DNA of 41,181 nucleotides, taken from a virus. Below the pieces are notes generated by a model that was not told where the DNA came from, ran no database searches, and was given only the letters and a program-made list of their open reading frames with translations. Each line of letters opens with the position of its first letter. The first letter of the stretch is position 1. Positions 1 through 41,181 of this stretch are shown here, one piece after another. The stretch is taken from positions 1 to 41,181 of the IMG/VR virus record IMGVR_UViG_3300031276_000008. One strand, given 5' to 3'. Both the position numbers and the translations under genes were made by a program.

Positions 1-105
1 GATAGACCAACTTGTGAAAGTGGGAAAATATACAAAGTAGAGGGGAACGAACAAAGAGCCTTAAATACCTTAGACGATATATTTGATAAACATCACGGAT
101 GGTAG
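1..105 (+). pseudogene. 3' fragment of a small gene, duplicate of the gene at 40294-40488
   Basis: The window opens in frame inside an ORF whose 34 remaining residues, ending DIFDKHHGW, are identical to the C-terminus of the 64-aa protein encoded on the minus strand at 40294-40488. The DNA identity is exact over 1-122. The fragment has no start here, so it is either cut by the window edge or a true partial duplicate. The family is not recognised; the full-length copy is basic and coiled-coil-like. It matters mainly as one arm of a long inverted repeat. Confidence 0.8.
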
Positions 106-122
106 CAAAAATTCCAAATAAC
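1..122 (+). repeat. Left arm of a 122-bp perfect inverted repeat
   Basis: Positions 1-122 are the exact reverse complement of 40277-40398. After a 434-bp interruption the identity resumes for 10 bp (557-566 against 40267-40276). The repeat begins at the first base of the window, so its outer limit is unknown. It could be a real duplicated locus, a terminal inverted repeat, or an assembly junction between two arrangements of the same locus. Confidence 0.95.
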
Positions 123-245
123 GGCGTGAAATTTAACAAGCCGTTGTAAGGTGATAACTACAAATGTTCTTAAACACTTTAATAAAACGATTTACTAATA
201 AATGCTCCGTTGCATAACTAAGGGCTTGTTGAAATTTTTGTTATG
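118..245. other. attC-like recombination site (candidate)
   Basis: The two sides pair as ATAAC/GTTAT (118-122 with about 239-243), an unpaired spacer, AAATTT/AAATTT, a single extrahelical G on the 3' strand, then AACAAGCC/GGCTTGTT. This is the R box, spacer, L box with extrahelical base arrangement known from integron attC sites, and the total of about 125 bp is like Vibrio VCRs. The R boxes match the RYYYAAC/GTTRRRY consensus only loosely. No integron integrase is visible in the window. Confidence 0.45.
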
Positions 246-556
246 TGGTTGGGCGTGGGAGTAAAAAATGAACGGAATGCCATTAGTAAAATTAGAATTA
301 GACCAAATGAGAGTAACTATTATGCACCAATTCACAAATTACAATAAAGAAATAAGTGAAGCGGTAGATAAAGAGTTGAAGAAAGTTATTGAAAATTTTG
401 ATTATGAGGGCACGATAACAAAGATTGCTGATGAAGTAATCACAAAAGCAATAGAAAATTATTTTGCTTGGGGAGGGGAAGGCAAAAAGCTAATAGAGGG
501 CAGCGTAACACAAGCATTAGATAAAATATTCAAAGCTAACGCCCAATCCACATAAC
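123..556 (+). mobile_element. Cassette-like insertion bounded by ATAAC repeats
   Basis: Compared with the right-hand copy of the same locus (40267-40398), this 434-bp segment interrupts otherwise identical sequence exactly after ATAAC (118-122) and ends with a second ATAAC (552-556), after which ATATGATTAA resumes as in the right copy. It holds one ORF (268-555) and an attC-like fold at one side. Read on the minus strand, the segment runs from G/TTATGTGG to GCCG/TTAT with the attC-like site at its 3' end, which is the layout of an integron gene cassette; in that reading its ORF is antisense. A transposon with a 5-bp target duplication is the alternative, but no transposase is present. Confidence 0.55.
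268..555 (+). CDS. Hypothetical protein, 95 aa, carried on the cassette-like segment
   Basis: The start is supported by GGGAG about 6 nt upstream. The protein is predicted mainly alpha-helical, with an acidic/basic amphipathic stretch (ISEAVDKELKKVIENFDYEG) and no membrane segment. The family is not recognised. The stop codon TAA lies inside the terminal ATAAC boundary, as is usual for integron cassette ORFs. A 16-17-bp inverted repeat flanks the ORF: GTTATGTGGTTGGGCG upstream and its near complement overlapping the 3' end. Confidence 0.65.
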   Translation: MNGMPLVKLELDQMRVTIMHQFTNYNKEISEAVDKELKKVIENFDYEGTITKIADEVITKAIENYFAWGGEGKKLIEGSVTQALDKIFKANAQST

Positions 557-631
557 ATATGATTAACCCGAAACGGCTGTAAGTTATTGTTTTTCAATAT
601 CTTATTTTTATTACAAGTTTATATGATATGT

Positions 632-829
632 ATGGTTAAAGATTATATAAATATCCCTTTGAGGACAGAGACTTTATTTATTGACATAATTGACGATCTT
701 GTCGATAATAAAAAATATAAGAATCGAACAGATTTCATCAACAAGGCAATAGAAGAGAAGATTAAGAATGAAGGCATTTCGTTAGAGCCACGAGAAATAA
801 AAATTTATGGAAGTAATTGGGAGTTGTGA
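632..829 (+). CDS. Ribbon-helix-helix-like small protein, 65 aa
   Basis: From the ATG at 632 the protein begins MVKDYINIPLRTETLFIDII. A short beta-like segment is followed by two helices with NRTDFINKAIEEKI, the pattern of CopG/Arc-type ribbon-helix-helix DNA-binding proteins, often antitoxins or autorepressors. An upstream in-frame ATG at 587 would add a hydrophobic 15-residue tail that does not belong to the fold, so the internal start is preferred although its ribosome site is weak. No toxin partner is adjacent. It converges on the minus-strand late operon. Confidence 0.6.
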   Translation: MVKDYINIPLRTETLFIDIIDDLVDNKKYKNRTDFINKAIEEKIKNEGISLEPREIKIYGSNWEL

Positions 830-856
830 TCTAATGATATTACCCATTATACCACC

Positions 857-1324
857 TTAAAATATTATTGTAACAATTAACAAAAAGAATTCAGCAACCA
901 TTCCGTAAAAGTAAGGATCTAAAAAAAACGGTCTTGAAAAGTATTCAGTTTTTACTACTGTCTGGATTGAGTCCTTTGTAACAAATTCCCGGATATTTTG
1001 AGTCAATGCTTTCAGGTCTATTTCCCAAATAGACGGCTTATCCATTTCATAGGAATAGTCAATCTTATATTCCACATCGTTTTTTCTTCCCTTAGTTGAA
1101 TCAGTGAGGGCGGAGATTTTAATGGTGTCTCGGATTGTGATATACTCAACATTTGGGATAGTTTGTTCCGTAACTTTAATAACTTTTTCAACTTCTATCG
1201 TGTCCCTTACTATTACTTCTTTAACATTTACGCTTTGAGGCTTACCGGATGGCTTAACTAACCACCCGATAACTCCACCGACTGCTATTAGAATAACAGC
1301 GATTATTAGCGTCCACTTATTCAC
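857..1324 (-). CDS. Membrane-anchored protein, possible spanin-like lysis protein
   Basis: The 155-aa protein has an N-terminal transmembrane segment (about residues 5-24), a charged, beta/coil-rich middle (VKEVIVRDTIEVEKVIKV) and a second hydrophobic stretch at the extreme C-terminus. It is the last gene of the late operon, overlaps the preceding holin-like gene by 8 nt and follows a peptidase gene, a position typical of Rz/spanin-type proteins. Sequence alone does not prove that role; a two-membrane-anchor protein of other function is possible. Confidence 0.6.
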   Translation of the reverse strand: MNKWTLIIAVILIAVGGVIGWLVKPSGKPQSVNVKEVIVRDTIEVEKVIKVTEQTIPNVEYITIRDTIKISALTDSTKGRKNDVEYKIDYSYEMDKPSIWEIDLKALTQNIREFVTKDSIQTVVKTEYFSRPFFLDPYFYGMVAEFFLLIVTIIF

Positions 1325-1505
1325 TTTTCTTTTTAGGTTCTACTGGTTTAGTATTCAACCCGAACGCTTCAAAGAACTTAATGAAATAACTTAACCATTT
1401 GTTATCAGTTTCGTTTGGTGTTATTTTTACTATAACTGAGGCAATAGATATTACAGCCGAAACTATAATAAGTATGTCCGCCCAATTGCTTTGAATCCAA
1501 TCCAT
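1317..1505 (-). CDS. Holin-like small membrane protein, 62 aa
   Basis: There is one strong transmembrane segment (about residues 10-27, ILIIVSAVISIASVIV) followed by a charged, lysine-rich tail ending PKKKSE. Size, topology and place in the lysis cluster next to a spanin-like gene make it a holin candidate. The neighbouring 122-aa multi-spanning protein is an alternative holin. Confidence 0.6.
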   Translation of the reverse strand: MDWIQSNWADILIIVSAVISIASVIVKITPNETDNKWLSYFIKFFEAFGLNTKPVEPKKKSE

Positions 1506-1517
1506 TACTTACTCCGT

Positions 1518-1886
1518 TTATTTACGAAATTGTTTAATTAAATATACAAATGATATTGCATACAATATAAGGATAATTGACTTGATAGACCAATCGAAAG
1601 CCGATTCATATTCTAAAAAGCCTAGAAAAGTCTTGTGTAAGATACCACAATTTGATACAGCTAAAGGTAATAAAAGTATTGACCCTAAAGCAAAAAAGAA
1701 AAACCCTAAATTATGTTTATACGTTTTGACTAATGGGATTACTAATCTGACAATAGCTAATGATAACCAAGATAAGTAGACTAGCCAATCATACGGACGT
1801 GGTATAATCTCCGTTAGATAAAAAGAAATAGATAATAATATTATTACCATTATTTCATAAGAATAGAGCCTTTCTGTCCTGTCCAT
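1518..1886 (-). CDS. Multi-spanning membrane protein, 122 aa
   Basis: About four hydrophobic segments are visible (around residues 12-29, 34-52, 60-80 and 98-116) separated by short charged loops; it ends KQFRK. Its ATG overlaps the stop of the upstream 46-aa ORF (TAATG), implying coupled translation. It belongs to the lysis-region membrane cluster and could be a holin, antiholin or superinfection-type membrane protein; no family is recognised. Confidence 0.6.
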   Translation of the reverse strand: MDRTERLYSYEIMVIILLSISFYLTEIIPRPYDWLVYLSWLSLAIVRLVIPLVKTYKHNLGFFFFALGSILLLPLAVSNCGILHKTFLGFLEYESAFDWSIKSIILILYAISFVYLIKQFRK

Positions 1887-2026
1887 TATGGTTTACCTGG
1901 AGGCGGTTCGTTCCCTTCTTTTAGAACGCTAGTCCCTTCTTTTAGAATATCAATAATTTTCTTAATAACCTTTTGGACAAGTTCATCCTCAAGTTCTTGT
2001 TTCTCTTGTTTCTTTTCTTCTTCCAT
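1886..2026 (-). CDS. Small charged ORF, 46 aa
   Basis: The ORF begins MEEEKKQEKQELEDEL, contains an amphipathic helix (VQKVIKKIIDILKEG) and ends in a proline-rich tail. AAGGA lies about 8 nt upstream, and the stop overlaps the next start as TAATG, so it is likely translated. It is soluble and probably helical. Function unknown; it sits among small membrane proteins of the lysis region. Confidence 0.5.
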   Translation of the reverse strand: MEEEKKQEKQELEDELVQKVIKKIIDILKEGTSVLKEGNEPPPGKP

Positions 2027-2159
2027 GTTCTTTTTCCTTTTTATTTAGTTCGGGGAAATATTTTTCCATTCTTAAAATACCCCATAATATTCTTCCTACT
2101 GCATAGGCTAATGATAGTACCAATATTGAATGAGTTACAACCCATATTTGTATAGTCAC
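1989..2159 (-). CDS. Small membrane protein, 56 aa, GTG start
   Basis: The GTG start overlaps the stop of the upstream 127-aa gene as GTGA. An N-terminal transmembrane segment (IWVVTHSILVLSLAYAVG) is followed by a basic tail. The 3' end overlaps the next small ORF by 38 nt in another frame. Coupling by the 4-nt overlap and the clear membrane segment support it; a holin-type role is possible but unproven. Confidence 0.45.
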   Translation of the reverse strand: MTIQIWVVTHSILVLSLAYAVGRILWGILRMEKYFPELNKKEKEHGRRKETRETRT

Positions 2160-2539
2160 TTGATCCAATTAAACACACCGTTAAGCATGACGAAAAGATG
2201 AATCATTCCTATTACCGTGATAGCCCCTATATATATTGTTATTATCCTATTATTAATCTTACCTTGTTCCTTCTTATCAGAATTTATCATTTCATGTATT
2301 TTTGAATGTGCTTGGATATAATTATTTACAGTAGTTGTCAGCTTTTCAATATTTGTGTTCACTTTTGAATGTGCCTCAATTAGTTTTTCATTGACCAATC
2401 TTTGTTCTTTCCATGTATTATCCTCGCTCCGATGGACATTATCATGTGCGTTTGTATAGGCTGATAGAGACCCGCTTAATATTCCTACCTGCTTTATCAG
2501 TTCCATTACTTGATCATCCATTGCCAATCTTTCTGCCAT
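2156..2539 (-). CDS. Coiled-coil protein with C-terminal membrane anchor, 127 aa
   Basis: The soluble, heptad-rich N-terminal part (residues about 10-95, many Asn/His/Lys) leads to a single C-terminal hydrophobic segment (IITIYIGAITVIGMIHLF). Topology is that of tail-anchored phage lysis or haemolysin-XhlA-like proteins, which have a helical cytoplasmic part and a C-terminal anchor. It lies between the peptidase and the other lysis-region membrane proteins. XhlA-like is inference from architecture only. Confidence 0.6.
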   Translation of the reverse strand: MAERLAMDDQVMELIKQVGILSGSLSAYTNAHDNVHRSEDNTWKEQRLVNEKLIEAHSKVNTNIEKLTTTVNNYIQAHSKIHEMINSDKKEQGKINNRIITIYIGAITVIGMIHLFVMLNGVFNWIK

Positions 2540-2660
2540 TATGATTTACTTCCCTCTATCATTATTATCTTTTTCATTACATTCCTGTCTCCATAAATTT
2601 AGTATTCTATTTATATCCTTTAATAGAACTCAATTCCTGTTTCATTACATTCCCAACAGA
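2540..2660 (-). repeat. Short gap with a 14-bp direct repeat
   Basis: This 121-bp gap between the peptidase and the 127-aa gene holds two copies of TTTCATTACATTCC (2572-2585 and 2640-2653). Only tiny ORFs occur, among them a 14-codon MICWECNETG start overlapping the peptidase stop. No convincing hairpin or promoter is seen. Confidence 0.4.
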
Positions 2661-3293
2661 TCATGTTTTCTCCAATTCTTCTTTGCTGAACCCGTGACTG
2701 TCAACAAGCTCAAAACATTCAGGAAATTTCTTTTCAATAATTGCCAGAATTTCGATGTTGTTGATTAAATTTTCGTTGTAATATATAATTGCCTTTTTCA
2801 AATCTCCTTCCTGTAATGCTTCCCGGAAATACCTATGGACTCTTTCAGTGCATTGATCGCCAAAGGGGAACACACTTCCGAATGAATTAATATTGATACC
2901 ATGCCATCTGAATATTTTATACATCAAAGCATTGAATATGCTGAATGGAAACTTTAGGAATACGTGCGAAAAGAATTGCCAGACATTATACTTACTGCCC
3001 ATATTTCTCGATAAGACTTCAAGAGCATGGTCTATTCTTTTATCTTGTCCTATCAATTCTTTACACTTGTAAATCTTATATCTGTAATTAGCATTCTGCC
3101 ATAAAGATAATGGTACAATAGCCATCTTGTCAGGTTCGGCAGAATCACATTCTTTATCATTTATCATTACCATAAAATGAGTAGGATTCCAGTCTAATCC
3201 ATAATGCCATTTGTCAAACCACTGAAAGAATTTTATTCCAGTAGTTACGAATCCTTTCGCTAATGTCTCGACTATTACTATATCGCCTTTCAT
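2661..3293 (-). CDS. Permuted papain-fold (NlpC/P60 YiiX-like) peptidase, probable endolysin or amidase
   Basis: The 210-aa protein opens with MKGDIVIVE and carries NPTHFMVMI (His about 39) before GDQCTERV (Cys about 148). A histidine preceding the catalytic cysteine is the order of circularly permuted NlpC/P60 enzymes such as YiiX. Such enzymes cleave peptide or amide bonds, in phages typically in peptidoglycan or as virion-associated lysins. It lacks a signal peptide and lies next to holin-like genes, so an endolysin role is likely. Its start overlaps the stop of the upstream fibre-like gene (ATGA). Confidence 0.65.
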   Translation of the reverse strand: MKGDIVIVETLAKGFVTTGIKFFQWFDKWHYGLDWNPTHFMVMINDKECDSAEPDKMAIVPLSLWQNANYRYKIYKCKELIGQDKRIDHALEVLSRNMGSKYNVWQFFSHVFLKFPFSIFNALMYKIFRWHGININSFGSVFPFGDQCTERVHRYFREALQEGDLKKAIIYYNENLINNIEILAIIEKKFPECFELVDSHGFSKEELEKT

Positions 3294-5533
3294 TTCAATC
3301 TTTCCGGCTTATCTTTTTTGGTATATTTTTTCGGTTTTTCCTTAGTGAATTTCTCAGGTGGTTGAATATTATCAGCTATTTTTGTTTCCGTATCTGTCTC
3401 ATTATATTCTTTTAACTTCTTGTCATAGTCTGCTTTTTCAAAATTCCATTTAGCTATTTCTCTTTCTCTTTGTACATAAATCGAATCTTGATTCGCTTGC
3501 CAGTTTTCTACTTTTAACTTTAGTCCTGTTCTTGCATTGTATTCGGGTATGGTTTCTTCGTAATAAGTTATTAACTTTAGCGTATCTGTTGGTAAGGGTT
3601 TCCCTAATCTCTGAAGTTGGCTAAGTCTCATATCTCTGTCAACATTTGTGAAAACAACTCTCCCCTCAGTTCCATAATAAGGATTGTAACTGAACCTTAC
3701 CTCATCATCATTATCGTAAAACCAATCAGGAGCCGTCGAAGCATGTGGAGAAAGTAAAGTAACGTTCCCTAATTCATTCCTGACATAAAGAGATGCGTTT
3801 CCTGCTGTCCCTGCCGAATCTGCGACGTAAATTTGACACATATCCGCAGGGCTTGATGTTGGTGCAGTACCTATTGCTATTCCCAAAACACCGTCTGCGC
3901 TTGTGCCAAAGGTCGTTGATTTAATACCTATATTCCCCAAACAAAGAGTTCCGTCATATTCTCCCAGAGTTACATCTGCTGATGCTGCCCCTGCACCCAA
4001 AGCTAATTTACCTGTTCCGAGTCTTGATAACCCGACATCATTAAACCCACCTAACGCAGTTTGATTCCAACGCAACATTACGGTTGCTCCCATATTCCAA
4101 TAATCAGAAATTAGATTGAATTTAGTTACTCCTTCCGCCGAGAATGCCAACCTGTGTATTGCACCACCATACCAAAATCCTGTTGTTGTGTCTCCTGCAA
4201 AAATCATGGACGGCGAATTAGCAGTACCTTGTTTCATAACTACTTGATCAGTTGCTACTAAGTCTTCTCCTGCCACAACATCACCAGTGATACTAGCCAC
4301 TTTCCCGAATAAAGTATCTGCTACTGTTAAATCATCAGTAATTGATAAATTCCCAAACGTCCCAGTGGTACCCGCAAAATGTGCAGCATACAACGAATCG
4401 AAATATCCAAGATTGAAAGGATTAGCTATACTTCCTAAATTATACAGTCCTTTTCCGTAAAGTGTACTCCCGTCAAACCAAAAATGTGATGAGTCTGAAA
4501 TCATTTCCTGTATTTCCGGGACAACTGCCGTGTAGAAATCCTGAACGTTCTGCGGTGTCATAAAATAAGTCCCGGAATCTCCATAAGCTACCTTCTCAGC
4601 CAAAGTCGCATCGCTCACTTTTAAGCCGGAACTTGTTTTTGTTAAAGTTGTTCCGTCTATCTTTACGTTTATCGAATCATCACTTGTTTCCAGTCCTCCG
4701 TCATAATCTAAATTAACTGCAAGTGTCCTATTTTCTCCAAAACTACCACCACCTGAAAGACCATCGCCAGCAGTTATCGTCCGGGCTGTATCTGCTTTTG
4801 CTCCGACCAATCCATCTGTTTCAGTTTCTGTATAGTGATTAGCAAGTAAATGAGTAGGTGTAACATAGTGTCCAACGTCCGCATCGTTAGAATCTTCTAC
4901 TTCAACTTGTAGCTTATTAGTCAAATTTCCATAATTGTTTTCAAGCCAATTTGGGGTTACATAATGACCTACATCTATATCGTTAGAATCTGCTTCGCTC
5001 ACATAAGTGTTATCAGTTACTTTCAACCCGGAACTACTTAGTGTTAAGGTTGCCCCATCCAAATTTATTCCTATTGAATCGTTGGATGTTTCTATCCCTT
5101 TGTTGTAATTCATGTTGATGGTAAACGTCCGGCTTTCTGCTATTGTTCCGCCGCCGGAAAGTCCATCGCCTGCCGTGATAGTCACCCCTGAATGTGCAAC
5201 GTGCTTATCGGTCGAATCTCTGTGGGACTTAAAGGTAGTTGTATCGGTCTTTGCGTCTAAGTAAGTATCTACTGCACCTGTTGAGTAAACACCCAAGTTA
5301 ATCCTTGAAGTAACCACACTTGCAACGTCTGATAAGTTTAGACTTTTTTTCAACATCAAGGAAGAACTGTCACCAAGCAAACTTCTCAAGACATTAGCCG
5401 AGTCGCCTATTACAGCCCTTGCCTGCCTTTGAGTGTAAATTAATGAAGTAGTGTCGGTAGTGAATAATGAATTATCAGACTGCCCAAAACTCACTCCAAC
5501 TAAAATTAAAATTAACATCAAATACTTTTCCAT
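3290..5533 (-). CDS. Signal-peptide-bearing fibre-like repeat protein, 747 aa
   Basis: The start is fixed by a perfect GGAGG 5 nt upstream. The N-terminus is a typical export signal (MEKYLMLILILVGVSFGQ). The body contains two about 57-residue repeats beginning TAGDGLSGGG (near residues 121 and 254) and two copies of a VGHYVTP motif, followed by glycine-rich beta-structured sequence as in tail fibres. The C-terminal 100 residues are charged and helical, ending in a Lys/Pro-rich tail. There is no intramolecular chaperone domain. Fibre-like content with a secretion signal is odd for a virion protein; it may be exported by the host, or the signal may act as a membrane anchor. Confidence 0.7.
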   Translation of the reverse strand: MEKYLMLILILVGVSFGQSDNSLFTTDTTSLIYTQRQARAVIGDSANVLRSLLGDSSSLMLKKSLNLSDVASVVTSRINLGVYSTGAVDTYLDAKTDTTTFKSHRDSTDKHVAHSGVTITAGDGLSGGGTIAESRTFTINMNYNKGIETSNDSIGINLDGATLTLSSSGLKVTDNTYVSEADSNDIDVGHYVTPNWLENNYGNLTNKLQVEVEDSNDADVGHYVTPTHLLANHYTETETDGLVGAKADTARTITAGDGLSGGGSFGENRTLAVNLDYDGGLETSDDSINVKIDGTTLTKTSSGLKVSDATLAEKVAYGDSGTYFMTPQNVQDFYTAVVPEIQEMISDSSHFWFDGSTLYGKGLYNLGSIANPFNLGYFDSLYAAHFAGTTGTFGNLSITDDLTVADTLFGKVASITGDVVAGEDLVATDQVVMKQGTANSPSMIFAGDTTTGFWYGGAIHRLAFSAEGVTKFNLISDYWNMGATVMLRWNQTALGGFNDVGLSRLGTGKLALGAGAASADVTLGEYDGTLCLGNIGIKSTTFGTSADGVLGIAIGTAPTSSPADMCQIYVADSAGTAGNASLYVRNELGNVTLLSPHASTAPDWFYDNDDEVRFSYNPYYGTEGRVVFTNVDRDMRLSQLQRLGKPLPTDTLKLITYYEETIPEYNARTGLKLKVENWQANQDSIYVQREREIAKWNFEKADYDKKLKEYNETDTETKIADNIQPPEKFTKEKPKKYTKKDKPERLK

Positions 5534-5573
5534 TTTTCCTCCTTATATCCTCCCTTATATTGGTAACGATAGT

Positions 5574-7307
5574 TTATCTTAGTCTTTCTCTTGTGCTTGC
5601 TCTTTCTCTGGTTGATTGTCTAGTAGTAGCTCTATTAGCTTTACCCCCCGGCGCATAAGTGTTCACTGAAATACCTATCGCTTCTGCCATCATCGATAAT
5701 AATAAATCTGCCGATTCAGGATTATCCTGCAACTCTAAAAACGTCTGTATCGGTAAAGGCACTATTGATTGTTGTAATATCCCGGTAAAGGTAGGTTTCT
5801 CCCCACTAAAAGTTCTGTCTCTTAATAAATCTCTTATAACAGACGCACCTGGTGAGGTTTTATTTTCAAAAAAACTATAAATTAAATCAGTACCTTCCAT
5901 TGCACCATATTTGCCTGAATTTATATCATAGACCTTCCCAGTAGTTGAACTTTTAGTTGCTCCTGTAATTAATCTGCTTGCCAAAGTTACTATTGATTTC
6001 ATACCACCAGTTACATCAAATCTTGAGTTCCCGACTTTTATTTGTCCAAAATCAGAACTACGAGGATCCCATTCGACACTACCGGGCGATACAGCGTTAG
6101 CCAAAGTTAAAACTGCGGCAGTACCCGTTACAGTTCTAAGCAAATTATACGCAGCCTGTTTTCTTACAAAAGGAGAAATGTCTTTACTTAATGTATGCGC
6201 CGTAAGAAAATCAAAATCAGACTTTAATTTTCTACCCGAAAAAAACGCTTTATTAACAACGTCTGCCGATGGCTCTAATCTCCCCAAACTTGCCCTGCTT
6301 GTTAATGAATTTACCAATTTACCTATTCCTTTACCTGTGGGGTCTTCGATCCCTGATTTCTTCGCCATATCGTAATAAAGATCGTATAAGTCCATTCTAT
6401 TACGATATGCGGCAGCAGTAAAAGCATTTTCGGCAGCTTTATGCACCCTTCCAAATCCGGGTATTTTTTCTAATAATTCACTTTGCGGGAACTGTTCCTC
6501 TGTGACACTTATTGCAAGTTTATCTTTTTTGTAACTGCCATTAAGGTTGTTAGGTCTTGAATGTGCGTCTGCTTTCACATGATCCATTACTTTTTTACCG
6601 CCAAACGTGTCCCAAATATCTTGAAAAGACCTAGTAACGGTTTTGCCCCATTGTTTCGGATGTGAAAAAATTAGTTTCCACCCCTGTCTTCCTAACCAAC
6701 TATCATCTAAAGTCGATAATGCTGATTTACTTATACCAAATATATCAGTTATTATTTGAGTGGGGCTTTTCATATAATCTTTTGTCTTTTGTAAAAAACT
6801 CCTGCTGTCAGAAGCCTTTAGTTCTTCAAGGTAATTCTCGAAGGCAACTCTTGCATATCCATATTCCATTCTATCACCACCATTCAGCATGGCTTCTTTT
6901 TTCTGCGTGGCTATTTTCGATAATCCTGAGAGTTTACCTGCTTCTTGCATAGTGACAGTATTGCCTAATTTATGGGACACTAAATCTTCTAAAAAAGCTT
7001 GTTCGGTAGCGGGGTTTAACGCTTCTTCTAGTCTATTTATTCTCGAAAGGACATCTCTTTGTGCCTGTGGTTTTAACCCTGCCATAGTTTTAGCCCATGT
7101 TACCATACCTCTTTGTTGATTTTTTAACAAAAGTTTACTCTCAAAAAGACGATTGACCTGCTCAGCGTTTTCTTTGCCAAAGATTTCTACAAAAGAAGCT
7201 CTCCGATCCTTGCTAGTCATTTCGGCTAATTTAATTGGATCTATTTCACCCTTTTTGAGTTTTGCTAAAAAAGCATCACTTACGTATGTAGGAAGACACC
7301 AAGCCAA
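5574..7307 (-). CDS. Internal virion / DNA-ejection-type protein, 577 aa
   Basis: The only plausible start is TTG at 7307, preceded by AAGGTG at 5-nt spacing and lying 1 nt after the upstream stop; a stop codon blocks extension. The N-terminus (CLPTYVSDAFLAKLKKGEID, then RLFESKLLLKNQQRGMVTWA) resembles a module recurring in large polyvalent virion-associated proteins of podoviruses. The rest is helical with a hydrophobic patch near LTLANAVSPG. The tail is Arg/Thr-rich (repeated STRER). Probably packaged in the capsid and ejected with DNA. Confidence 0.65.
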   Translation of the reverse strand: MAWCLPTYVSDAFLAKLKKGEIDPIKLAEMTSKDRRASFVEIFGKENAEQVNRLFESKLLLKNQQRGMVTWAKTMAGLKPQAQRDVLSRINRLEEALNPATEQAFLEDLVSHKLGNTVTMQEAGKLSGLSKIATQKKEAMLNGGDRMEYGYARVAFENYLEELKASDSRSFLQKTKDYMKSPTQIITDIFGISKSALSTLDDSWLGRQGWKLIFSHPKQWGKTVTRSFQDIWDTFGGKKVMDHVKADAHSRPNNLNGSYKKDKLAISVTEEQFPQSELLEKIPGFGRVHKAAENAFTAAAYRNRMDLYDLYYDMAKKSGIEDPTGKGIGKLVNSLTSRASLGRLEPSADVVNKAFFSGRKLKSDFDFLTAHTLSKDISPFVRKQAAYNLLRTVTGTAAVLTLANAVSPGSVEWDPRSSDFGQIKVGNSRFDVTGGMKSIVTLASRLITGATKSSTTGKVYDINSGKYGAMEGTDLIYSFFENKTSPGASVIRDLLRDRTFSGEKPTFTGILQQSIVPLPIQTFLELQDNPESADLLLSMMAEAIGISVNTYAPGGKANRATTRQSTRERASTRERLR

Positions 7308-7308
7308 T

Positions 7309-8865
7309 TTAACACCTTATACTTGTTATAAAACTTTGCCACTCTCCAACTTTTGGAGTGTTTTTTGTTATCTGGTTTTTAATTTGTTTCCGATAAATAT
7401 CCTTGACTATACTCACATCTTTTCCACCAGTGATTCTATCTTCTCTTGTTTTTATTATATTTTTTATAGCGTCTACGGGAGATAACGGGTCTTGGTTTCT
7501 TAATGCCTGTATTCTTTGCCCCATGACAGTAGCCTCAGTGGTTAATTTAGAAGATGTTGCAAGTTCTCTCAGAGTGCCAATATCACCCTTGTTTATTGCC
7601 TCTAACTCAACCCCCTTATAAATAAATTCAGGCAAAACATCATTAGGTGCTTTTTCTTCTCCCAAAGCTATTCGTTTAGCTCTCGCAAAATCTTCCACTA
7701 TCAATTTGGACGATATTTCCATTTGCTGTTTATTCTCAAGCACATTATATTCAGGCAAGTTCTCAAATTTATCTATCAAGCCCTTTTCTATCGTGGTAGC
7801 TTCTGTTGTTTTTGCCAATCCCCGTACTTTTGTTTCACCCGTCCCCTCTATCGGTTTATTCCTACGCCCATAATAACGAGGTCTGCTTTCGCCGGGAGCT
7901 ACAACAGGACTTTCAAATATTCCCTCTTGTGCGAATCGCTTTTCAGCCTGTTTTGTGGGTTTCTCAACTCCGGTAATTTCTACCGGTTTTGCCTCTTGTG
8001 GAATTTCAGCTTCTTTTGTGGGCTTTAGTATCTCCTCGGCTTTGGTCGCGTCTATCTTTTCTTCTGCTTTTACAAATTGCCCTTTCTCATTTTTGGGCTT
8101 TGCTTTAGCTATTAAACTTTTAGGTTTTGTAATTTCAGGTACAGGTACTTGTTCTTTTACAAATGATTTAGACTTGCCGTGTAGTTTCATTAAAACACCC
8201 AAACCAGCTACGTTAACAAGTAAGTCATTCACTTTCTTATCTAACTCAGGAGAAATTCCCATGTATTTACTTATTGCTTTAGGATCTACTCCGATTAGTT
8301 CCATACCTCTTTTTGTTAATTCAGAACCTTGTTTCACTACGTCAAATGGAAAATCCATGACGGTTTGTATGCCACTTGTTATTTCTTTGCCAAGATTGGA
8401 CTGTCCTTTGATTGGGTCACTATAATTAACATCAAGACCCCTCTCTATTCCCTCTTTAACTGGCACGTAAGGGACAGAAACCGGCAAGGCTAAAGCCTGA
8501 ACCCCTGCATTAGCAACGTCAATCATACCCTCAAAAGCTTTCATAGGATTAGTTTCTAAATCTACTTGCTTTCTTGGGTCGAAGACTCCACTTTCAAGAA
8601 GTTCTTTTCCCCCCTGTATTACAGATTCAAATGGAGCTTTAGCCGTTTGGATTATCTTATCCCAAATTCCCGTTTCCTCACCCATTTTTTCGGCTATCTT
8701 TGTTTGGACTACCTCGTCAAACTCTGCACCTATCTTTTCGGGCGAAGGGATGTCACTATCTAACAAATCAGAAAAATCAACCTTGCTCGCTGTCTGCTTA
8801 ACGTCGGCAGGCTTACTCTCGCCGAGCAGGTCTGAAAAATCTACAGTATCTTGTGGTTTGCTCAT
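7309..8865 (-). CDS. Internal virion protein candidate, 518 aa
   Basis: The ATG overlaps the preceding stop (ATGA). Two copies of VDFSDLL near the N-terminus (around residues 8 and 29) are short linear motifs often found in virion-packaged polyvalent proteins. A Lys/Glu/Pro-rich low-complexity region (about residues 235-320) separates N- and C-terminal helical parts. It immediately precedes the 577-aa protein, and the two together resemble one long internal virion protein split in two. No enzymatic motif is seen. Confidence 0.6.
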   Translation of the reverse strand: MSKPQDTVDFSDLLGESKPADVKQTASKVDFSDLLDSDIPSPEKIGAEFDEVVQTKIAEKMGEETGIWDKIIQTAKAPFESVIQGGKELLESGVFDPRKQVDLETNPMKAFEGMIDVANAGVQALALPVSVPYVPVKEGIERGLDVNYSDPIKGQSNLGKEITSGIQTVMDFPFDVVKQGSELTKRGMELIGVDPKAISKYMGISPELDKKVNDLLVNVAGLGVLMKLHGKSKSFVKEQVPVPEITKPKSLIAKAKPKNEKGQFVKAEEKIDATKAEEILKPTKEAEIPQEAKPVEITGVEKPTKQAEKRFAQEGIFESPVVAPGESRPRYYGRRNKPIEGTGETKVRGLAKTTEATTIEKGLIDKFENLPEYNVLENKQQMEISSKLIVEDFARAKRIALGEEKAPNDVLPEFIYKGVELEAINKGDIGTLRELATSSKLTTEATVMGQRIQALRNQDPLSPVDAIKNIIKTREDRITGGKDVSIVKDIYRKQIKNQITKNTPKVGEWQSFITSIRC

Positions 8866-9878
8866 TGTCCCCTGAATCTCAATAAGTTAATCATAGCTTT
8901 TTGTGCGATTGGATCGTAGCCCTTTAATCTCTTTTTCACATCTTGGGAAATGTCGCCATCCTTTAATTTCCCTAAACTTATTGCTTTAAGATAATTACCG
9001 TATGATTCCTTAAACCCCGGTACTTCCAACTCAAACCCTTCGAGCATTGAGTTAACGTCTGACTGAACTTCATCTTGTGCTTTCTGGGCTAGTTCTATTA
9101 CTTGTGATTTAGTGCCTCCGTATGGGACGCCTTTGTCGTCGACATAGGTCACATCTTGTTCAGCACCTTTAGCATTCTTTACTACATTCAGTAATCTTTC
9201 TCTATACCGGGCTTTTTTCTCAATATTCGATAATACTTTTAAGTAGTTTTTAGTTAAATCTTTATTAAACCCTTCTTGGTCTTTCGACTTATCTGATTTT
9301 CCAGGTTTACCATACCCGACAGGTTTACCATACCCGATAAACTGCCATTCTTCTTGCCCCTCTTTTGGATTTTTTAATTGACCCCAATCTCCGTACTTTC
9401 CATCTCTCATAGTTTCTATAACACGCTCATATTTGTTGCCGGGGTCTTTTCCCTTCGTAGGGCTTCCTAATCTCTTCTTCCCCGTTGGGATAAATATAGG
9501 GTCGCCATTCTCGTCTTTTTCGCCTGTTGGAATACCGAGATCATAATCGACATATCCGTCACCGTATCTTTCACTCGTTATTTGCTCTATCGGTTCTTTC
9601 TCTTTCGGCAGATCATCTCTCCGTGTATAGCTGTATGTAGGATCAAGAACAGGCATACCAATCTGATCATTCCAAGCCCGTCCCGGTTGTGAATTACCAC
9701 CTGGTTCTGTTCGGACAAACTCTTTTGAAAAGTTGAACATTATCTGCTTTTGCAAAAGACTCTGTCTCTCTTTATCTAACCTTATTCTTTGATTCTCTCT
9801 GGATGCTGTTTCTCCAAGAACTTGCCCTCTTAAAAAACCACCCAATAGCGAAACACCCAGCATTGCTTTTTTATCCAT
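8862..9878 (-). CDS. Virion-associated protein, 338 aa
   Basis: The start is taken at MDKKAMLGVSLLGGFLRGQV because GGGGAG lies about 9 nt upstream and its ATG overlaps the end of the preceding gene; an in-frame ATG at 9911 would add 11 residues. A small hydrophobic/glycine segment sits at the N-terminus, the middle is Gly/Lys/Asp-rich and the C-terminus helical. Position among internal virion genes suggests an ejected or packaged protein; no family is recognised. Confidence 0.6.
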   Translation of the reverse strand: MDKKAMLGVSLLGGFLRGQVLGETASRENQRIRLDKERQSLLQKQIMFNFSKEFVRTEPGGNSQPGRAWNDQIGMPVLDPTYSYTRRDDLPKEKEPIEQITSERYGDGYVDYDLGIPTGEKDENGDPIFIPTGKKRLGSPTKGKDPGNKYERVIETMRDGKYGDWGQLKNPKEGQEEWQFIGYGKPVGYGKPGKSDKSKDQEGFNKDLTKNYLKVLSNIEKKARYRERLLNVVKNAKGAEQDVTYVDDKGVPYGGTKSQVIELAQKAQDEVQSDVNSMLEGFELEVPGFKESYGNYLKAISLGKLKDGDISQDVKKRLKGYDPIAQKAMINLLRFRGQ

Positions 9879-10446
9879 TGTCGTCATCTCCCCAGAGATT
9901 ACCCAAATCACTCGCTGCTTGATATGTCTGTTGGTTCATGGTTGCCCACTGTTTGTCATCGTCCGATTGCTGTTGTGCTGCCATGTAAGCTCTGTTAAAT
10001 CGGCTCCCCATTATCTGGCTCAAAAGAGAATTCCCTTGATTAGCCATTCCATAGTACATCTGGGTAGTTGCGTTCTGCGCTAATTCGTTTACCCTACCTT
10101 CCATTGCTTTACGTTGCTCGGCAGCTATCAATCCCGAACCTGTCATGCTTAACCCTCTGGCTCTGTTACTGGAAATTAACTTATCCGTTGAGTAAGTATC
10201 CATAAGGTTCTTTCTAAGTTGGTTTTGAAAACTCCTGTAATATTGCGAATTTGGGTCGCTTAACTGTCTATATCTTCTTTTAGAAAGCCCCTCGTAAAGT
10301 TCTTGTTCATAGAATTGCCCCCAATAACGACCCTTGTGCTTTGAATACAGTTTGTTTAATTGCGTTTCATATTCTTGGTCGGAAAGATTTCCAGAATTTT
10401 CTATCCAATTATTATATTCTTGTTCGTCTACATTTGTTTCTGGCAT
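9871..10446 (-). CDS. Virion-associated protein, 191 aa, Gln/Asn-rich
   Basis: The N-terminal acidic segment is followed by a helix-rich, Gln/Asn/Ala-rich body with motifs such as RGLSMTGSGL and AYMAAQQQSDDDKQW. This composition is common in small internal core proteins of podoviruses, next to the larger ejection proteins. It is the first of the four-gene internal-virion block downstream of the fibre gene. Function is inferred only from composition and place. Confidence 0.6.
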   Translation of the reverse strand: MPETNVDEQEYNNWIENSGNLSDQEYETQLNKLYSKHKGRYWGQFYEQELYEGLSKRRYRQLSDPNSQYYRSFQNQLRKNLMDTYSTDKLISSNRARGLSMTGSGLIAAEQRKAMEGRVNELAQNATTQMYYGMANQGNSLLSQIMGSRFNRAYMAAQQQSDDDKQWATMNQQTYQAASDLGNLWGDDDNG

Positions 10447-10463
10447 CTCTATCTCCTCGTTTA

Positions 10464-10494
10464 TTGCTTGACTTCTTAATTATTTTATTATACA
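10464..10494 (+). promoter_or_regulatory. Candidate sigma70-like promoter for the opposite-strand lipoprotein gene
   Basis: TTGACT followed after 17 nt by TACATT (or TATACA at 15 nt) lies in the gap just upstream of the + strand lipoprotein gene, in the only stretch free of the minus-strand late genes. It would allow expression of this gene independent of the late operon. Confidence 0.45.
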
Positions 10495-10521
10495 TTAACA
10501 CTCACCAAAATGAGGCGCAAT

Positions 10522-10893
10522 ATGAAAAATCTATTTTTTATCCTTCTTATCATTTCTTTCCTTTCCTGCAAAGAGCATTCTGTTGTCGATCCAGTTGTTA
10601 ATCAAGAATCTTCATTCGTTATTCCATCTGATACTATCAGAGCGAAAGTTATTGTCCTTGATAATGACGGTGATGACAATCCGGTTATTTTTTCTTCATA
10701 TAGTACCGGATATGCTAGCATACTTAAAATCGAAAACTCGTATAGCATTTTAATCCCAGGTCATTTATCTATGCGTGGGAATTTAGAAGTTAACGGTGAC
10801 GATAGTTATATCAAATCTCTATCAGATAGAATTAGTATGCTTGAAAATAAAATCGCCGAACTCGAATCAAAACTTGATTCACAAAATTTTTAA
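10522..10893 (+). CDS. Lipoprotein with C-terminal coiled coil, 123 aa (moron candidate)
   Basis: The start ATG at 10522 has GAGG 6 nt upstream; the ATG at 10510 would add four residues before the signal. The signal sequence MKNLFFILLIISFLSC has a lipobox-like LSC, so residue 16 should be lipidated. A beta-rich middle (GHLSMRGNLEVNGDD) is followed by a heptad coiled coil (ISMLENKIAELESKL), suggesting a trimeric surface protein. It is the only + strand gene inside 26 kb of minus-strand late genes and has its own promoter, the signature of a moron. Lysogenic conversion or superinfection exclusion is inference. Confidence 0.7.
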   Translation: MKNLFFILLIISFLSCKEHSVVDPVVNQESSFVIPSDTIRAKVIVLDNDGDDNPVIFSSYSTGYASILKIENSYSILIPGHLSMRGNLEVNGDDSYIKSLSDRISMLENKIAELESKLDSQNF

Positions 10894-10908
10894 GAACAAT
10901 TATCTTCA

Positions 10909-12978
10909 TTAATGCTTAGTAAAAGAAGTTATCAATCCATCCTTTATTTCTATATCAAAATTGGTGACACCTGTTTCTGATTTGTCGATTCCTGCTGACC
11001 CATCACTCGATTGATAACCAATTGCTTTTAATATACCTGTGTTACTAATAGAAACTTTTGTTGTACCGCCTTGTCTAATATCCATTAACAATCCCGCACC
11101 TCTTTGGTCAAAAGTAGCGGGTGCGTTCGTTCCATCACTTCTTTGGAATAAGAAACCATACGCATAACTTGTGCCGCCCAAAGTTTGAGTTGCTGTATCA
11201 ATAAGTTTTAGTCTATTATCTAATTGATTTTGGATAGCACTTGTTACATCATTTAAATAACCTAACTTAGTAGCAGTAATGGTAGAATAAGTTAAACCAT
11301 CAGCTATGGCATTTACTAATACTACTCTGTTCGCCGTCCAAGAACTTGCATTTGTTCCACCTACAGCTAATGCCAAAACACCACTTGTAATATTTGATGC
11401 TGAATGGGAATGTGTTGGTAAATCGCCTGCTTGGATTGTGTTTGAAACAAAAGATGTTCCGTTACTTCTCAAATATCTTCCAGCAGTAAGTGTCCCGTTT
11501 ATAAATCCGCTATTTGCCGTTATATATTGATTAGAACTTATATTCCCTGTGTTAGATAAATATGCCGCCGCAAATCGCACATCGTAAGCAGTGAAATTTA
11601 ATATTGGCAACCCAGCAATTGTCCCATATATAGCCCCAGACAAAGTCCCATCTGGATTATAAATCCTTATAGTATTAACATAACCACTTTCATTTATTGT
11701 AATTCTCTGTCCACTCGTAGCCGTCTGAATCGTTCCGCCCGTAATCGTTCCACCAATTATACCAATGCTAGGAGTTGCACCACCTTTTATCTGGAATCCA
11801 TTTGCCGAACCATCCCATCCGTAACTCTGAATATATCCGTCTGTAGCTGCCGATCCCATTGTCAAAGTACTTAAAACTGCTAAGTTTGCTATTATTCCAC
11901 TCCCTGCCGTTAATTGGTTACACGCTAAAGCACCTGTGTAAATTCCATCCCCATCTATGTACGTGCCTTCGGTTCCTATTAATTCCCAACTATCTCCATC
12001 CCAATACTTTAATACTACGTCACCCGCCGAAGTATCGTACCACATTTGGTAAGTTGTGGGATTACTTGGAGAGCTTGAACTGATCGAAATTGAGTTAGCC
12101 GTCCATCCTGCATCGTTGTTTATTTCACTTGCCTTTATATCTGATGGATTAGAAATAGAAATTGCACCCTTCAAATAAACGTTCTGTGCGTAAAGTCCAT
12201 ATCCTGATAAAGCCCCGAATTTCACGTCGGTTATCCCGGCCAGGTTCCCTAATCTTGCCTGTGTTTTTACCCCTGCCGCATATTCCCAATCAGTCCATGA
12301 ATTTATATCATCGTACATATCTATAAATGGAGCGTTGTCATCGTTCACACTCATCAGAATAGAACTCTGTCTAGCTGTGTTCGTTGTGTTCCCTACATGG
12401 ACAAATACATCCCCGGCTCTTGGGACTCCGTAGTCTAAAGTAACAGTAGTCACATTTGTGCTTACCGCCGTTACCGTGCATTTTACTTTCCTTACCTCAA
12501 GTCCTTTGTCAAGACTTATTTGTCTGCATAGGATCAAATCATTCACGCCAAAAGGACAAGTTTTTAATTTGTTAGGGTCTTTCCATGTTATTGTGTTAGC
12601 TGTTACTTTTTCTACTTCTGCTCCGCCCTGGCTTATTAAAACTTCTTTAGTCGATTCTAATTGGTTAACTATAAACTTAGTGGCGTAAAGTTCTTCAACC
12701 ATCAATTTTTCAAAATATGGGTAAGGTCTTTGGTCAGTTATCTTTTTCCTAAAAACTCCCTCAAAAGTTGTATACCAATCCTGTCCGCCACGTCCTTCTA
12801 AATAACCTTTCCCATCTAATCCCTCGACAAATCGCAAAGATCCTTCTGATCCCTCATAATCTTTCCCTAATGGATTTATCACTTTGTCGTTCAGTTCATT
12901 TATCTCTTTAGTCAGAAGACCTAATGCGTTGTCTATATTTCTATTTCCTATACGGGGTAAACTTATTCTTTTAGCCAC
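10909..12978 (-). CDS. Tail fibre / receptor-binding protein, 689 aa
   Basis: A helical N-terminal part (about 1-40, ALGLLTKEINELNDKV) likely attaches to the tail. Long stretches of Ser/Thr/Gly/Asn-rich beta-structured sequence typical of fibres follow, including GGTITGGTIQ and LGYLNDVTSAIQNQLDN. The latter motif recurs in tail fibres as a short helical interruption. It overlaps the nozzle gene by 8 nt. A host-recognition role is inferred from composition and order. Confidence 0.7.
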   Translation of the reverse strand: MAKRISLPRIGNRNIDNALGLLTKEINELNDKVINPLGKDYEGSEGSLRFVEGLDGKGYLEGRGGQDWYTTFEGVFRKKITDQRPYPYFEKLMVEELYATKFIVNQLESTKEVLISQGGAEVEKVTANTITWKDPNKLKTCPFGVNDLILCRQISLDKGLEVRKVKCTVTAVSTNVTTVTLDYGVPRAGDVFVHVGNTTNTARQSSILMSVNDDNAPFIDMYDDINSWTDWEYAAGVKTQARLGNLAGITDVKFGALSGYGLYAQNVYLKGAISISNPSDIKASEINNDAGWTANSISISSSSPSNPTTYQMWYDTSAGDVVLKYWDGDSWELIGTEGTYIDGDGIYTGALACNQLTAGSGIIANLAVLSTLTMGSAATDGYIQSYGWDGSANGFQIKGGATPSIGIIGGTITGGTIQTATSGQRITINESGYVNTIRIYNPDGTLSGAIYGTIAGLPILNFTAYDVRFAAAYLSNTGNISSNQYITANSGFINGTLTAGRYLRSNGTSFVSNTIQAGDLPTHSHSASNITSGVLALAVGGTNASSWTANRVVLVNAIADGLTYSTITATKLGYLNDVTSAIQNQLDNRLKLIDTATQTLGGTSYAYGFLFQRSDGTNAPATFDQRGAGLLMDIRQGGTTKVSISNTGILKAIGYQSSDGSAGIDKSETGVTNFDIEIKDGLITSFTKH

Positions 12979-14839
12979 GATTCCCCCTCATCCTTCTGTA
13001 AACAATTTCATAAGAATCAACTGAAGTAGTGGCAGCCCCTATAAGCTTTACCCTCAGAGACTTCTTCTTTTCCCACGCTCCCCCTATATCTTTTATCTGT
13101 GTTGAACTGGTTAAACTTCTCCAATTTGAGCCGCCATCTATTGAGTAAGTGATAGTTATCGAAGTAGTCGGGTCTACTATTAAATGATAAAACTCTTTTA
13201 CCTGTCCAGGGGTGTCAAAGGTGAACTCTTTGCTATAATAGTCCCATCCCCTTGTAGTTGCTCCGCCGAAATTCTCGACTAAAGAAGACCCATCGGCTGC
13301 ATAAGTTTCTCCGTATCTTCCCGTAAACCCACCAGAAAAATCACCATTTACAAAATCTTTACAATAGTCCCATCTCTTTTTACCTAAATGCCATAAGTAA
13401 GCATCGTCTTGCGTGTTAAAGATTACCACGTTCTTCTTAGTGTCATATAAAACAACTGGTGTGATTGAAGTTGCTGAAGCCTGCCAATCTGTTCTTATCC
13501 TATCGGTTAATATATGTGTCTGTGTCCCATCAAAATGATAACAGTTATATCTATTAGCCCAGAATAGTCCATGAGGTGTGACTATAACGCTTTTTTGAGC
13601 AGTACAACCACCACCTTCATATCTATCTTCTACTTCTAAGTTTTCAGGGTTTATCAAATAAACTCGGTTATCATCGAAAGCAAATAACCTGGAGTTGAAG
13701 AAGTGCAACGCAGTAGGGATCGACTCTAATAAAACATAATTTTCTATCCAGTTATACATCGAAAATCTGAATTCACTTGATCTAAATATCATGTGTGAAG
13801 CATCTGGAAGACCTGTGACAGAACAATTCCCTACAAACATAAACCCATTGCCGTAAGTATTCAAAGCATAATTAACATGGGTACTTGTCAAGCTTTCAGG
13901 CATACCCGATTCTGTTTCATACGTGCCCTTTTGATCTATGTTATAGTCCACATAAAGAATTTGGTAATCATTAGTAGCAATAGTCCAACTCGTACTCCCA
14001 AATCCAACTCCCGCATCGTCAGCTACGTTTATCACTTGTAATAATTGATAATTTCCTACGGATGTAACTGTATCTCCTATTTTGTAAGTACCTTGTAATT
14101 CAACTGAATATTTAGTCTCTTTTCTATATAATTTTACCGCAGTTATCCTACGATTAACTCCCGCTAAATTTGAATATCCTGCGTTACATTTTATCGTTAC
14201 AGTAGCATAGTCATAATCTGTATAATCTGGTATAAAAGTAACCTCAGTTGAACTCAATGGACTTTCCTGTAATCCATCATAAACTATACTTAAAGTATAT
14301 GTGTAAGTAGACCCTAGGCTAAAAGCACTAGTCCCTGCATGTCCAGTTACATCCGATATATAGATCTCTCCCGCGGCACTAGCAGGTCGTGGTATTTCTG
14401 CATTCTCAATATGAAGCCCCCCCTCGTATGTGTCTACCCCAAATTGTTCATAATCAGTCCGTCCTACCCATCTCGGAGTAGTTGAAGCTATGTAAACTTC
14501 TTGATTATGTGGAACAAATGAAGTGCCCGTCACACTCGCCTTAACTACTGAATAATCCGGTGTAGCGTCATAGAAATCAGCCATCGCACATATATCATGT
14601 CCTTCATGGTATATTAGATCATACTCCCCTGAACTCCTTCTTATGAAACACCCCTGTTGGAAAGCCTTCGCATCTACGTTAGTACTCTTAGATGAAGACG
14701 CTGGTATACCAATTAGTTTACCATCACCGTCAGGATCTATATTAGAACCTGCTACGTAGGCATCGTTTGAAATGTCCTGCATATCAGGGTTGCTTATTAA
14801 TCCCGCAGTGAATCGTTCAACTGATAAAGTTTCGTTCAT
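12971..14839 (-). CDS. Tail nozzle / tubular protein B-like (packaged-DNA stabilisation), 622 aa
   Basis: The start is taken at MNETLSVERF because its ATG forms TAATG with the preceding stop; an upstream ATG (14869) would give 10 more residues. The long beta-rich protein has propeller-like blades (RLFAFDDNRVYLINPENL, VTPHGLFWANRYNCYHFDGT) as in P22 gp10 and T7 gp12-type nozzle proteins. It sits directly after the connector gene and before the fibre gene, the usual order in podoviruses. Assignment rests on architecture and synteny. Confidence 0.65.
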   Translation of the reverse strand: MNETLSVERFTAGLISNPDMQDISNDAYVAGSNIDPDGDGKLIGIPASSSKSTNVDAKAFQQGCFIRRSSGEYDLIYHEGHDICAMADFYDATPDYSVVKASVTGTSFVPHNQEVYIASTTPRWVGRTDYEQFGVDTYEGGLHIENAEIPRPASAAGEIYISDVTGHAGTSAFSLGSTYTYTLSIVYDGLQESPLSSTEVTFIPDYTDYDYATVTIKCNAGYSNLAGVNRRITAVKLYRKETKYSVELQGTYKIGDTVTSVGNYQLLQVINVADDAGVGFGSTSWTIATNDYQILYVDYNIDQKGTYETESGMPESLTSTHVNYALNTYGNGFMFVGNCSVTGLPDASHMIFRSSEFRFSMYNWIENYVLLESIPTALHFFNSRLFAFDDNRVYLINPENLEVEDRYEGGGCTAQKSVIVTPHGLFWANRYNCYHFDGTQTHILTDRIRTDWQASATSITPVVLYDTKKNVVIFNTQDDAYLWHLGKKRWDYCKDFVNGDFSGGFTGRYGETYAADGSSLVENFGGATTRGWDYYSKEFTFDTPGQVKEFYHLIVDPTTSITITYSIDGGSNWRSLTSSTQIKDIGGAWEKKKSLRVKLIGAATTSVDSYEIVYRRMRGNRG

Positions 14840-15825
14840 TAACTTGGTTCCGTTAAATAAATCACACAATTAGTGTAACTCGAAGGCAACGTAAATACCC
14901 ACGTAGTCGCACTACTTCTCGAATGTCTCATTGAATAGGGACTTTGCACCATCATTGTTTCTGTAAACTCAGAACTAGCCGAAGTCAAAGTCAAAGTACC
15001 CGAAGATATAACCCCCGTAGGTGTAGTAGTCCATCCCCAACTTGTTCCTATTGTCACAGTGGTAGGTGAAGTACAAGTAACTTTTAAGTAATTATCATAG
15101 CCTAAACTAACTGGTAAAATTGTAGTAGCTCCACTTAGCTTACCTCTCTTAATCAATTCAAACCTTCCGGCAAATGGATAACTCTGTACGTCTGAATAAG
15201 TACCTCGCTTGCTGTTCCTTCTCTTCCTTGCGTCTATCGTGGCTCTGTCATATATGCTTCTGTGGTATTGTATCATGTTCATATCATGCCGCATCATACC
15301 ACCGATAGCAATACCGGAATCCCCCTCTTTCCCCCTGGTTAATATTGGTAAAGTAGGGTATCTTACATATAATCTTTCCATCGCACCGGACTCTATCCCT
15401 TCGTGGAAATCTTCATCTATCGTTAAAGAGTCAGTAACTTCATCTATTGTACCCGAACGGTATTTATACCTCATATAGACTGTATCTACGCTTGAAGGTA
15501 TGCTGGTTATTGTAGAACCTGATGTAGAATAAAAAGTAATCACACCTGTGTCTATCGTGTACCAAATTTGCAAGTTTTTCAAGTATAATGGATTGCCATT
15601 TGAGTCATAAAGTTCTATACTATCACGATCAGATAACTCTAAAAAATCACTTGGTAAACTCCACTCCAAGCTAGTCGAAGGACTCGCTAACTCACCTTCT
15701 TTCTCAAGCATTAATGTCTTTTCAGAGAATCTTTTTTGAACAGTATCTATGTCCTTTAAAAGTTCCGAGTGACTTGCTTGTGGGAAAGTTATTTTAGCCC
15801 TTTCTATTATATTTAAGATAGTCAT
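14839..15825 (-). CDS. Head-tail connector / tail tubular protein A-like, 328 aa
   Basis: MTILNIIERAKITFPQ is chosen as start because its ATG overlaps the previous stop (ATGA). The N-terminal two-thirds are helical with a beta insert and the motif WSLPSDFLELSD, consistent with gp11/gp4-type adaptor proteins. The C-terminal third is Thr/Ser-rich and beta-like (TSPTTVTIGTSWGW) as an added immunoglobulin-like or decoration domain. Order portal-head-connector-nozzle supports the role. Confidence 0.6.
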   Translation of the reverse strand: MTILNIIERAKITFPQASHSELLKDIDTVQKRFSEKTLMLEKEGELASPSTSLEWSLPSDFLELSDRDSIELYDSNGNPLYLKNLQIWYTIDTGVITFYSTSGSTITSIPSSVDTVYMRYKYRSGTIDEVTDSLTIDEDFHEGIESGAMERLYVRYPTLPILTRGKEGDSGIAIGGMMRHDMNMIQYHRSIYDRATIDARKRRNSKRGTYSDVQSYPFAGRFELIKRGKLSGATTILPVSLGYDNYLKVTCTSPTTVTIGTSWGWTTTPTGVISSGTLTLTSASSEFTETMMVQSPYSMRHSRSSATTWVFTLPSSYTNCVIYLTEPS

Positions 15826-17528
15826 AAATGCATCCCTAATAAATCTTTGTACTCTTGCTTTACTGTTTCGTAAGTTAATTTCCAAGATTCAATTATACTT
15901 TTCGATCTGCTTATATTAACCGCTAGTTCATTTTGTTCTTTTTGGGTTCTTGCTGTATATTCTGCTATTTCTGTTTGTAAAATTGAAAGTCTAACCTGCA
16001 CTTCATTGACATACCCATTACCAACTTCTAAATAAGTCTTCGCCCCTACGGAATATCCCATAGCCATGTCTACATCTTTTTGGGCTTCTTGCAGATAAAT
16101 TGAGGCTGTACTTATATACCCCTGTAAAGTTTGTGCTATACCTTGAATAATTTGTAAGTAGCTTTGCCCCGTTTGAATATACCCAGATGCAGTTTTCATA
16201 TAACCGTCACCACTTTGTGCATATCCTTGGGCTACACCTAAATACCCATTTGCTATTCTGGTATATTCACTTATTTGTTGTATTCGTGAATTTACCTCTC
16301 CTACATACGCTTGAACTTCTGCTAAATTAGTCTGAGCTTCTTTCAAATAAGCGTCACCAGTGCTTATTCTTTCTCTTGCTTCCAATAAATAAGCATTGCC
16401 GTTCTCTACTCTTTTACTTCCTATTTCTGTTTGTATGTTAGCTTTATCTAAATCAGATCCGTCAACCGCACTCGCACTGGCTGTATCTATATCAGTATTT
16501 ACTAGATCAAACTCTATGTTAGCTAAATCAACTATTGCCGATATTTTATCATATTCTGTATTAGCCAAACCAACTGCTGTATTTATCCTTCCCGAAGCTG
16601 TAGTAATTGCCGTTAAAGCCGTATTTACGTTTGTCCCTAAATTAGTAGCTGCATTATCAAGGTCAGCATTTGCTAACGCTATTTCATCAGCCATCTTGTC
16701 AAGTTCGGTATTTGAAAGTCCAACTTCGGTAATGGCTTTCGCTATTTCAGCTTTTGCCAAAGTAATTTCGGCTGCCATCTTAGCAGCTTCGGCTTTAGCT
16801 AAATCAGTTTCGGTATTCGACGTAGTTATAGCAATTACACCTTTCGCAATTTCACCCGCTATTTTAGCCGTTTCGGTTACTGCGTTATCTACTTGAGTGT
16901 TAATCGCTGTTAAAGCAGTTACTATATCTGAATATTGATTGGGATATGCCGTAGCCCACGCAACATTATTTATATTCGCAGTAGTAGCACCTAAAGTCAA
17001 AGCATCCAATACTACCGCTTCGGCAGCCATCAGATTCTCAATAGTCCGTAACGAAGCACCTAGAACAACTCCTTTCTCTAACTCGCCGGGGAAACCACCG
17101 GATATACTTTCATCTGCGTTACCTACCGTTGGGTATGCTAAAGCCTGGGCGACACCCGCAGTTCCAGTACCTGCCGAATAAATTATCAACTTACCATTAT
17201 CATACATAAACACGGGGTCTGTCGCCAAAGCATAATGAAGAGAACCGGAAGTAACTACTGCATTTTGTAAACCAGCATCTACTTTTCGGCATCGTATATT
17301 ACCTGTGTGTACTCGTTCTTCTCCATATTGATTTTTGAGTACCTTTTTATTTGCCACACTCGTACCGGCTTCAGTAATCGTTACGTCTATTGCATACTTT
17401 TCTAATTTTTCATCAGGGAGTAAGTCTATAATTGTTCTCGCCTCTGCCGTCAATGCCGTGTCTAACATTGCCGTGTCGGTGACTGTTGCCGCTACTATGT
17501 CCTCTACCTGTGATTTATAAGTTGCCAT
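15822..17528 (-). CDS. Repetitive helical stalk-like virion protein, 568 aa
   Basis: The first 170 residues look globular. The rest is a long Ala-rich helical array: residues about 200-330 repeat units such as NTELDKMADEIALANADLD, and residues about 350-520 repeat a roughly 14-residue unit with Tyr-Leu and Ala at fixed places (AYLKEAQTNL, GYLGVAQGYA, SYLQIIQGIA, IYLQEAQKDV). Such arrays form extended coiled coils. Lying between capsid and connector genes it may be a neck fibre, needle or appendage. No homologue is recognised by eye. Confidence 0.6.
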   Translation of the reverse strand: MATYKSQVEDIVAATVTDTAMLDTALTAEARTIIDLLPDEKLEKYAIDVTITEAGTSVANKKVLKNQYGEERVHTGNIRCRKVDAGLQNAVVTSGSLHYALATDPVFMYDNGKLIIYSAGTGTAGVAQALAYPTVGNADESISGGFPGELEKGVVLGASLRTIENLMAAEAVVLDALTLGATTANINNVAWATAYPNQYSDIVTALTAINTQVDNAVTETAKIAGEIAKGVIAITTSNTETDLAKAEAAKMAAEITLAKAEIAKAITEVGLSNTELDKMADEIALANADLDNAATNLGTNVNTALTAITTASGRINTAVGLANTEYDKISAIVDLANIEFDLVNTDIDTASASAVDGSDLDKANIQTEIGSKRVENGNAYLLEARERISTGDAYLKEAQTNLAEVQAYVGEVNSRIQQISEYTRIANGYLGVAQGYAQSGDGYMKTASGYIQTGQSYLQIIQGIAQTLQGYISTASIYLQEAQKDVDMAMGYSVGAKTYLEVGNGYVNEVQVRLSILQTEIAEYTARTQKEQNELAVNISRSKSIIESWKLTYETVKQEYKDLLGMHL

Positions 17529-17530
17529 TT

Positions 17531-17953
17531 TTACACCGTTTTAGCTGAGTAAGTCACCTTTACTGCTGCAGCATCTTGTGTGTCTGTCCCATCAGAGAAT
17601 ACTTGAAATCTATAATAAGGAGCGTTGTATAAAGTAGTATCACACCACGCCGTATCTGAATTCAATCCAGTCGGGTCAACCCCCAAACCAAGAATTGCAT
17701 CAAGATCTTCCCATATTGGTACAGTAGCATCTATATCGTAACATGCTTGTAATTTTATATCTAAATCTCCATCTCCTGCACATACCTCAGTTACCGCCAG
17801 AGTCACTAAAAACTTTTGATTCGATATGTCATGCTCTATTGTAGATGATTCTATCGTAGTAACATTAGCCCCGGCACTATCCGGTAAAGTCAAAGACTCA
17901 TAAGCCAGTACATAATCTCGATTTTTGCCCACTGTTCTTTCTGTCCATGCCAT
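17531..17953 (-). CDS. Small head-associated protein, 140 aa
   Basis: The protein is beta-rich with no membrane segment; it starts MAWTERTVGKNRDYV and contains paired cysteines (LQACYDI, AWCDTT). Position just downstream of the capsid gene and small size suggest a head decoration or head-completion protein. It shares its size range and Asp/Thr-rich style with the next gene, so the two may be related decoration proteins. Confidence 0.55.
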   Translation of the reverse strand: MAWTERTVGKNRDYVLAYESLTLPDSAGANVTTIESSTIEHDISNQKFLVTLAVTEVCAGDGDLDIKLQACYDIDATVPIWEDLDAILGLGVDPTGLNSDTAWCDTTLYNAPYYRFQVFSDGTDTQDAAAVKVTYSAKTV

Positions 17954-17995
17954 CGTATATATCCTTATATTAAAGGGGGCACAAAGCCCCCATTC

Positions 17996-18457
17996 TTATT
18001 GAATAATCATAAATCTACAAGTACCTGCTGTTAATGTACTTGCGCCATCTAATACAAAACCATAGTAAGGTACTGCTTGTCCTCTTACTAAATCGTCTGC
18101 ATCATCGGCTATATTCAGATTAGGGTCAACTATCACCGACCCGATTGCACTCTCTACATCAGCAATTACATCAGGGTTCAGTAAGAATCCGTCTGTTACT
18201 GTCAATGTAGAAGTTGTTACGCTTAATGCAAAGTCGTCTGAATAACCACCATATATGTCAACGGGGAGAGTCGTGCCATCAAGAGCAGCCCCTTCCGTGT
18301 TGACTAACAGTGTGAATGATTTTGTTGTGTCAAGATTTTTAGGTGTTTTCAAAGTAGCTGAGTATTCTTCTGCTGTTGTTTGAACAACATCACAATACCA
18401 AACCACTCTCCCGTTTACAGTCCTGCCATCTGTCCATGCGCCTTGTGTTAAAGCCAT
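17996..18457 (-). CDS. Small head-associated or decoration protein, 153 aa
   Basis: The acidic, beta-rich protein begins MALTQGAWTDGRTVNGRVVW and ends TCRFMIIQ. It lies 9 nt downstream of the major capsid gene. The C-terminal end RFMIIQ echoes the capsid's own end SRIIIQ. Decoration proteins commonly occupy this slot; no specific family is identified. Confidence 0.55.
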   Translation of the reverse strand: MALTQGAWTDGRTVNGRVVWYCDVVQTTAEEYSATLKTPKNLDTTKSFTLLVNTEGAALDGTTLPVDIYGGYSDDFALSVTTSTLTVTDGFLLNPDVIADVESAIGSVIVDPNLNIADDADDLVRGQAVPYYGFVLDGASTLTAGTCRFMIIQ

Positions 18458-18466
18458 CTTATCCTC

Positions 18467-19810
18467 CTATTGGATTATAATTCTTGACTGAGTTTTTATG
18501 TGAGTCATTCCGTTTCCCGCCTCTGTCCAGTACAAGTTCTTCTGTCCGTCATAAGCATTTTCTTTCAGAATATCTTGCATGAATACGGTTGATTTAAAGT
18601 CCATATAGTTTATATACCTGTCATCAAGTATCAGCATATAGTTGCCTCTCTCATACATCAATGAATCGGAAGGAGTCATTTCTAAGATTCCACTAGGTGT
18701 TCTAAGTGACGTGACAGACCATCCGAAAGTACTGTCTACTTTAGGTTCCTGTAACTGTACTATCCACTTATCTTTTGAATCTCGCGCGTAAAGCAGTTTC
18801 GACCAATAACTCATAGCCTGAGTGCCACAAATAGCCCGTAATGTTTGGTTGGGCGGTCTATACTGGAACAACTTTTCAGACATATCTACGAAATCAGCAT
18901 ATTTAAATGCCCCTTCGGTAATAGTCCATTTATTCTGGAACTGACCAGAAGTTGAACCGTAATCTTCAATCGCTCTGCAAATACCATAAGTTGATCTAAT
19001 TACTCTACCTGTGTCACCAGTCAAAGCATCACCATCTGTGAATGTATCACCAGCATCAAGATTAGTCCCTGCCGGAGCCTGACCCCACATAAATGCTTTA
19101 TCAATCGATAATTTATGTTCTTTCATTTTCAGAAGGTTATGACGTACAAGTTCGTTACTTGCGCCTCTCAAAGAAGAGCGAAGTATTGCACCTTCTAATT
19201 GAACGGAAGTTTTAAATGTCTGGACTTGACCCCATACTGCTGAAAGTTCTGTTGAACTTGCATCTGGCGCACTTGAACCATCTTCGTGTGCTTCACTCTG
19301 ATATATAAACACATCATTGTCTACTGTCGAAATTGCTGTTCCACCTAAGTTTTTGAACTTAGCAGTAGTTGTTGATGTATCGTCTGTCAGTACAACTGTA
19401 CCTTTATAAGTCGCTGTTTTAGGACTTGTGAGTACAGTAGAATCCCATACATCAAAAGTCTTATGAACGAACGAAGCGTCAATAGTTGTAGTAAGACCGA
19501 ACCCCGTTACTCCGTCTATTGTTACTGCATCTGATTCAACCGAAGCCCCGCTAGATGCTGCGGCTATTGTTACACTCGATCCATTATTTACAATATAACG
19601 TCTCATGAAAGTGTTCTCATATTGGAATAGTTTAAATCTGGGGTCTGTCCCTAGCTTTACTCTATTCTTTAATGATAATGACAAGTATGGTGTGACTTCC
19701 TTGAATAACTCAGAAAACTCGTTCGGTTTGTAATAATAATCCCGACGATCCGCCTGTAATATCCCGGCACTCCCACCAGTTGCCAGATTTTTAACTGTTG
19801 CCTCTGCCAT
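18467..19810 (-). CDS. Major capsid protein, 447 aa
   Basis: Size, place immediately after the scaffold gene, and sequence features fit an HK97-fold capsid protein. The N-terminal segment YKPNEFSELFKEVTPYLSLS is followed by a beta/Thr-rich domain (about 70-180), then the long helix region (SVQLEGAILRSSLRGASNEL and LLKMKEHKLSIDKAFMWG) and beta strands near the C-terminus (YMLILDDRYINYMDF). The Thr-rich domain may be an insertion exposed on the capsid surface. Confidence 0.8.
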   Translation of the reverse strand: MAEATVKNLATGGSAGILQADRRDYYYKPNEFSELFKEVTPYLSLSLKNRVKLGTDPRFKLFQYENTFMRRYIVNNGSSVTIAAASSGASVESDAVTIDGVTGFGLTTTIDASFVHKTFDVWDSTVLTSPKTATYKGTVVLTDDTSTTTAKFKNLGGTAISTVDNDVFIYQSEAHEDGSSAPDASSTELSAVWGQVQTFKTSVQLEGAILRSSLRGASNELVRHNLLKMKEHKLSIDKAFMWGQAPAGTNLDAGDTFTDGDALTGDTGRVIRSTYGICRAIEDYGSTSGQFQNKWTITEGAFKYADFVDMSEKLFQYRPPNQTLRAICGTQAMSYWSKLLYARDSKDKWIVQLQEPKVDSTFGWSVTSLRTPSGILEMTPSDSLMYERGNYMLILDDRYINYMDFKSTVFMQDILKENAYDGQKNLYWTEAGNGMTHIKTQSRIIIQ

Positions 19811-19819
19811 AATAATCTC

Positions 19820-20680
19820 CTAAATTCTTAAAGTTTTTGATAAGTTTAGTTGTTGTTCACCAAAACTTTTGGTTCCTGTTGTCTGTGGTAAACTTGCTCC
19901 CGGTGGGAGTGCCGACCCAGATCTTTCATTGCGCCTCATATATTCTAGTGTTTTTTTGTCAACTACCGGATTGACTTTACCCGATACTACTGCGTACATG
20001 GCTTCCAGGTTCTCTTTCTTTTTGAAAAACTCCGGGTCAAATACAGCTTTAACTATTGCGTCTGCTTTTATCGGATCGCCTATCAAGTTCGTGACCTCAT
20101 TTATCGTATTTAATTGCTGTTGACGTTCGGCCTCTTCTTGCTGTTCAGTTTTATAATGATCAACTATTGGTTCATATTGTTTTGTGACTTTCTTAATTTC
20201 CCATTCCAACTTTTGGTCTATATATAAATCATTTTCGTCCTCGTATCTTGCGAGTTCCTGAGCCGCACGTCCATGTGGTTCTTGCAATGCCTCTAATTGC
20301 AGTTCTCTGTAATTAGCAGGTCTTTGCGGTTTTACAGGTGGCTTCAATTCTTCTTGAACTGGCTTTACCTGTGTCTGCATATTCATTCTTTCTTCTAATC
20401 GTATTCTGGCTTCACGTTCTTTCTGTAGTTCCTGTTGTGTTGACGTGAATTTACTTTGAAAGAACTTATAACTTTTCGGGTTGTCCACTTCACTTAATGG
20501 TATCTCCGATCCGTCTACTTCTACTATTTCCGGGTCTATTTCCGGTTCAACTTCTGGTTCCGGTTGTGCTTCTAGTTGAAGCTCTGTGTCCGTAGGTATA
20601 TCATCCATCTTGTTATAAAATGTTATCCCTTCCGGTGCTACTGCTTCTTCACTTTGAACTTGCTCTTTTTGAGTGTCCAT
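19820..20680 (-). CDS. Scaffolding protein, 286 aa
   Basis: The acidic, Pro/Glu-rich N-terminal third (EPEVEPEIDPEIVEVDGSEI) precedes a long charged coiled coil (STQQELQKEREARIRLEERM) and a compact C-terminal region, typical of podovirus scaffolds. It lies directly upstream of the capsid gene. GGAG about 7 nt upstream supports the start, which overlaps the previous gene by 32 nt. Confidence 0.75.
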   Translation of the reverse strand: MDTQKEQVQSEEAVAPEGITFYNKMDDIPTDTELQLEAQPEPEVEPEIDPEIVEVDGSEIPLSEVDNPKSYKFFQSKFTSTQQELQKEREARIRLEERMNMQTQVKPVQEELKPPVKPQRPANYRELQLEALQEPHGRAAQELARYEDENDLYIDQKLEWEIKKVTKQYEPIVDHYKTEQQEEAERQQQLNTINEVTNLIGDPIKADAIVKAVFDPEFFKKKENLEAMYAVVSGKVNPVVDKKTLEYMRRNERSGSALPPGASLPQTTGTKSFGEQQLNLSKTLRI

Positions 20681-20936
20681 CTTTGTTCTCCTTACGATTC
20701 CCTATGGGTTGATCGCTTTTAGTTGCGGCTTCTTTCACCGCTTTGTCGATTTCATTATTTATTATTGGTGCTAACTGGTCAATCAACTGAGACTGACCAA
20801 TTTTAGCGTATAGCTTATTATTTTGTTTTTTTACTTCTTCTTTAAGTTCAGCTATCGTTGTTTCCAATGACTTAATATTTGCTGCTAAACCAGTAGCTTC
20901 ATTAAGTAATTGATCTTTGATTGCTTTTAAATCCAT
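20649..20936 (-). CDS. Coiled-coil protein, 95 aa, upstream of scaffold
   Basis: Residues about 20-50 form a heptad coiled coil (ETTIAELKEEVKKQNNKL). The C-terminus is charged and disordered and overlaps the scaffold start in another frame. It is only 1 nt from the next upstream gene. It could be a scaffold co-factor or small head assembly protein; no family is recognised. Confidence 0.55.
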   Translation of the reverse strand: MDLKAIKDQLLNEATGLAANIKSLETTIAELKEEVKKQNNKLYAKIGQSQLIDQLAPIINNEIDKAVKEAATKSDQPIGNRKENKDGHSKRASSK

Positions 20937-20937
20937 G

Positions 20938-21264
20938 TTACTCCTTCACGAATTTTTCGTAAATACTAAAATGCTCGTTAATTAGTTTTTTGCTTTTGTC
21001 AAGGTCTTTCAGAGACTCTATTATTATATCGGTAGCTTTTTCTCCGATTTCAATTTCTCGCTCTTCTTGTCCTTTTGCGTTCCAAACAATTTTGTCTGTT
21101 TGTTTTCCGTCTACAACATGAGGTTTGATTTCAAACTCTTTGAATTCTTCCTCTGAAGGAGATAAGACAGACTTTAGATTATTGAGAATTTTAAGTGTGG
21201 CAAAATTTCCCTCTTGAGGTAAAATCTTTAGAATTGTGAATCTTTCAAGCAAATTGAGTTTCAT
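20938..21264 (-). CDS. Hypothetical protein, 108 aa
   Basis: The soluble protein has an N-terminal helix (MKLNLLERFTILKILPQEGN), a central charged stretch and a helical C-terminus. The motif LLERFTILKILPQEGNFATL resembles small phage proteins encoded near heads in other phages, but no function is known to me. It lies between a beta-solenoid-like protein and the scaffold-associated coiled-coil gene. Confidence 0.6.
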   Translation of the reverse strand: MKLNLLERFTILKILPQEGNFATLKILNNLKSVLSPSEEEFKEFEIKPHVVDGKQTDKIVWNAKGQEEREIEIGEKATDIIIESLKDLDKSKKLINEHFSIYEKFVKE

Positions 21265-21278
21265 TGTTTCTCCTTATA

Positions 21279-22727
21279 TTATGTTCCTGTACTTGAATAA
21301 ACGTTAATATACCCGGTTGACCCATCTTGACATTTAACCAAGATTTGATTCTTGGCTGTTGTTGCTGCGCTAGTAATAGCCGCAACACAAGTCACCGCAT
21401 CATCTAGGTCTGCAAAGAAGCCAACTGTTCCCCCGACTTTGATTGCGCTGGTTATTGTGCCTGCTGTATTTCTTACATAAAGCCCGTTGACCAAAGTACC
21501 ACCTGCATCTACTTGATAACCTGAATCACATACCGAAGCTGCCTCAATAGCAATATGTGAACCTGCTGTCAAAGCAGTTGCGCAAGCGTTTGTTGAACTC
21601 CAACTTATATACAATCCAGATGCGCCAACAACGTCTGCGGCTCCCGAACCAACAATATTACCAGAACCATTTACTTTGCCGAAAAGAGCTGCAACGTGTG
21701 TCACTGTGGCTTCATAAGTTGATAAATAAACTGCTGATGTCATACCGTATATTTCAGCCGAAGTTGTTGTCCCTCCGCATGTTATTTTTGAATACATCCC
21801 ATATACTACATCAGTAAATCCAGACGTATCAACATCACTTCTAATTCCCTGAATATATCCTCTAAGCCCTGCTGCCTCTGCATTAGTCCCTGTTTGTGTT
21901 ATTGTACTTCTTATAGAGAATAAATCTATATCCGTCCCGGTATTAGTCGCACCATCATAATTGTAAGCTATTCTTATTGGTGTCATACTTTGGTTAGCTG
22001 TTGTTGTCGGGTTAATATAAATGCCTGAATTACTTCCTGCACCTGTTACACCGTCTATGAGAATACCAGTAGTTGACCCATTAATATCCACGCCGACTAA
22101 ACAAGCACCCGATACGTTTAATCCTGCGGCTGAACATGCCGAACTTATCTCAATACCATCAACCGGAGTTGTACCTGAAATTTTAATACCATCTGTTAAA
22201 CTTCCTGCGGTTATCGAAATACCAGTGGTTATTGCAGTAGCATCCAATAATATACCGGTAGTATATGTACCTGCGCCTGACATACTCATACCAGTACCAA
22301 CCGTCATAGATGTTGCTACGGTCATTGATATGCCTTCTGTCTTGCTTGCAGTATAAGTCAATAAAATACCAGTAGTCGGGTCAGTTATTGATAAACCAGT
22401 AGTGGTTAATCCTGAAATACTTATCCCGCCCGTGCCCGTTAAACTCAGTCCTGCGGCTCCCGCCAAAACCAAATCATCTTCTGAAGCATCCCATAACATA
22501 TAAGCACTTGCCGTGTCTCCAAAAAATGTCACATCATATCCTGTATCATTAACGCCTATCGTCAATGATCCGTCTGGGTTAGCTAAAAAGTTAGCAATTG
22601 TGCTTCCCTTTATTTCCCCGTTGTCGTCATATAAAAGAACATAATCGGTCGCCGTTGGTGCTGTTTCTATAATACTCTCACCGGGTCTGTGTAACCAATT
22701 CTCATATACTTCTTTCTTAGTTGCCAT
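21279..22727 (-). CDS. Beta-solenoid-like structural protein, 482 aa
   Basis: After a 100-residue N-terminal part, residues about 105-240 repeat short Gly-Ile units (TTGISITAGSLTDGIKISGT, TTGILIDGV), the periodicity of a beta-helix or stacked fibre. The C-terminal half is Ala/Thr/Gly-rich and includes several isolated cysteines. It lies between portal and scaffold, an unusual place for a fibre-like protein, which suggests a head fibre or surface appendage. It contains no catalytic motif. Confidence 0.6.
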   Translation of the reverse strand: MATKKEVYENWLHRPGESIIETAPTATDYVLLYDDNGEIKGSTIANFLANPDGSLTIGVNDTGYDVTFFGDTASAYMLWDASEDDLVLAGAAGLSLTGTGGISISGLTTTGLSITDPTTGILLTYTASKTEGISMTVATSMTVGTGMSMSGAGTYTTGILLDATAITTGISITAGSLTDGIKISGTTPVDGIEISSACSAAGLNVSGACLVGVDINGSTTGILIDGVTGAGSNSGIYINPTTTANQSMTPIRIAYNYDGATNTGTDIDLFSIRSTITQTGTNAEAAGLRGYIQGIRSDVDTSGFTDVVYGMYSKITCGGTTTSAEIYGMTSAVYLSTYEATVTHVAALFGKVNGSGNIVGSGAADVVGASGLYISWSSTNACATALTAGSHIAIEAASVCDSGYQVDAGGTLVNGLYVRNTAGTITSAIKVGGTVGFFADLDDAVTCVAAITSAATTAKNQILVKCQDGSTGYINVYSSTGT

Positions 22728-22729
22728 CG

Positions 22730-24925
22730 TTACTTTCCTCCATTATTATTTATTTTAATCTTTGCAGCCTTCTCTTCGCCTGCTAATCTTCCCATCATTC
22801 CTTTTACTTCGCCTTCTACTTTTCCCTTTAATCCACCCATATCAACTTGAAATTTAGATTTCTCTATCATTCTATCCGCGGTTTTAAGTTCTCTCTCTGC
22901 GGTCTGGGCATCACCTTCTAATTTCTTAATGTGCTCGCCCATCTGCTGAATTTGCTGTTGCATTTGTGCCATTGCGTCTTGTTTCTCGATTATCAATTCT
23001 ACATCATCTATTTCCATAGCTCTTAAAATTGGCTCTCTTACTGTCAGGATTTGTCTATCCCATGCTTCCATGAGAATATCAAGTTTACCCCAGCGTAAAA
23101 CTTCTTTCATACTGCCAGATACCATTTGGATATTATATCTAGTATCATAAGTATCATTAAAAATCTTCCCGTCTTCATCAACTCCATTAATAACCGCTTC
23201 TCTTTTCTTACCATGCTCCCCGGAAATCTTAAATGCTTTTCTTTCTGTATAGTATTCAGGAAGCATTTGGGAAACTACGTTACCTAACTCGTTAAGCATT
23301 GCTTCAATGTCTTTCCGGGTAGCTTCGGCTCTACGCATACGCATTTCATCTTGTGCTAATAAACCACCTTTAGTCGGGTGTGCCCCCTCTGGGCTGCCGT
23401 CGCTTGCTTCATAACTTCCCAGAACTCTTTGTATGTCGTACTTCAAATTTTTTATATATCTGAATAATTCATTAGCCAACTGTTGAGGATATAGTATAAT
23501 CGGTTGTGCTCCTGGTAATTCAAAATCAACCTCAACTACCTCACATGATGGAGAGCTCATTTTCTTTTTGATATCTTCGAGGTCATGTGCTCCCTTACCG
23601 ATAATAACCGTTACATTCGTGCTCCGTGAAGTGTGTTTGACTAACATGGACTGGAAGAATATTAACTGTTTGATATAGTCTTTTACTTTTCTGATATTGG
23701 AAGTAGGATATGGATTCCCAAGATGATTTAACATCATAGTCACTATTGGCTGTGTATCAAGTTTACCCATGATCTTATTCTGGACTTCACGCCCCGCAAC
23801 CGAAAGAACTCTTTTAATTCTTATAGCTTTATATTTGATCCACTTAATCGCCCCTTCTTCTAAAAGCTGTCCGCATGTAGTTACCCTCAACTCATAAGTG
23901 CTGTTTTCTACCGAACCATCTTTTGTCGGAAGTTCTTCTAACCCCGGAGCCATTTCCATTTCTTTATTTTGGTTTAGAATATAATGGTACACTTCCCCAA
24001 ACTGTTCTATAATCTGCATCTGTTGGTTTACTTCATCTTCCTGAGTTATGTATCTTGTAGAATTAGTAGTCGTTTCAATTACCGCAGGTCTTTGTTTGAA
24101 TTCTTCGTATTCTTTTTCGGTAAAATTGTATTCTTGTTTTGAGTAAGGATCCCACACATTAAGCATCGGGATTAAAATCTTTGAATATCTATCAAGCACT
24201 TCGTATTTTTTATGGAATGTGTCTGCAATCCCAAAAGCTGTCTCTTGTGAACTATAATTAGAACCAGTAGGTTTATCGTCAGTCGCTTCACGTGCGTCCT
24301 TCAAATCTACTTCAGGGTATTGATCTTGTATCATTTCACCGGTCATTACCACACGAATGATTTTATGAACGGCATCCAAAGTAAGTGGGTCTGAGGAACT
24401 TGGGCTTATGTACAAATCAGTAGGATCAATTTCTTTTATAAATATTTCACCCCTTCCATTATCGGCATAAGGGTCATAATATGGCATCATTGCCATCATA
24501 CCCTTAACTTCTCCATCTCTCACGGCGGTTTTAAGTCTTATATTACCATGGGATATATCCCAAATGTAAGCCATCAAATCAGCTACAAAACTCGCATCAT
24601 TCGTATCATCATTCTCTCTGCCAGTAGCAGTCCATTTAGGTTGTTTACTTGTGAGTGCGGCAACTAATTGATCCACACAAGCAGTCGCTTCATAATCGGA
24701 AAGTGGTAGAAATTCATCAGATTTTATAGAGTTAGCTTCTTCTTTAGTAAATTGTGCGCCTGCATATAAACGGACATCCTCAGCCATTCTTAAACCATAG
24801 GCATCTCTCTCACCGGATTTAAGTTGTTCAAATATCCTCTCACTTTGAACTGTGTCCTTAGTGTAACCTTCCGGCACTTTCTCGTCTATTTCAGGGTCAT
24901 ACCCTTTTTCTAAATCATAAGCCAT
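22730..24925 (-). CDS. Portal protein, 731 aa
   Basis: The length matches P22-type portals. The start is MAYDLEKGYDPEI with AGGGG about 10 nt upstream; an ATG at 24958 inside the terminase gene would add 11 residues. Visible are the clip/stem-like helical region (LANELFRYIKNLKYDIQRVL) and a long C-terminal coiled coil (MAQMQQQIQQMGEHIKKLEG) as in barrel-bearing portals. It lies directly after the large terminase. It forms the DNA entry channel and connector docking ring. Confidence 0.8.
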   Translation of the reverse strand: MAYDLEKGYDPEIDEKVPEGYTKDTVQSERIFEQLKSGERDAYGLRMAEDVRLYAGAQFTKEEANSIKSDEFLPLSDYEATACVDQLVAALTSKQPKWTATGRENDDTNDASFVADLMAYIWDISHGNIRLKTAVRDGEVKGMMAMMPYYDPYADNGRGEIFIKEIDPTDLYISPSSSDPLTLDAVHKIIRVVMTGEMIQDQYPEVDLKDAREATDDKPTGSNYSSQETAFGIADTFHKKYEVLDRYSKILIPMLNVWDPYSKQEYNFTEKEYEEFKQRPAVIETTTNSTRYITQEDEVNQQMQIIEQFGEVYHYILNQNKEMEMAPGLEELPTKDGSVENSTYELRVTTCGQLLEEGAIKWIKYKAIRIKRVLSVAGREVQNKIMGKLDTQPIVTMMLNHLGNPYPTSNIRKVKDYIKQLIFFQSMLVKHTSRSTNVTVIIGKGAHDLEDIKKKMSSPSCEVVEVDFELPGAQPIILYPQQLANELFRYIKNLKYDIQRVLGSYEASDGSPEGAHPTKGGLLAQDEMRMRRAEATRKDIEAMLNELGNVVSQMLPEYYTERKAFKISGEHGKKREAVINGVDEDGKIFNDTYDTRYNIQMVSGSMKEVLRWGKLDILMEAWDRQILTVREPILRAMEIDDVELIIEKQDAMAQMQQQIQQMGEHIKKLEGDAQTAERELKTADRMIEKSKFQVDMGGLKGKVEGEVKGMMGRLAGEEKAAKIKINNNGGK

Positions 24926-24927
24926 GT

Positions 24928-26484
24928 TTATGCCACCCCTATGTGTTCGAGAACCCAATCTTTAGGTTGTTCTCTTCTTACAAAAATCTCATTCTTTTTC
25001 TTAATTACGACAGTATGGTTCGGTGGATAAAGTCTTTTTGTTGCGTAATCAAATGCGTCTAAAGTGTCATCTTTCTTTCCTCTTGGGAATGATAAAAGTT
25101 CATCTATAAATGCTACATTATCTCTGTGAATCCAAACCTGTCTGCGATAAAAATAAGGATGCAGTCTCAGGAGTCTATCATTTTTTTTAGTCCTCGGTTT
25201 AAATCCATCTTCTTGTCCAAACCCCGGGACGTAACAATCTTCTCTCACCATTCTTTTCCGCACATCCTCTCTTACCCATTCTTGGAAAGCGGTTGTCTCA
25301 ACCCCACCTCTACGAGGTCGTACTTCTTTTATCTTATCTATGATACCATCAGTAACTTCTGTGGGTGCCCCTCTTTTCCTAAAATAAGGCATACTCCATA
25401 ATTCTTCGCTTTTATCATACCCAACTGGATGTGCTACTGTGAAATCTGCTGTTTGGCTTGTACTGGCAGCGGGATCAATCCCCAAGAATGTATTAACAGG
25501 AATTATTTCTTCTTTTTCTAGTTTCTCCCAATCGCCGAAATAATCTAATTTTTTATGAGTTACGTGTAAATAAACTAAATATTGCCCTTGTTCTTTTTTA
25601 ACTTCGTGATAACCATCCCAAAACTTCATGTATTTTTTCTTGAAAGTTTGTTCTTCATCACCAATGATTTTACATTCATACTCAGAAGCGAATATACTTG
25701 GTGTCCCGGCTAATTCGTATGATTCTTCTCTTAATTTAAGTTTTTCATGTGGCCATAATTCAGGCCATAAGACTATTCCATTTTCTTTATCTATCCAACA
25801 ACTATATTCTTTAGATGTCCATTCCGGCATAGTTTGTACTCTTATCACCATACAGAGTTCATTTTGTGGTGTCCCGATTATAAAGATTCTGCCCATATCT
25901 GCATCAACACCAGGCATGATTCCTTTTAATAGAATTGAGAAATTTGTGTCCATTGCTTCTTTTGTCTTAGTATTATTTGTATCTTCGGGATCATCTAATA
26001 CCACAAAAGTAGGTCTTTGGTGTCCTCTTTTTAGTCCGATAATCTGTTGGCCTGTTCCTTTGCAAATTATAGCAGAACCATCTTTTAGGATAATTTCATC
26101 TTCTGTCCATTTCCTCGCTGTTTCTTTGCCCCAATTTCCAAATAACTCTCTAAATTCGTTCCCATAATTCAACAAATCCTTAATCGCCTGCAATCTGTCT
26201 TTAGCATGACCTTGTGTTTTAGAGATTATTACTATTACTTTTTGTCCGGGATCGAACATTAGATGGTGTACAGGTGCTGCTTCTGCAAGAAGTGAACTTT
26301 TTGCGTGATGTCGTGGGGCTATTATATTAACTAGTTTTTCATTTTTATCGTGATACAACTCAGCTAATTCATAATGGAAATCAGGGGAACGTTTATTAAA
26401 GGTTTTGGGCATAACTGTTTTACCAAAAAGAATTAAGTTCTTTCTAAGTTCTAACCTTATTTCGTTTCTCCTCTCCTCGGTCAT
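24928..26484 (-). CDS. terL: Terminase large subunit, 518 aa
   Basis: This is the packaging motor ATPase and headful nuclease. Walker A-type PRHHAKSS is at about residues 57-64, Walker B TFVVLDDPED at about 159-168, and the coupling motif IGTPQ near 203. The nuclease domain begins at FLGIDPAAS (Asp about 337) with GVETTAF (Glu about 396) and KKDDTLDAFDYA (Asp about 472-476). All catalytic acidic residues are present. It overlaps the upstream zinc-ribbon gene by 4 nt and is followed by the portal. Confidence 0.92.
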   Translation of the reverse strand: MTEERRNEIRLELRKNLILFGKTVMPKTFNKRSPDFHYELAELYHDKNEKLVNIIAPRHHAKSSLLAEAAPVHHLMFDPGQKVIVIISKTQGHAKDRLQAIKDLLNYGNEFRELFGNWGKETARKWTEDEIILKDGSAIICKGTGQQIIGLKRGHQRPTFVVLDDPEDTNNTKTKEAMDTNFSILLKGIMPGVDADMGRIFIIGTPQNELCMVIRVQTMPEWTSKEYSCWIDKENGIVLWPELWPHEKLKLREESYELAGTPSIFASEYECKIIGDEEQTFKKKYMKFWDGYHEVKKEQGQYLVYLHVTHKKLDYFGDWEKLEKEEIIPVNTFLGIDPAASTSQTADFTVAHPVGYDKSEELWSMPYFRKRGAPTEVTDGIIDKIKEVRPRRGGVETTAFQEWVREDVRKRMVREDCYVPGFGQEDGFKPRTKKNDRLLRLHPYFYRRQVWIHRDNVAFIDELLSFPRGKKDDTLDAFDYATKRLYPPNHTVVIKKKNEIFVRREQPKDWVLEHIGVA

Positions 26485-26765
26485 ACCCCGTTTCTGTTCC
26501 TGTTGTGAATTACATTATGATCTGTTGTTGTATGTTTTGGATGTCTGTGTGAATAACCGTCATAAAAGAAAGGATCGTTAACCATGTGGCTAAAAGTCGT
26601 TAATTGTGGGTGCATTTCCCCACCGCAATCGCAATATCTTTTCTCTCTCAATCTCTCATCTAATGCTTTAAGATTAAGCTTCCCATGATTACCAGTTATA
26701 TCCGCAGTTGGGATTTTTAACTCTTTAACTATGCCACATTCTGTACACTTAAAATCTTTAATCAT
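26481..26765 (-). CDS. Zinc-ribbon protein, 94 aa, first gene of the late operon
   Basis: The start MIKDFKCTECG has GGGGT 5 nt upstream; a longer frame from 26795 would start inside the terminator. CTEC and CDC spaced by about 40 residues form a FmdB-like zinc ribbon. The C-terminus is His-rich (YSHRHPKHTTTDHN). Its place in front of terL suggests a terminase accessory or regulator. The start lies only about 10 nt after an intrinsic terminator, so expression requires read-through or a closer promoter. Confidence 0.65.
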   Translation of the reverse strand: MIKDFKCTECGIVKELKIPTADITGNHGKLNLKALDERLREKRYCDCGGEMHPQLTTFSHMVNDPFFYDGYSHRHPKHTTTDHNVIHNRNRNGV

Positions 26766-26774
26766 GTTACCCCA

Positions 26775-26830
26775 TAAAAAAAGCCACGAAATCATGGGAA
26801 TTGGATTATTTCCCTGTGAAATCGTGGCTT
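26775..26830 (-). terminator. Intrinsic terminator in front of the late operon
   Basis: On the minus strand AAGCCACGA (26830-26822) pairs with TCGTGGCTT (26789-26781), with an inner GGGAA/TTCCC helix, and is followed by a run of seven T (26782-26776). The run is on the minus strand only. It ends about 10 nt before the zinc-ribbon start, suggesting control of late transcription by read-through. Confidence 0.7.
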
Positions 26831-26855
26831 GCTTGATTTGCTAGCTCTATTTTAT

Positions 26856-26871
26856 TGTTTCACGTGAAACG
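26856..26871. promoter_or_regulatory. parS: parS-like palindrome (ParB binding site)
   Basis: TGTTTCACGTGAAACG contains the perfect 14-bp palindrome GTTTCACGTGAAAC and matches the chromosomal parS consensus TGTTNCACGTGAAACA at 15 of 16 positions. It lies in the non-coding leader between the late promoter and the terminator. No parB gene is visible, so a host ParB would be the reader. Confidence 0.75.
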
Positions 26872-26892
26872 TGATTTGTTGAATTTCTCCTA

Positions 26893-26941
26893 GTTTACAT
26901 AATGTCGGTTGCTACATACACAATTATTTTATTAATGTCAA
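26893..26941 (-). promoter_or_regulatory. Late promoter candidate with downstream GTTTACATAAT motif
   Basis: On the minus strand TTGACA (26941-26936), a 17-nt spacer and TATGTA (26918-26913) form a sigma70-like promoter, followed by the shared motif ATTATGTAAAC at 26903-26893. Transcription would run through the parS palindrome and the terminator into the late operon. The motif placed downstream of the start site suggests an operator. Confidence 0.6.
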
Positions 26942-26951
26942 GAACTTTCTG

Positions 26952-27482
26952 CTATCCTCCTGAATATAGGTGTTTTATAGTACCACCTGTTATAGTGCCA
27001 TTGGATTGCACCTTGCCCCGAATTGGACTATCATTACCATAATTGAAATCAGAATAGCTTCTCAGGGTTGGGATAACCCTAATATCCCTCCCCTCTATAA
27101 AATCCCTTGTCTCTTTTCTCAGTTGTTGGAGGGTTGGGGATATTGGGTCTGTGTATTTGTCAAACTCATTAAAAAGATTCATGTAAGGTCTATGCTCATA
27201 CGGATTATCAGAATATGATATTGTACGCGTTGCAGGATCAAAATAATAATAGTTTCTTCTTGTTTCAAACGTTGATCCAGTACATACCAAAGATTTTGCC
27301 AAATCAGAATCAAAAGCTATTCTTTGCGGTTTAATAAGTCCTGGTTTTTTCTTAAATAACTTTCGCCAGAATCGGGATATTGCGCCGCTTAAACGGTAAT
27401 TCATTGCCACATCTATTAAGATAATGTCTATTAAGACAAATATTCCGAGAAATACTGTTCCAATGAGAGCTATAAGACTCAT
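26952..27482 (-). CDS. Membrane-anchored hypothetical protein, 176 aa
   Basis: There is one N-terminal transmembrane segment (LIGTVFLGIFVLIDIILIDV), then a basic stretch (WRKLFKKKPGLIK) and a soluble, Tyr/Asn-rich domain. Translation is coupled to the upstream coiled-coil gene (TAATG). Basic residues after the membrane segment suggest a cytoplasmic C-terminal domain. It is the last gene of the 27-30 kb cluster; function unknown. Confidence 0.6.
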   Translation of the reverse strand: MSLIALIGTVFLGIFVLIDIILIDVAMNYRLSGAISRFWRKLFKKKPGLIKPQRIAFDSDLAKSLVCTGSTFETRRNYYYFDPATRTISYSDNPYEHRPYMNLFNEFDKYTDPISPTLQQLRKETRDFIEGRDIRVIPTLRSYSDFNYGNDSPIRGKVQSNGTITGGTIKHLYSGG

Positions 27483-27907
27483 TATAATTCACCCTTCATT
27501 TTTACATTCACATCAGGGAGTTTTTTGCTGATCATGGAGTAAACTTCCTTTATGTCTTTGCTGTACTTGTCTATTTTACCTTCGAGTTTAGCAAAATATT
27601 CTGTCTGTAGTTTTAATTCTTTTTTCTGGAATTCACCTTCAAGGGTAACTCTTTGTCTTTCAGTTGATAATTTCTCTCTTTCTTGTTTGAGTTTAAATTG
27701 GTGTTCAATTTCTTCTTGCTCAAGTTTTTTCTGTTGCCTGACACTCGCTAATTCGTCACGAGTTCTGAGAATTTCTTTCTGCAAGCTTTCAAGTTCTCTC
27801 CCCTTGTCAAGTAAATCCTGAAATGTTTTAAGGGCTTTCTCTGAGTTTGCTTTAATTGCTGCCGTTACTGCTTTTTCGATTGTTTTGTCTAATAAATTTT
27901 TAAACAT
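27482..27907 (-). CDS. Long coiled-coil protein, 141 aa
   Basis: Almost the entire length is a charged heptad coiled coil (LQKEILRTRDELASVRQQKK, LEQEEIEHQFKLKQ). There are no cysteines or membrane segments. It is coupled to the downstream membrane protein, with which it may form a complex. No family is recognised. Confidence 0.6.
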   Translation of the reverse strand: MFKNLLDKTIEKAVTAAIKANSEKALKTFQDLLDKGRELESLQKEILRTRDELASVRQQKKLEQEEIEHQFKLKQEREKLSTERQRVTLEGEFQKKELKLQTEYFAKLEGKIDKYSKDIKEVYSMISKKLPDVNVKMKGEL

Positions 27908-27909
27908 GT

Positions 27910-28116
27910 TTAGCTCCTTTTGCTTGGTTTATTAAATAATGGCAACCCATTATGGGTTAAGGTTAAGACATACTTTGTCTCTTCCCCGTTTATTGTCCAG
28001 GTGATCAGGACTTTATCACCTACTACCTTACCGGAAAGGTCTGCTTCAAGCCACCGTTCTTCCTGTAGGTCTTGGTTGTAAGTTCTTTTGCTTAGTTTGC
28101 AGTTAAATCCGTTCAT
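27910..28116 (-). CDS. Hypothetical protein, 68 aa
   Basis: The small beta-rich protein contains WLEADLSGKVVGDKVLITW and KYVLTLTHNGLPLF, suggesting a compact beta-barrel or sandwich. It overlaps the preceding gene by 4 nt and precedes the coiled-coil gene by 2 nt. Function unknown. Confidence 0.55.
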   Translation of the reverse strand: MNGFNCKLSKRTYNQDLQEERWLEADLSGKVVGDKVLITWTINGEETKYVLTLTHNGLPLFNKPSKRS

Positions 28117-28334
28117 CTCTGCACCTCAATACCGTGGATGTAAGTTCTACCATTTCCTTTCTGTACAATTCTGTTAAGTGGTGTATGTGGGAATTTCTTC
28201 TCGTAGGCGTTCACCTTGTCAAGTAACCGGCGTTTCTTTGAGAACATATCCCAACCTTTCTTGTAGGCTTCCATTGTTATTCCAGGGACACCTAATGCTT
28301 CGGCTTTTATTACAAAATCTTCGTAATTAAGCAT
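28113..28334 (-). CDS. Hypothetical protein, 73 aa
   Basis: The helical, basic protein (YKKGWDMFSKKRRLLDKVNA) has a C-terminal segment ending YIHGIEVQR. Overlaps on both sides (8 nt and 4 nt) indicate coupled translation. The family is not recognised. Confidence 0.55.
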   Translation of the reverse strand: MLNYEDFVIKAEALGVPGITMEAYKKGWDMFSKKRRLLDKVNAYEKKFPHTPLNRIVQKGNGRTYIHGIEVQR

Positions 28335-28680
28335 TTTTTACCAAACTTGTGATTAAAGTTTTATTCAAATCTTTATAATACTCTAATTCCTTATCTTTTT
28401 CTTTAACTAATGCCTGTGAGACTATTCTTTCAGCGTTGTCAGCGTGATGTACAATTCCGGCTCCTGCCAATCCTTTTACAAAAGCTTCTAATATATCCTG
28501 ACCATGTTCCCCCAATTCAAGCAAGGGAGTTTCTGGTACTGTGCCTTCTGGATATGAGTTCCTTGTCAAAAACCCATTAACAACAGTATAGTAATCACAC
28601 CCGTCTACACCACTTGATAATAAAAAGATTTTTGTTGAGTTATTATAATATGGTCTTTCAATATATACTTTCCATCTCAT
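28327..28680 (-). CDS. Hypothetical protein, 117 aa
   Basis: The start is set at MRWKVYIERPYYNN because its ATG overlaps the stop of the upstream zinc-ribbon ORF (ATGA); a longer frame from 28746 only reads that ORF out of frame. The N-terminal half is beta-rich (KIFLLSSGVDGCDYYTVVNG) and the C-terminal half helical. No known domain is recognised. Confidence 0.6.
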   Translation of the reverse strand: MRWKVYIERPYYNNSTKIFLLSSGVDGCDYYTVVNGFLTRNSYPEGTVPETPLLELGEHGQDILEAFVKGLAGAGIVHHADNAERIVSQALVKEKDKELEYYKDLNKTLITSLVKNA

Positions 28681-28796
28681 TTCGCCCACCCAATTAGTTT
28701 CTTTATGAACTCGATGTCCCAAAGTATTCCACACTTCGGACACCAAATCGAAGTTTTATCCTTGCTTAGTTTTGTCCCACATTTGTTACAGTCCAT
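28677..28796 (-). CDS. Zinc-ribbon microprotein, 39 aa
   Basis: The ORF begins MDCNKCGTKL with a second pair WCPKCG, so CxxC-13-CxxC forms a complete minimal zinc ribbon, followed by an amphipathic C-terminal helix. GGAG lies 5 nt before the ATG, the 5' end overlaps the previous gene by 31 nt, and the stop forms ATGA with the next start. These overlaps show real translation despite the small size. It could recruit or modify a host protein or polymerase. Confidence 0.7.
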   Translation of the reverse strand: MDCNKCGTKLSKDKTSIWCPKCGILWDIEFIKKLIGWAK

Positions 28797-29194
28797 TGTT
28801 CTCCGTCCCATGTTTTGTTATAGAGTTGTTTCATAATACACATTAGCCATAACTGCTCAAGAGAATAATTATCTATTTTTTCACAATCCATTAAATCAAT
28901 ATTCCCTCTCATATAACCGTTTAATTCTTCATCAATATAATCATGAAAGAATAAAAATTTTGCTATTGGTGTTGAACCGCTAGCCATCTCCTGCAACTGA
29001 TCCTGTGTGAAAATAATTGTAACCCCATCTGTTGTGTCCGCATACCAAGCCCTGCCATCACAAAACCCAATCTTTATCTTATCTCTACGTTGTTTGTAGT
29101 CCCCAGTCGTAAAAGACCAACGCACACCATCGTGGTTTTTCTGTATCTCAACTGCCTTCTCGCACATCTTTATGTATTCTTTGGTGGTGTCCAT
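28766..29194 (-). CDS. Hypothetical protein, 142 aa
   Basis: The soluble protein has mixed secondary structure: a helical N-terminus, a beta region (GRAWYADTTDGVTIIFTQDQ) and a helical C-terminal part with LEQLWLMCIMKQLYNKTWDG. It shares one base with the next gene and continues over the start of the zinc-ribbon ORF. Family unknown. Confidence 0.6.
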   Translation of the reverse strand: MDTTKEYIKMCEKAVEIQKNHDGVRWSFTTGDYKQRRDKIKIGFCDGRAWYADTTDGVTIIFTQDQLQEMASGSTPIAKFLFFHDYIDEELNGYMRGNIDLMDCEKIDNYSLEQLWLMCIMKQLYNKTWDGEQWTVTNVGQN

Positions 29195-29541
29195 TATTTC
29201 TTCACCTTCTCGTATCTGGGGTAACCGTCTTTTGATGGAGATTCTTTATATTCGATTCCAAGATAAGTCCCCATCTCTCGTATCCTAACTAATAAATTGG
29301 TGTATTGCTGTAATAAACAATCTTCTACATGCTCCTTTTTTGTCAGACGTTCGATCTCATAGATTAGATGATCTATATCGGACTTATTCTTAGTATAGAT
29401 ATAATAATCGAGTTCTTCTTGCTTATTAGCGTCAAATTTATAAACATTATCTCCCAAACGAAAAGTATTTGGGACAACACCTAGAGCTTGCAATGCCTTT
29501 ACAAGTTCTTCAAATTCCCTTCTTAACTCTTTGTCTTTCAT
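29194..29541 (-). CDS. Hypothetical protein, 115 aa
   Basis: The helical, charged protein begins MKDKELRREFEELVKALQAL, preceded by a strong GGAGGA sequence. Amphipathic helices dominate, with a Tyr-rich middle (LDYYIYTKNKSDIDHL). No motif is recognised. It forms a coupled chain with the 142-aa gene. Confidence 0.6.
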   Translation of the reverse strand: MKDKELRREFEELVKALQALGVVPNTFRLGDNVYKFDANKQEELDYYIYTKNKSDIDHLIYEIERLTKKEHVEDCLLQQYTNLLVRIREMGTYLGIEYKESPSKDGYPRYEKVKK

Positions 29542-29635
29542 GCTTCCTCCTTTTGGTTGCTAAATTTTTTAAAAATTTTTTCAAAAGTGTTTTCCCGCCT
29601 TTTCCCTTATTCACGCTCCAAAAACGCAACTTCAT
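29510..29635 (-). CDS. Tiny basic ORF, 41 aa (weak)
   Basis: The 178-bp gap before the 115-aa gene holds an ORF starting MKLRFWSVNKGKGGK, strongly Lys/Arg-rich, overlapping that gene by 32 nt. Its ATG overlaps the stop of a 28-codon GTG ORF. There is no clear ribosome site. Extreme basic composition could be real (nucleic-acid binding) or an accident of A-rich sequence. Confidence 0.2.
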   Translation of the reverse strand: MKLRFWSVNKGKGGKTLLKKFLKNLATKRRKHERQRVKKGI

Positions 29636-29718
29636 TCAAAATCCCGAATCTTCATTCCTGCTGTTTTGCGCCGTTTTCCAACTTCTCCAAAAGTGGGGTT
29701 TCTCCACCACCGAAACAC

Positions 29719-29928
29719 TTACTTCCGATACTCAGAACAAATAGAGATAAATTCTTGTATCGTCATTCGATCCTCATCCATGATTGCACTTAGTCTCTCG
29801 AAACAACTAGTACCTGCATTAATACTATTAAAAACTGCGCTCCTAGTCACCTGCGGGCTACCCTTATTCAACCACTTTAATGTGATTATACAACCATTTG
29901 TCGCTTTTTCAAGTTTTAGTTTTAACAT
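29719..29928 (-). CDS. Hypothetical protein, 69 aa
   Basis: The small mixed alpha/beta protein has two isolated cysteines (ATNGCIITLK and GTSCFERLSA) plus a C-terminal ISICSEYRK. GTATAAAATG precedes the start, with only a weak ribosome site. No family is recognised. It is separated from the next gene by about 180 bp. Confidence 0.5.
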   Translation of the reverse strand: MLKLKLEKATNGCIITLKWLNKGSPQVTRSAVFNSINAGTSCFERLSAIMDEDRMTIQEFISICSEYRK

Positions 29929-29968
29929 TTTATACCTTTATCAATGTTCTGAAAACTGTTGCAGAATG

Positions 29969-30304
29969 CTAAAAACTGATGTGCGTGCTACCAGATGTAC
30001 TCACTGTCGCACACGGAACACCACCCCTTGCCTGTCTCTTAATAGCCTTACCTATCTTCATTAACGCTAACCCAAACAACTCAGCCTCCTCTCGATAGTT
30101 ATGGCTCCTTAACTCGTCTGTCACCACAAACGATTCCTTGAATATTTGACCCGAAACATTTACCTGGATAATGTGCCTATCGTATTGGATACCTGACGGT
30201 TTATTCGTTTCTGGGTCTATATTCTCAATGTCCCTCTCTAAAAAATATTCCACGCCCATCTTTACTGGCTCTTGGGCAACTTCGTAATATCTTATACCTA
30301 CCAT
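29969..30304 (-). CDS. Hypothetical protein, 111 aa
   Basis: The N-terminal half is beta-rich (YDRHIIQVNVSGQIFKESFV), followed by helices and a Gly/Ser-rich tail (GVPCATVSTSGSTHISF). GAGG lies upstream of the start. It is the first gene of the minus-strand cluster leaving the GT-rich intergenic region. Function unknown. Confidence 0.55.
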   Translation of the reverse strand: MVGIRYYEVAQEPVKMGVEYFLERDIENIDPETNKPSGIQYDRHIIQVNVSGQIFKESFVVTDELRSHNYREEAELFGLALMKIGKAIKRQARGGVPCATVSTSGSTHISF

Positions 30305-30704
30305 GCTTTAACCTCTAATTACTTTATGAAAAGTTATTGTAGACTGCGTGTGGGGGTTACATATCAGACCCCACCCCCTCCGATCCAGCCCCCTACCCCC
30401 TTAATCTCGTTAGAAAAGCTGTTTTGAATCAATGGGTTAGTAATACCCTTGCCTGTTGCCCGTTCGTTGCGTGTAGCCTCTCTGTGTGCGTTCTGTGATG
30501 TCGTGGGCTGTTGCTGTCACTGCCTGCCTTGTGTTAGTTTACATAGTGTGTGTGCTGTGTGTAACAATCACCTGTAAGTTCTACCTGCACGTGTAGGAGT
30601 TACCTGTGTGCTGTGCGTGCATGTTGCGTTTATACGCTAGTTTCGGGCTTTATGCTGTTGGTACGTTGTTTGTAGGTGTAGAGTAACAACTAAAGGAGCT
30701 TAAC
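30305..30704. other. 400-bp non-coding region, C-rich then GT-rich; candidate origin or control region
   Basis: No ORF is supported here. The left part holds a pyrimidine-rich tract (CCCCACCCCCTCCGATCC and CCCCCTACCCCC). The centre is GT-rich with TGTGTGCTGTG repeats, ACCTG repeated three times and an imperfect palindrome CCTGCACGTGTAGG. It separates divergent transcription units. Composition differs sharply from the AT-rich neighbours. Replication origin, packaging site or regulatory hub are possible. Confidence 0.5.
30537..30567 (-). promoter_or_regulatory. Promoter-like site with GTTTACATAGT motif
   Basis: On the minus strand TTGTTA (30567-30562), 16 nt and TATGTA (30545-30540) lie over one copy of the recurring motif (GTTTACATAGT at 30537-30547, one mismatch to the others). 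It would drive the 26.95-30.3 kb minus-strand cluster. Confidence 0.4.
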
Positions 30705-30911
30705 ATGGCACGCAATAACAAATTCGAAGCTATCATCAACCAGATTCAAATTGATAACAAAGGAGAATTGAAAGAAATGTCGCTTCTCGAATATGCAAAA
30801 ATGAATCTTGATGCTAATCGGTATTGGTTCTTCACAGCCGACACAGACGACACAAACGAACAATTGAATAACGATTTTATCGCATATATCGAGAAAAATT
30901 ATAATGCCTAA
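30705..30911 (+). CDS. Hypothetical protein, 68 aa
   Basis: AAAGGAGC precedes the ATG closely. The acidic, helical protein begins MARNNKFEAIINQIQIDNKG and has an Asp/Asn/Thr-rich C-terminal half (FTADTDDTNEQLNNDF). It is the first of a short + strand operon starting at the GT-rich region. No family is recognised. Confidence 0.6.
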   Translation: MARNNKFEAIINQIQIDNKGELKEMSLLEYAKMNLDANRYWFFTADTDDTNEQLNNDFIAYIEKNYNA

Positions 30912-30950
30912 ATCATATTACAAAATTAAATATCATAAGGAGTAATTATT

Positions 30951-31433
30951 ATGAGTTACAAGAACATCGTTTACATTTATTCAGCACAAGGCAAAACGTT
31001 TGCCAACACCACTGAAAGAATCAACCAACACGGATCACGCTTCTATTGTACTTACGACATTACTGGAAAGAATTGGAGTGAAGGCGATCAAATTGACAAC
31101 TCCGAATTCGACAATCTTCCGTTGATGGCATCAACCGACAGTCCTTACAAGAAACCATTGAAGAAATTCAAAAGAGAGGTAACCAATGGCAAAAAGGAGC
31201 CTATAATGGAAATATCAGAAAGAATTGAACTGCAAGGTGTTTATTTTTCACAAAATAATTTAACATATTCGGCAGTTTATATTGATAGCGATAATGCGCA
31301 TTACACACTCTCACAATATATTGACGAAATGCCCTCGCATCATGATGAAAATTTCGATAATATTAATGATTTAATAGGTGCAATGAAAGAAATTGCACCG
31401 CTAAAATTTTGGAGGAATAGAGAGAATGTCTAA
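30951..31433 (+). CDS. Hypothetical protein, 160 aa
   Basis: AAGGAG is 8 nt upstream of the start. The first 80 residues are beta-rich (NIVYIYSAQGKTFANTTERI) and end in a basic linker; residues from about 85 (MEISERIELQGVYFSQNNL) form a second domain with acidic helices. An internal ATG preceded by AAAAGGAG at that point may start a separate shorter product. Function unknown. Confidence 0.6.
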   Translation: MSYKNIVYIYSAQGKTFANTTERINQHGSRFYCTYDITGKNWSEGDQIDNSEFDNLPLMASTDSPYKKPLKKFKREVTNGKKEPIMEISERIELQGVYFSQNNLTYSAVYIDSDNAHYTLSQYIDEMPSHHDENFDNINDLIGAMKEIAPLKFWRNRENV

Positions 31434-31485
31434 AGCATATACGCCCCCGTCAAACCTGACAAGGCCCGGTCTACAGCCGTTGTGA
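31426..31485 (+). CDS. 19-residue micro-ORF
   Basis: The peptide MSKAYTPPSNLTRPGLQPL follows GGAGG with 10-nt spacing, and its start overlaps the stop region of the 160-aa gene. It is Pro/Leu-rich and uncharged at the end. The quality of the ribosome site and the coupling suggest real translation. It could be a regulatory or leader peptide. Confidence 0.4.
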   Translation: MSKAYTPPSNLTRPGLQPL

Positions 31486-31508
31486 TTTGCTTTCAAAATG
31501 TCAATGAA

Positions 31509-32081
31509 CTACTCTTTATCTTGAGAATTCCCCTCTATTTCTATCTTTCGCACTACCTTTATTTCTTTTTCAGCAGTATTATATGAGTCCTCAAGCTGTC
31601 CAGGCTCATAGTTCGTAGTCTGGGTAGCTGTCACCTTTGTCTTAGCTGGCATTTCGCCTAATAATTCTAAGTAGTCAAAAGCCAAATCTTTGAGGTCTTT
31701 CCCCTTTTTTGTCTCAATCATCAATTTTTCAGACGTTTTAAGCAGTTTTAAGGCGTGTTCTTTATCTATGCCTACATCTAGCAAGCTCTGGACAATGGCA
31801 TTATCGATTCTTTTCTGCACTTCTTCTGTTTTCATAACTCTTTTCAGTCTCTTGGCTAGTATGTAAGTATTTATGTTGTAGCAATCTTTTGCAATCTTTA
31901 AGTAATCTTCTTTGTTTAGCTTCTTAGAGTTCTTATCAAGTATAATCTGAGCTGCCAGGGTAATAGCTTTTTGCATCCTCAGAGAGTTTATTTCCTTTCT
32001 GAGTGAAGCTGGGTATTTCTCCATAGTTCGTTCAAATCGCTGATCAACGTATATTTTTGTTTTATCTCTTTCATAGTGCAT
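31509..32081 (-). CDS. terS: Probable terminase small subunit, 190 aa
   Basis: The all-helical protein has a central segment EVQKRIDNAIVQSLLDVGID followed by a helix and KDLKDLAFDYLELLGEMPAK. This resembles the oligomerisation part of phBC6A51-type small terminases, where a similar arrangement precedes a LELLG-type motif. A basic N-terminal half would bind DNA. It is about 5 kb from terL and in another transcription unit, which is less common. The alternative is an unrelated DNA-binding protein. Confidence 0.5.
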   Translation of the reverse strand: MHYERDKTKIYVDQRFERTMEKYPASLRKEINSLRMQKAITLAAQIILDKNSKKLNKEDYLKIAKDCYNINTYILAKRLKRVMKTEEVQKRIDNAIVQSLLDVGIDKEHALKLLKTSEKLMIETKKGKDLKDLAFDYLELLGEMPAKTKVTATQTTNYEPGQLEDSYNTAEKEIKVVRKIEIEGNSQDKE

Positions 32082-32160
32082 TGTTTATTCCTGATTTCCA
32101 GGCGTTCTTGATTAGTCTTTTATAGATCATTTCAATTGTTGGTTTCTTTCTTGTCTTCAT
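32071..32160 (-). CDS. Small basic ORF, 29 aa
   Basis: The peptide MKTRKKPTIEMIYKRLIKNA plus a 9-residue tail overlaps the following gene start by 11 nt. GAGG lies about 9 nt upstream. It is strongly basic and helical. Translation is plausible through coupling; function unknown. Confidence 0.35.
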   Translation of the reverse strand: MKTRKKPTIEMIYKRLIKNAWKSGINNAL

Positions 32161-32177
32161 TCCCTGGATGCCTCTAT

Positions 32178-32516
32178 TTAACGTTTAGAGCCTTGTGGTG
32201 GCACTTTCTTTAGCCGGTTGATAGTTTGTATAGCTTTGTTTATTTCTTTGTACTTCCCGTCCAGTTCTTGCTGTTTTGTCCATAGTTGATTTAATGCTTT
32301 CTCCAAGTCATAGAGATTCGCTTTTATTTCTATTATCTTATTTTGGTTATCTTGGAATTCTGCCTTGATTTTATTTAATTCCGTTTGATAAGATACTATT
32401 TTTAAGCTGTCTTCATTAAATGGCGTTATTTCCCGATCATTCCCCCTTGTTTCAATTATTTCTTTTTGCGCCTGGATGCTTACGAATAGAAATAAGATTA
32501 ATATTGCAATCTTCAT
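32178..32516 (-). CDS. Exported coiled-coil protein, 112 aa
   Basis: A signal peptide (MKIAILILFLFVSIQAQ) precedes a soluble, heptad-rich region (NKIIEIKANLYDLEKALNQL). The start overlaps the upstream gene's stop (ATGA). Ending a signal peptide at QAQ is a Bacteroidota/Ignavibacteria-like style. A periplasmic coiled coil could be a spanin, a lysis regulator or a host-envelope modifier. Confidence 0.6.
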   Translation of the reverse strand: MKIAILILFLFVSIQAQKEIIETRGNDREITPFNEDSLKIVSYQTELNKIKAEFQDNQNKIIEIKANLYDLEKALNQLWTKQQELDGKYKEINKAIQTINRLKKVPPQGSKR

Positions 32517-32704
32517 ATTTTAATATCCCCCCATGTCAACGACATACTAAGATTGTAGGCGATTATTTCGTCTCTTTTAGGGTCTTTAGGGTTGTGTTTT
32601 GTGGGGGGAATATGTGAAAGTTCTTCGAGAATTGCCTTGTTTAGACGCCTTGCACGTCTTTTGTTAAATCTATCAAGCTCCTTAAAAAGTCTTTCGTTGT
32701 GCAC
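32513..32704 (-). CDS. Hypothetical basic protein, 63 aa, GTG start
   Basis: GTG at 32704 is preceded by GAGG at good spacing. The N-terminal half is very basic (FKELDRFNKRRARRLNKAIL). It is the first gene after the TTGACA-17-TATATT promoter, and its short leader carries the GTTTACATAAT motif. A DNA- or RNA-binding regulator is possible but not shown. Confidence 0.6.
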   Translation of the reverse strand: MHNERLFKELDRFNKRRARRLNKAILEELSHIPPTKHNPKDPKRDEIIAYNLSMSLTWGDIKI

Positions 32705-32719
32705 AATTTCCTCTTTTTG

Positions 32720-32756
32720 GTTTACATAATATAGTAAATTTAGACATTCTTGTCAA
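32720..32756 (-). promoter_or_regulatory. Strong sigma70-like promoter with operator-like motif
   Basis: On the minus strand TTGACA (32756-32751), exactly 17 nt and TATATT (32733-32728) form a near-consensus promoter. The recurrent motif GTTTACATAAT (32720-32730) overlaps the -10 and start region. It drives the 31.5-32.7 kb genes. Confidence 0.75.
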
Positions 32757-32772
32757 GTCTTTTTTTTATTTA

Positions 32773-32783
32773 GTTTACATAAT
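32773..32783. promoter_or_regulatory. Second copy of the GTTTACATAAT motif in the divergent intergenic region
   Basis: GTTTACATAAT lies 53 bp from the copy overlapping the minus-strand promoter. With flanks it reads TAGTTTACATAATATCGG, sharing 17 of 18 bases with the late-leader copy. It may be an operator serving both directions. The remaining intergenic sequence to 32940 is AT-rich; only a weak + strand promoter (TTGTTT-17-TATTCT) is visible. Confidence 0.5.
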
Positions 32784-32940
32784 ATCGGCGACTTTTACCG
32801 CTTTTTTACCTTTCTACATGTAATAATTACTTGCAGTTTGTTTTGTTAATCCCATTTCTTTTGTTTTTGGCTTGTTTTCTCATTATTCTGTTTGGCACAT
32901 GCTTTGAGTCATAAAAGCAACAATAAACAACGGAGTTGAA

Positions 32941-33036
32941 ATGGAACGGATTATTAGAATTATACCGGCACTTGCCATGTTAACAGCGCAAATATGTTTA
33001 CTTATTTATATAATTATTTTATTAATTCAAAATTGA
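32941..33036 (+). CDS. Small membrane peptide, 31 aa
   Basis: ATG at 32941 follows CGGAG with 5-nt spacing. The peptide is almost entirely one transmembrane segment (ALAMLTAQICLLIYIIILL). Its stop is 8 nt before the next start. Such peptides often alter the host membrane or act as lysis or exclusion factors; no family is recognised. Confidence 0.4.
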   Translation: MERIIRIIPALAMLTAQICLLIYIIILLIQN

Positions 33037-33044
33037 GGTATGAA

Positions 33045-33440
33045 ATGAAACTCACAAACAAAAACTTAGAAGCATTAAAAGGTAACAATTCACTAAAAGA
33101 TTATTGTCTTGACTACCTTTTAGATATACCCGGAGAAGAAAGAGATACGCTTATTCAGGATTTATTGTCTTATGGATGCATTTCGGGTATGGTTTCCGGT
33201 TTAATTTATTATCCCGAAACAATTAAATTTGCCGATGAATACCAAGATGAAATATGGGACTTGGCAAGCGAGCAAATGGCATCACTTGGAGAAACAAACA
33301 ACATTCTACAATTTTTCGCTAGTCTCAACGGTTCAAAAGATGTAGGGAGTATGGAACAATTCAAAAATCTTTTAGCCTGGTATGGCTTTGAAGAAATGAC
33401 CCGTATTATTTACGAGCAAGATTTACAAAACGAATTATGA
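33045..33440 (+). CDS. Hypothetical protein, 131 aa
   Basis: The start MKLTNKNLEALKGNNSLKDY is chosen because GAGG lies 8 nt upstream and an earlier ATG (32994) belongs to the membrane peptide's region. The acidic, helical protein contains LQDLLSYGCISGMVSGLIYY and ends YEQDLQNEL. Soluble; function unknown. It is the second gene of the + strand early cluster. Confidence 0.6.
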   Translation: MKLTNKNLEALKGNNSLKDYCLDYLLDIPGEERDTLIQDLLSYGCISGMVSGLIYYPETIKFADEYQDEIWDLASEQMASLGETNNILQFFASLNGSKDVGSMEQFKNLLAWYGFEEMTRIIYEQDLQNEL

Positions 33441-33482
33441 CAATATCATATTTTAGAATTAAAAACAGATAGAAGGTGCAAA

Positions 33483-33722
33483 ATGACAAAAGTTAAGTTT
33501 TTAATCGGAAAGGACGGGGAAGTCTTGGCATATTTCCCCTTTGAGGATTACTCTTTCCCTTTGTACGGGCATTCAATGAAAACGTGCTACCAACATATCG
33601 GGCAACATTCTTCTTGCTCGCCTCAGTACGTTAGAGGACTAAAGAGAGCTGATCCGTTCAAATATATGCCATTGCTCAAAGAGTTACAGAGCCAGGGTTA
33701 TGATAAGTTACACGTTTTATAA
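33483..33722 (+). CDS. Conserved-looking small phage protein, 79 aa
   Basis: Features are VKFLIGKDGEVLAYFP followed by YQHIGQHSSCSPQYVRGLKR and LKELQSQGYDKLHVL. A short domain with the HIGQHSSCSP motif recurs in small proteins of phages and plasmids, with no function known to me. GAAGGTGC precedes the start. A conserved His/Ser/Cys patch hints at a binding site. Confidence 0.6.
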   Translation: MTKVKFLIGKDGEVLAYFPFEDYSFPLYGHSMKTCYQHIGQHSSCSPQYVRGLKRADPFKYMPLLKELQSQGYDKLHVL

Positions 33723-33736
33723 ACTAGGAGTAAGCA

Positions 33737-33931
33737 ATGTTAAAAATACAATCTAAGAAATATTTTCACTACGCACACAAAAAAGGCGGGCTTAGATTCA
33801 ACATCCCCGCCGAAACCGAAGCACGCGCCCAACTTTGGATCAAAGAACTGGGCTTCCATCATACAGAGTTTGAGTTTCTCGGAATTTCCGAAAACGAGAA
33901 AGAGTATGATTTTTATTCACAAAAAAACTAA
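33737..33931 (+). CDS. Hypothetical protein, 64 aa
   Basis: AGGAGTAAGC precedes the start. The protein has aromatic and basic N-terminal sequence (MLKIQSKKYFHYAHKKGGLR) and an acidic C-terminus. Its size and the KELGFHHTEFEFLG segment resemble the next protein (ELKCLGFIMTL), suggesting the two are distant paralogues. Confidence 0.55.
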   Translation: MLKIQSKKYFHYAHKKGGLRFNIPAETEARAQLWIKELGFHHTEFEFLGISENEKEYDFYSQKN

Positions 33932-33958
33932 AAGACTAATTAACTAAGGAGTAATGAA

Positions 33959-34168
33959 ATGAAACATCACAAAATAAAGATAATAAGAGACCGTGCGAAC
34001 GGATTACATTATTGGGCAGTGCATACCAAAGATTTCATTATTGAATCGAAAAAGAACTATGTTAAAGCTCATACTTGCGAATTAAAATGTCTTGGATTTA
34101 TCATGACACTGGACAAACTAGATACATTTCAGATATTTACATCCGACATAGAGTATATAAATTCATAA
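33959..34168 (+). CDS. Hypothetical protein, 69 aa
   Basis: AAGGAGTAATGAA precedes the start at ideal spacing. The basic, beta-rich protein begins MKHHKIKIIRDRANGLHYWA. It is flanked by similar small genes with identical ribosome sites, so the cluster is likely co-transcribed and strongly expressed. Function unknown. Confidence 0.55.
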   Translation: MKHHKIKIIRDRANGLHYWAVHTKDFIIESKKNYVKAHTCELKCLGFIMTLDKLDTFQIFTSDIEYINS

Positions 34169-34184
34169 ACTAAGGAGTAATACC

Positions 34185-34373
34185 ATGTTTAACGTATTTG
34201 TTTCAGAAAAAGCAAGAGACGGGCGAAAAGGGTTTGTTTGTCTCTTCCGTGTTGATCTTCTAAAGATAGAAGAGATTAGAAAAGAATACCCGAAGGAAAT
34301 TTTTGATGTTCATTCGGAGAACACCTATACTACCGACATCCGCATAATTAGAAACAAAGGTCTGCTTTACTAA
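34185..34373 (+). CDS. Hypothetical protein, 62 aa
   Basis: AAGGAGTAATACC precedes the ATG. The protein is mixed alpha/beta (GFVCLFRVDLLKIEEIRKEY). It is the last gene of the + strand early cluster, ending 4 nt before an intrinsic terminator. No family is recognised. Confidence 0.55.
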   Translation: MFNVFVSEKARDGRKGFVCLFRVDLLKIEEIRKEYPKEIFDVHSENTYTTDIRIIRNKGLLY

Positions 34374-34377
34374 CACC

Positions 34378-34402
34378 AAGGGAGCTAAACACTCCCTTTT
34401 TT
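34378..34402 (+). terminator. Intrinsic terminator of the + strand early cluster
   Basis: AAGGGAG and CTCCCTT pair around a 7-nt loop, followed by six T's. It separates the + strand cluster from the convergent minus-strand early operon, whose last codons it overlaps. Confidence 0.75.
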
Positions 34403-34672
34403 ATTCTGCTTAACTGTATGTTGCTTGCTGGCAAAGTATAACTTAACGGCATCATGTCCACAATTACATTGCCTACCATAATTAGCTTTACAATCAACAT
34501 CATGACTACCACCGTCTCTCATTTGTAATAATGCAATTAACTTTTCGTTTTCTTTCGCAAGTAATACCCGAGAAATGACTTTGGTATCAAAACATAATTT
34601 ACAATAAATTATTTCATTGCCATCTGTATATGTTTCTGCACCACATCCGGCACACTTTATTCTACTACTCAC
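34385..34672 (-). CDS. Zinc-binding protein, 95 aa, GTG start
   Basis: The GTG forms GTGA with the preceding stop. CAGC and CKLC near the N-terminus form a zinc ribbon. The C-terminal HDVDCKANYGRQCNCGHDAV has a second Cys/His group of a kind seen in other phage proteins (HxxxC...CxCGHDA). DNA or RNA binding is plausible. Last gene of the minus-strand early operon. Confidence 0.65.
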   Translation of the reverse strand: MSSRIKCAGCGAETYTDGNEIIYCKLCFDTKVISRVLLAKENEKLIALLQMRDGGSHDVDCKANYGRQCNCGHDAVKLYFASKQHTVKQNKKGSV

Positions 34673-34932
34673 TTTCTTTCCTCCAAATGTTTTATGTAAG
34701 CAATCAGATTTTTAATTATTTTTAGAACTGCTTCGTCTTCATCTTCATTATTCGCATCCTGGACTATTTCATGCTCTTCAAATGTGACCGGATAAACTAA
34801 AAAATCATTGTGCTTTTTTGCAGTGAAAGACCGGGTAAAGTGATGAGGTATTTTCCCCTGGTTACGGATAAAGTTCAATATGCCTTCGTGTCTTTCTACC
34901 GGGAGTTGGTGTTTGAGCATTTTTCGTATCAT
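34669..34932 (-). CDS. Hypothetical protein, 87 aa
   Basis: The ATG overlaps the nuclease stop (ATGA). The N-terminal half is basic and helical (MLKHQLPVERHEGILNFIRN), then a beta segment (HNDFLVYPVTFEEHEIV) and an acidic helical C-terminus. Tight coupling to a PD-(D/E)XK nuclease suggests a functional partner. Family unknown. Confidence 0.55.
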   Translation of the reverse strand: MIRKMLKHQLPVERHEGILNFIRNQGKIPHHFTRSFTAKKHNDFLVYPVTFEEHEIVQDANNEDEDEAVLKIIKNLIAYIKHLEERK

Positions 34933-35303
34933 AAGTTATCAACCATTAAAACAATCTTATCCCAAATCTGGGTATAATTATTCTCGGTAGCAAGCCATAC
35001 GAATACTTTCGGATTCGCTTTCTCGGCTTTCTTTAGCGCTTCATATACTTTTTTTTGGGCATCAGATAACTTATTATCTTTTCTTATCTTGACTTCGACA
35101 TAATGAATATACCCATGTCCAGCTACAAAGATATCAAGTTTCCCTTTGACACCTCTTGTAGTGCGGCTTTTTGTACCGGAATTTTTGACTACAAAACCTA
35201 TTGTTTCGAGAAGTTTAAACTTATCAGCAACGTCACCTTTTGTTACGTTCTCAGGGAGTATCTTTTTTAGTTTCATTTTCCTGTCTAGCTCTATACGTGC
35301 CAT
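34929..35303 (-). CDS. VRR-NUC-type PD-(D/E)XK nuclease, 124 aa
   Basis: The start has AAAGGAGG just upstream. KGKLDIFVAGHGYIHYVEVK carries the catalytic Asp (about 57) and the E-x-K (Glu 70, Lys 72), followed by LSDAQKKV with Gln (about 83), the standard VRR-NUC arrangement. Such small stand-alone nucleases act on branched or flap DNA, for example as Holliday-junction resolvases. Likely role: replication or recombination intermediates before packaging. Confidence 0.75.
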   Translation of the reverse strand: MARIELDRKMKLKKILPENVTKGDVADKFKLLETIGFVVKNSGTKSRTTRGVKGKLDIFVAGHGYIHYVEVKIRKDNKLSDAQKKVYEALKKAEKANPKVFVWLATENNYTQIWDKIVLMVDNL

Positions 35304-35314
35304 TTATTCCTCCT

Positions 35315-35659
35315 TTAATAAGGATACAGCATTTTTCTGAATTGATCGACAACCTTATCCACCTCCGTGGAGTCAAGGTTATCTCTGTCTTTCCAAATGT
35401 CAATAAATTTGTTTTCTGTAATCTCGATCAAGGCTTCGAATATTTGGTAATTCCAAGCCTTTAGTTCACGCCAATCCCACTTTACTGTTTCCGCAACCGG
35501 CTGAGGATCGCCTTTGCTAACTAAGTTTTCAACGGGATTTGCTAACATTCCCCACATTTCTAAAATGCAAATCACACCGAAAGTATCATTGTTAATATTT
35601 TTTTCTTTAATATAAGTATCAACTTTTTCTGCTAATTTCCTTCTTTCACTAAACAACAT
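35315..35659 (-). CDS. Hypothetical protein, 114 aa
   Basis: The soluble, helical protein begins MLFSERRKLAEKVDTYIKEK, with a Trp-rich middle (ETVKWDWRELKAWNYQIFEA) and acidic C-terminus. AGAGGC precedes the start. Lies upstream of the nuclease gene in the same operon. No family is recognised. Confidence 0.55.
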   Translation of the reverse strand: MLFSERRKLAEKVDTYIKEKNINNDTFGVICILEMWGMLANPVENLVSKGDPQPVAETVKWDWRELKAWNYQIFEALIEITENKFIDIWKDRDNLDSTEVDKVVDQFRKMLYPY

Positions 35660-35716
35660 ATTTGCCTCTATTTAATTTTGTTATTTGTTATCGCAAACCC
35701 GTTAAAACCAGCTCCA

Positions 35717-36007
35717 TTATGCCGACGCTTCGATTCTTTCTACTTTGTCTAATAATTGATATATCTCTGCTGCTTTTTCTTGTATCGGTTTTACTTGATG
35801 AGTGCTCCATCCGCCCGTTCTGCTTTCGTCAGCCCACTTGTTAAGTTGTTTGGCTAAAGAGCGCAACATAACAAGCGGTTCAAGCAGATTGCTAACAATC
35901 TTGTTTGTTTCCTCATAATCGTAGGCTGGGATTAAACCACTACAATCATTATGCTGATGTTGCCTTGCTGCTGGCAATAAAATTTTTTTTGCTTTCTCTA
36001 AGTCCAT
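35717..36007 (-). CDS. Hypothetical protein, 96 aa
   Basis: The helical protein has a His/Gln-rich N-terminal part (LLPAARQHQHNDCSGLIPAY) and a C-terminal helix (IQEKAAEIYQLLDKVERIEA). TTGGAGT precedes the start. Its upstream gap starts with a TAACGGCGTG element seen at other gene ends. Function unknown. Confidence 0.55.
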   Translation of the reverse strand: MDLEKAKKILLPAARQHQHNDCSGLIPAYDYEETNKIVSNLLEPLVMLRSLAKQLNKWADESRTGGWSTHQVKPIQEKAAEIYQLLDKVERIEASA

Positions 36008-36068
36008 TTTTTACTCCAATTTAAGTTTATAAAAATTTGTGCGCCGCCGGTTAAAAACCACGCCGTTA
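36008..36068 (-). repeat. TAACGGC-type intercistronic element
   Basis: Beginning at the stop TAA of the 83-aa gene, AATAACGGCGTG is followed by TTTAAC and CGGCGG. The first 12 bases are identical to the left cassette boundary (117-128), and similar TAACGGC sequences start at 40742 and at the window end. It has small GGTT/AACC self-complementarity. Confidence 0.4.
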
Positions 36069-36317
36069 TTCCTCCGTTGCTAGTGGTGCGCTTCTGATTA
36101 GTGATTTAATGTCCTTTATGAAATCTTCATATTCGGTTCCCTTTTCATCTTCCAAGAAATTAGCACATTGCTCCCTTTGCGTTTTGCACATATCCGCAGC
36201 GTATTTTTTGGCTAAAGAAACAACATCTGAAACACTTAACTTTATAGGATTTATCACTGCAAAATGTTTTTCTTGCACTAGATTTGATCTTTTAAGTAGT
36301 TCTTCTTTTAGGTTCAT
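36066..36317 (-). CDS. Hypothetical protein, 83 aa
   Basis: The helical, charged protein begins MNLKEELLKRSNLVQEKHF and contains SLAKKYAADMCKTQREQCAN. Its ATG overlaps the previous stop (ATGA). The stop codon starts the TAACGGC intercistronic element. No family is recognised. Confidence 0.55.
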   Translation of the reverse strand: MNLKEELLKRSNLVQEKHFAVINPIKLSVSDVVSLAKKYAADMCKTQREQCANFLEDEKGTEYEDFIKDIKSLIRSAPLATEE

Positions 36318-36595
36318 TCTATACTCATAAGTTTTGATTTAATCAGATTACAAGCGAATATTTCACCCCTTTCCGACTTTTTGTCGAATACTTCCATTGT
36401 TTCGTTAATAGCGTTTATGCACTCCTTTATGGAATTGGTACGCACCGATACCATTGATCCCTTGATAATTTCAATCCGTTTTATCCAATACTCTGTCTTT
36501 GTTGACTTATCGACAGAATATTTATTCCCTAACTCAAACAGTTGTGATGAGCATTCCTCAGCATAATTTGTGAGTGTTTTTAGTTCCCCGCCCAA
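36314..36595 (-). CDS. Hypothetical protein, 93 aa, TTG start
   Basis: The best start is TTG at 36595 with GAGGGGG about 6 nt upstream, overlapping the previous stop region. The helical protein contains YWIKRIEIIKGSMVSVRTNS and CINAINETMEVFDKKSERGE. No domain is recognised. Part of a coupled chain of small early genes. Confidence 0.5.
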   Translation of the reverse strand: MGGELKTLTNYAEECSSQLFELGNKYSVDKSTKTEYWIKRIEIIKGSMVSVRTNSIKECINAINETMEVFDKKSERGEIFACNLIKSKLMSIE

Positions 36596-36596
36596 C

Positions 36597-36797
36597 TTAC
36601 ACCCCCTCAAACTTAACTTTCATTCCACACGTTTCAAAATCGCTTGGTTGAGTCTCACACTCAATATATACTCCAAACTCATCATCAGTTAACTCAAACG
36701 ATGTGTTTTTCTTAAACGCATACTTAGCAACATCCGTCTTTAAGTCTTCGCTTAACCAAGTATCGTTTAACTCAGTTATTATTTTGTAGATTGCCAT
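36597..36797 (-). CDS. Hypothetical protein, 66 aa
   Basis: The start MAIYKIITELNDTWLSEDLK follows GGAGGGAG, and its ATG overlaps the stop of a 17-residue micro-ORF (TAATG). A longer frame from 36902 reads through other genes. Acidic; SFELTDDEFGVYIECETQPS is beta-like. Function unknown. Confidence 0.55.
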   Translation of the reverse strand: MAIYKIITELNDTWLSEDLKTDVAKYAFKKNTSFELTDDEFGVYIECETQPSDFETCGMKVKFEGV

Positions 36798-36850
36798 TAC
36801 TCCCTCCACTTTAATACTGTTTGAAGTCCTATAATATTTGGTATATTCAT
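36797..36850 (-). CDS. 17-residue micro-ORF between two coupled genes
   Basis: MNIPNIIGLQTVLKWRE starts with ATGA overlapping the upstream gene's stop, has GGAGG 7 nt upstream inside that gene, and stops with TAATG at the next gene. This makes a translational relay of three cistrons. It may only pass ribosomes on and regulate the next gene. Confidence 0.4.
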   Translation of the reverse strand: MNIPNIIGLQTVLKWRE

Positions 36851-37086
36851 TTGTTGTCCTCCATCCTTTGTTCGTAGTCTTCAACTTCTTTTCTTGTTCC
36901 AAAATAATATATATTTATTCCCTCAGATCTAAATTCACACTCAATGTCATAAAGGTAATTGGCGTGTGTTATGTCAGAGATGACTATTCCGTCCGCGTAA
37001 ATTTTATCGCAATGTTCACAACATTTATGATAATTTCTAAAAATACGTTTTCCCACTCTGTCAATAAACCATTGTTTACGCTTCAT
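36847..37086 (-). CDS. Hypothetical protein, 79 aa
   Basis: The start MKRKQWFIDRVGKRIFRNYH follows GGAGGAGG. The basic N-terminus includes HKCCEHCDKIY, a possible metal-binding site, and the C-terminal half is acidic (YYFGTRKEVEDYEQRMED). Possibly a small nucleic-acid-binding protein; family unknown. Confidence 0.55.
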   Translation of the reverse strand: MKRKQWFIDRVGKRIFRNYHKCCEHCDKIYADGIVISDITHANYLYDIECEFRSEGINIYYFGTRKEVEDYEQRMEDNK

Positions 37087-37106
37087 TTCCTCCTCCAAAG
37101 TTTATG

Positions 37107-37352
37107 TTATTTACCTTCCATACTTTTTAATTTTAATAAATTTGTTGCTGCAAATTTTGTCATATCGCCTTTACATTCTGTTGAACATATATATAAAAGT
37201 GGTTTCCCGTTGTCTTGATCTTTATAACTCCCGAACCATTCCCAATTATTATCCCAATTCCCGACTTTACCACAAATATCACATTTATAAAGTCTCTTAT
37301 TATTTATTTTTATTTCATCCATCCGAATTTCAAAGTTTATGTTATTCCTCAT
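37107..37352 (-). CDS. Zinc-binding protein, about 81 aa
   Basis: CDIC and CSTEC, about 33 residues apart, form a likely zinc site (YKCDICGKVGNWDNNWEWFG to YICSTECKGDM). Starts are uncertain: ATG at 37352, or MDEIKIN further in; ribosome sites are weak. The architecture resembles small treble-clef proteins. Function unknown. Confidence 0.5.
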   Translation of the reverse strand: MRNNINFEIRMDEIKINNKRLYKCDICGKVGNWDNNWEWFGSYKDQDNGKPLLYICSTECKGDMTKFAATNLLKLKSMEGK

Positions 37353-37363
37353 CAAATAATTTT

Positions 37364-37549
37364 CTATTCATCAATTTTATATTTATTAAATAGCTTATCT
37401 GTCCATTCGCTTAGTTGATATTGTATCTTTTTTAGTTTACCTTCATCAATAATATTTTCATCTTCCATAATCAGAACATCCCTCAGTAATGATTGCGCCG
37501 TCTGAATTCTAACTCGGTTACTAATATTTATGTAGTACTCTTCCTTCAT
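37364..37549 (-). CDS. Hypothetical protein, 61 aa
   Basis: The start MKEEYYINISNRVRIQTAQS has TTGGAGGAAGC upstream, and its ATG overlaps the stop of the replication-associated gene. Acidic, helical (EGKKKIQYQL-like segment near the C-terminus). Tight coupling suggests a role with DNA replication. Family unknown. Confidence 0.5.
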   Translation of the reverse strand: MKEEYYINISNRVRIQTAQSLLRDVLIMEDENIIDEGKLKKIQYQLSEWTDKLFNKYKIDE

Positions 37550-38022
37550 TGCTTCCTCCAAAGTTGTAAGTTATATTTTTCTTGATATTCTTTCAATACA
37601 AATCTTGGTTTACTTAGCCCCGTATTTATAGCCACATAGTCATGCATATCTACAAGTCTTTCATGTACTAATTTTGTTAGTTCTCTATATTCGTAAACTT
37701 TGACCTTTTTATCGAACAGAATGAAGTTTGCTATGTTTGGGAGCTTGTCCCATCCTTCATAGGTATCCCTTACATGGTTAACAGCATCTTTCATTCTTTC
37801 ATCCGTGAATCCGTTATCAGCAAAAGCATTTTTAAGCTCCTCAATCATAGGCTCCGGGAATTTAGGAAATATATTAAATATCCTTTTTGCCTGTTCAACC
37901 AAAACAAATTTTGTCAGTTTACCCTTATAAACAGAAATCTCACTTGTATCTGTCGTCTTTAAGGATTGACTCTGAGAATTTTCTGAGTCCCAATTCTGTA
38001 ATGACTGGCTTAGATGTTCCAT
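37546..38022 (-). CDS. Replication-associated protein, 158 aa (helicase-loader-like position)
   Basis: The N-terminus is disordered and Ser/Gln-rich; the rest is helical with FPEPMIEELKNAFADNGFTD and YEGWDKLPNIANFILFDKKV. The latter resembles segments of small replication co-factors that follow DnaD-like initiators in phages. It overlaps the upstream initiator-like gene by 83 nt. A loader role is inferred from position. Confidence 0.5.
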   Translation of the reverse strand: MEHLSQSLQNWDSENSQSQSLKTTDTSEISVYKGKLTKFVLVEQAKRIFNIFPKFPEPMIEELKNAFADNGFTDERMKDAVNHVRDTYEGWDKLPNIANFILFDKKVKVYEYRELTKLVHERLVDMHDYVAINTGLSKPRFVLKEYQEKYNLQLWRKQ

Positions 38023-38665
38023 TTTTACCTTCTATTATTTCGTCATTCCAAGATTTATTATTAAGATATGCTTCGGGGTTCTTTCTGTATTGCTTATCAG
38101 GTGTTGCTTTTTTATAAAGTTCAACATGAGAAAGAATTTTTATCTTTGTTTCTTCTTTAAGTTTATCCCATTTCTTTTCTAACTTATCCTTTTTACCGAC
38201 CTTCTTTTCATAAGCATTCCAAAAAATATCAAAGCTAATTTTATCATTATCTTTTTCTTTATCTTTTTCTTTATCTTTTTCTTTATCTTTTTCTTTATCC
38301 CTTTGTATAGTCTTTGTATAGTCTATCCATAGACTATGTTTTTTAAGGAGAGAAATATAAGATTGATGTGGTTTATTAGTAACTTTACTTTCGTCTAAGC
38401 ATCCATATTGGAAATAACAAAAGTTTTTTATCCACCATTTTTTATTATTAAATACCTTAATCCTATCTCCAAGATGTTCTAAAATTTCATCTTGGTTTAA
38501 TTCACATCCAATCACAAAAGAAGCGAGTTCAATATCTTCTTCCCAGACCCCTACTGGGTCACAATTCATAAACAAATAAATCCAGAATAGTTTTACTTCA
38601 ATAGGTAGTTTTCTAAACCATTTATTGTTTGTGAATATAGTAGTTTCCAAAAATCGTTTAGCCAT
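37940..38665 (-). CDS. DnaD-like replication initiator, 241 aa
   Basis: The start is MAKRFLETTIFTNNKWFRKL, with AGGA upstream. The N-terminal winged-helix-like domain (KLPIEVKLFWIYLFMNCDPV and GVWEEDIELASFVIG) matches phage replisome organisers. A repeat linker (KEKD repeated four times) joins it to a C-terminal helical domain (FDIFWNAYEKKVGKKDKLEK) with a YLNNKSWNDE end typical of such proteins. Would bind the origin and recruit the host helicase. Confidence 0.7.
   Translation of the reverse strand: MAKRFLETTIFTNNKWFRKLPIEVKLFWIYLFMNCDPVGVWEEDIELASFVIGCELNQDEILEHLGDRIKVFNNKKWWIKNFCYFQYGCLDESKVTNKPHQSYISLLKKHSLWIDYTKTIQRDKEKDKEKDKEKDKEKDNDKISFDIFWNAYEKKVGKKDKLEKKWDKLKEETKIKILSHVELYKKATPDKQYRKNPEAYLNNKSWNDEIIEGKNGTSKPVITELGLRKFSESILKDDRYK
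38247..38299 (-). repeat. 12-bp tandem repeat encoding KEKD
   Basis: About four copies of the unit CTTTTTCTTTAT lie inside the initiator gene and encode the charged linker KEKD. The unit is a multiple of three, so copy-number changes lengthen the linker without frameshift. Confidence 0.8.
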
Positions 38666-38710
38666 TATTATCCTGTTTTGCAATTTTGTAAAATTATAAA
38701 CAAAAAAATA

Positions 38711-38890
38711 TCAGTTGACAAACAATCTATATCTGTCTTTAAGTCGCTTAATTTCCTCAGCTCTAAAATCAAGGTTCTTTCCAAGTCGGTAGTCTATCAA
38801 CTGCCTACTAATTTTCATTGTCTTTGATATAGCTGTTTTTGAAACACCCAAATCAATTAGTTTCACAATGATATTTTTTACATTTTCCAT
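38711..38890 (-). CDS. Small helix-turn-helix DNA-binding protein, 59 aa (repressor-like)
   Basis: The ORF starts MENVKNIIVKLIDLGVSKTA. Residues about 8-40 form a helix-turn-helix: LIDLGVSKTAISKTMKISRQ, with the expected Ala/Gly and hydrophobic positions. A short charged helix (FRAEEIKRLKDRYRLF) follows. It has its own promoter with the transcript start on the ATG, as for lambda cI from PRM. Probably a Cro/CI-type regulator of the early region. Confidence 0.65.
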   Translation of the reverse strand: MENVKNIIVKLIDLGVSKTAISKTMKISRQLIDYRLGKNLDFRAEEIKRLKDRYRLFVN

Positions 38891-38896
38891 GTATTT

Positions 38897-38957
38897 AATA
38901 TATAGCCTATTTTGCTTATATGCAAGTTTTATTTTAACGATTCTATAAATGCAAGTT
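38897..38957 (-). promoter_or_regulatory. Promoter for a leaderless transcript with repeated operator-like sites
   Basis: On the minus strand TTGCAT (38925-38920), 17 nt and TATATT (38902-38897) place the start at about 38890, the A of the HTH gene's ATG. AACTTGCAT occurs twice (at 38928-38920 and 38957-38949), 29 bp apart. The promoter-proximal copy lies in a TTGC-ATATAA-GCAA inverted repeat. These are candidate operators. Confidence 0.6.
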
Positions 38958-39162
38958 ATTTAATTCTATAATCCCCGTCATACTCATACTCAATCCCAGC
39001 ATGGTCAAACATTTTTTCAAGATCAAGCGGGCACAAACAATCATCATCATGTACATTAACATAACCAGGGGCGGGTATTAGCTCCAAGTATGGGAATTCT
39101 TCTTTGAGTTCTTTTACTGTCTCTATGACTTTGTATTTACCTATGAATATTAGGCTACACAT
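38956..39162 (-). CDS. Hypothetical protein, 68 aa
   Basis: The start MCSLIFIGKYKVIETVKELK has AAAGG at suitable distance; a longer frame from 39222 overlaps the upstream gene. Acidic, with HDDDCLCPLDLEKMFDHAGI in the middle. Its stop falls in the HTH gene's operator region. The family is not recognised. Confidence 0.55.
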   Translation of the reverse strand: MCSLIFIGKYKVIETVKELKEEFPYLELIPAPGYVNVHDDDCLCPLDLEKMFDHAGIEYEYDGDYRIK

Positions 39163-39178
39163 TATCTTACCTTTTTCT

Positions 39179-39841
39179 TCATTGTTTGTCTCGTGAGTTT
39201 GGTTCAAGAACTTTGAACCCAATTACCCATACCCACGGGTTAACGTCCCACCCGTAACCACGTTTTCCATTTATTGAGTTCCAAAGATTTTTGAATCTGT
39301 TTATACCATAATTCTTTTCTACAAATTGAGTGCTATAAATAAAACCGCCGTCATGACAAGCATCATCTTCCGTTATATCATTCAGCCGTTCAACTCGTAT
39401 ATTTATAACCTCTAAAAGTATTCGAGAAAATTCTCTATACATGAATATCGACGGTTTCCATTTCGGGAATATTGATGGATCTTCTTCTGTTGCACGATAA
39501 TAGATTGGTGTTTCGTTACAACCAATGGTATCAAATGCACCTGGGATATTATCACACCACCACGTTTCCTTAACCCATAATCTGTCACCCGGTTTACCGA
39601 ACGGACATTGTATTACCAGAAAGCCTTCATCAAGATATTCAGCGCATGCTATTTTAATTCCATCATCCCCGGACATTTGATATAAATCTTCTGTCTCTCC
39701 AGGTTCACCATCACATCTACCTGATAAAAATTCTATAGCATCCAAAGATTTCCCCTTCACAACTCTCCGAGTTTGTGTTTTTCTTCCTTCGAGAATAGCC
39801 TGTATCATTTCACCGCTGAATAAAATCGGATGTTCTTTCAT
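39179..39841 (-). CDS. ASCH-domain-like protein, 220 aa
   Basis: MKEHPILFSGEMIQAILEGR with KTQTRRVV, then CPFGKPGDRLWVKETWW (about 80-95) and a C-terminal GYGWDVNPWVWVIGFKVL, are the hallmarks of a common phage/prophage ASCH-like (PUA-related) family. ASCH folds bind RNA, and bacterial relatives hydrolyse acetylated cytidine or act on nucleosides. GGAG is 7 nt upstream. It is preceded by a compact pseudoknot-forming RNA (39870-39930). Confidence 0.7.
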   Translation of the reverse strand: MKEHPILFSGEMIQAILEGRKTQTRRVVKGKSLDAIEFLSGRCDGEPGETEDLYQMSGDDGIKIACAEYLDEGFLVIQCPFGKPGDRLWVKETWWCDNIPGAFDTIGCNETPIYYRATEEDPSIFPKWKPSIFMYREFSRILLEVINIRVERLNDITEDDACHDGGFIYSTQFVEKNYGINRFKNLWNSINGKRGYGWDVNPWVWVIGFKVLEPNSRDKQ

Positions 39842-40026
39842 AGCTTTCTCCTATCTATAAAAATAGAAACCCCCAAACATACCAGTAGGTTGCGAAACCA
39901 ACCATAGCCGAAACTATTGGGGGGTACTGGCATGGATGAGGGACTTTATTTTTTGTTTTAGTTTTCATTGTGTTTCGAACTATTTAGTTAGTTGATTTCG
40001 CACTTCAAAAATACAAAACATATATG
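39842..40026 (-). ncRNA. Leader with pseudoknot-forming structured RNA (core 39870-39930)
   Basis: Four helices can be read by eye: CCCCCAA (39870-39876) with TTGGGGG (39917-39923); CCAGTA (39882-39887) with TACTGG (39925-39930), crossing the first; GGTTG/CAACC hairpin (39888-39903); and ATAG/CTAT hairpin (39904-39917). The core spans 61 nt with few unpaired bases. On the minus strand it ends 29 nt before the ASCH-like gene, with a further TCTAT/ATAGA hairpin next to the ribosome site. No known riboswitch or ribozyme class is recognised. The helices exist on both strands, so direction is inferred from the downstream gene. Confidence 0.55.
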
Positions 40027-40215
40027 TTAGTTGCAAGTTATTTCTTTCAACAAACCATCTATCCATTTTAATAATTCTGTTTTAGTTCTGAGATAAAATT
40101 TCTTTTTGTAAATTACGTGCAACTTTCGGAACATGAAACATGTTATCTGAAAATTATGTCTTTCGATTTTATCCGTTTTCTTAATTTTAATATTTAGGCT
40201 TATGCTTTCTATCAT
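40027..40215 (-). CDS. Hypothetical basic protein, 62 aa
   Basis: The basic protein begins MIESISLNIKIKKTDKIERH and contains HVIYKKKFYLRTKTELLKWI. The ribosome site is weak. No family is recognised. It lies between the inverted-repeat gene and the pseudoknot leader. Confidence 0.4.
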   Translation of the reverse strand: MIESISLNIKIKKTDKIERHNFQITCFMFRKLHVIYKKKFYLRTKTELLKWIDGLLKEITCN

Positions 40216-40266
40216 AACTTATTTATATAAAAATACTTGTGAACATTTCATAAGAATTTTGTCGGC

Positions 40267-40398
40267 TTAATCATATGTTATTTGGAATTTTTGCTACCAT
40301 CCGTGATGTTTATCAAATATATCGTCTAAGGTATTTAAGGCTCTTTGTTCGTTCCCCTCTACTTTGTATATTTTCCCACTTTCACAAGTTGGTCTATC
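40267..40398 (-). repeat. Right arm of the inverted repeat (uninterrupted copy)
   Basis: This copy is identical in reverse complement to 1-122 plus 557-566, with no insertion at ATAAC/ATATGATTAA. It shows the empty-site form of the cassette-like insertion seen at the left end and includes the 3' half of the 64-aa gene. Confidence 0.9.
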
Positions 40399-40488
40399 AA
40401 CAGTTTTCCAAATTTCAAATTGTTCTCTCAATTTCGTTAATGATTTTTTACTACGCCTTTCTTGTAATTTCCTTTTGATAATGTTCAT
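40294..40488 (-). CDS. Hypothetical basic protein, 64 aa (full copy of the left-end fragment)
   Basis: The N-terminal part is very basic (MNIIKRKLQERRSKKSLTKL), then an amphipathic helix and a C-terminal ALNTLDDIFDKHHGW. AGGAG about 9 nt upstream supports the start. Its 3' 105 bp are repeated at the window start. Function unknown. Confidence 0.6.
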   Translation of the reverse strand: MNIIKRKLQERRSKKSLTKLREQFEIWKTVDRPTCESGKIYKVEGNEQRALNTLDDIFDKHHGW

Positions 40489-40552
40489 TTTTCTAATCTC
40501 CTATGTTTTATCGCAAAAATCACCGCTGAGAAACGCTCAAATAACCAGTCAT

Positions 40553-40711
40553 TCAAGAGGAATGGTTATTGTTATCGGCTAAATTTTTATATTTTTCGTC
40601 CAACTTCCTTTTCTTTTTTCTTAGGTTTATATAATTCTGAGAATGTTTCTTTTTTGTTTTTATAAGTTTTATCTCAATATCTTTCCCATTACATATAAAT
40701 ATTCTTTTCAT
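40553..40711 (-). CDS. Small very basic protein, 52 aa
   Basis: The ORF begins MKRIFICNGKDIEIKLIKTK and continues Lys/Arg-rich (NLRKKKRKLDEKYKNLADNN). GGTGG and GAGG lie upstream. The gap before it starts with TAACGGCGTTGG at the previous gene's stop. Nucleic-acid binding is plausible from charge only. Confidence 0.5.
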   Translation of the reverse strand: MKRIFICNGKDIEIKLIKTKKKHSQNYINLRKKKRKLDEKYKNLADNNNHSS

Positions 40712-40739
40712 TTCCACCATCCTCTTAATTCCAACGCCG

Positions 40740-41132
40740 TTATACCGTAAAATTGCTAAGTTTTTCTTTGAGTTCTTGAAACTTTATGAATATAGACTGT
40801 ATTTCTTCTCCCTTTGCAATATTAGCCGTGTTTTTGTCAAGAGAAGCATACCCGCCATATTTTTGCCTCAAATAATCTTCAAATTTGTCCAATTCTTCCG
40901 CAATTTTCGGCATAACAATTCGCTCAGCCGGTAAACTTTCAAATATTATTACTTTTGCATCTGAATATTCATTTATACAGTTGTTACCGTATCCATTCAT
41001 TGCATTTATTACTTTATATTCATCATCAATTAAATCTATCATTACCATTAGGCTACCGTAAAAATCAACATTAAACGGGGTGTCAATTGATTCAATATCT
41101 TTAATGTTTTCATTCACCTTTATTGCATACAT
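40740..41132 (-). CDS. Hypothetical protein, 130 aa
   Basis: AAAAGGAGG precedes the start. The protein begins MYAIKVNENIKDIESIDTPF, then a hydrophobic/acidic beta part (DFYGSLMVMIDLIDDEYKVI) and a helical C-terminal half. Its stop TAA begins a TAACGGCGTT element. No domain is recognised. Confidence 0.6.
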   Translation of the reverse strand: MYAIKVNENIKDIESIDTPFNVDFYGSLMVMIDLIDDEYKVINAMNGYGNNCINEYSDAKVIIFESLPAERIVMPKIAEELDKFEDYLRQKYGGYASLDKNTANIAKGEEIQSIFIKFQELKEKLSNFTV

Positions 41133-41181
41133 TTTTAACCTCCTTTTTTATTTCCGTTTCCGGTTAGCTCAGTAGCCGTTA
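41133..41181 (-). other. Leader with TAACGGC element cut by the window edge
   Basis: On the minus strand the last bases begin TAACGGCTACTGAG, then CTAACCGG, then an AAAAGGAGG ribosome site for the 130-aa gene. TAA is probably the stop of a gene beyond the edge. It resembles the elements at 36066 and 40742. Confidence 0.4.

Follow-up and report, generated by a model that had tools for sequence, protein, structure and literature searches.

The contig ends of an uncultivated bacteriophage, IMG/VR virus record IMGVR_UViG_3300031276_000008, are predicted to carry two or three small integron-type cassettes. The window analysed here spans the whole record of 41,181 bp, and its position 1 is a contig end. 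With a probability of roughly 0.78 both ends belong to a cluster of attC sites without an integrase (CALIN), in which the cassettes B, A and a truncated cassette C are bounded by the integron exchange point G|TT. Furthermore, cassette A lies beside two different neighbours in the assembly, suggesting movement of cassettes within the phage population.

Based on the genes encoding the large subunit of the terminase (24928-26484) and the portal protein (22730-24958) the contig represents a tailed phage. The relatives found are all distant; the terminase shares 29% identity with one IMG/VR contig and less than 25% with the best listed named phages. A 220-aa protein (39179-39841) of the widespread PHROG 874 (unknown function) is about 40% identical in phages of Yersinia, Burkholderia and Pseudomonas, while the other phage proteins mostly remained without a match. 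The replication-initiation-like gene at 37940-38683 contains 12-bp tandem repeats (TTTATCTTTTTC; 38227-38300). An island of five successive plus-strand ORFs with ATG starts (32994-34373), the first of which has the domain DUF7222, is embedded among minus-strand genes. Searches of the window against Rfam and for tRNAs returned nothing.

Cassettes, attC sites and cassette genes

The predicted elements of the cassette region are compiled in Table 1. One clear attC site (attC_B) and one probable site (attC_A) are situated at opposite contig ends across the gap, and in both of them inverted R boxes with AAC/GTT cores were found.

Table 1. Predicted features of the cassette region at the ends of the phage contig.
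Feature	Positions	Strand	Remarks
Contig-end stretch	1..122	-	identical to the reverse complement of 40277-40398; cassette A start joined to attC_B
attC_B	116..246	-	R' ACATAAC 246-240; L' 236-223, extra base 231; L'' 142-130; R'' GTTATTT 122-116
Cassette B, 434 bp	122..555	-	G|TT (minus strand) at both ends
ORF_B, 95 aa	268..555	+	antisense to attC_B; Shine-Dalgarno-like GGGAG upstream
S1, half-site TCGGGTTAATCATATG	556..571	-	outer side of cassette B
S2, half-site TCGGCTTAATCATATG	40262..40277	+	outer side of cassette A; faces S1 across contig ends
Cassette A, 462 bp	40278..40739	+	start TTATTTGG pairs with own R' box TCAAATAAC
ORF_A, 64 aa	40294..40488	-	antisense to cassette A; Shine-Dalgarno-like AGGAG
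attC_A, probable	40539..40745	+	R' AAATAAC, L' ATT-C-AAGAGGA, R'' GTTATAC
Cassette C, cut by contig end	40740..41181	+	end stops at GCCG|TTA
ORF_C, 130 aa	40740..41132	-	antisense; Shine-Dalgarno-like AGGAGG

On the minus strand attC_B reads ACATAAC-AAA-AATTT-C-AACAAGCC ... GGCTTGTT-AAATT-TCACGCC-GTTATTT. Its arms form 13 pairs in a stem of 5 and 8 bp with one surplus C in the left arm, which corresponds to a G left unpaired on the opposite, bottom strand (position 231, plus strand). Characterised attC sites are 57-142 nt long, the strand is selected by a G that only one side of their inverted L boxes carries, and the unpaired base is almost always a bottom-strand G; exchange takes place between the C and the A of the bottom-strand box (PMC2727003). 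The length of attC_B (131 nt) lies inside this range, and the exchange point G|TT, which separates the C from the A in the R box, fits the predicted site, while the R-box consensus RYYYAAC/GTTRRRY is matched partly (GTTATGT, GTTATTT). In a scan for the attC architecture, which is specific rather than exhaustive and misses some published sites, attC_B reached a score of 13 (242..120, minus strand) against 0.03 expected per shuffled window, and the control of 927 kb of other sequence contained one match of at least 12. The partner arm of attC_B also outperformed all shuffles (300/300). The site as a whole folds only moderately better than shuffled sequences (z -1.6 and -2.0), which counts against the cassette reading.

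The second site, attC_A, is a probable but atypical attC site with 10 pairs plus an extra base. Its length of 207 nt is outside the range of characterised sites, and a 55-aa ORF (40553-40720, minus strand) sits between its arms. The scan score of 10 is by itself at chance level, and whole-site folding provided no support. When the right end was fixed at the motif CGCCGTTAT, however, the best partner arm was found to adjoin the AAATAAC box (P=0.003).

All three cassette genes are oriented against attC. This reversed orientation is given independently by the side of the unpaired G and by the position of the break. The stop codon TAA of ORF_B and of ORF_C coincides with the first three bases of the respective cassette (core-site TTA). 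Since a reversed gene in every cassette is unusual for integrons, this finding counts against the integron-cassette reading. On the other side, the start of cassette B (GTTATGTGG and TTGGGCG) and that of cassette A (GTTATTTG) pair with their own R' boxes, as is expected if each cassette was once a circle with one attC.

No meaningful relatives of the cassette genes were detected, neither for ORF_B and ORF_A in viral contigs nor for ORF_C in phages nor for ORF_B in phages, plasmids and seven bacterial genomes. ORF_B showed a Csm6-like signal (Pfam E=0.04, PADLOC E=0.001), which was too weak to be used, as was a match to PHROG 2600, a group of unknown function (E=1.5e-4). The plus-strand ORF beside S1 (632-829), for which a weak ribbon-helix-helix match was obtained (Pfam E=0.001), may represent a fourth cassette or a phage regulator.

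The sequence-only reading had already described a 434-bp segment with one small ORF between two copies of ATAAC, which is indeed present, the ORF being ORF_B. Its assignment to the integron type is supported by features beyond those it had listed, namely the R' and R'' boxes, an L'/L'' stem whose single additional base has the right identity and lies on the right side, the pairing of cassette starts with their own R' boxes, the other attC-like site near the right end of the contig and the G|TT boundary. The boundaries it had given to the base agree with the exchange point in so far as G|TT places a cassette of 434 bp at 122-555, but the right flank is shared over 15 of 16 bases and then diverges. 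A location beside the phage early region is plausible with the replication-initiation-like gene nearby. The unit reads on the minus strand, and its gene is antisense to attC.

End repeat and half-sites

Positions 1-122 are identical to the reverse complement of 40277-40398 (122/122), base 123 being the first to diverge, and 557-566 exactly match the reverse complement of 40267-40276. The gapless identity between the two loci is thus present as had been claimed. Its interpretation as the filled and the empty site of one locus is not supported, since the left copy is probably an overlap in the contig graph and the sequences on the outer sides are not the same. The initial reading of a genuine second copy was dropped after the comparison of contig-end overlaps. 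Eighty microvirus contigs of the same IMG/VR collection served as the yardstick: their circular end repeats include clusters at 99, 121, 123 and 127 nt, and among the overlaps between a contig end and the contig's own interior the values 98 and 126 nt, one less, recur. The length of 122 nt itself is absent from these values, and k=123 is inferred for the record. Because the repeat starts at base 1 and 122 nt fits k-1 for k=123, the left copy probably represents an assembly-graph overlap and not an independently assembled second locus.

Both joins of cassette A to a predecessor, S2 in one case and attC_B in the other, fall exactly at G|TT. The graph overlap alters the meaning of the repeat but leaves the finding in place: the graph forks at a cassette junction, which gives the cassette A start two predecessors in the reads. 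The S1 and S2 sites are different places that share a half-site while their outer flanks diverge. S1 and S2 have the half-site TCGGSTTAATCATATG in common, with 15 of 16 identical bases up to the G of GTT, beyond which the flanks differ. Pairing all GTTA sites of the window gave this pair the highest identity among 85,491 combinations. Neither of them passed as a complete attC site, which counts against the cassette reading, and a search of other viral contigs for the common half-site found no match.

The right contig end (41150-41181) stops at AGCCG|TTA and resembles the right ends of attC sites (CGCCGTTAT). Like S1 and S2, it failed as a complete attC site. The GCCG|TTA end may be another variable cassette junction.

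The sequence-only reading had also asked for variable contents at this site in other genomes. No such genome was found with ORF_A, ORF_B, the half-site and the attC arms in viral contigs, nor with the attC arms in bacterial genomes, records very near to the window being possibly absent from the material searched; this counts against the cassette reading. Patterns of the attC arms gave only chance matches in bacterial genomes and viral contigs, with no significant partner arm.

Proposed mechanism and alternative explanations

The contig does not contain a complete integron with an intI gene and an attI site, S1 and S2 being at best attI-like. As no match to a tyrosine recombinase (PF00589) was detected in the contig, the integrase is probably supplied by the host. 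In the proposed scenario the contig ends would lie in a small CALIN of the tailed phage, and a tyrosine recombinase of the IntI type, encoded by the infected host or in the unread gap, would bind the folded bottom strand of attC. Phage replication would expose single-stranded DNA and presumably favour this folding. Exchange would then take place at G|TT with the half-sites S1 and S2 or with another attC, so that cassette contents would differ between phage genomes, the graph would fork where cassette A begins, and the contig would be cut there, leaving the 122-bp overlap at its end. The sequence itself shows the attC anatomy, the boundaries, the two predecessors of cassette A and the gene orientation, whereas the enzyme and its source, a continued shuffling and an expression of the reversed genes would belong to the proposed scenario. 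A tentative extension, which we regard as rather unlikely, is a dedicated two-headed cassette dock, in which the facing sites S1 and S2 would each collect cassettes with genes reversed so as to be read by phage transcription, and in which the contents would turn over during infection via a host-supplied integrase.

The repeat begins at base 1 and has a length that fits an assembler overlap, as would also be expected if the left contig end were simply mis-joined or chimeric and no cassette had moved. Such a pure artefact seems distinctly unlikely, since a chimera would hardly break exactly at the G|TT of an attC site with intact stem, extra base and own-core pairing, and an overlap of k-1 implies that reads back both paths. 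The ATAAC at both ends of the 434-bp segment resembles the 5-bp target duplication of a transposon-like insertion, for instance a MITE. This explanation, rejected by inspection, is extremely improbable: the ends of the segment (GGCGTGAAATTT... / ...CCCAATCCACATAAC) show no terminal inverted repeats, the R box accounts for ATAAC, which is found again at cassette A, and the outer flanks do not make up a single empty site.

S1 and S2, as inverted copies of the 16-bp half-site (15/16) flanking the gap, could furthermore be the sites of a shufflon-like or invertible-segment system of the phage, acting on a GTTAT core with its recombinase encoded in the unsequenced gap. We consider this very unlikely, as the sites beside A and B differ apart from the core; in addition, an extra base that selects the strand within an attC stem is not known as a feature of shufflons. 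The remaining alternative retains the integron but assumes normal, gene-forward cassettes, the break after the gene arising because the opposite attC strand was used, as a rare event, or because the region was rearranged later. The near symmetry of the attC and the own-core pairing are compatible with either orientation. It seems unlikely nonetheless, because the reversed orientation is indicated independently by the position of the break and by the side on which the unpaired G lies, and in VCR this G by itself determines the strand (PMC2727003). Thus, cassettes with reversed genes in a CALIN of the phage are the reading preferred here.

Significance and comparison with known systems

In bacteria the integron system shuffles antibiotic-resistance genes. 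Phages are suspected carriers of integron cassettes, and the published cases considered here describe arrays in single reference genomes. If true, an assembly fork exactly at the attC exchange point would attest to a turnover of cassettes in a phage population in nature, and to a source of orphan phage genes that integron recombination spreads. A gene orientation opposite to attC would suggest a relaxed orientation rule where expression is provided by phage transcription.

Clusters of attC sites without an integrase have been published for 17 phages, and IntI1 was shown to recombine phage attC sites (Qi et al. 2023, PMC9892861). Among the examples are Tetrasphaera phage TJE1 and Pseudoalteromonas phage PH101 with co-directional genes and Polaribacter phage P12002L with divergent attC sites (PMC9892861). 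Our attC-architecture scan recovered a cluster of three sites in TJE1, in agreement with the published CALIN number (PMC9892861), and detected no convincing attC sites in P12002L. Like the phage CALINs (PMC9892861) the present region combines attC sites and small genes with the lack of an integrase in the record. It differs from them in the reversed genes of all three cassettes, in the two facing half-sites and in the assembly fork at the exchange point.

With VCR and the attC of aadA7 (PMC2727003) the predicted sites share R and L boxes, the unpaired bottom-strand G and a predicted exchange at G|TT, whereas their stem is AT-rich and attC_A is unusually long. As far as they are described in PMC12901181, which cites Loot et al. 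2024, attG-type and other secondary integron insertion sites receive cassettes without being attI or attC sites, and S1 and S2 could be of this kind; going by that description, S1 and S2 differ in being near-identical and in facing each other. Integrase-less attC clusters in phages are already known, and this phage is a further case. New are the apparent cassette shuffling at the fork, the pair of half-sites that face each other and the reversed orientation of the gene in each of the three cassettes.
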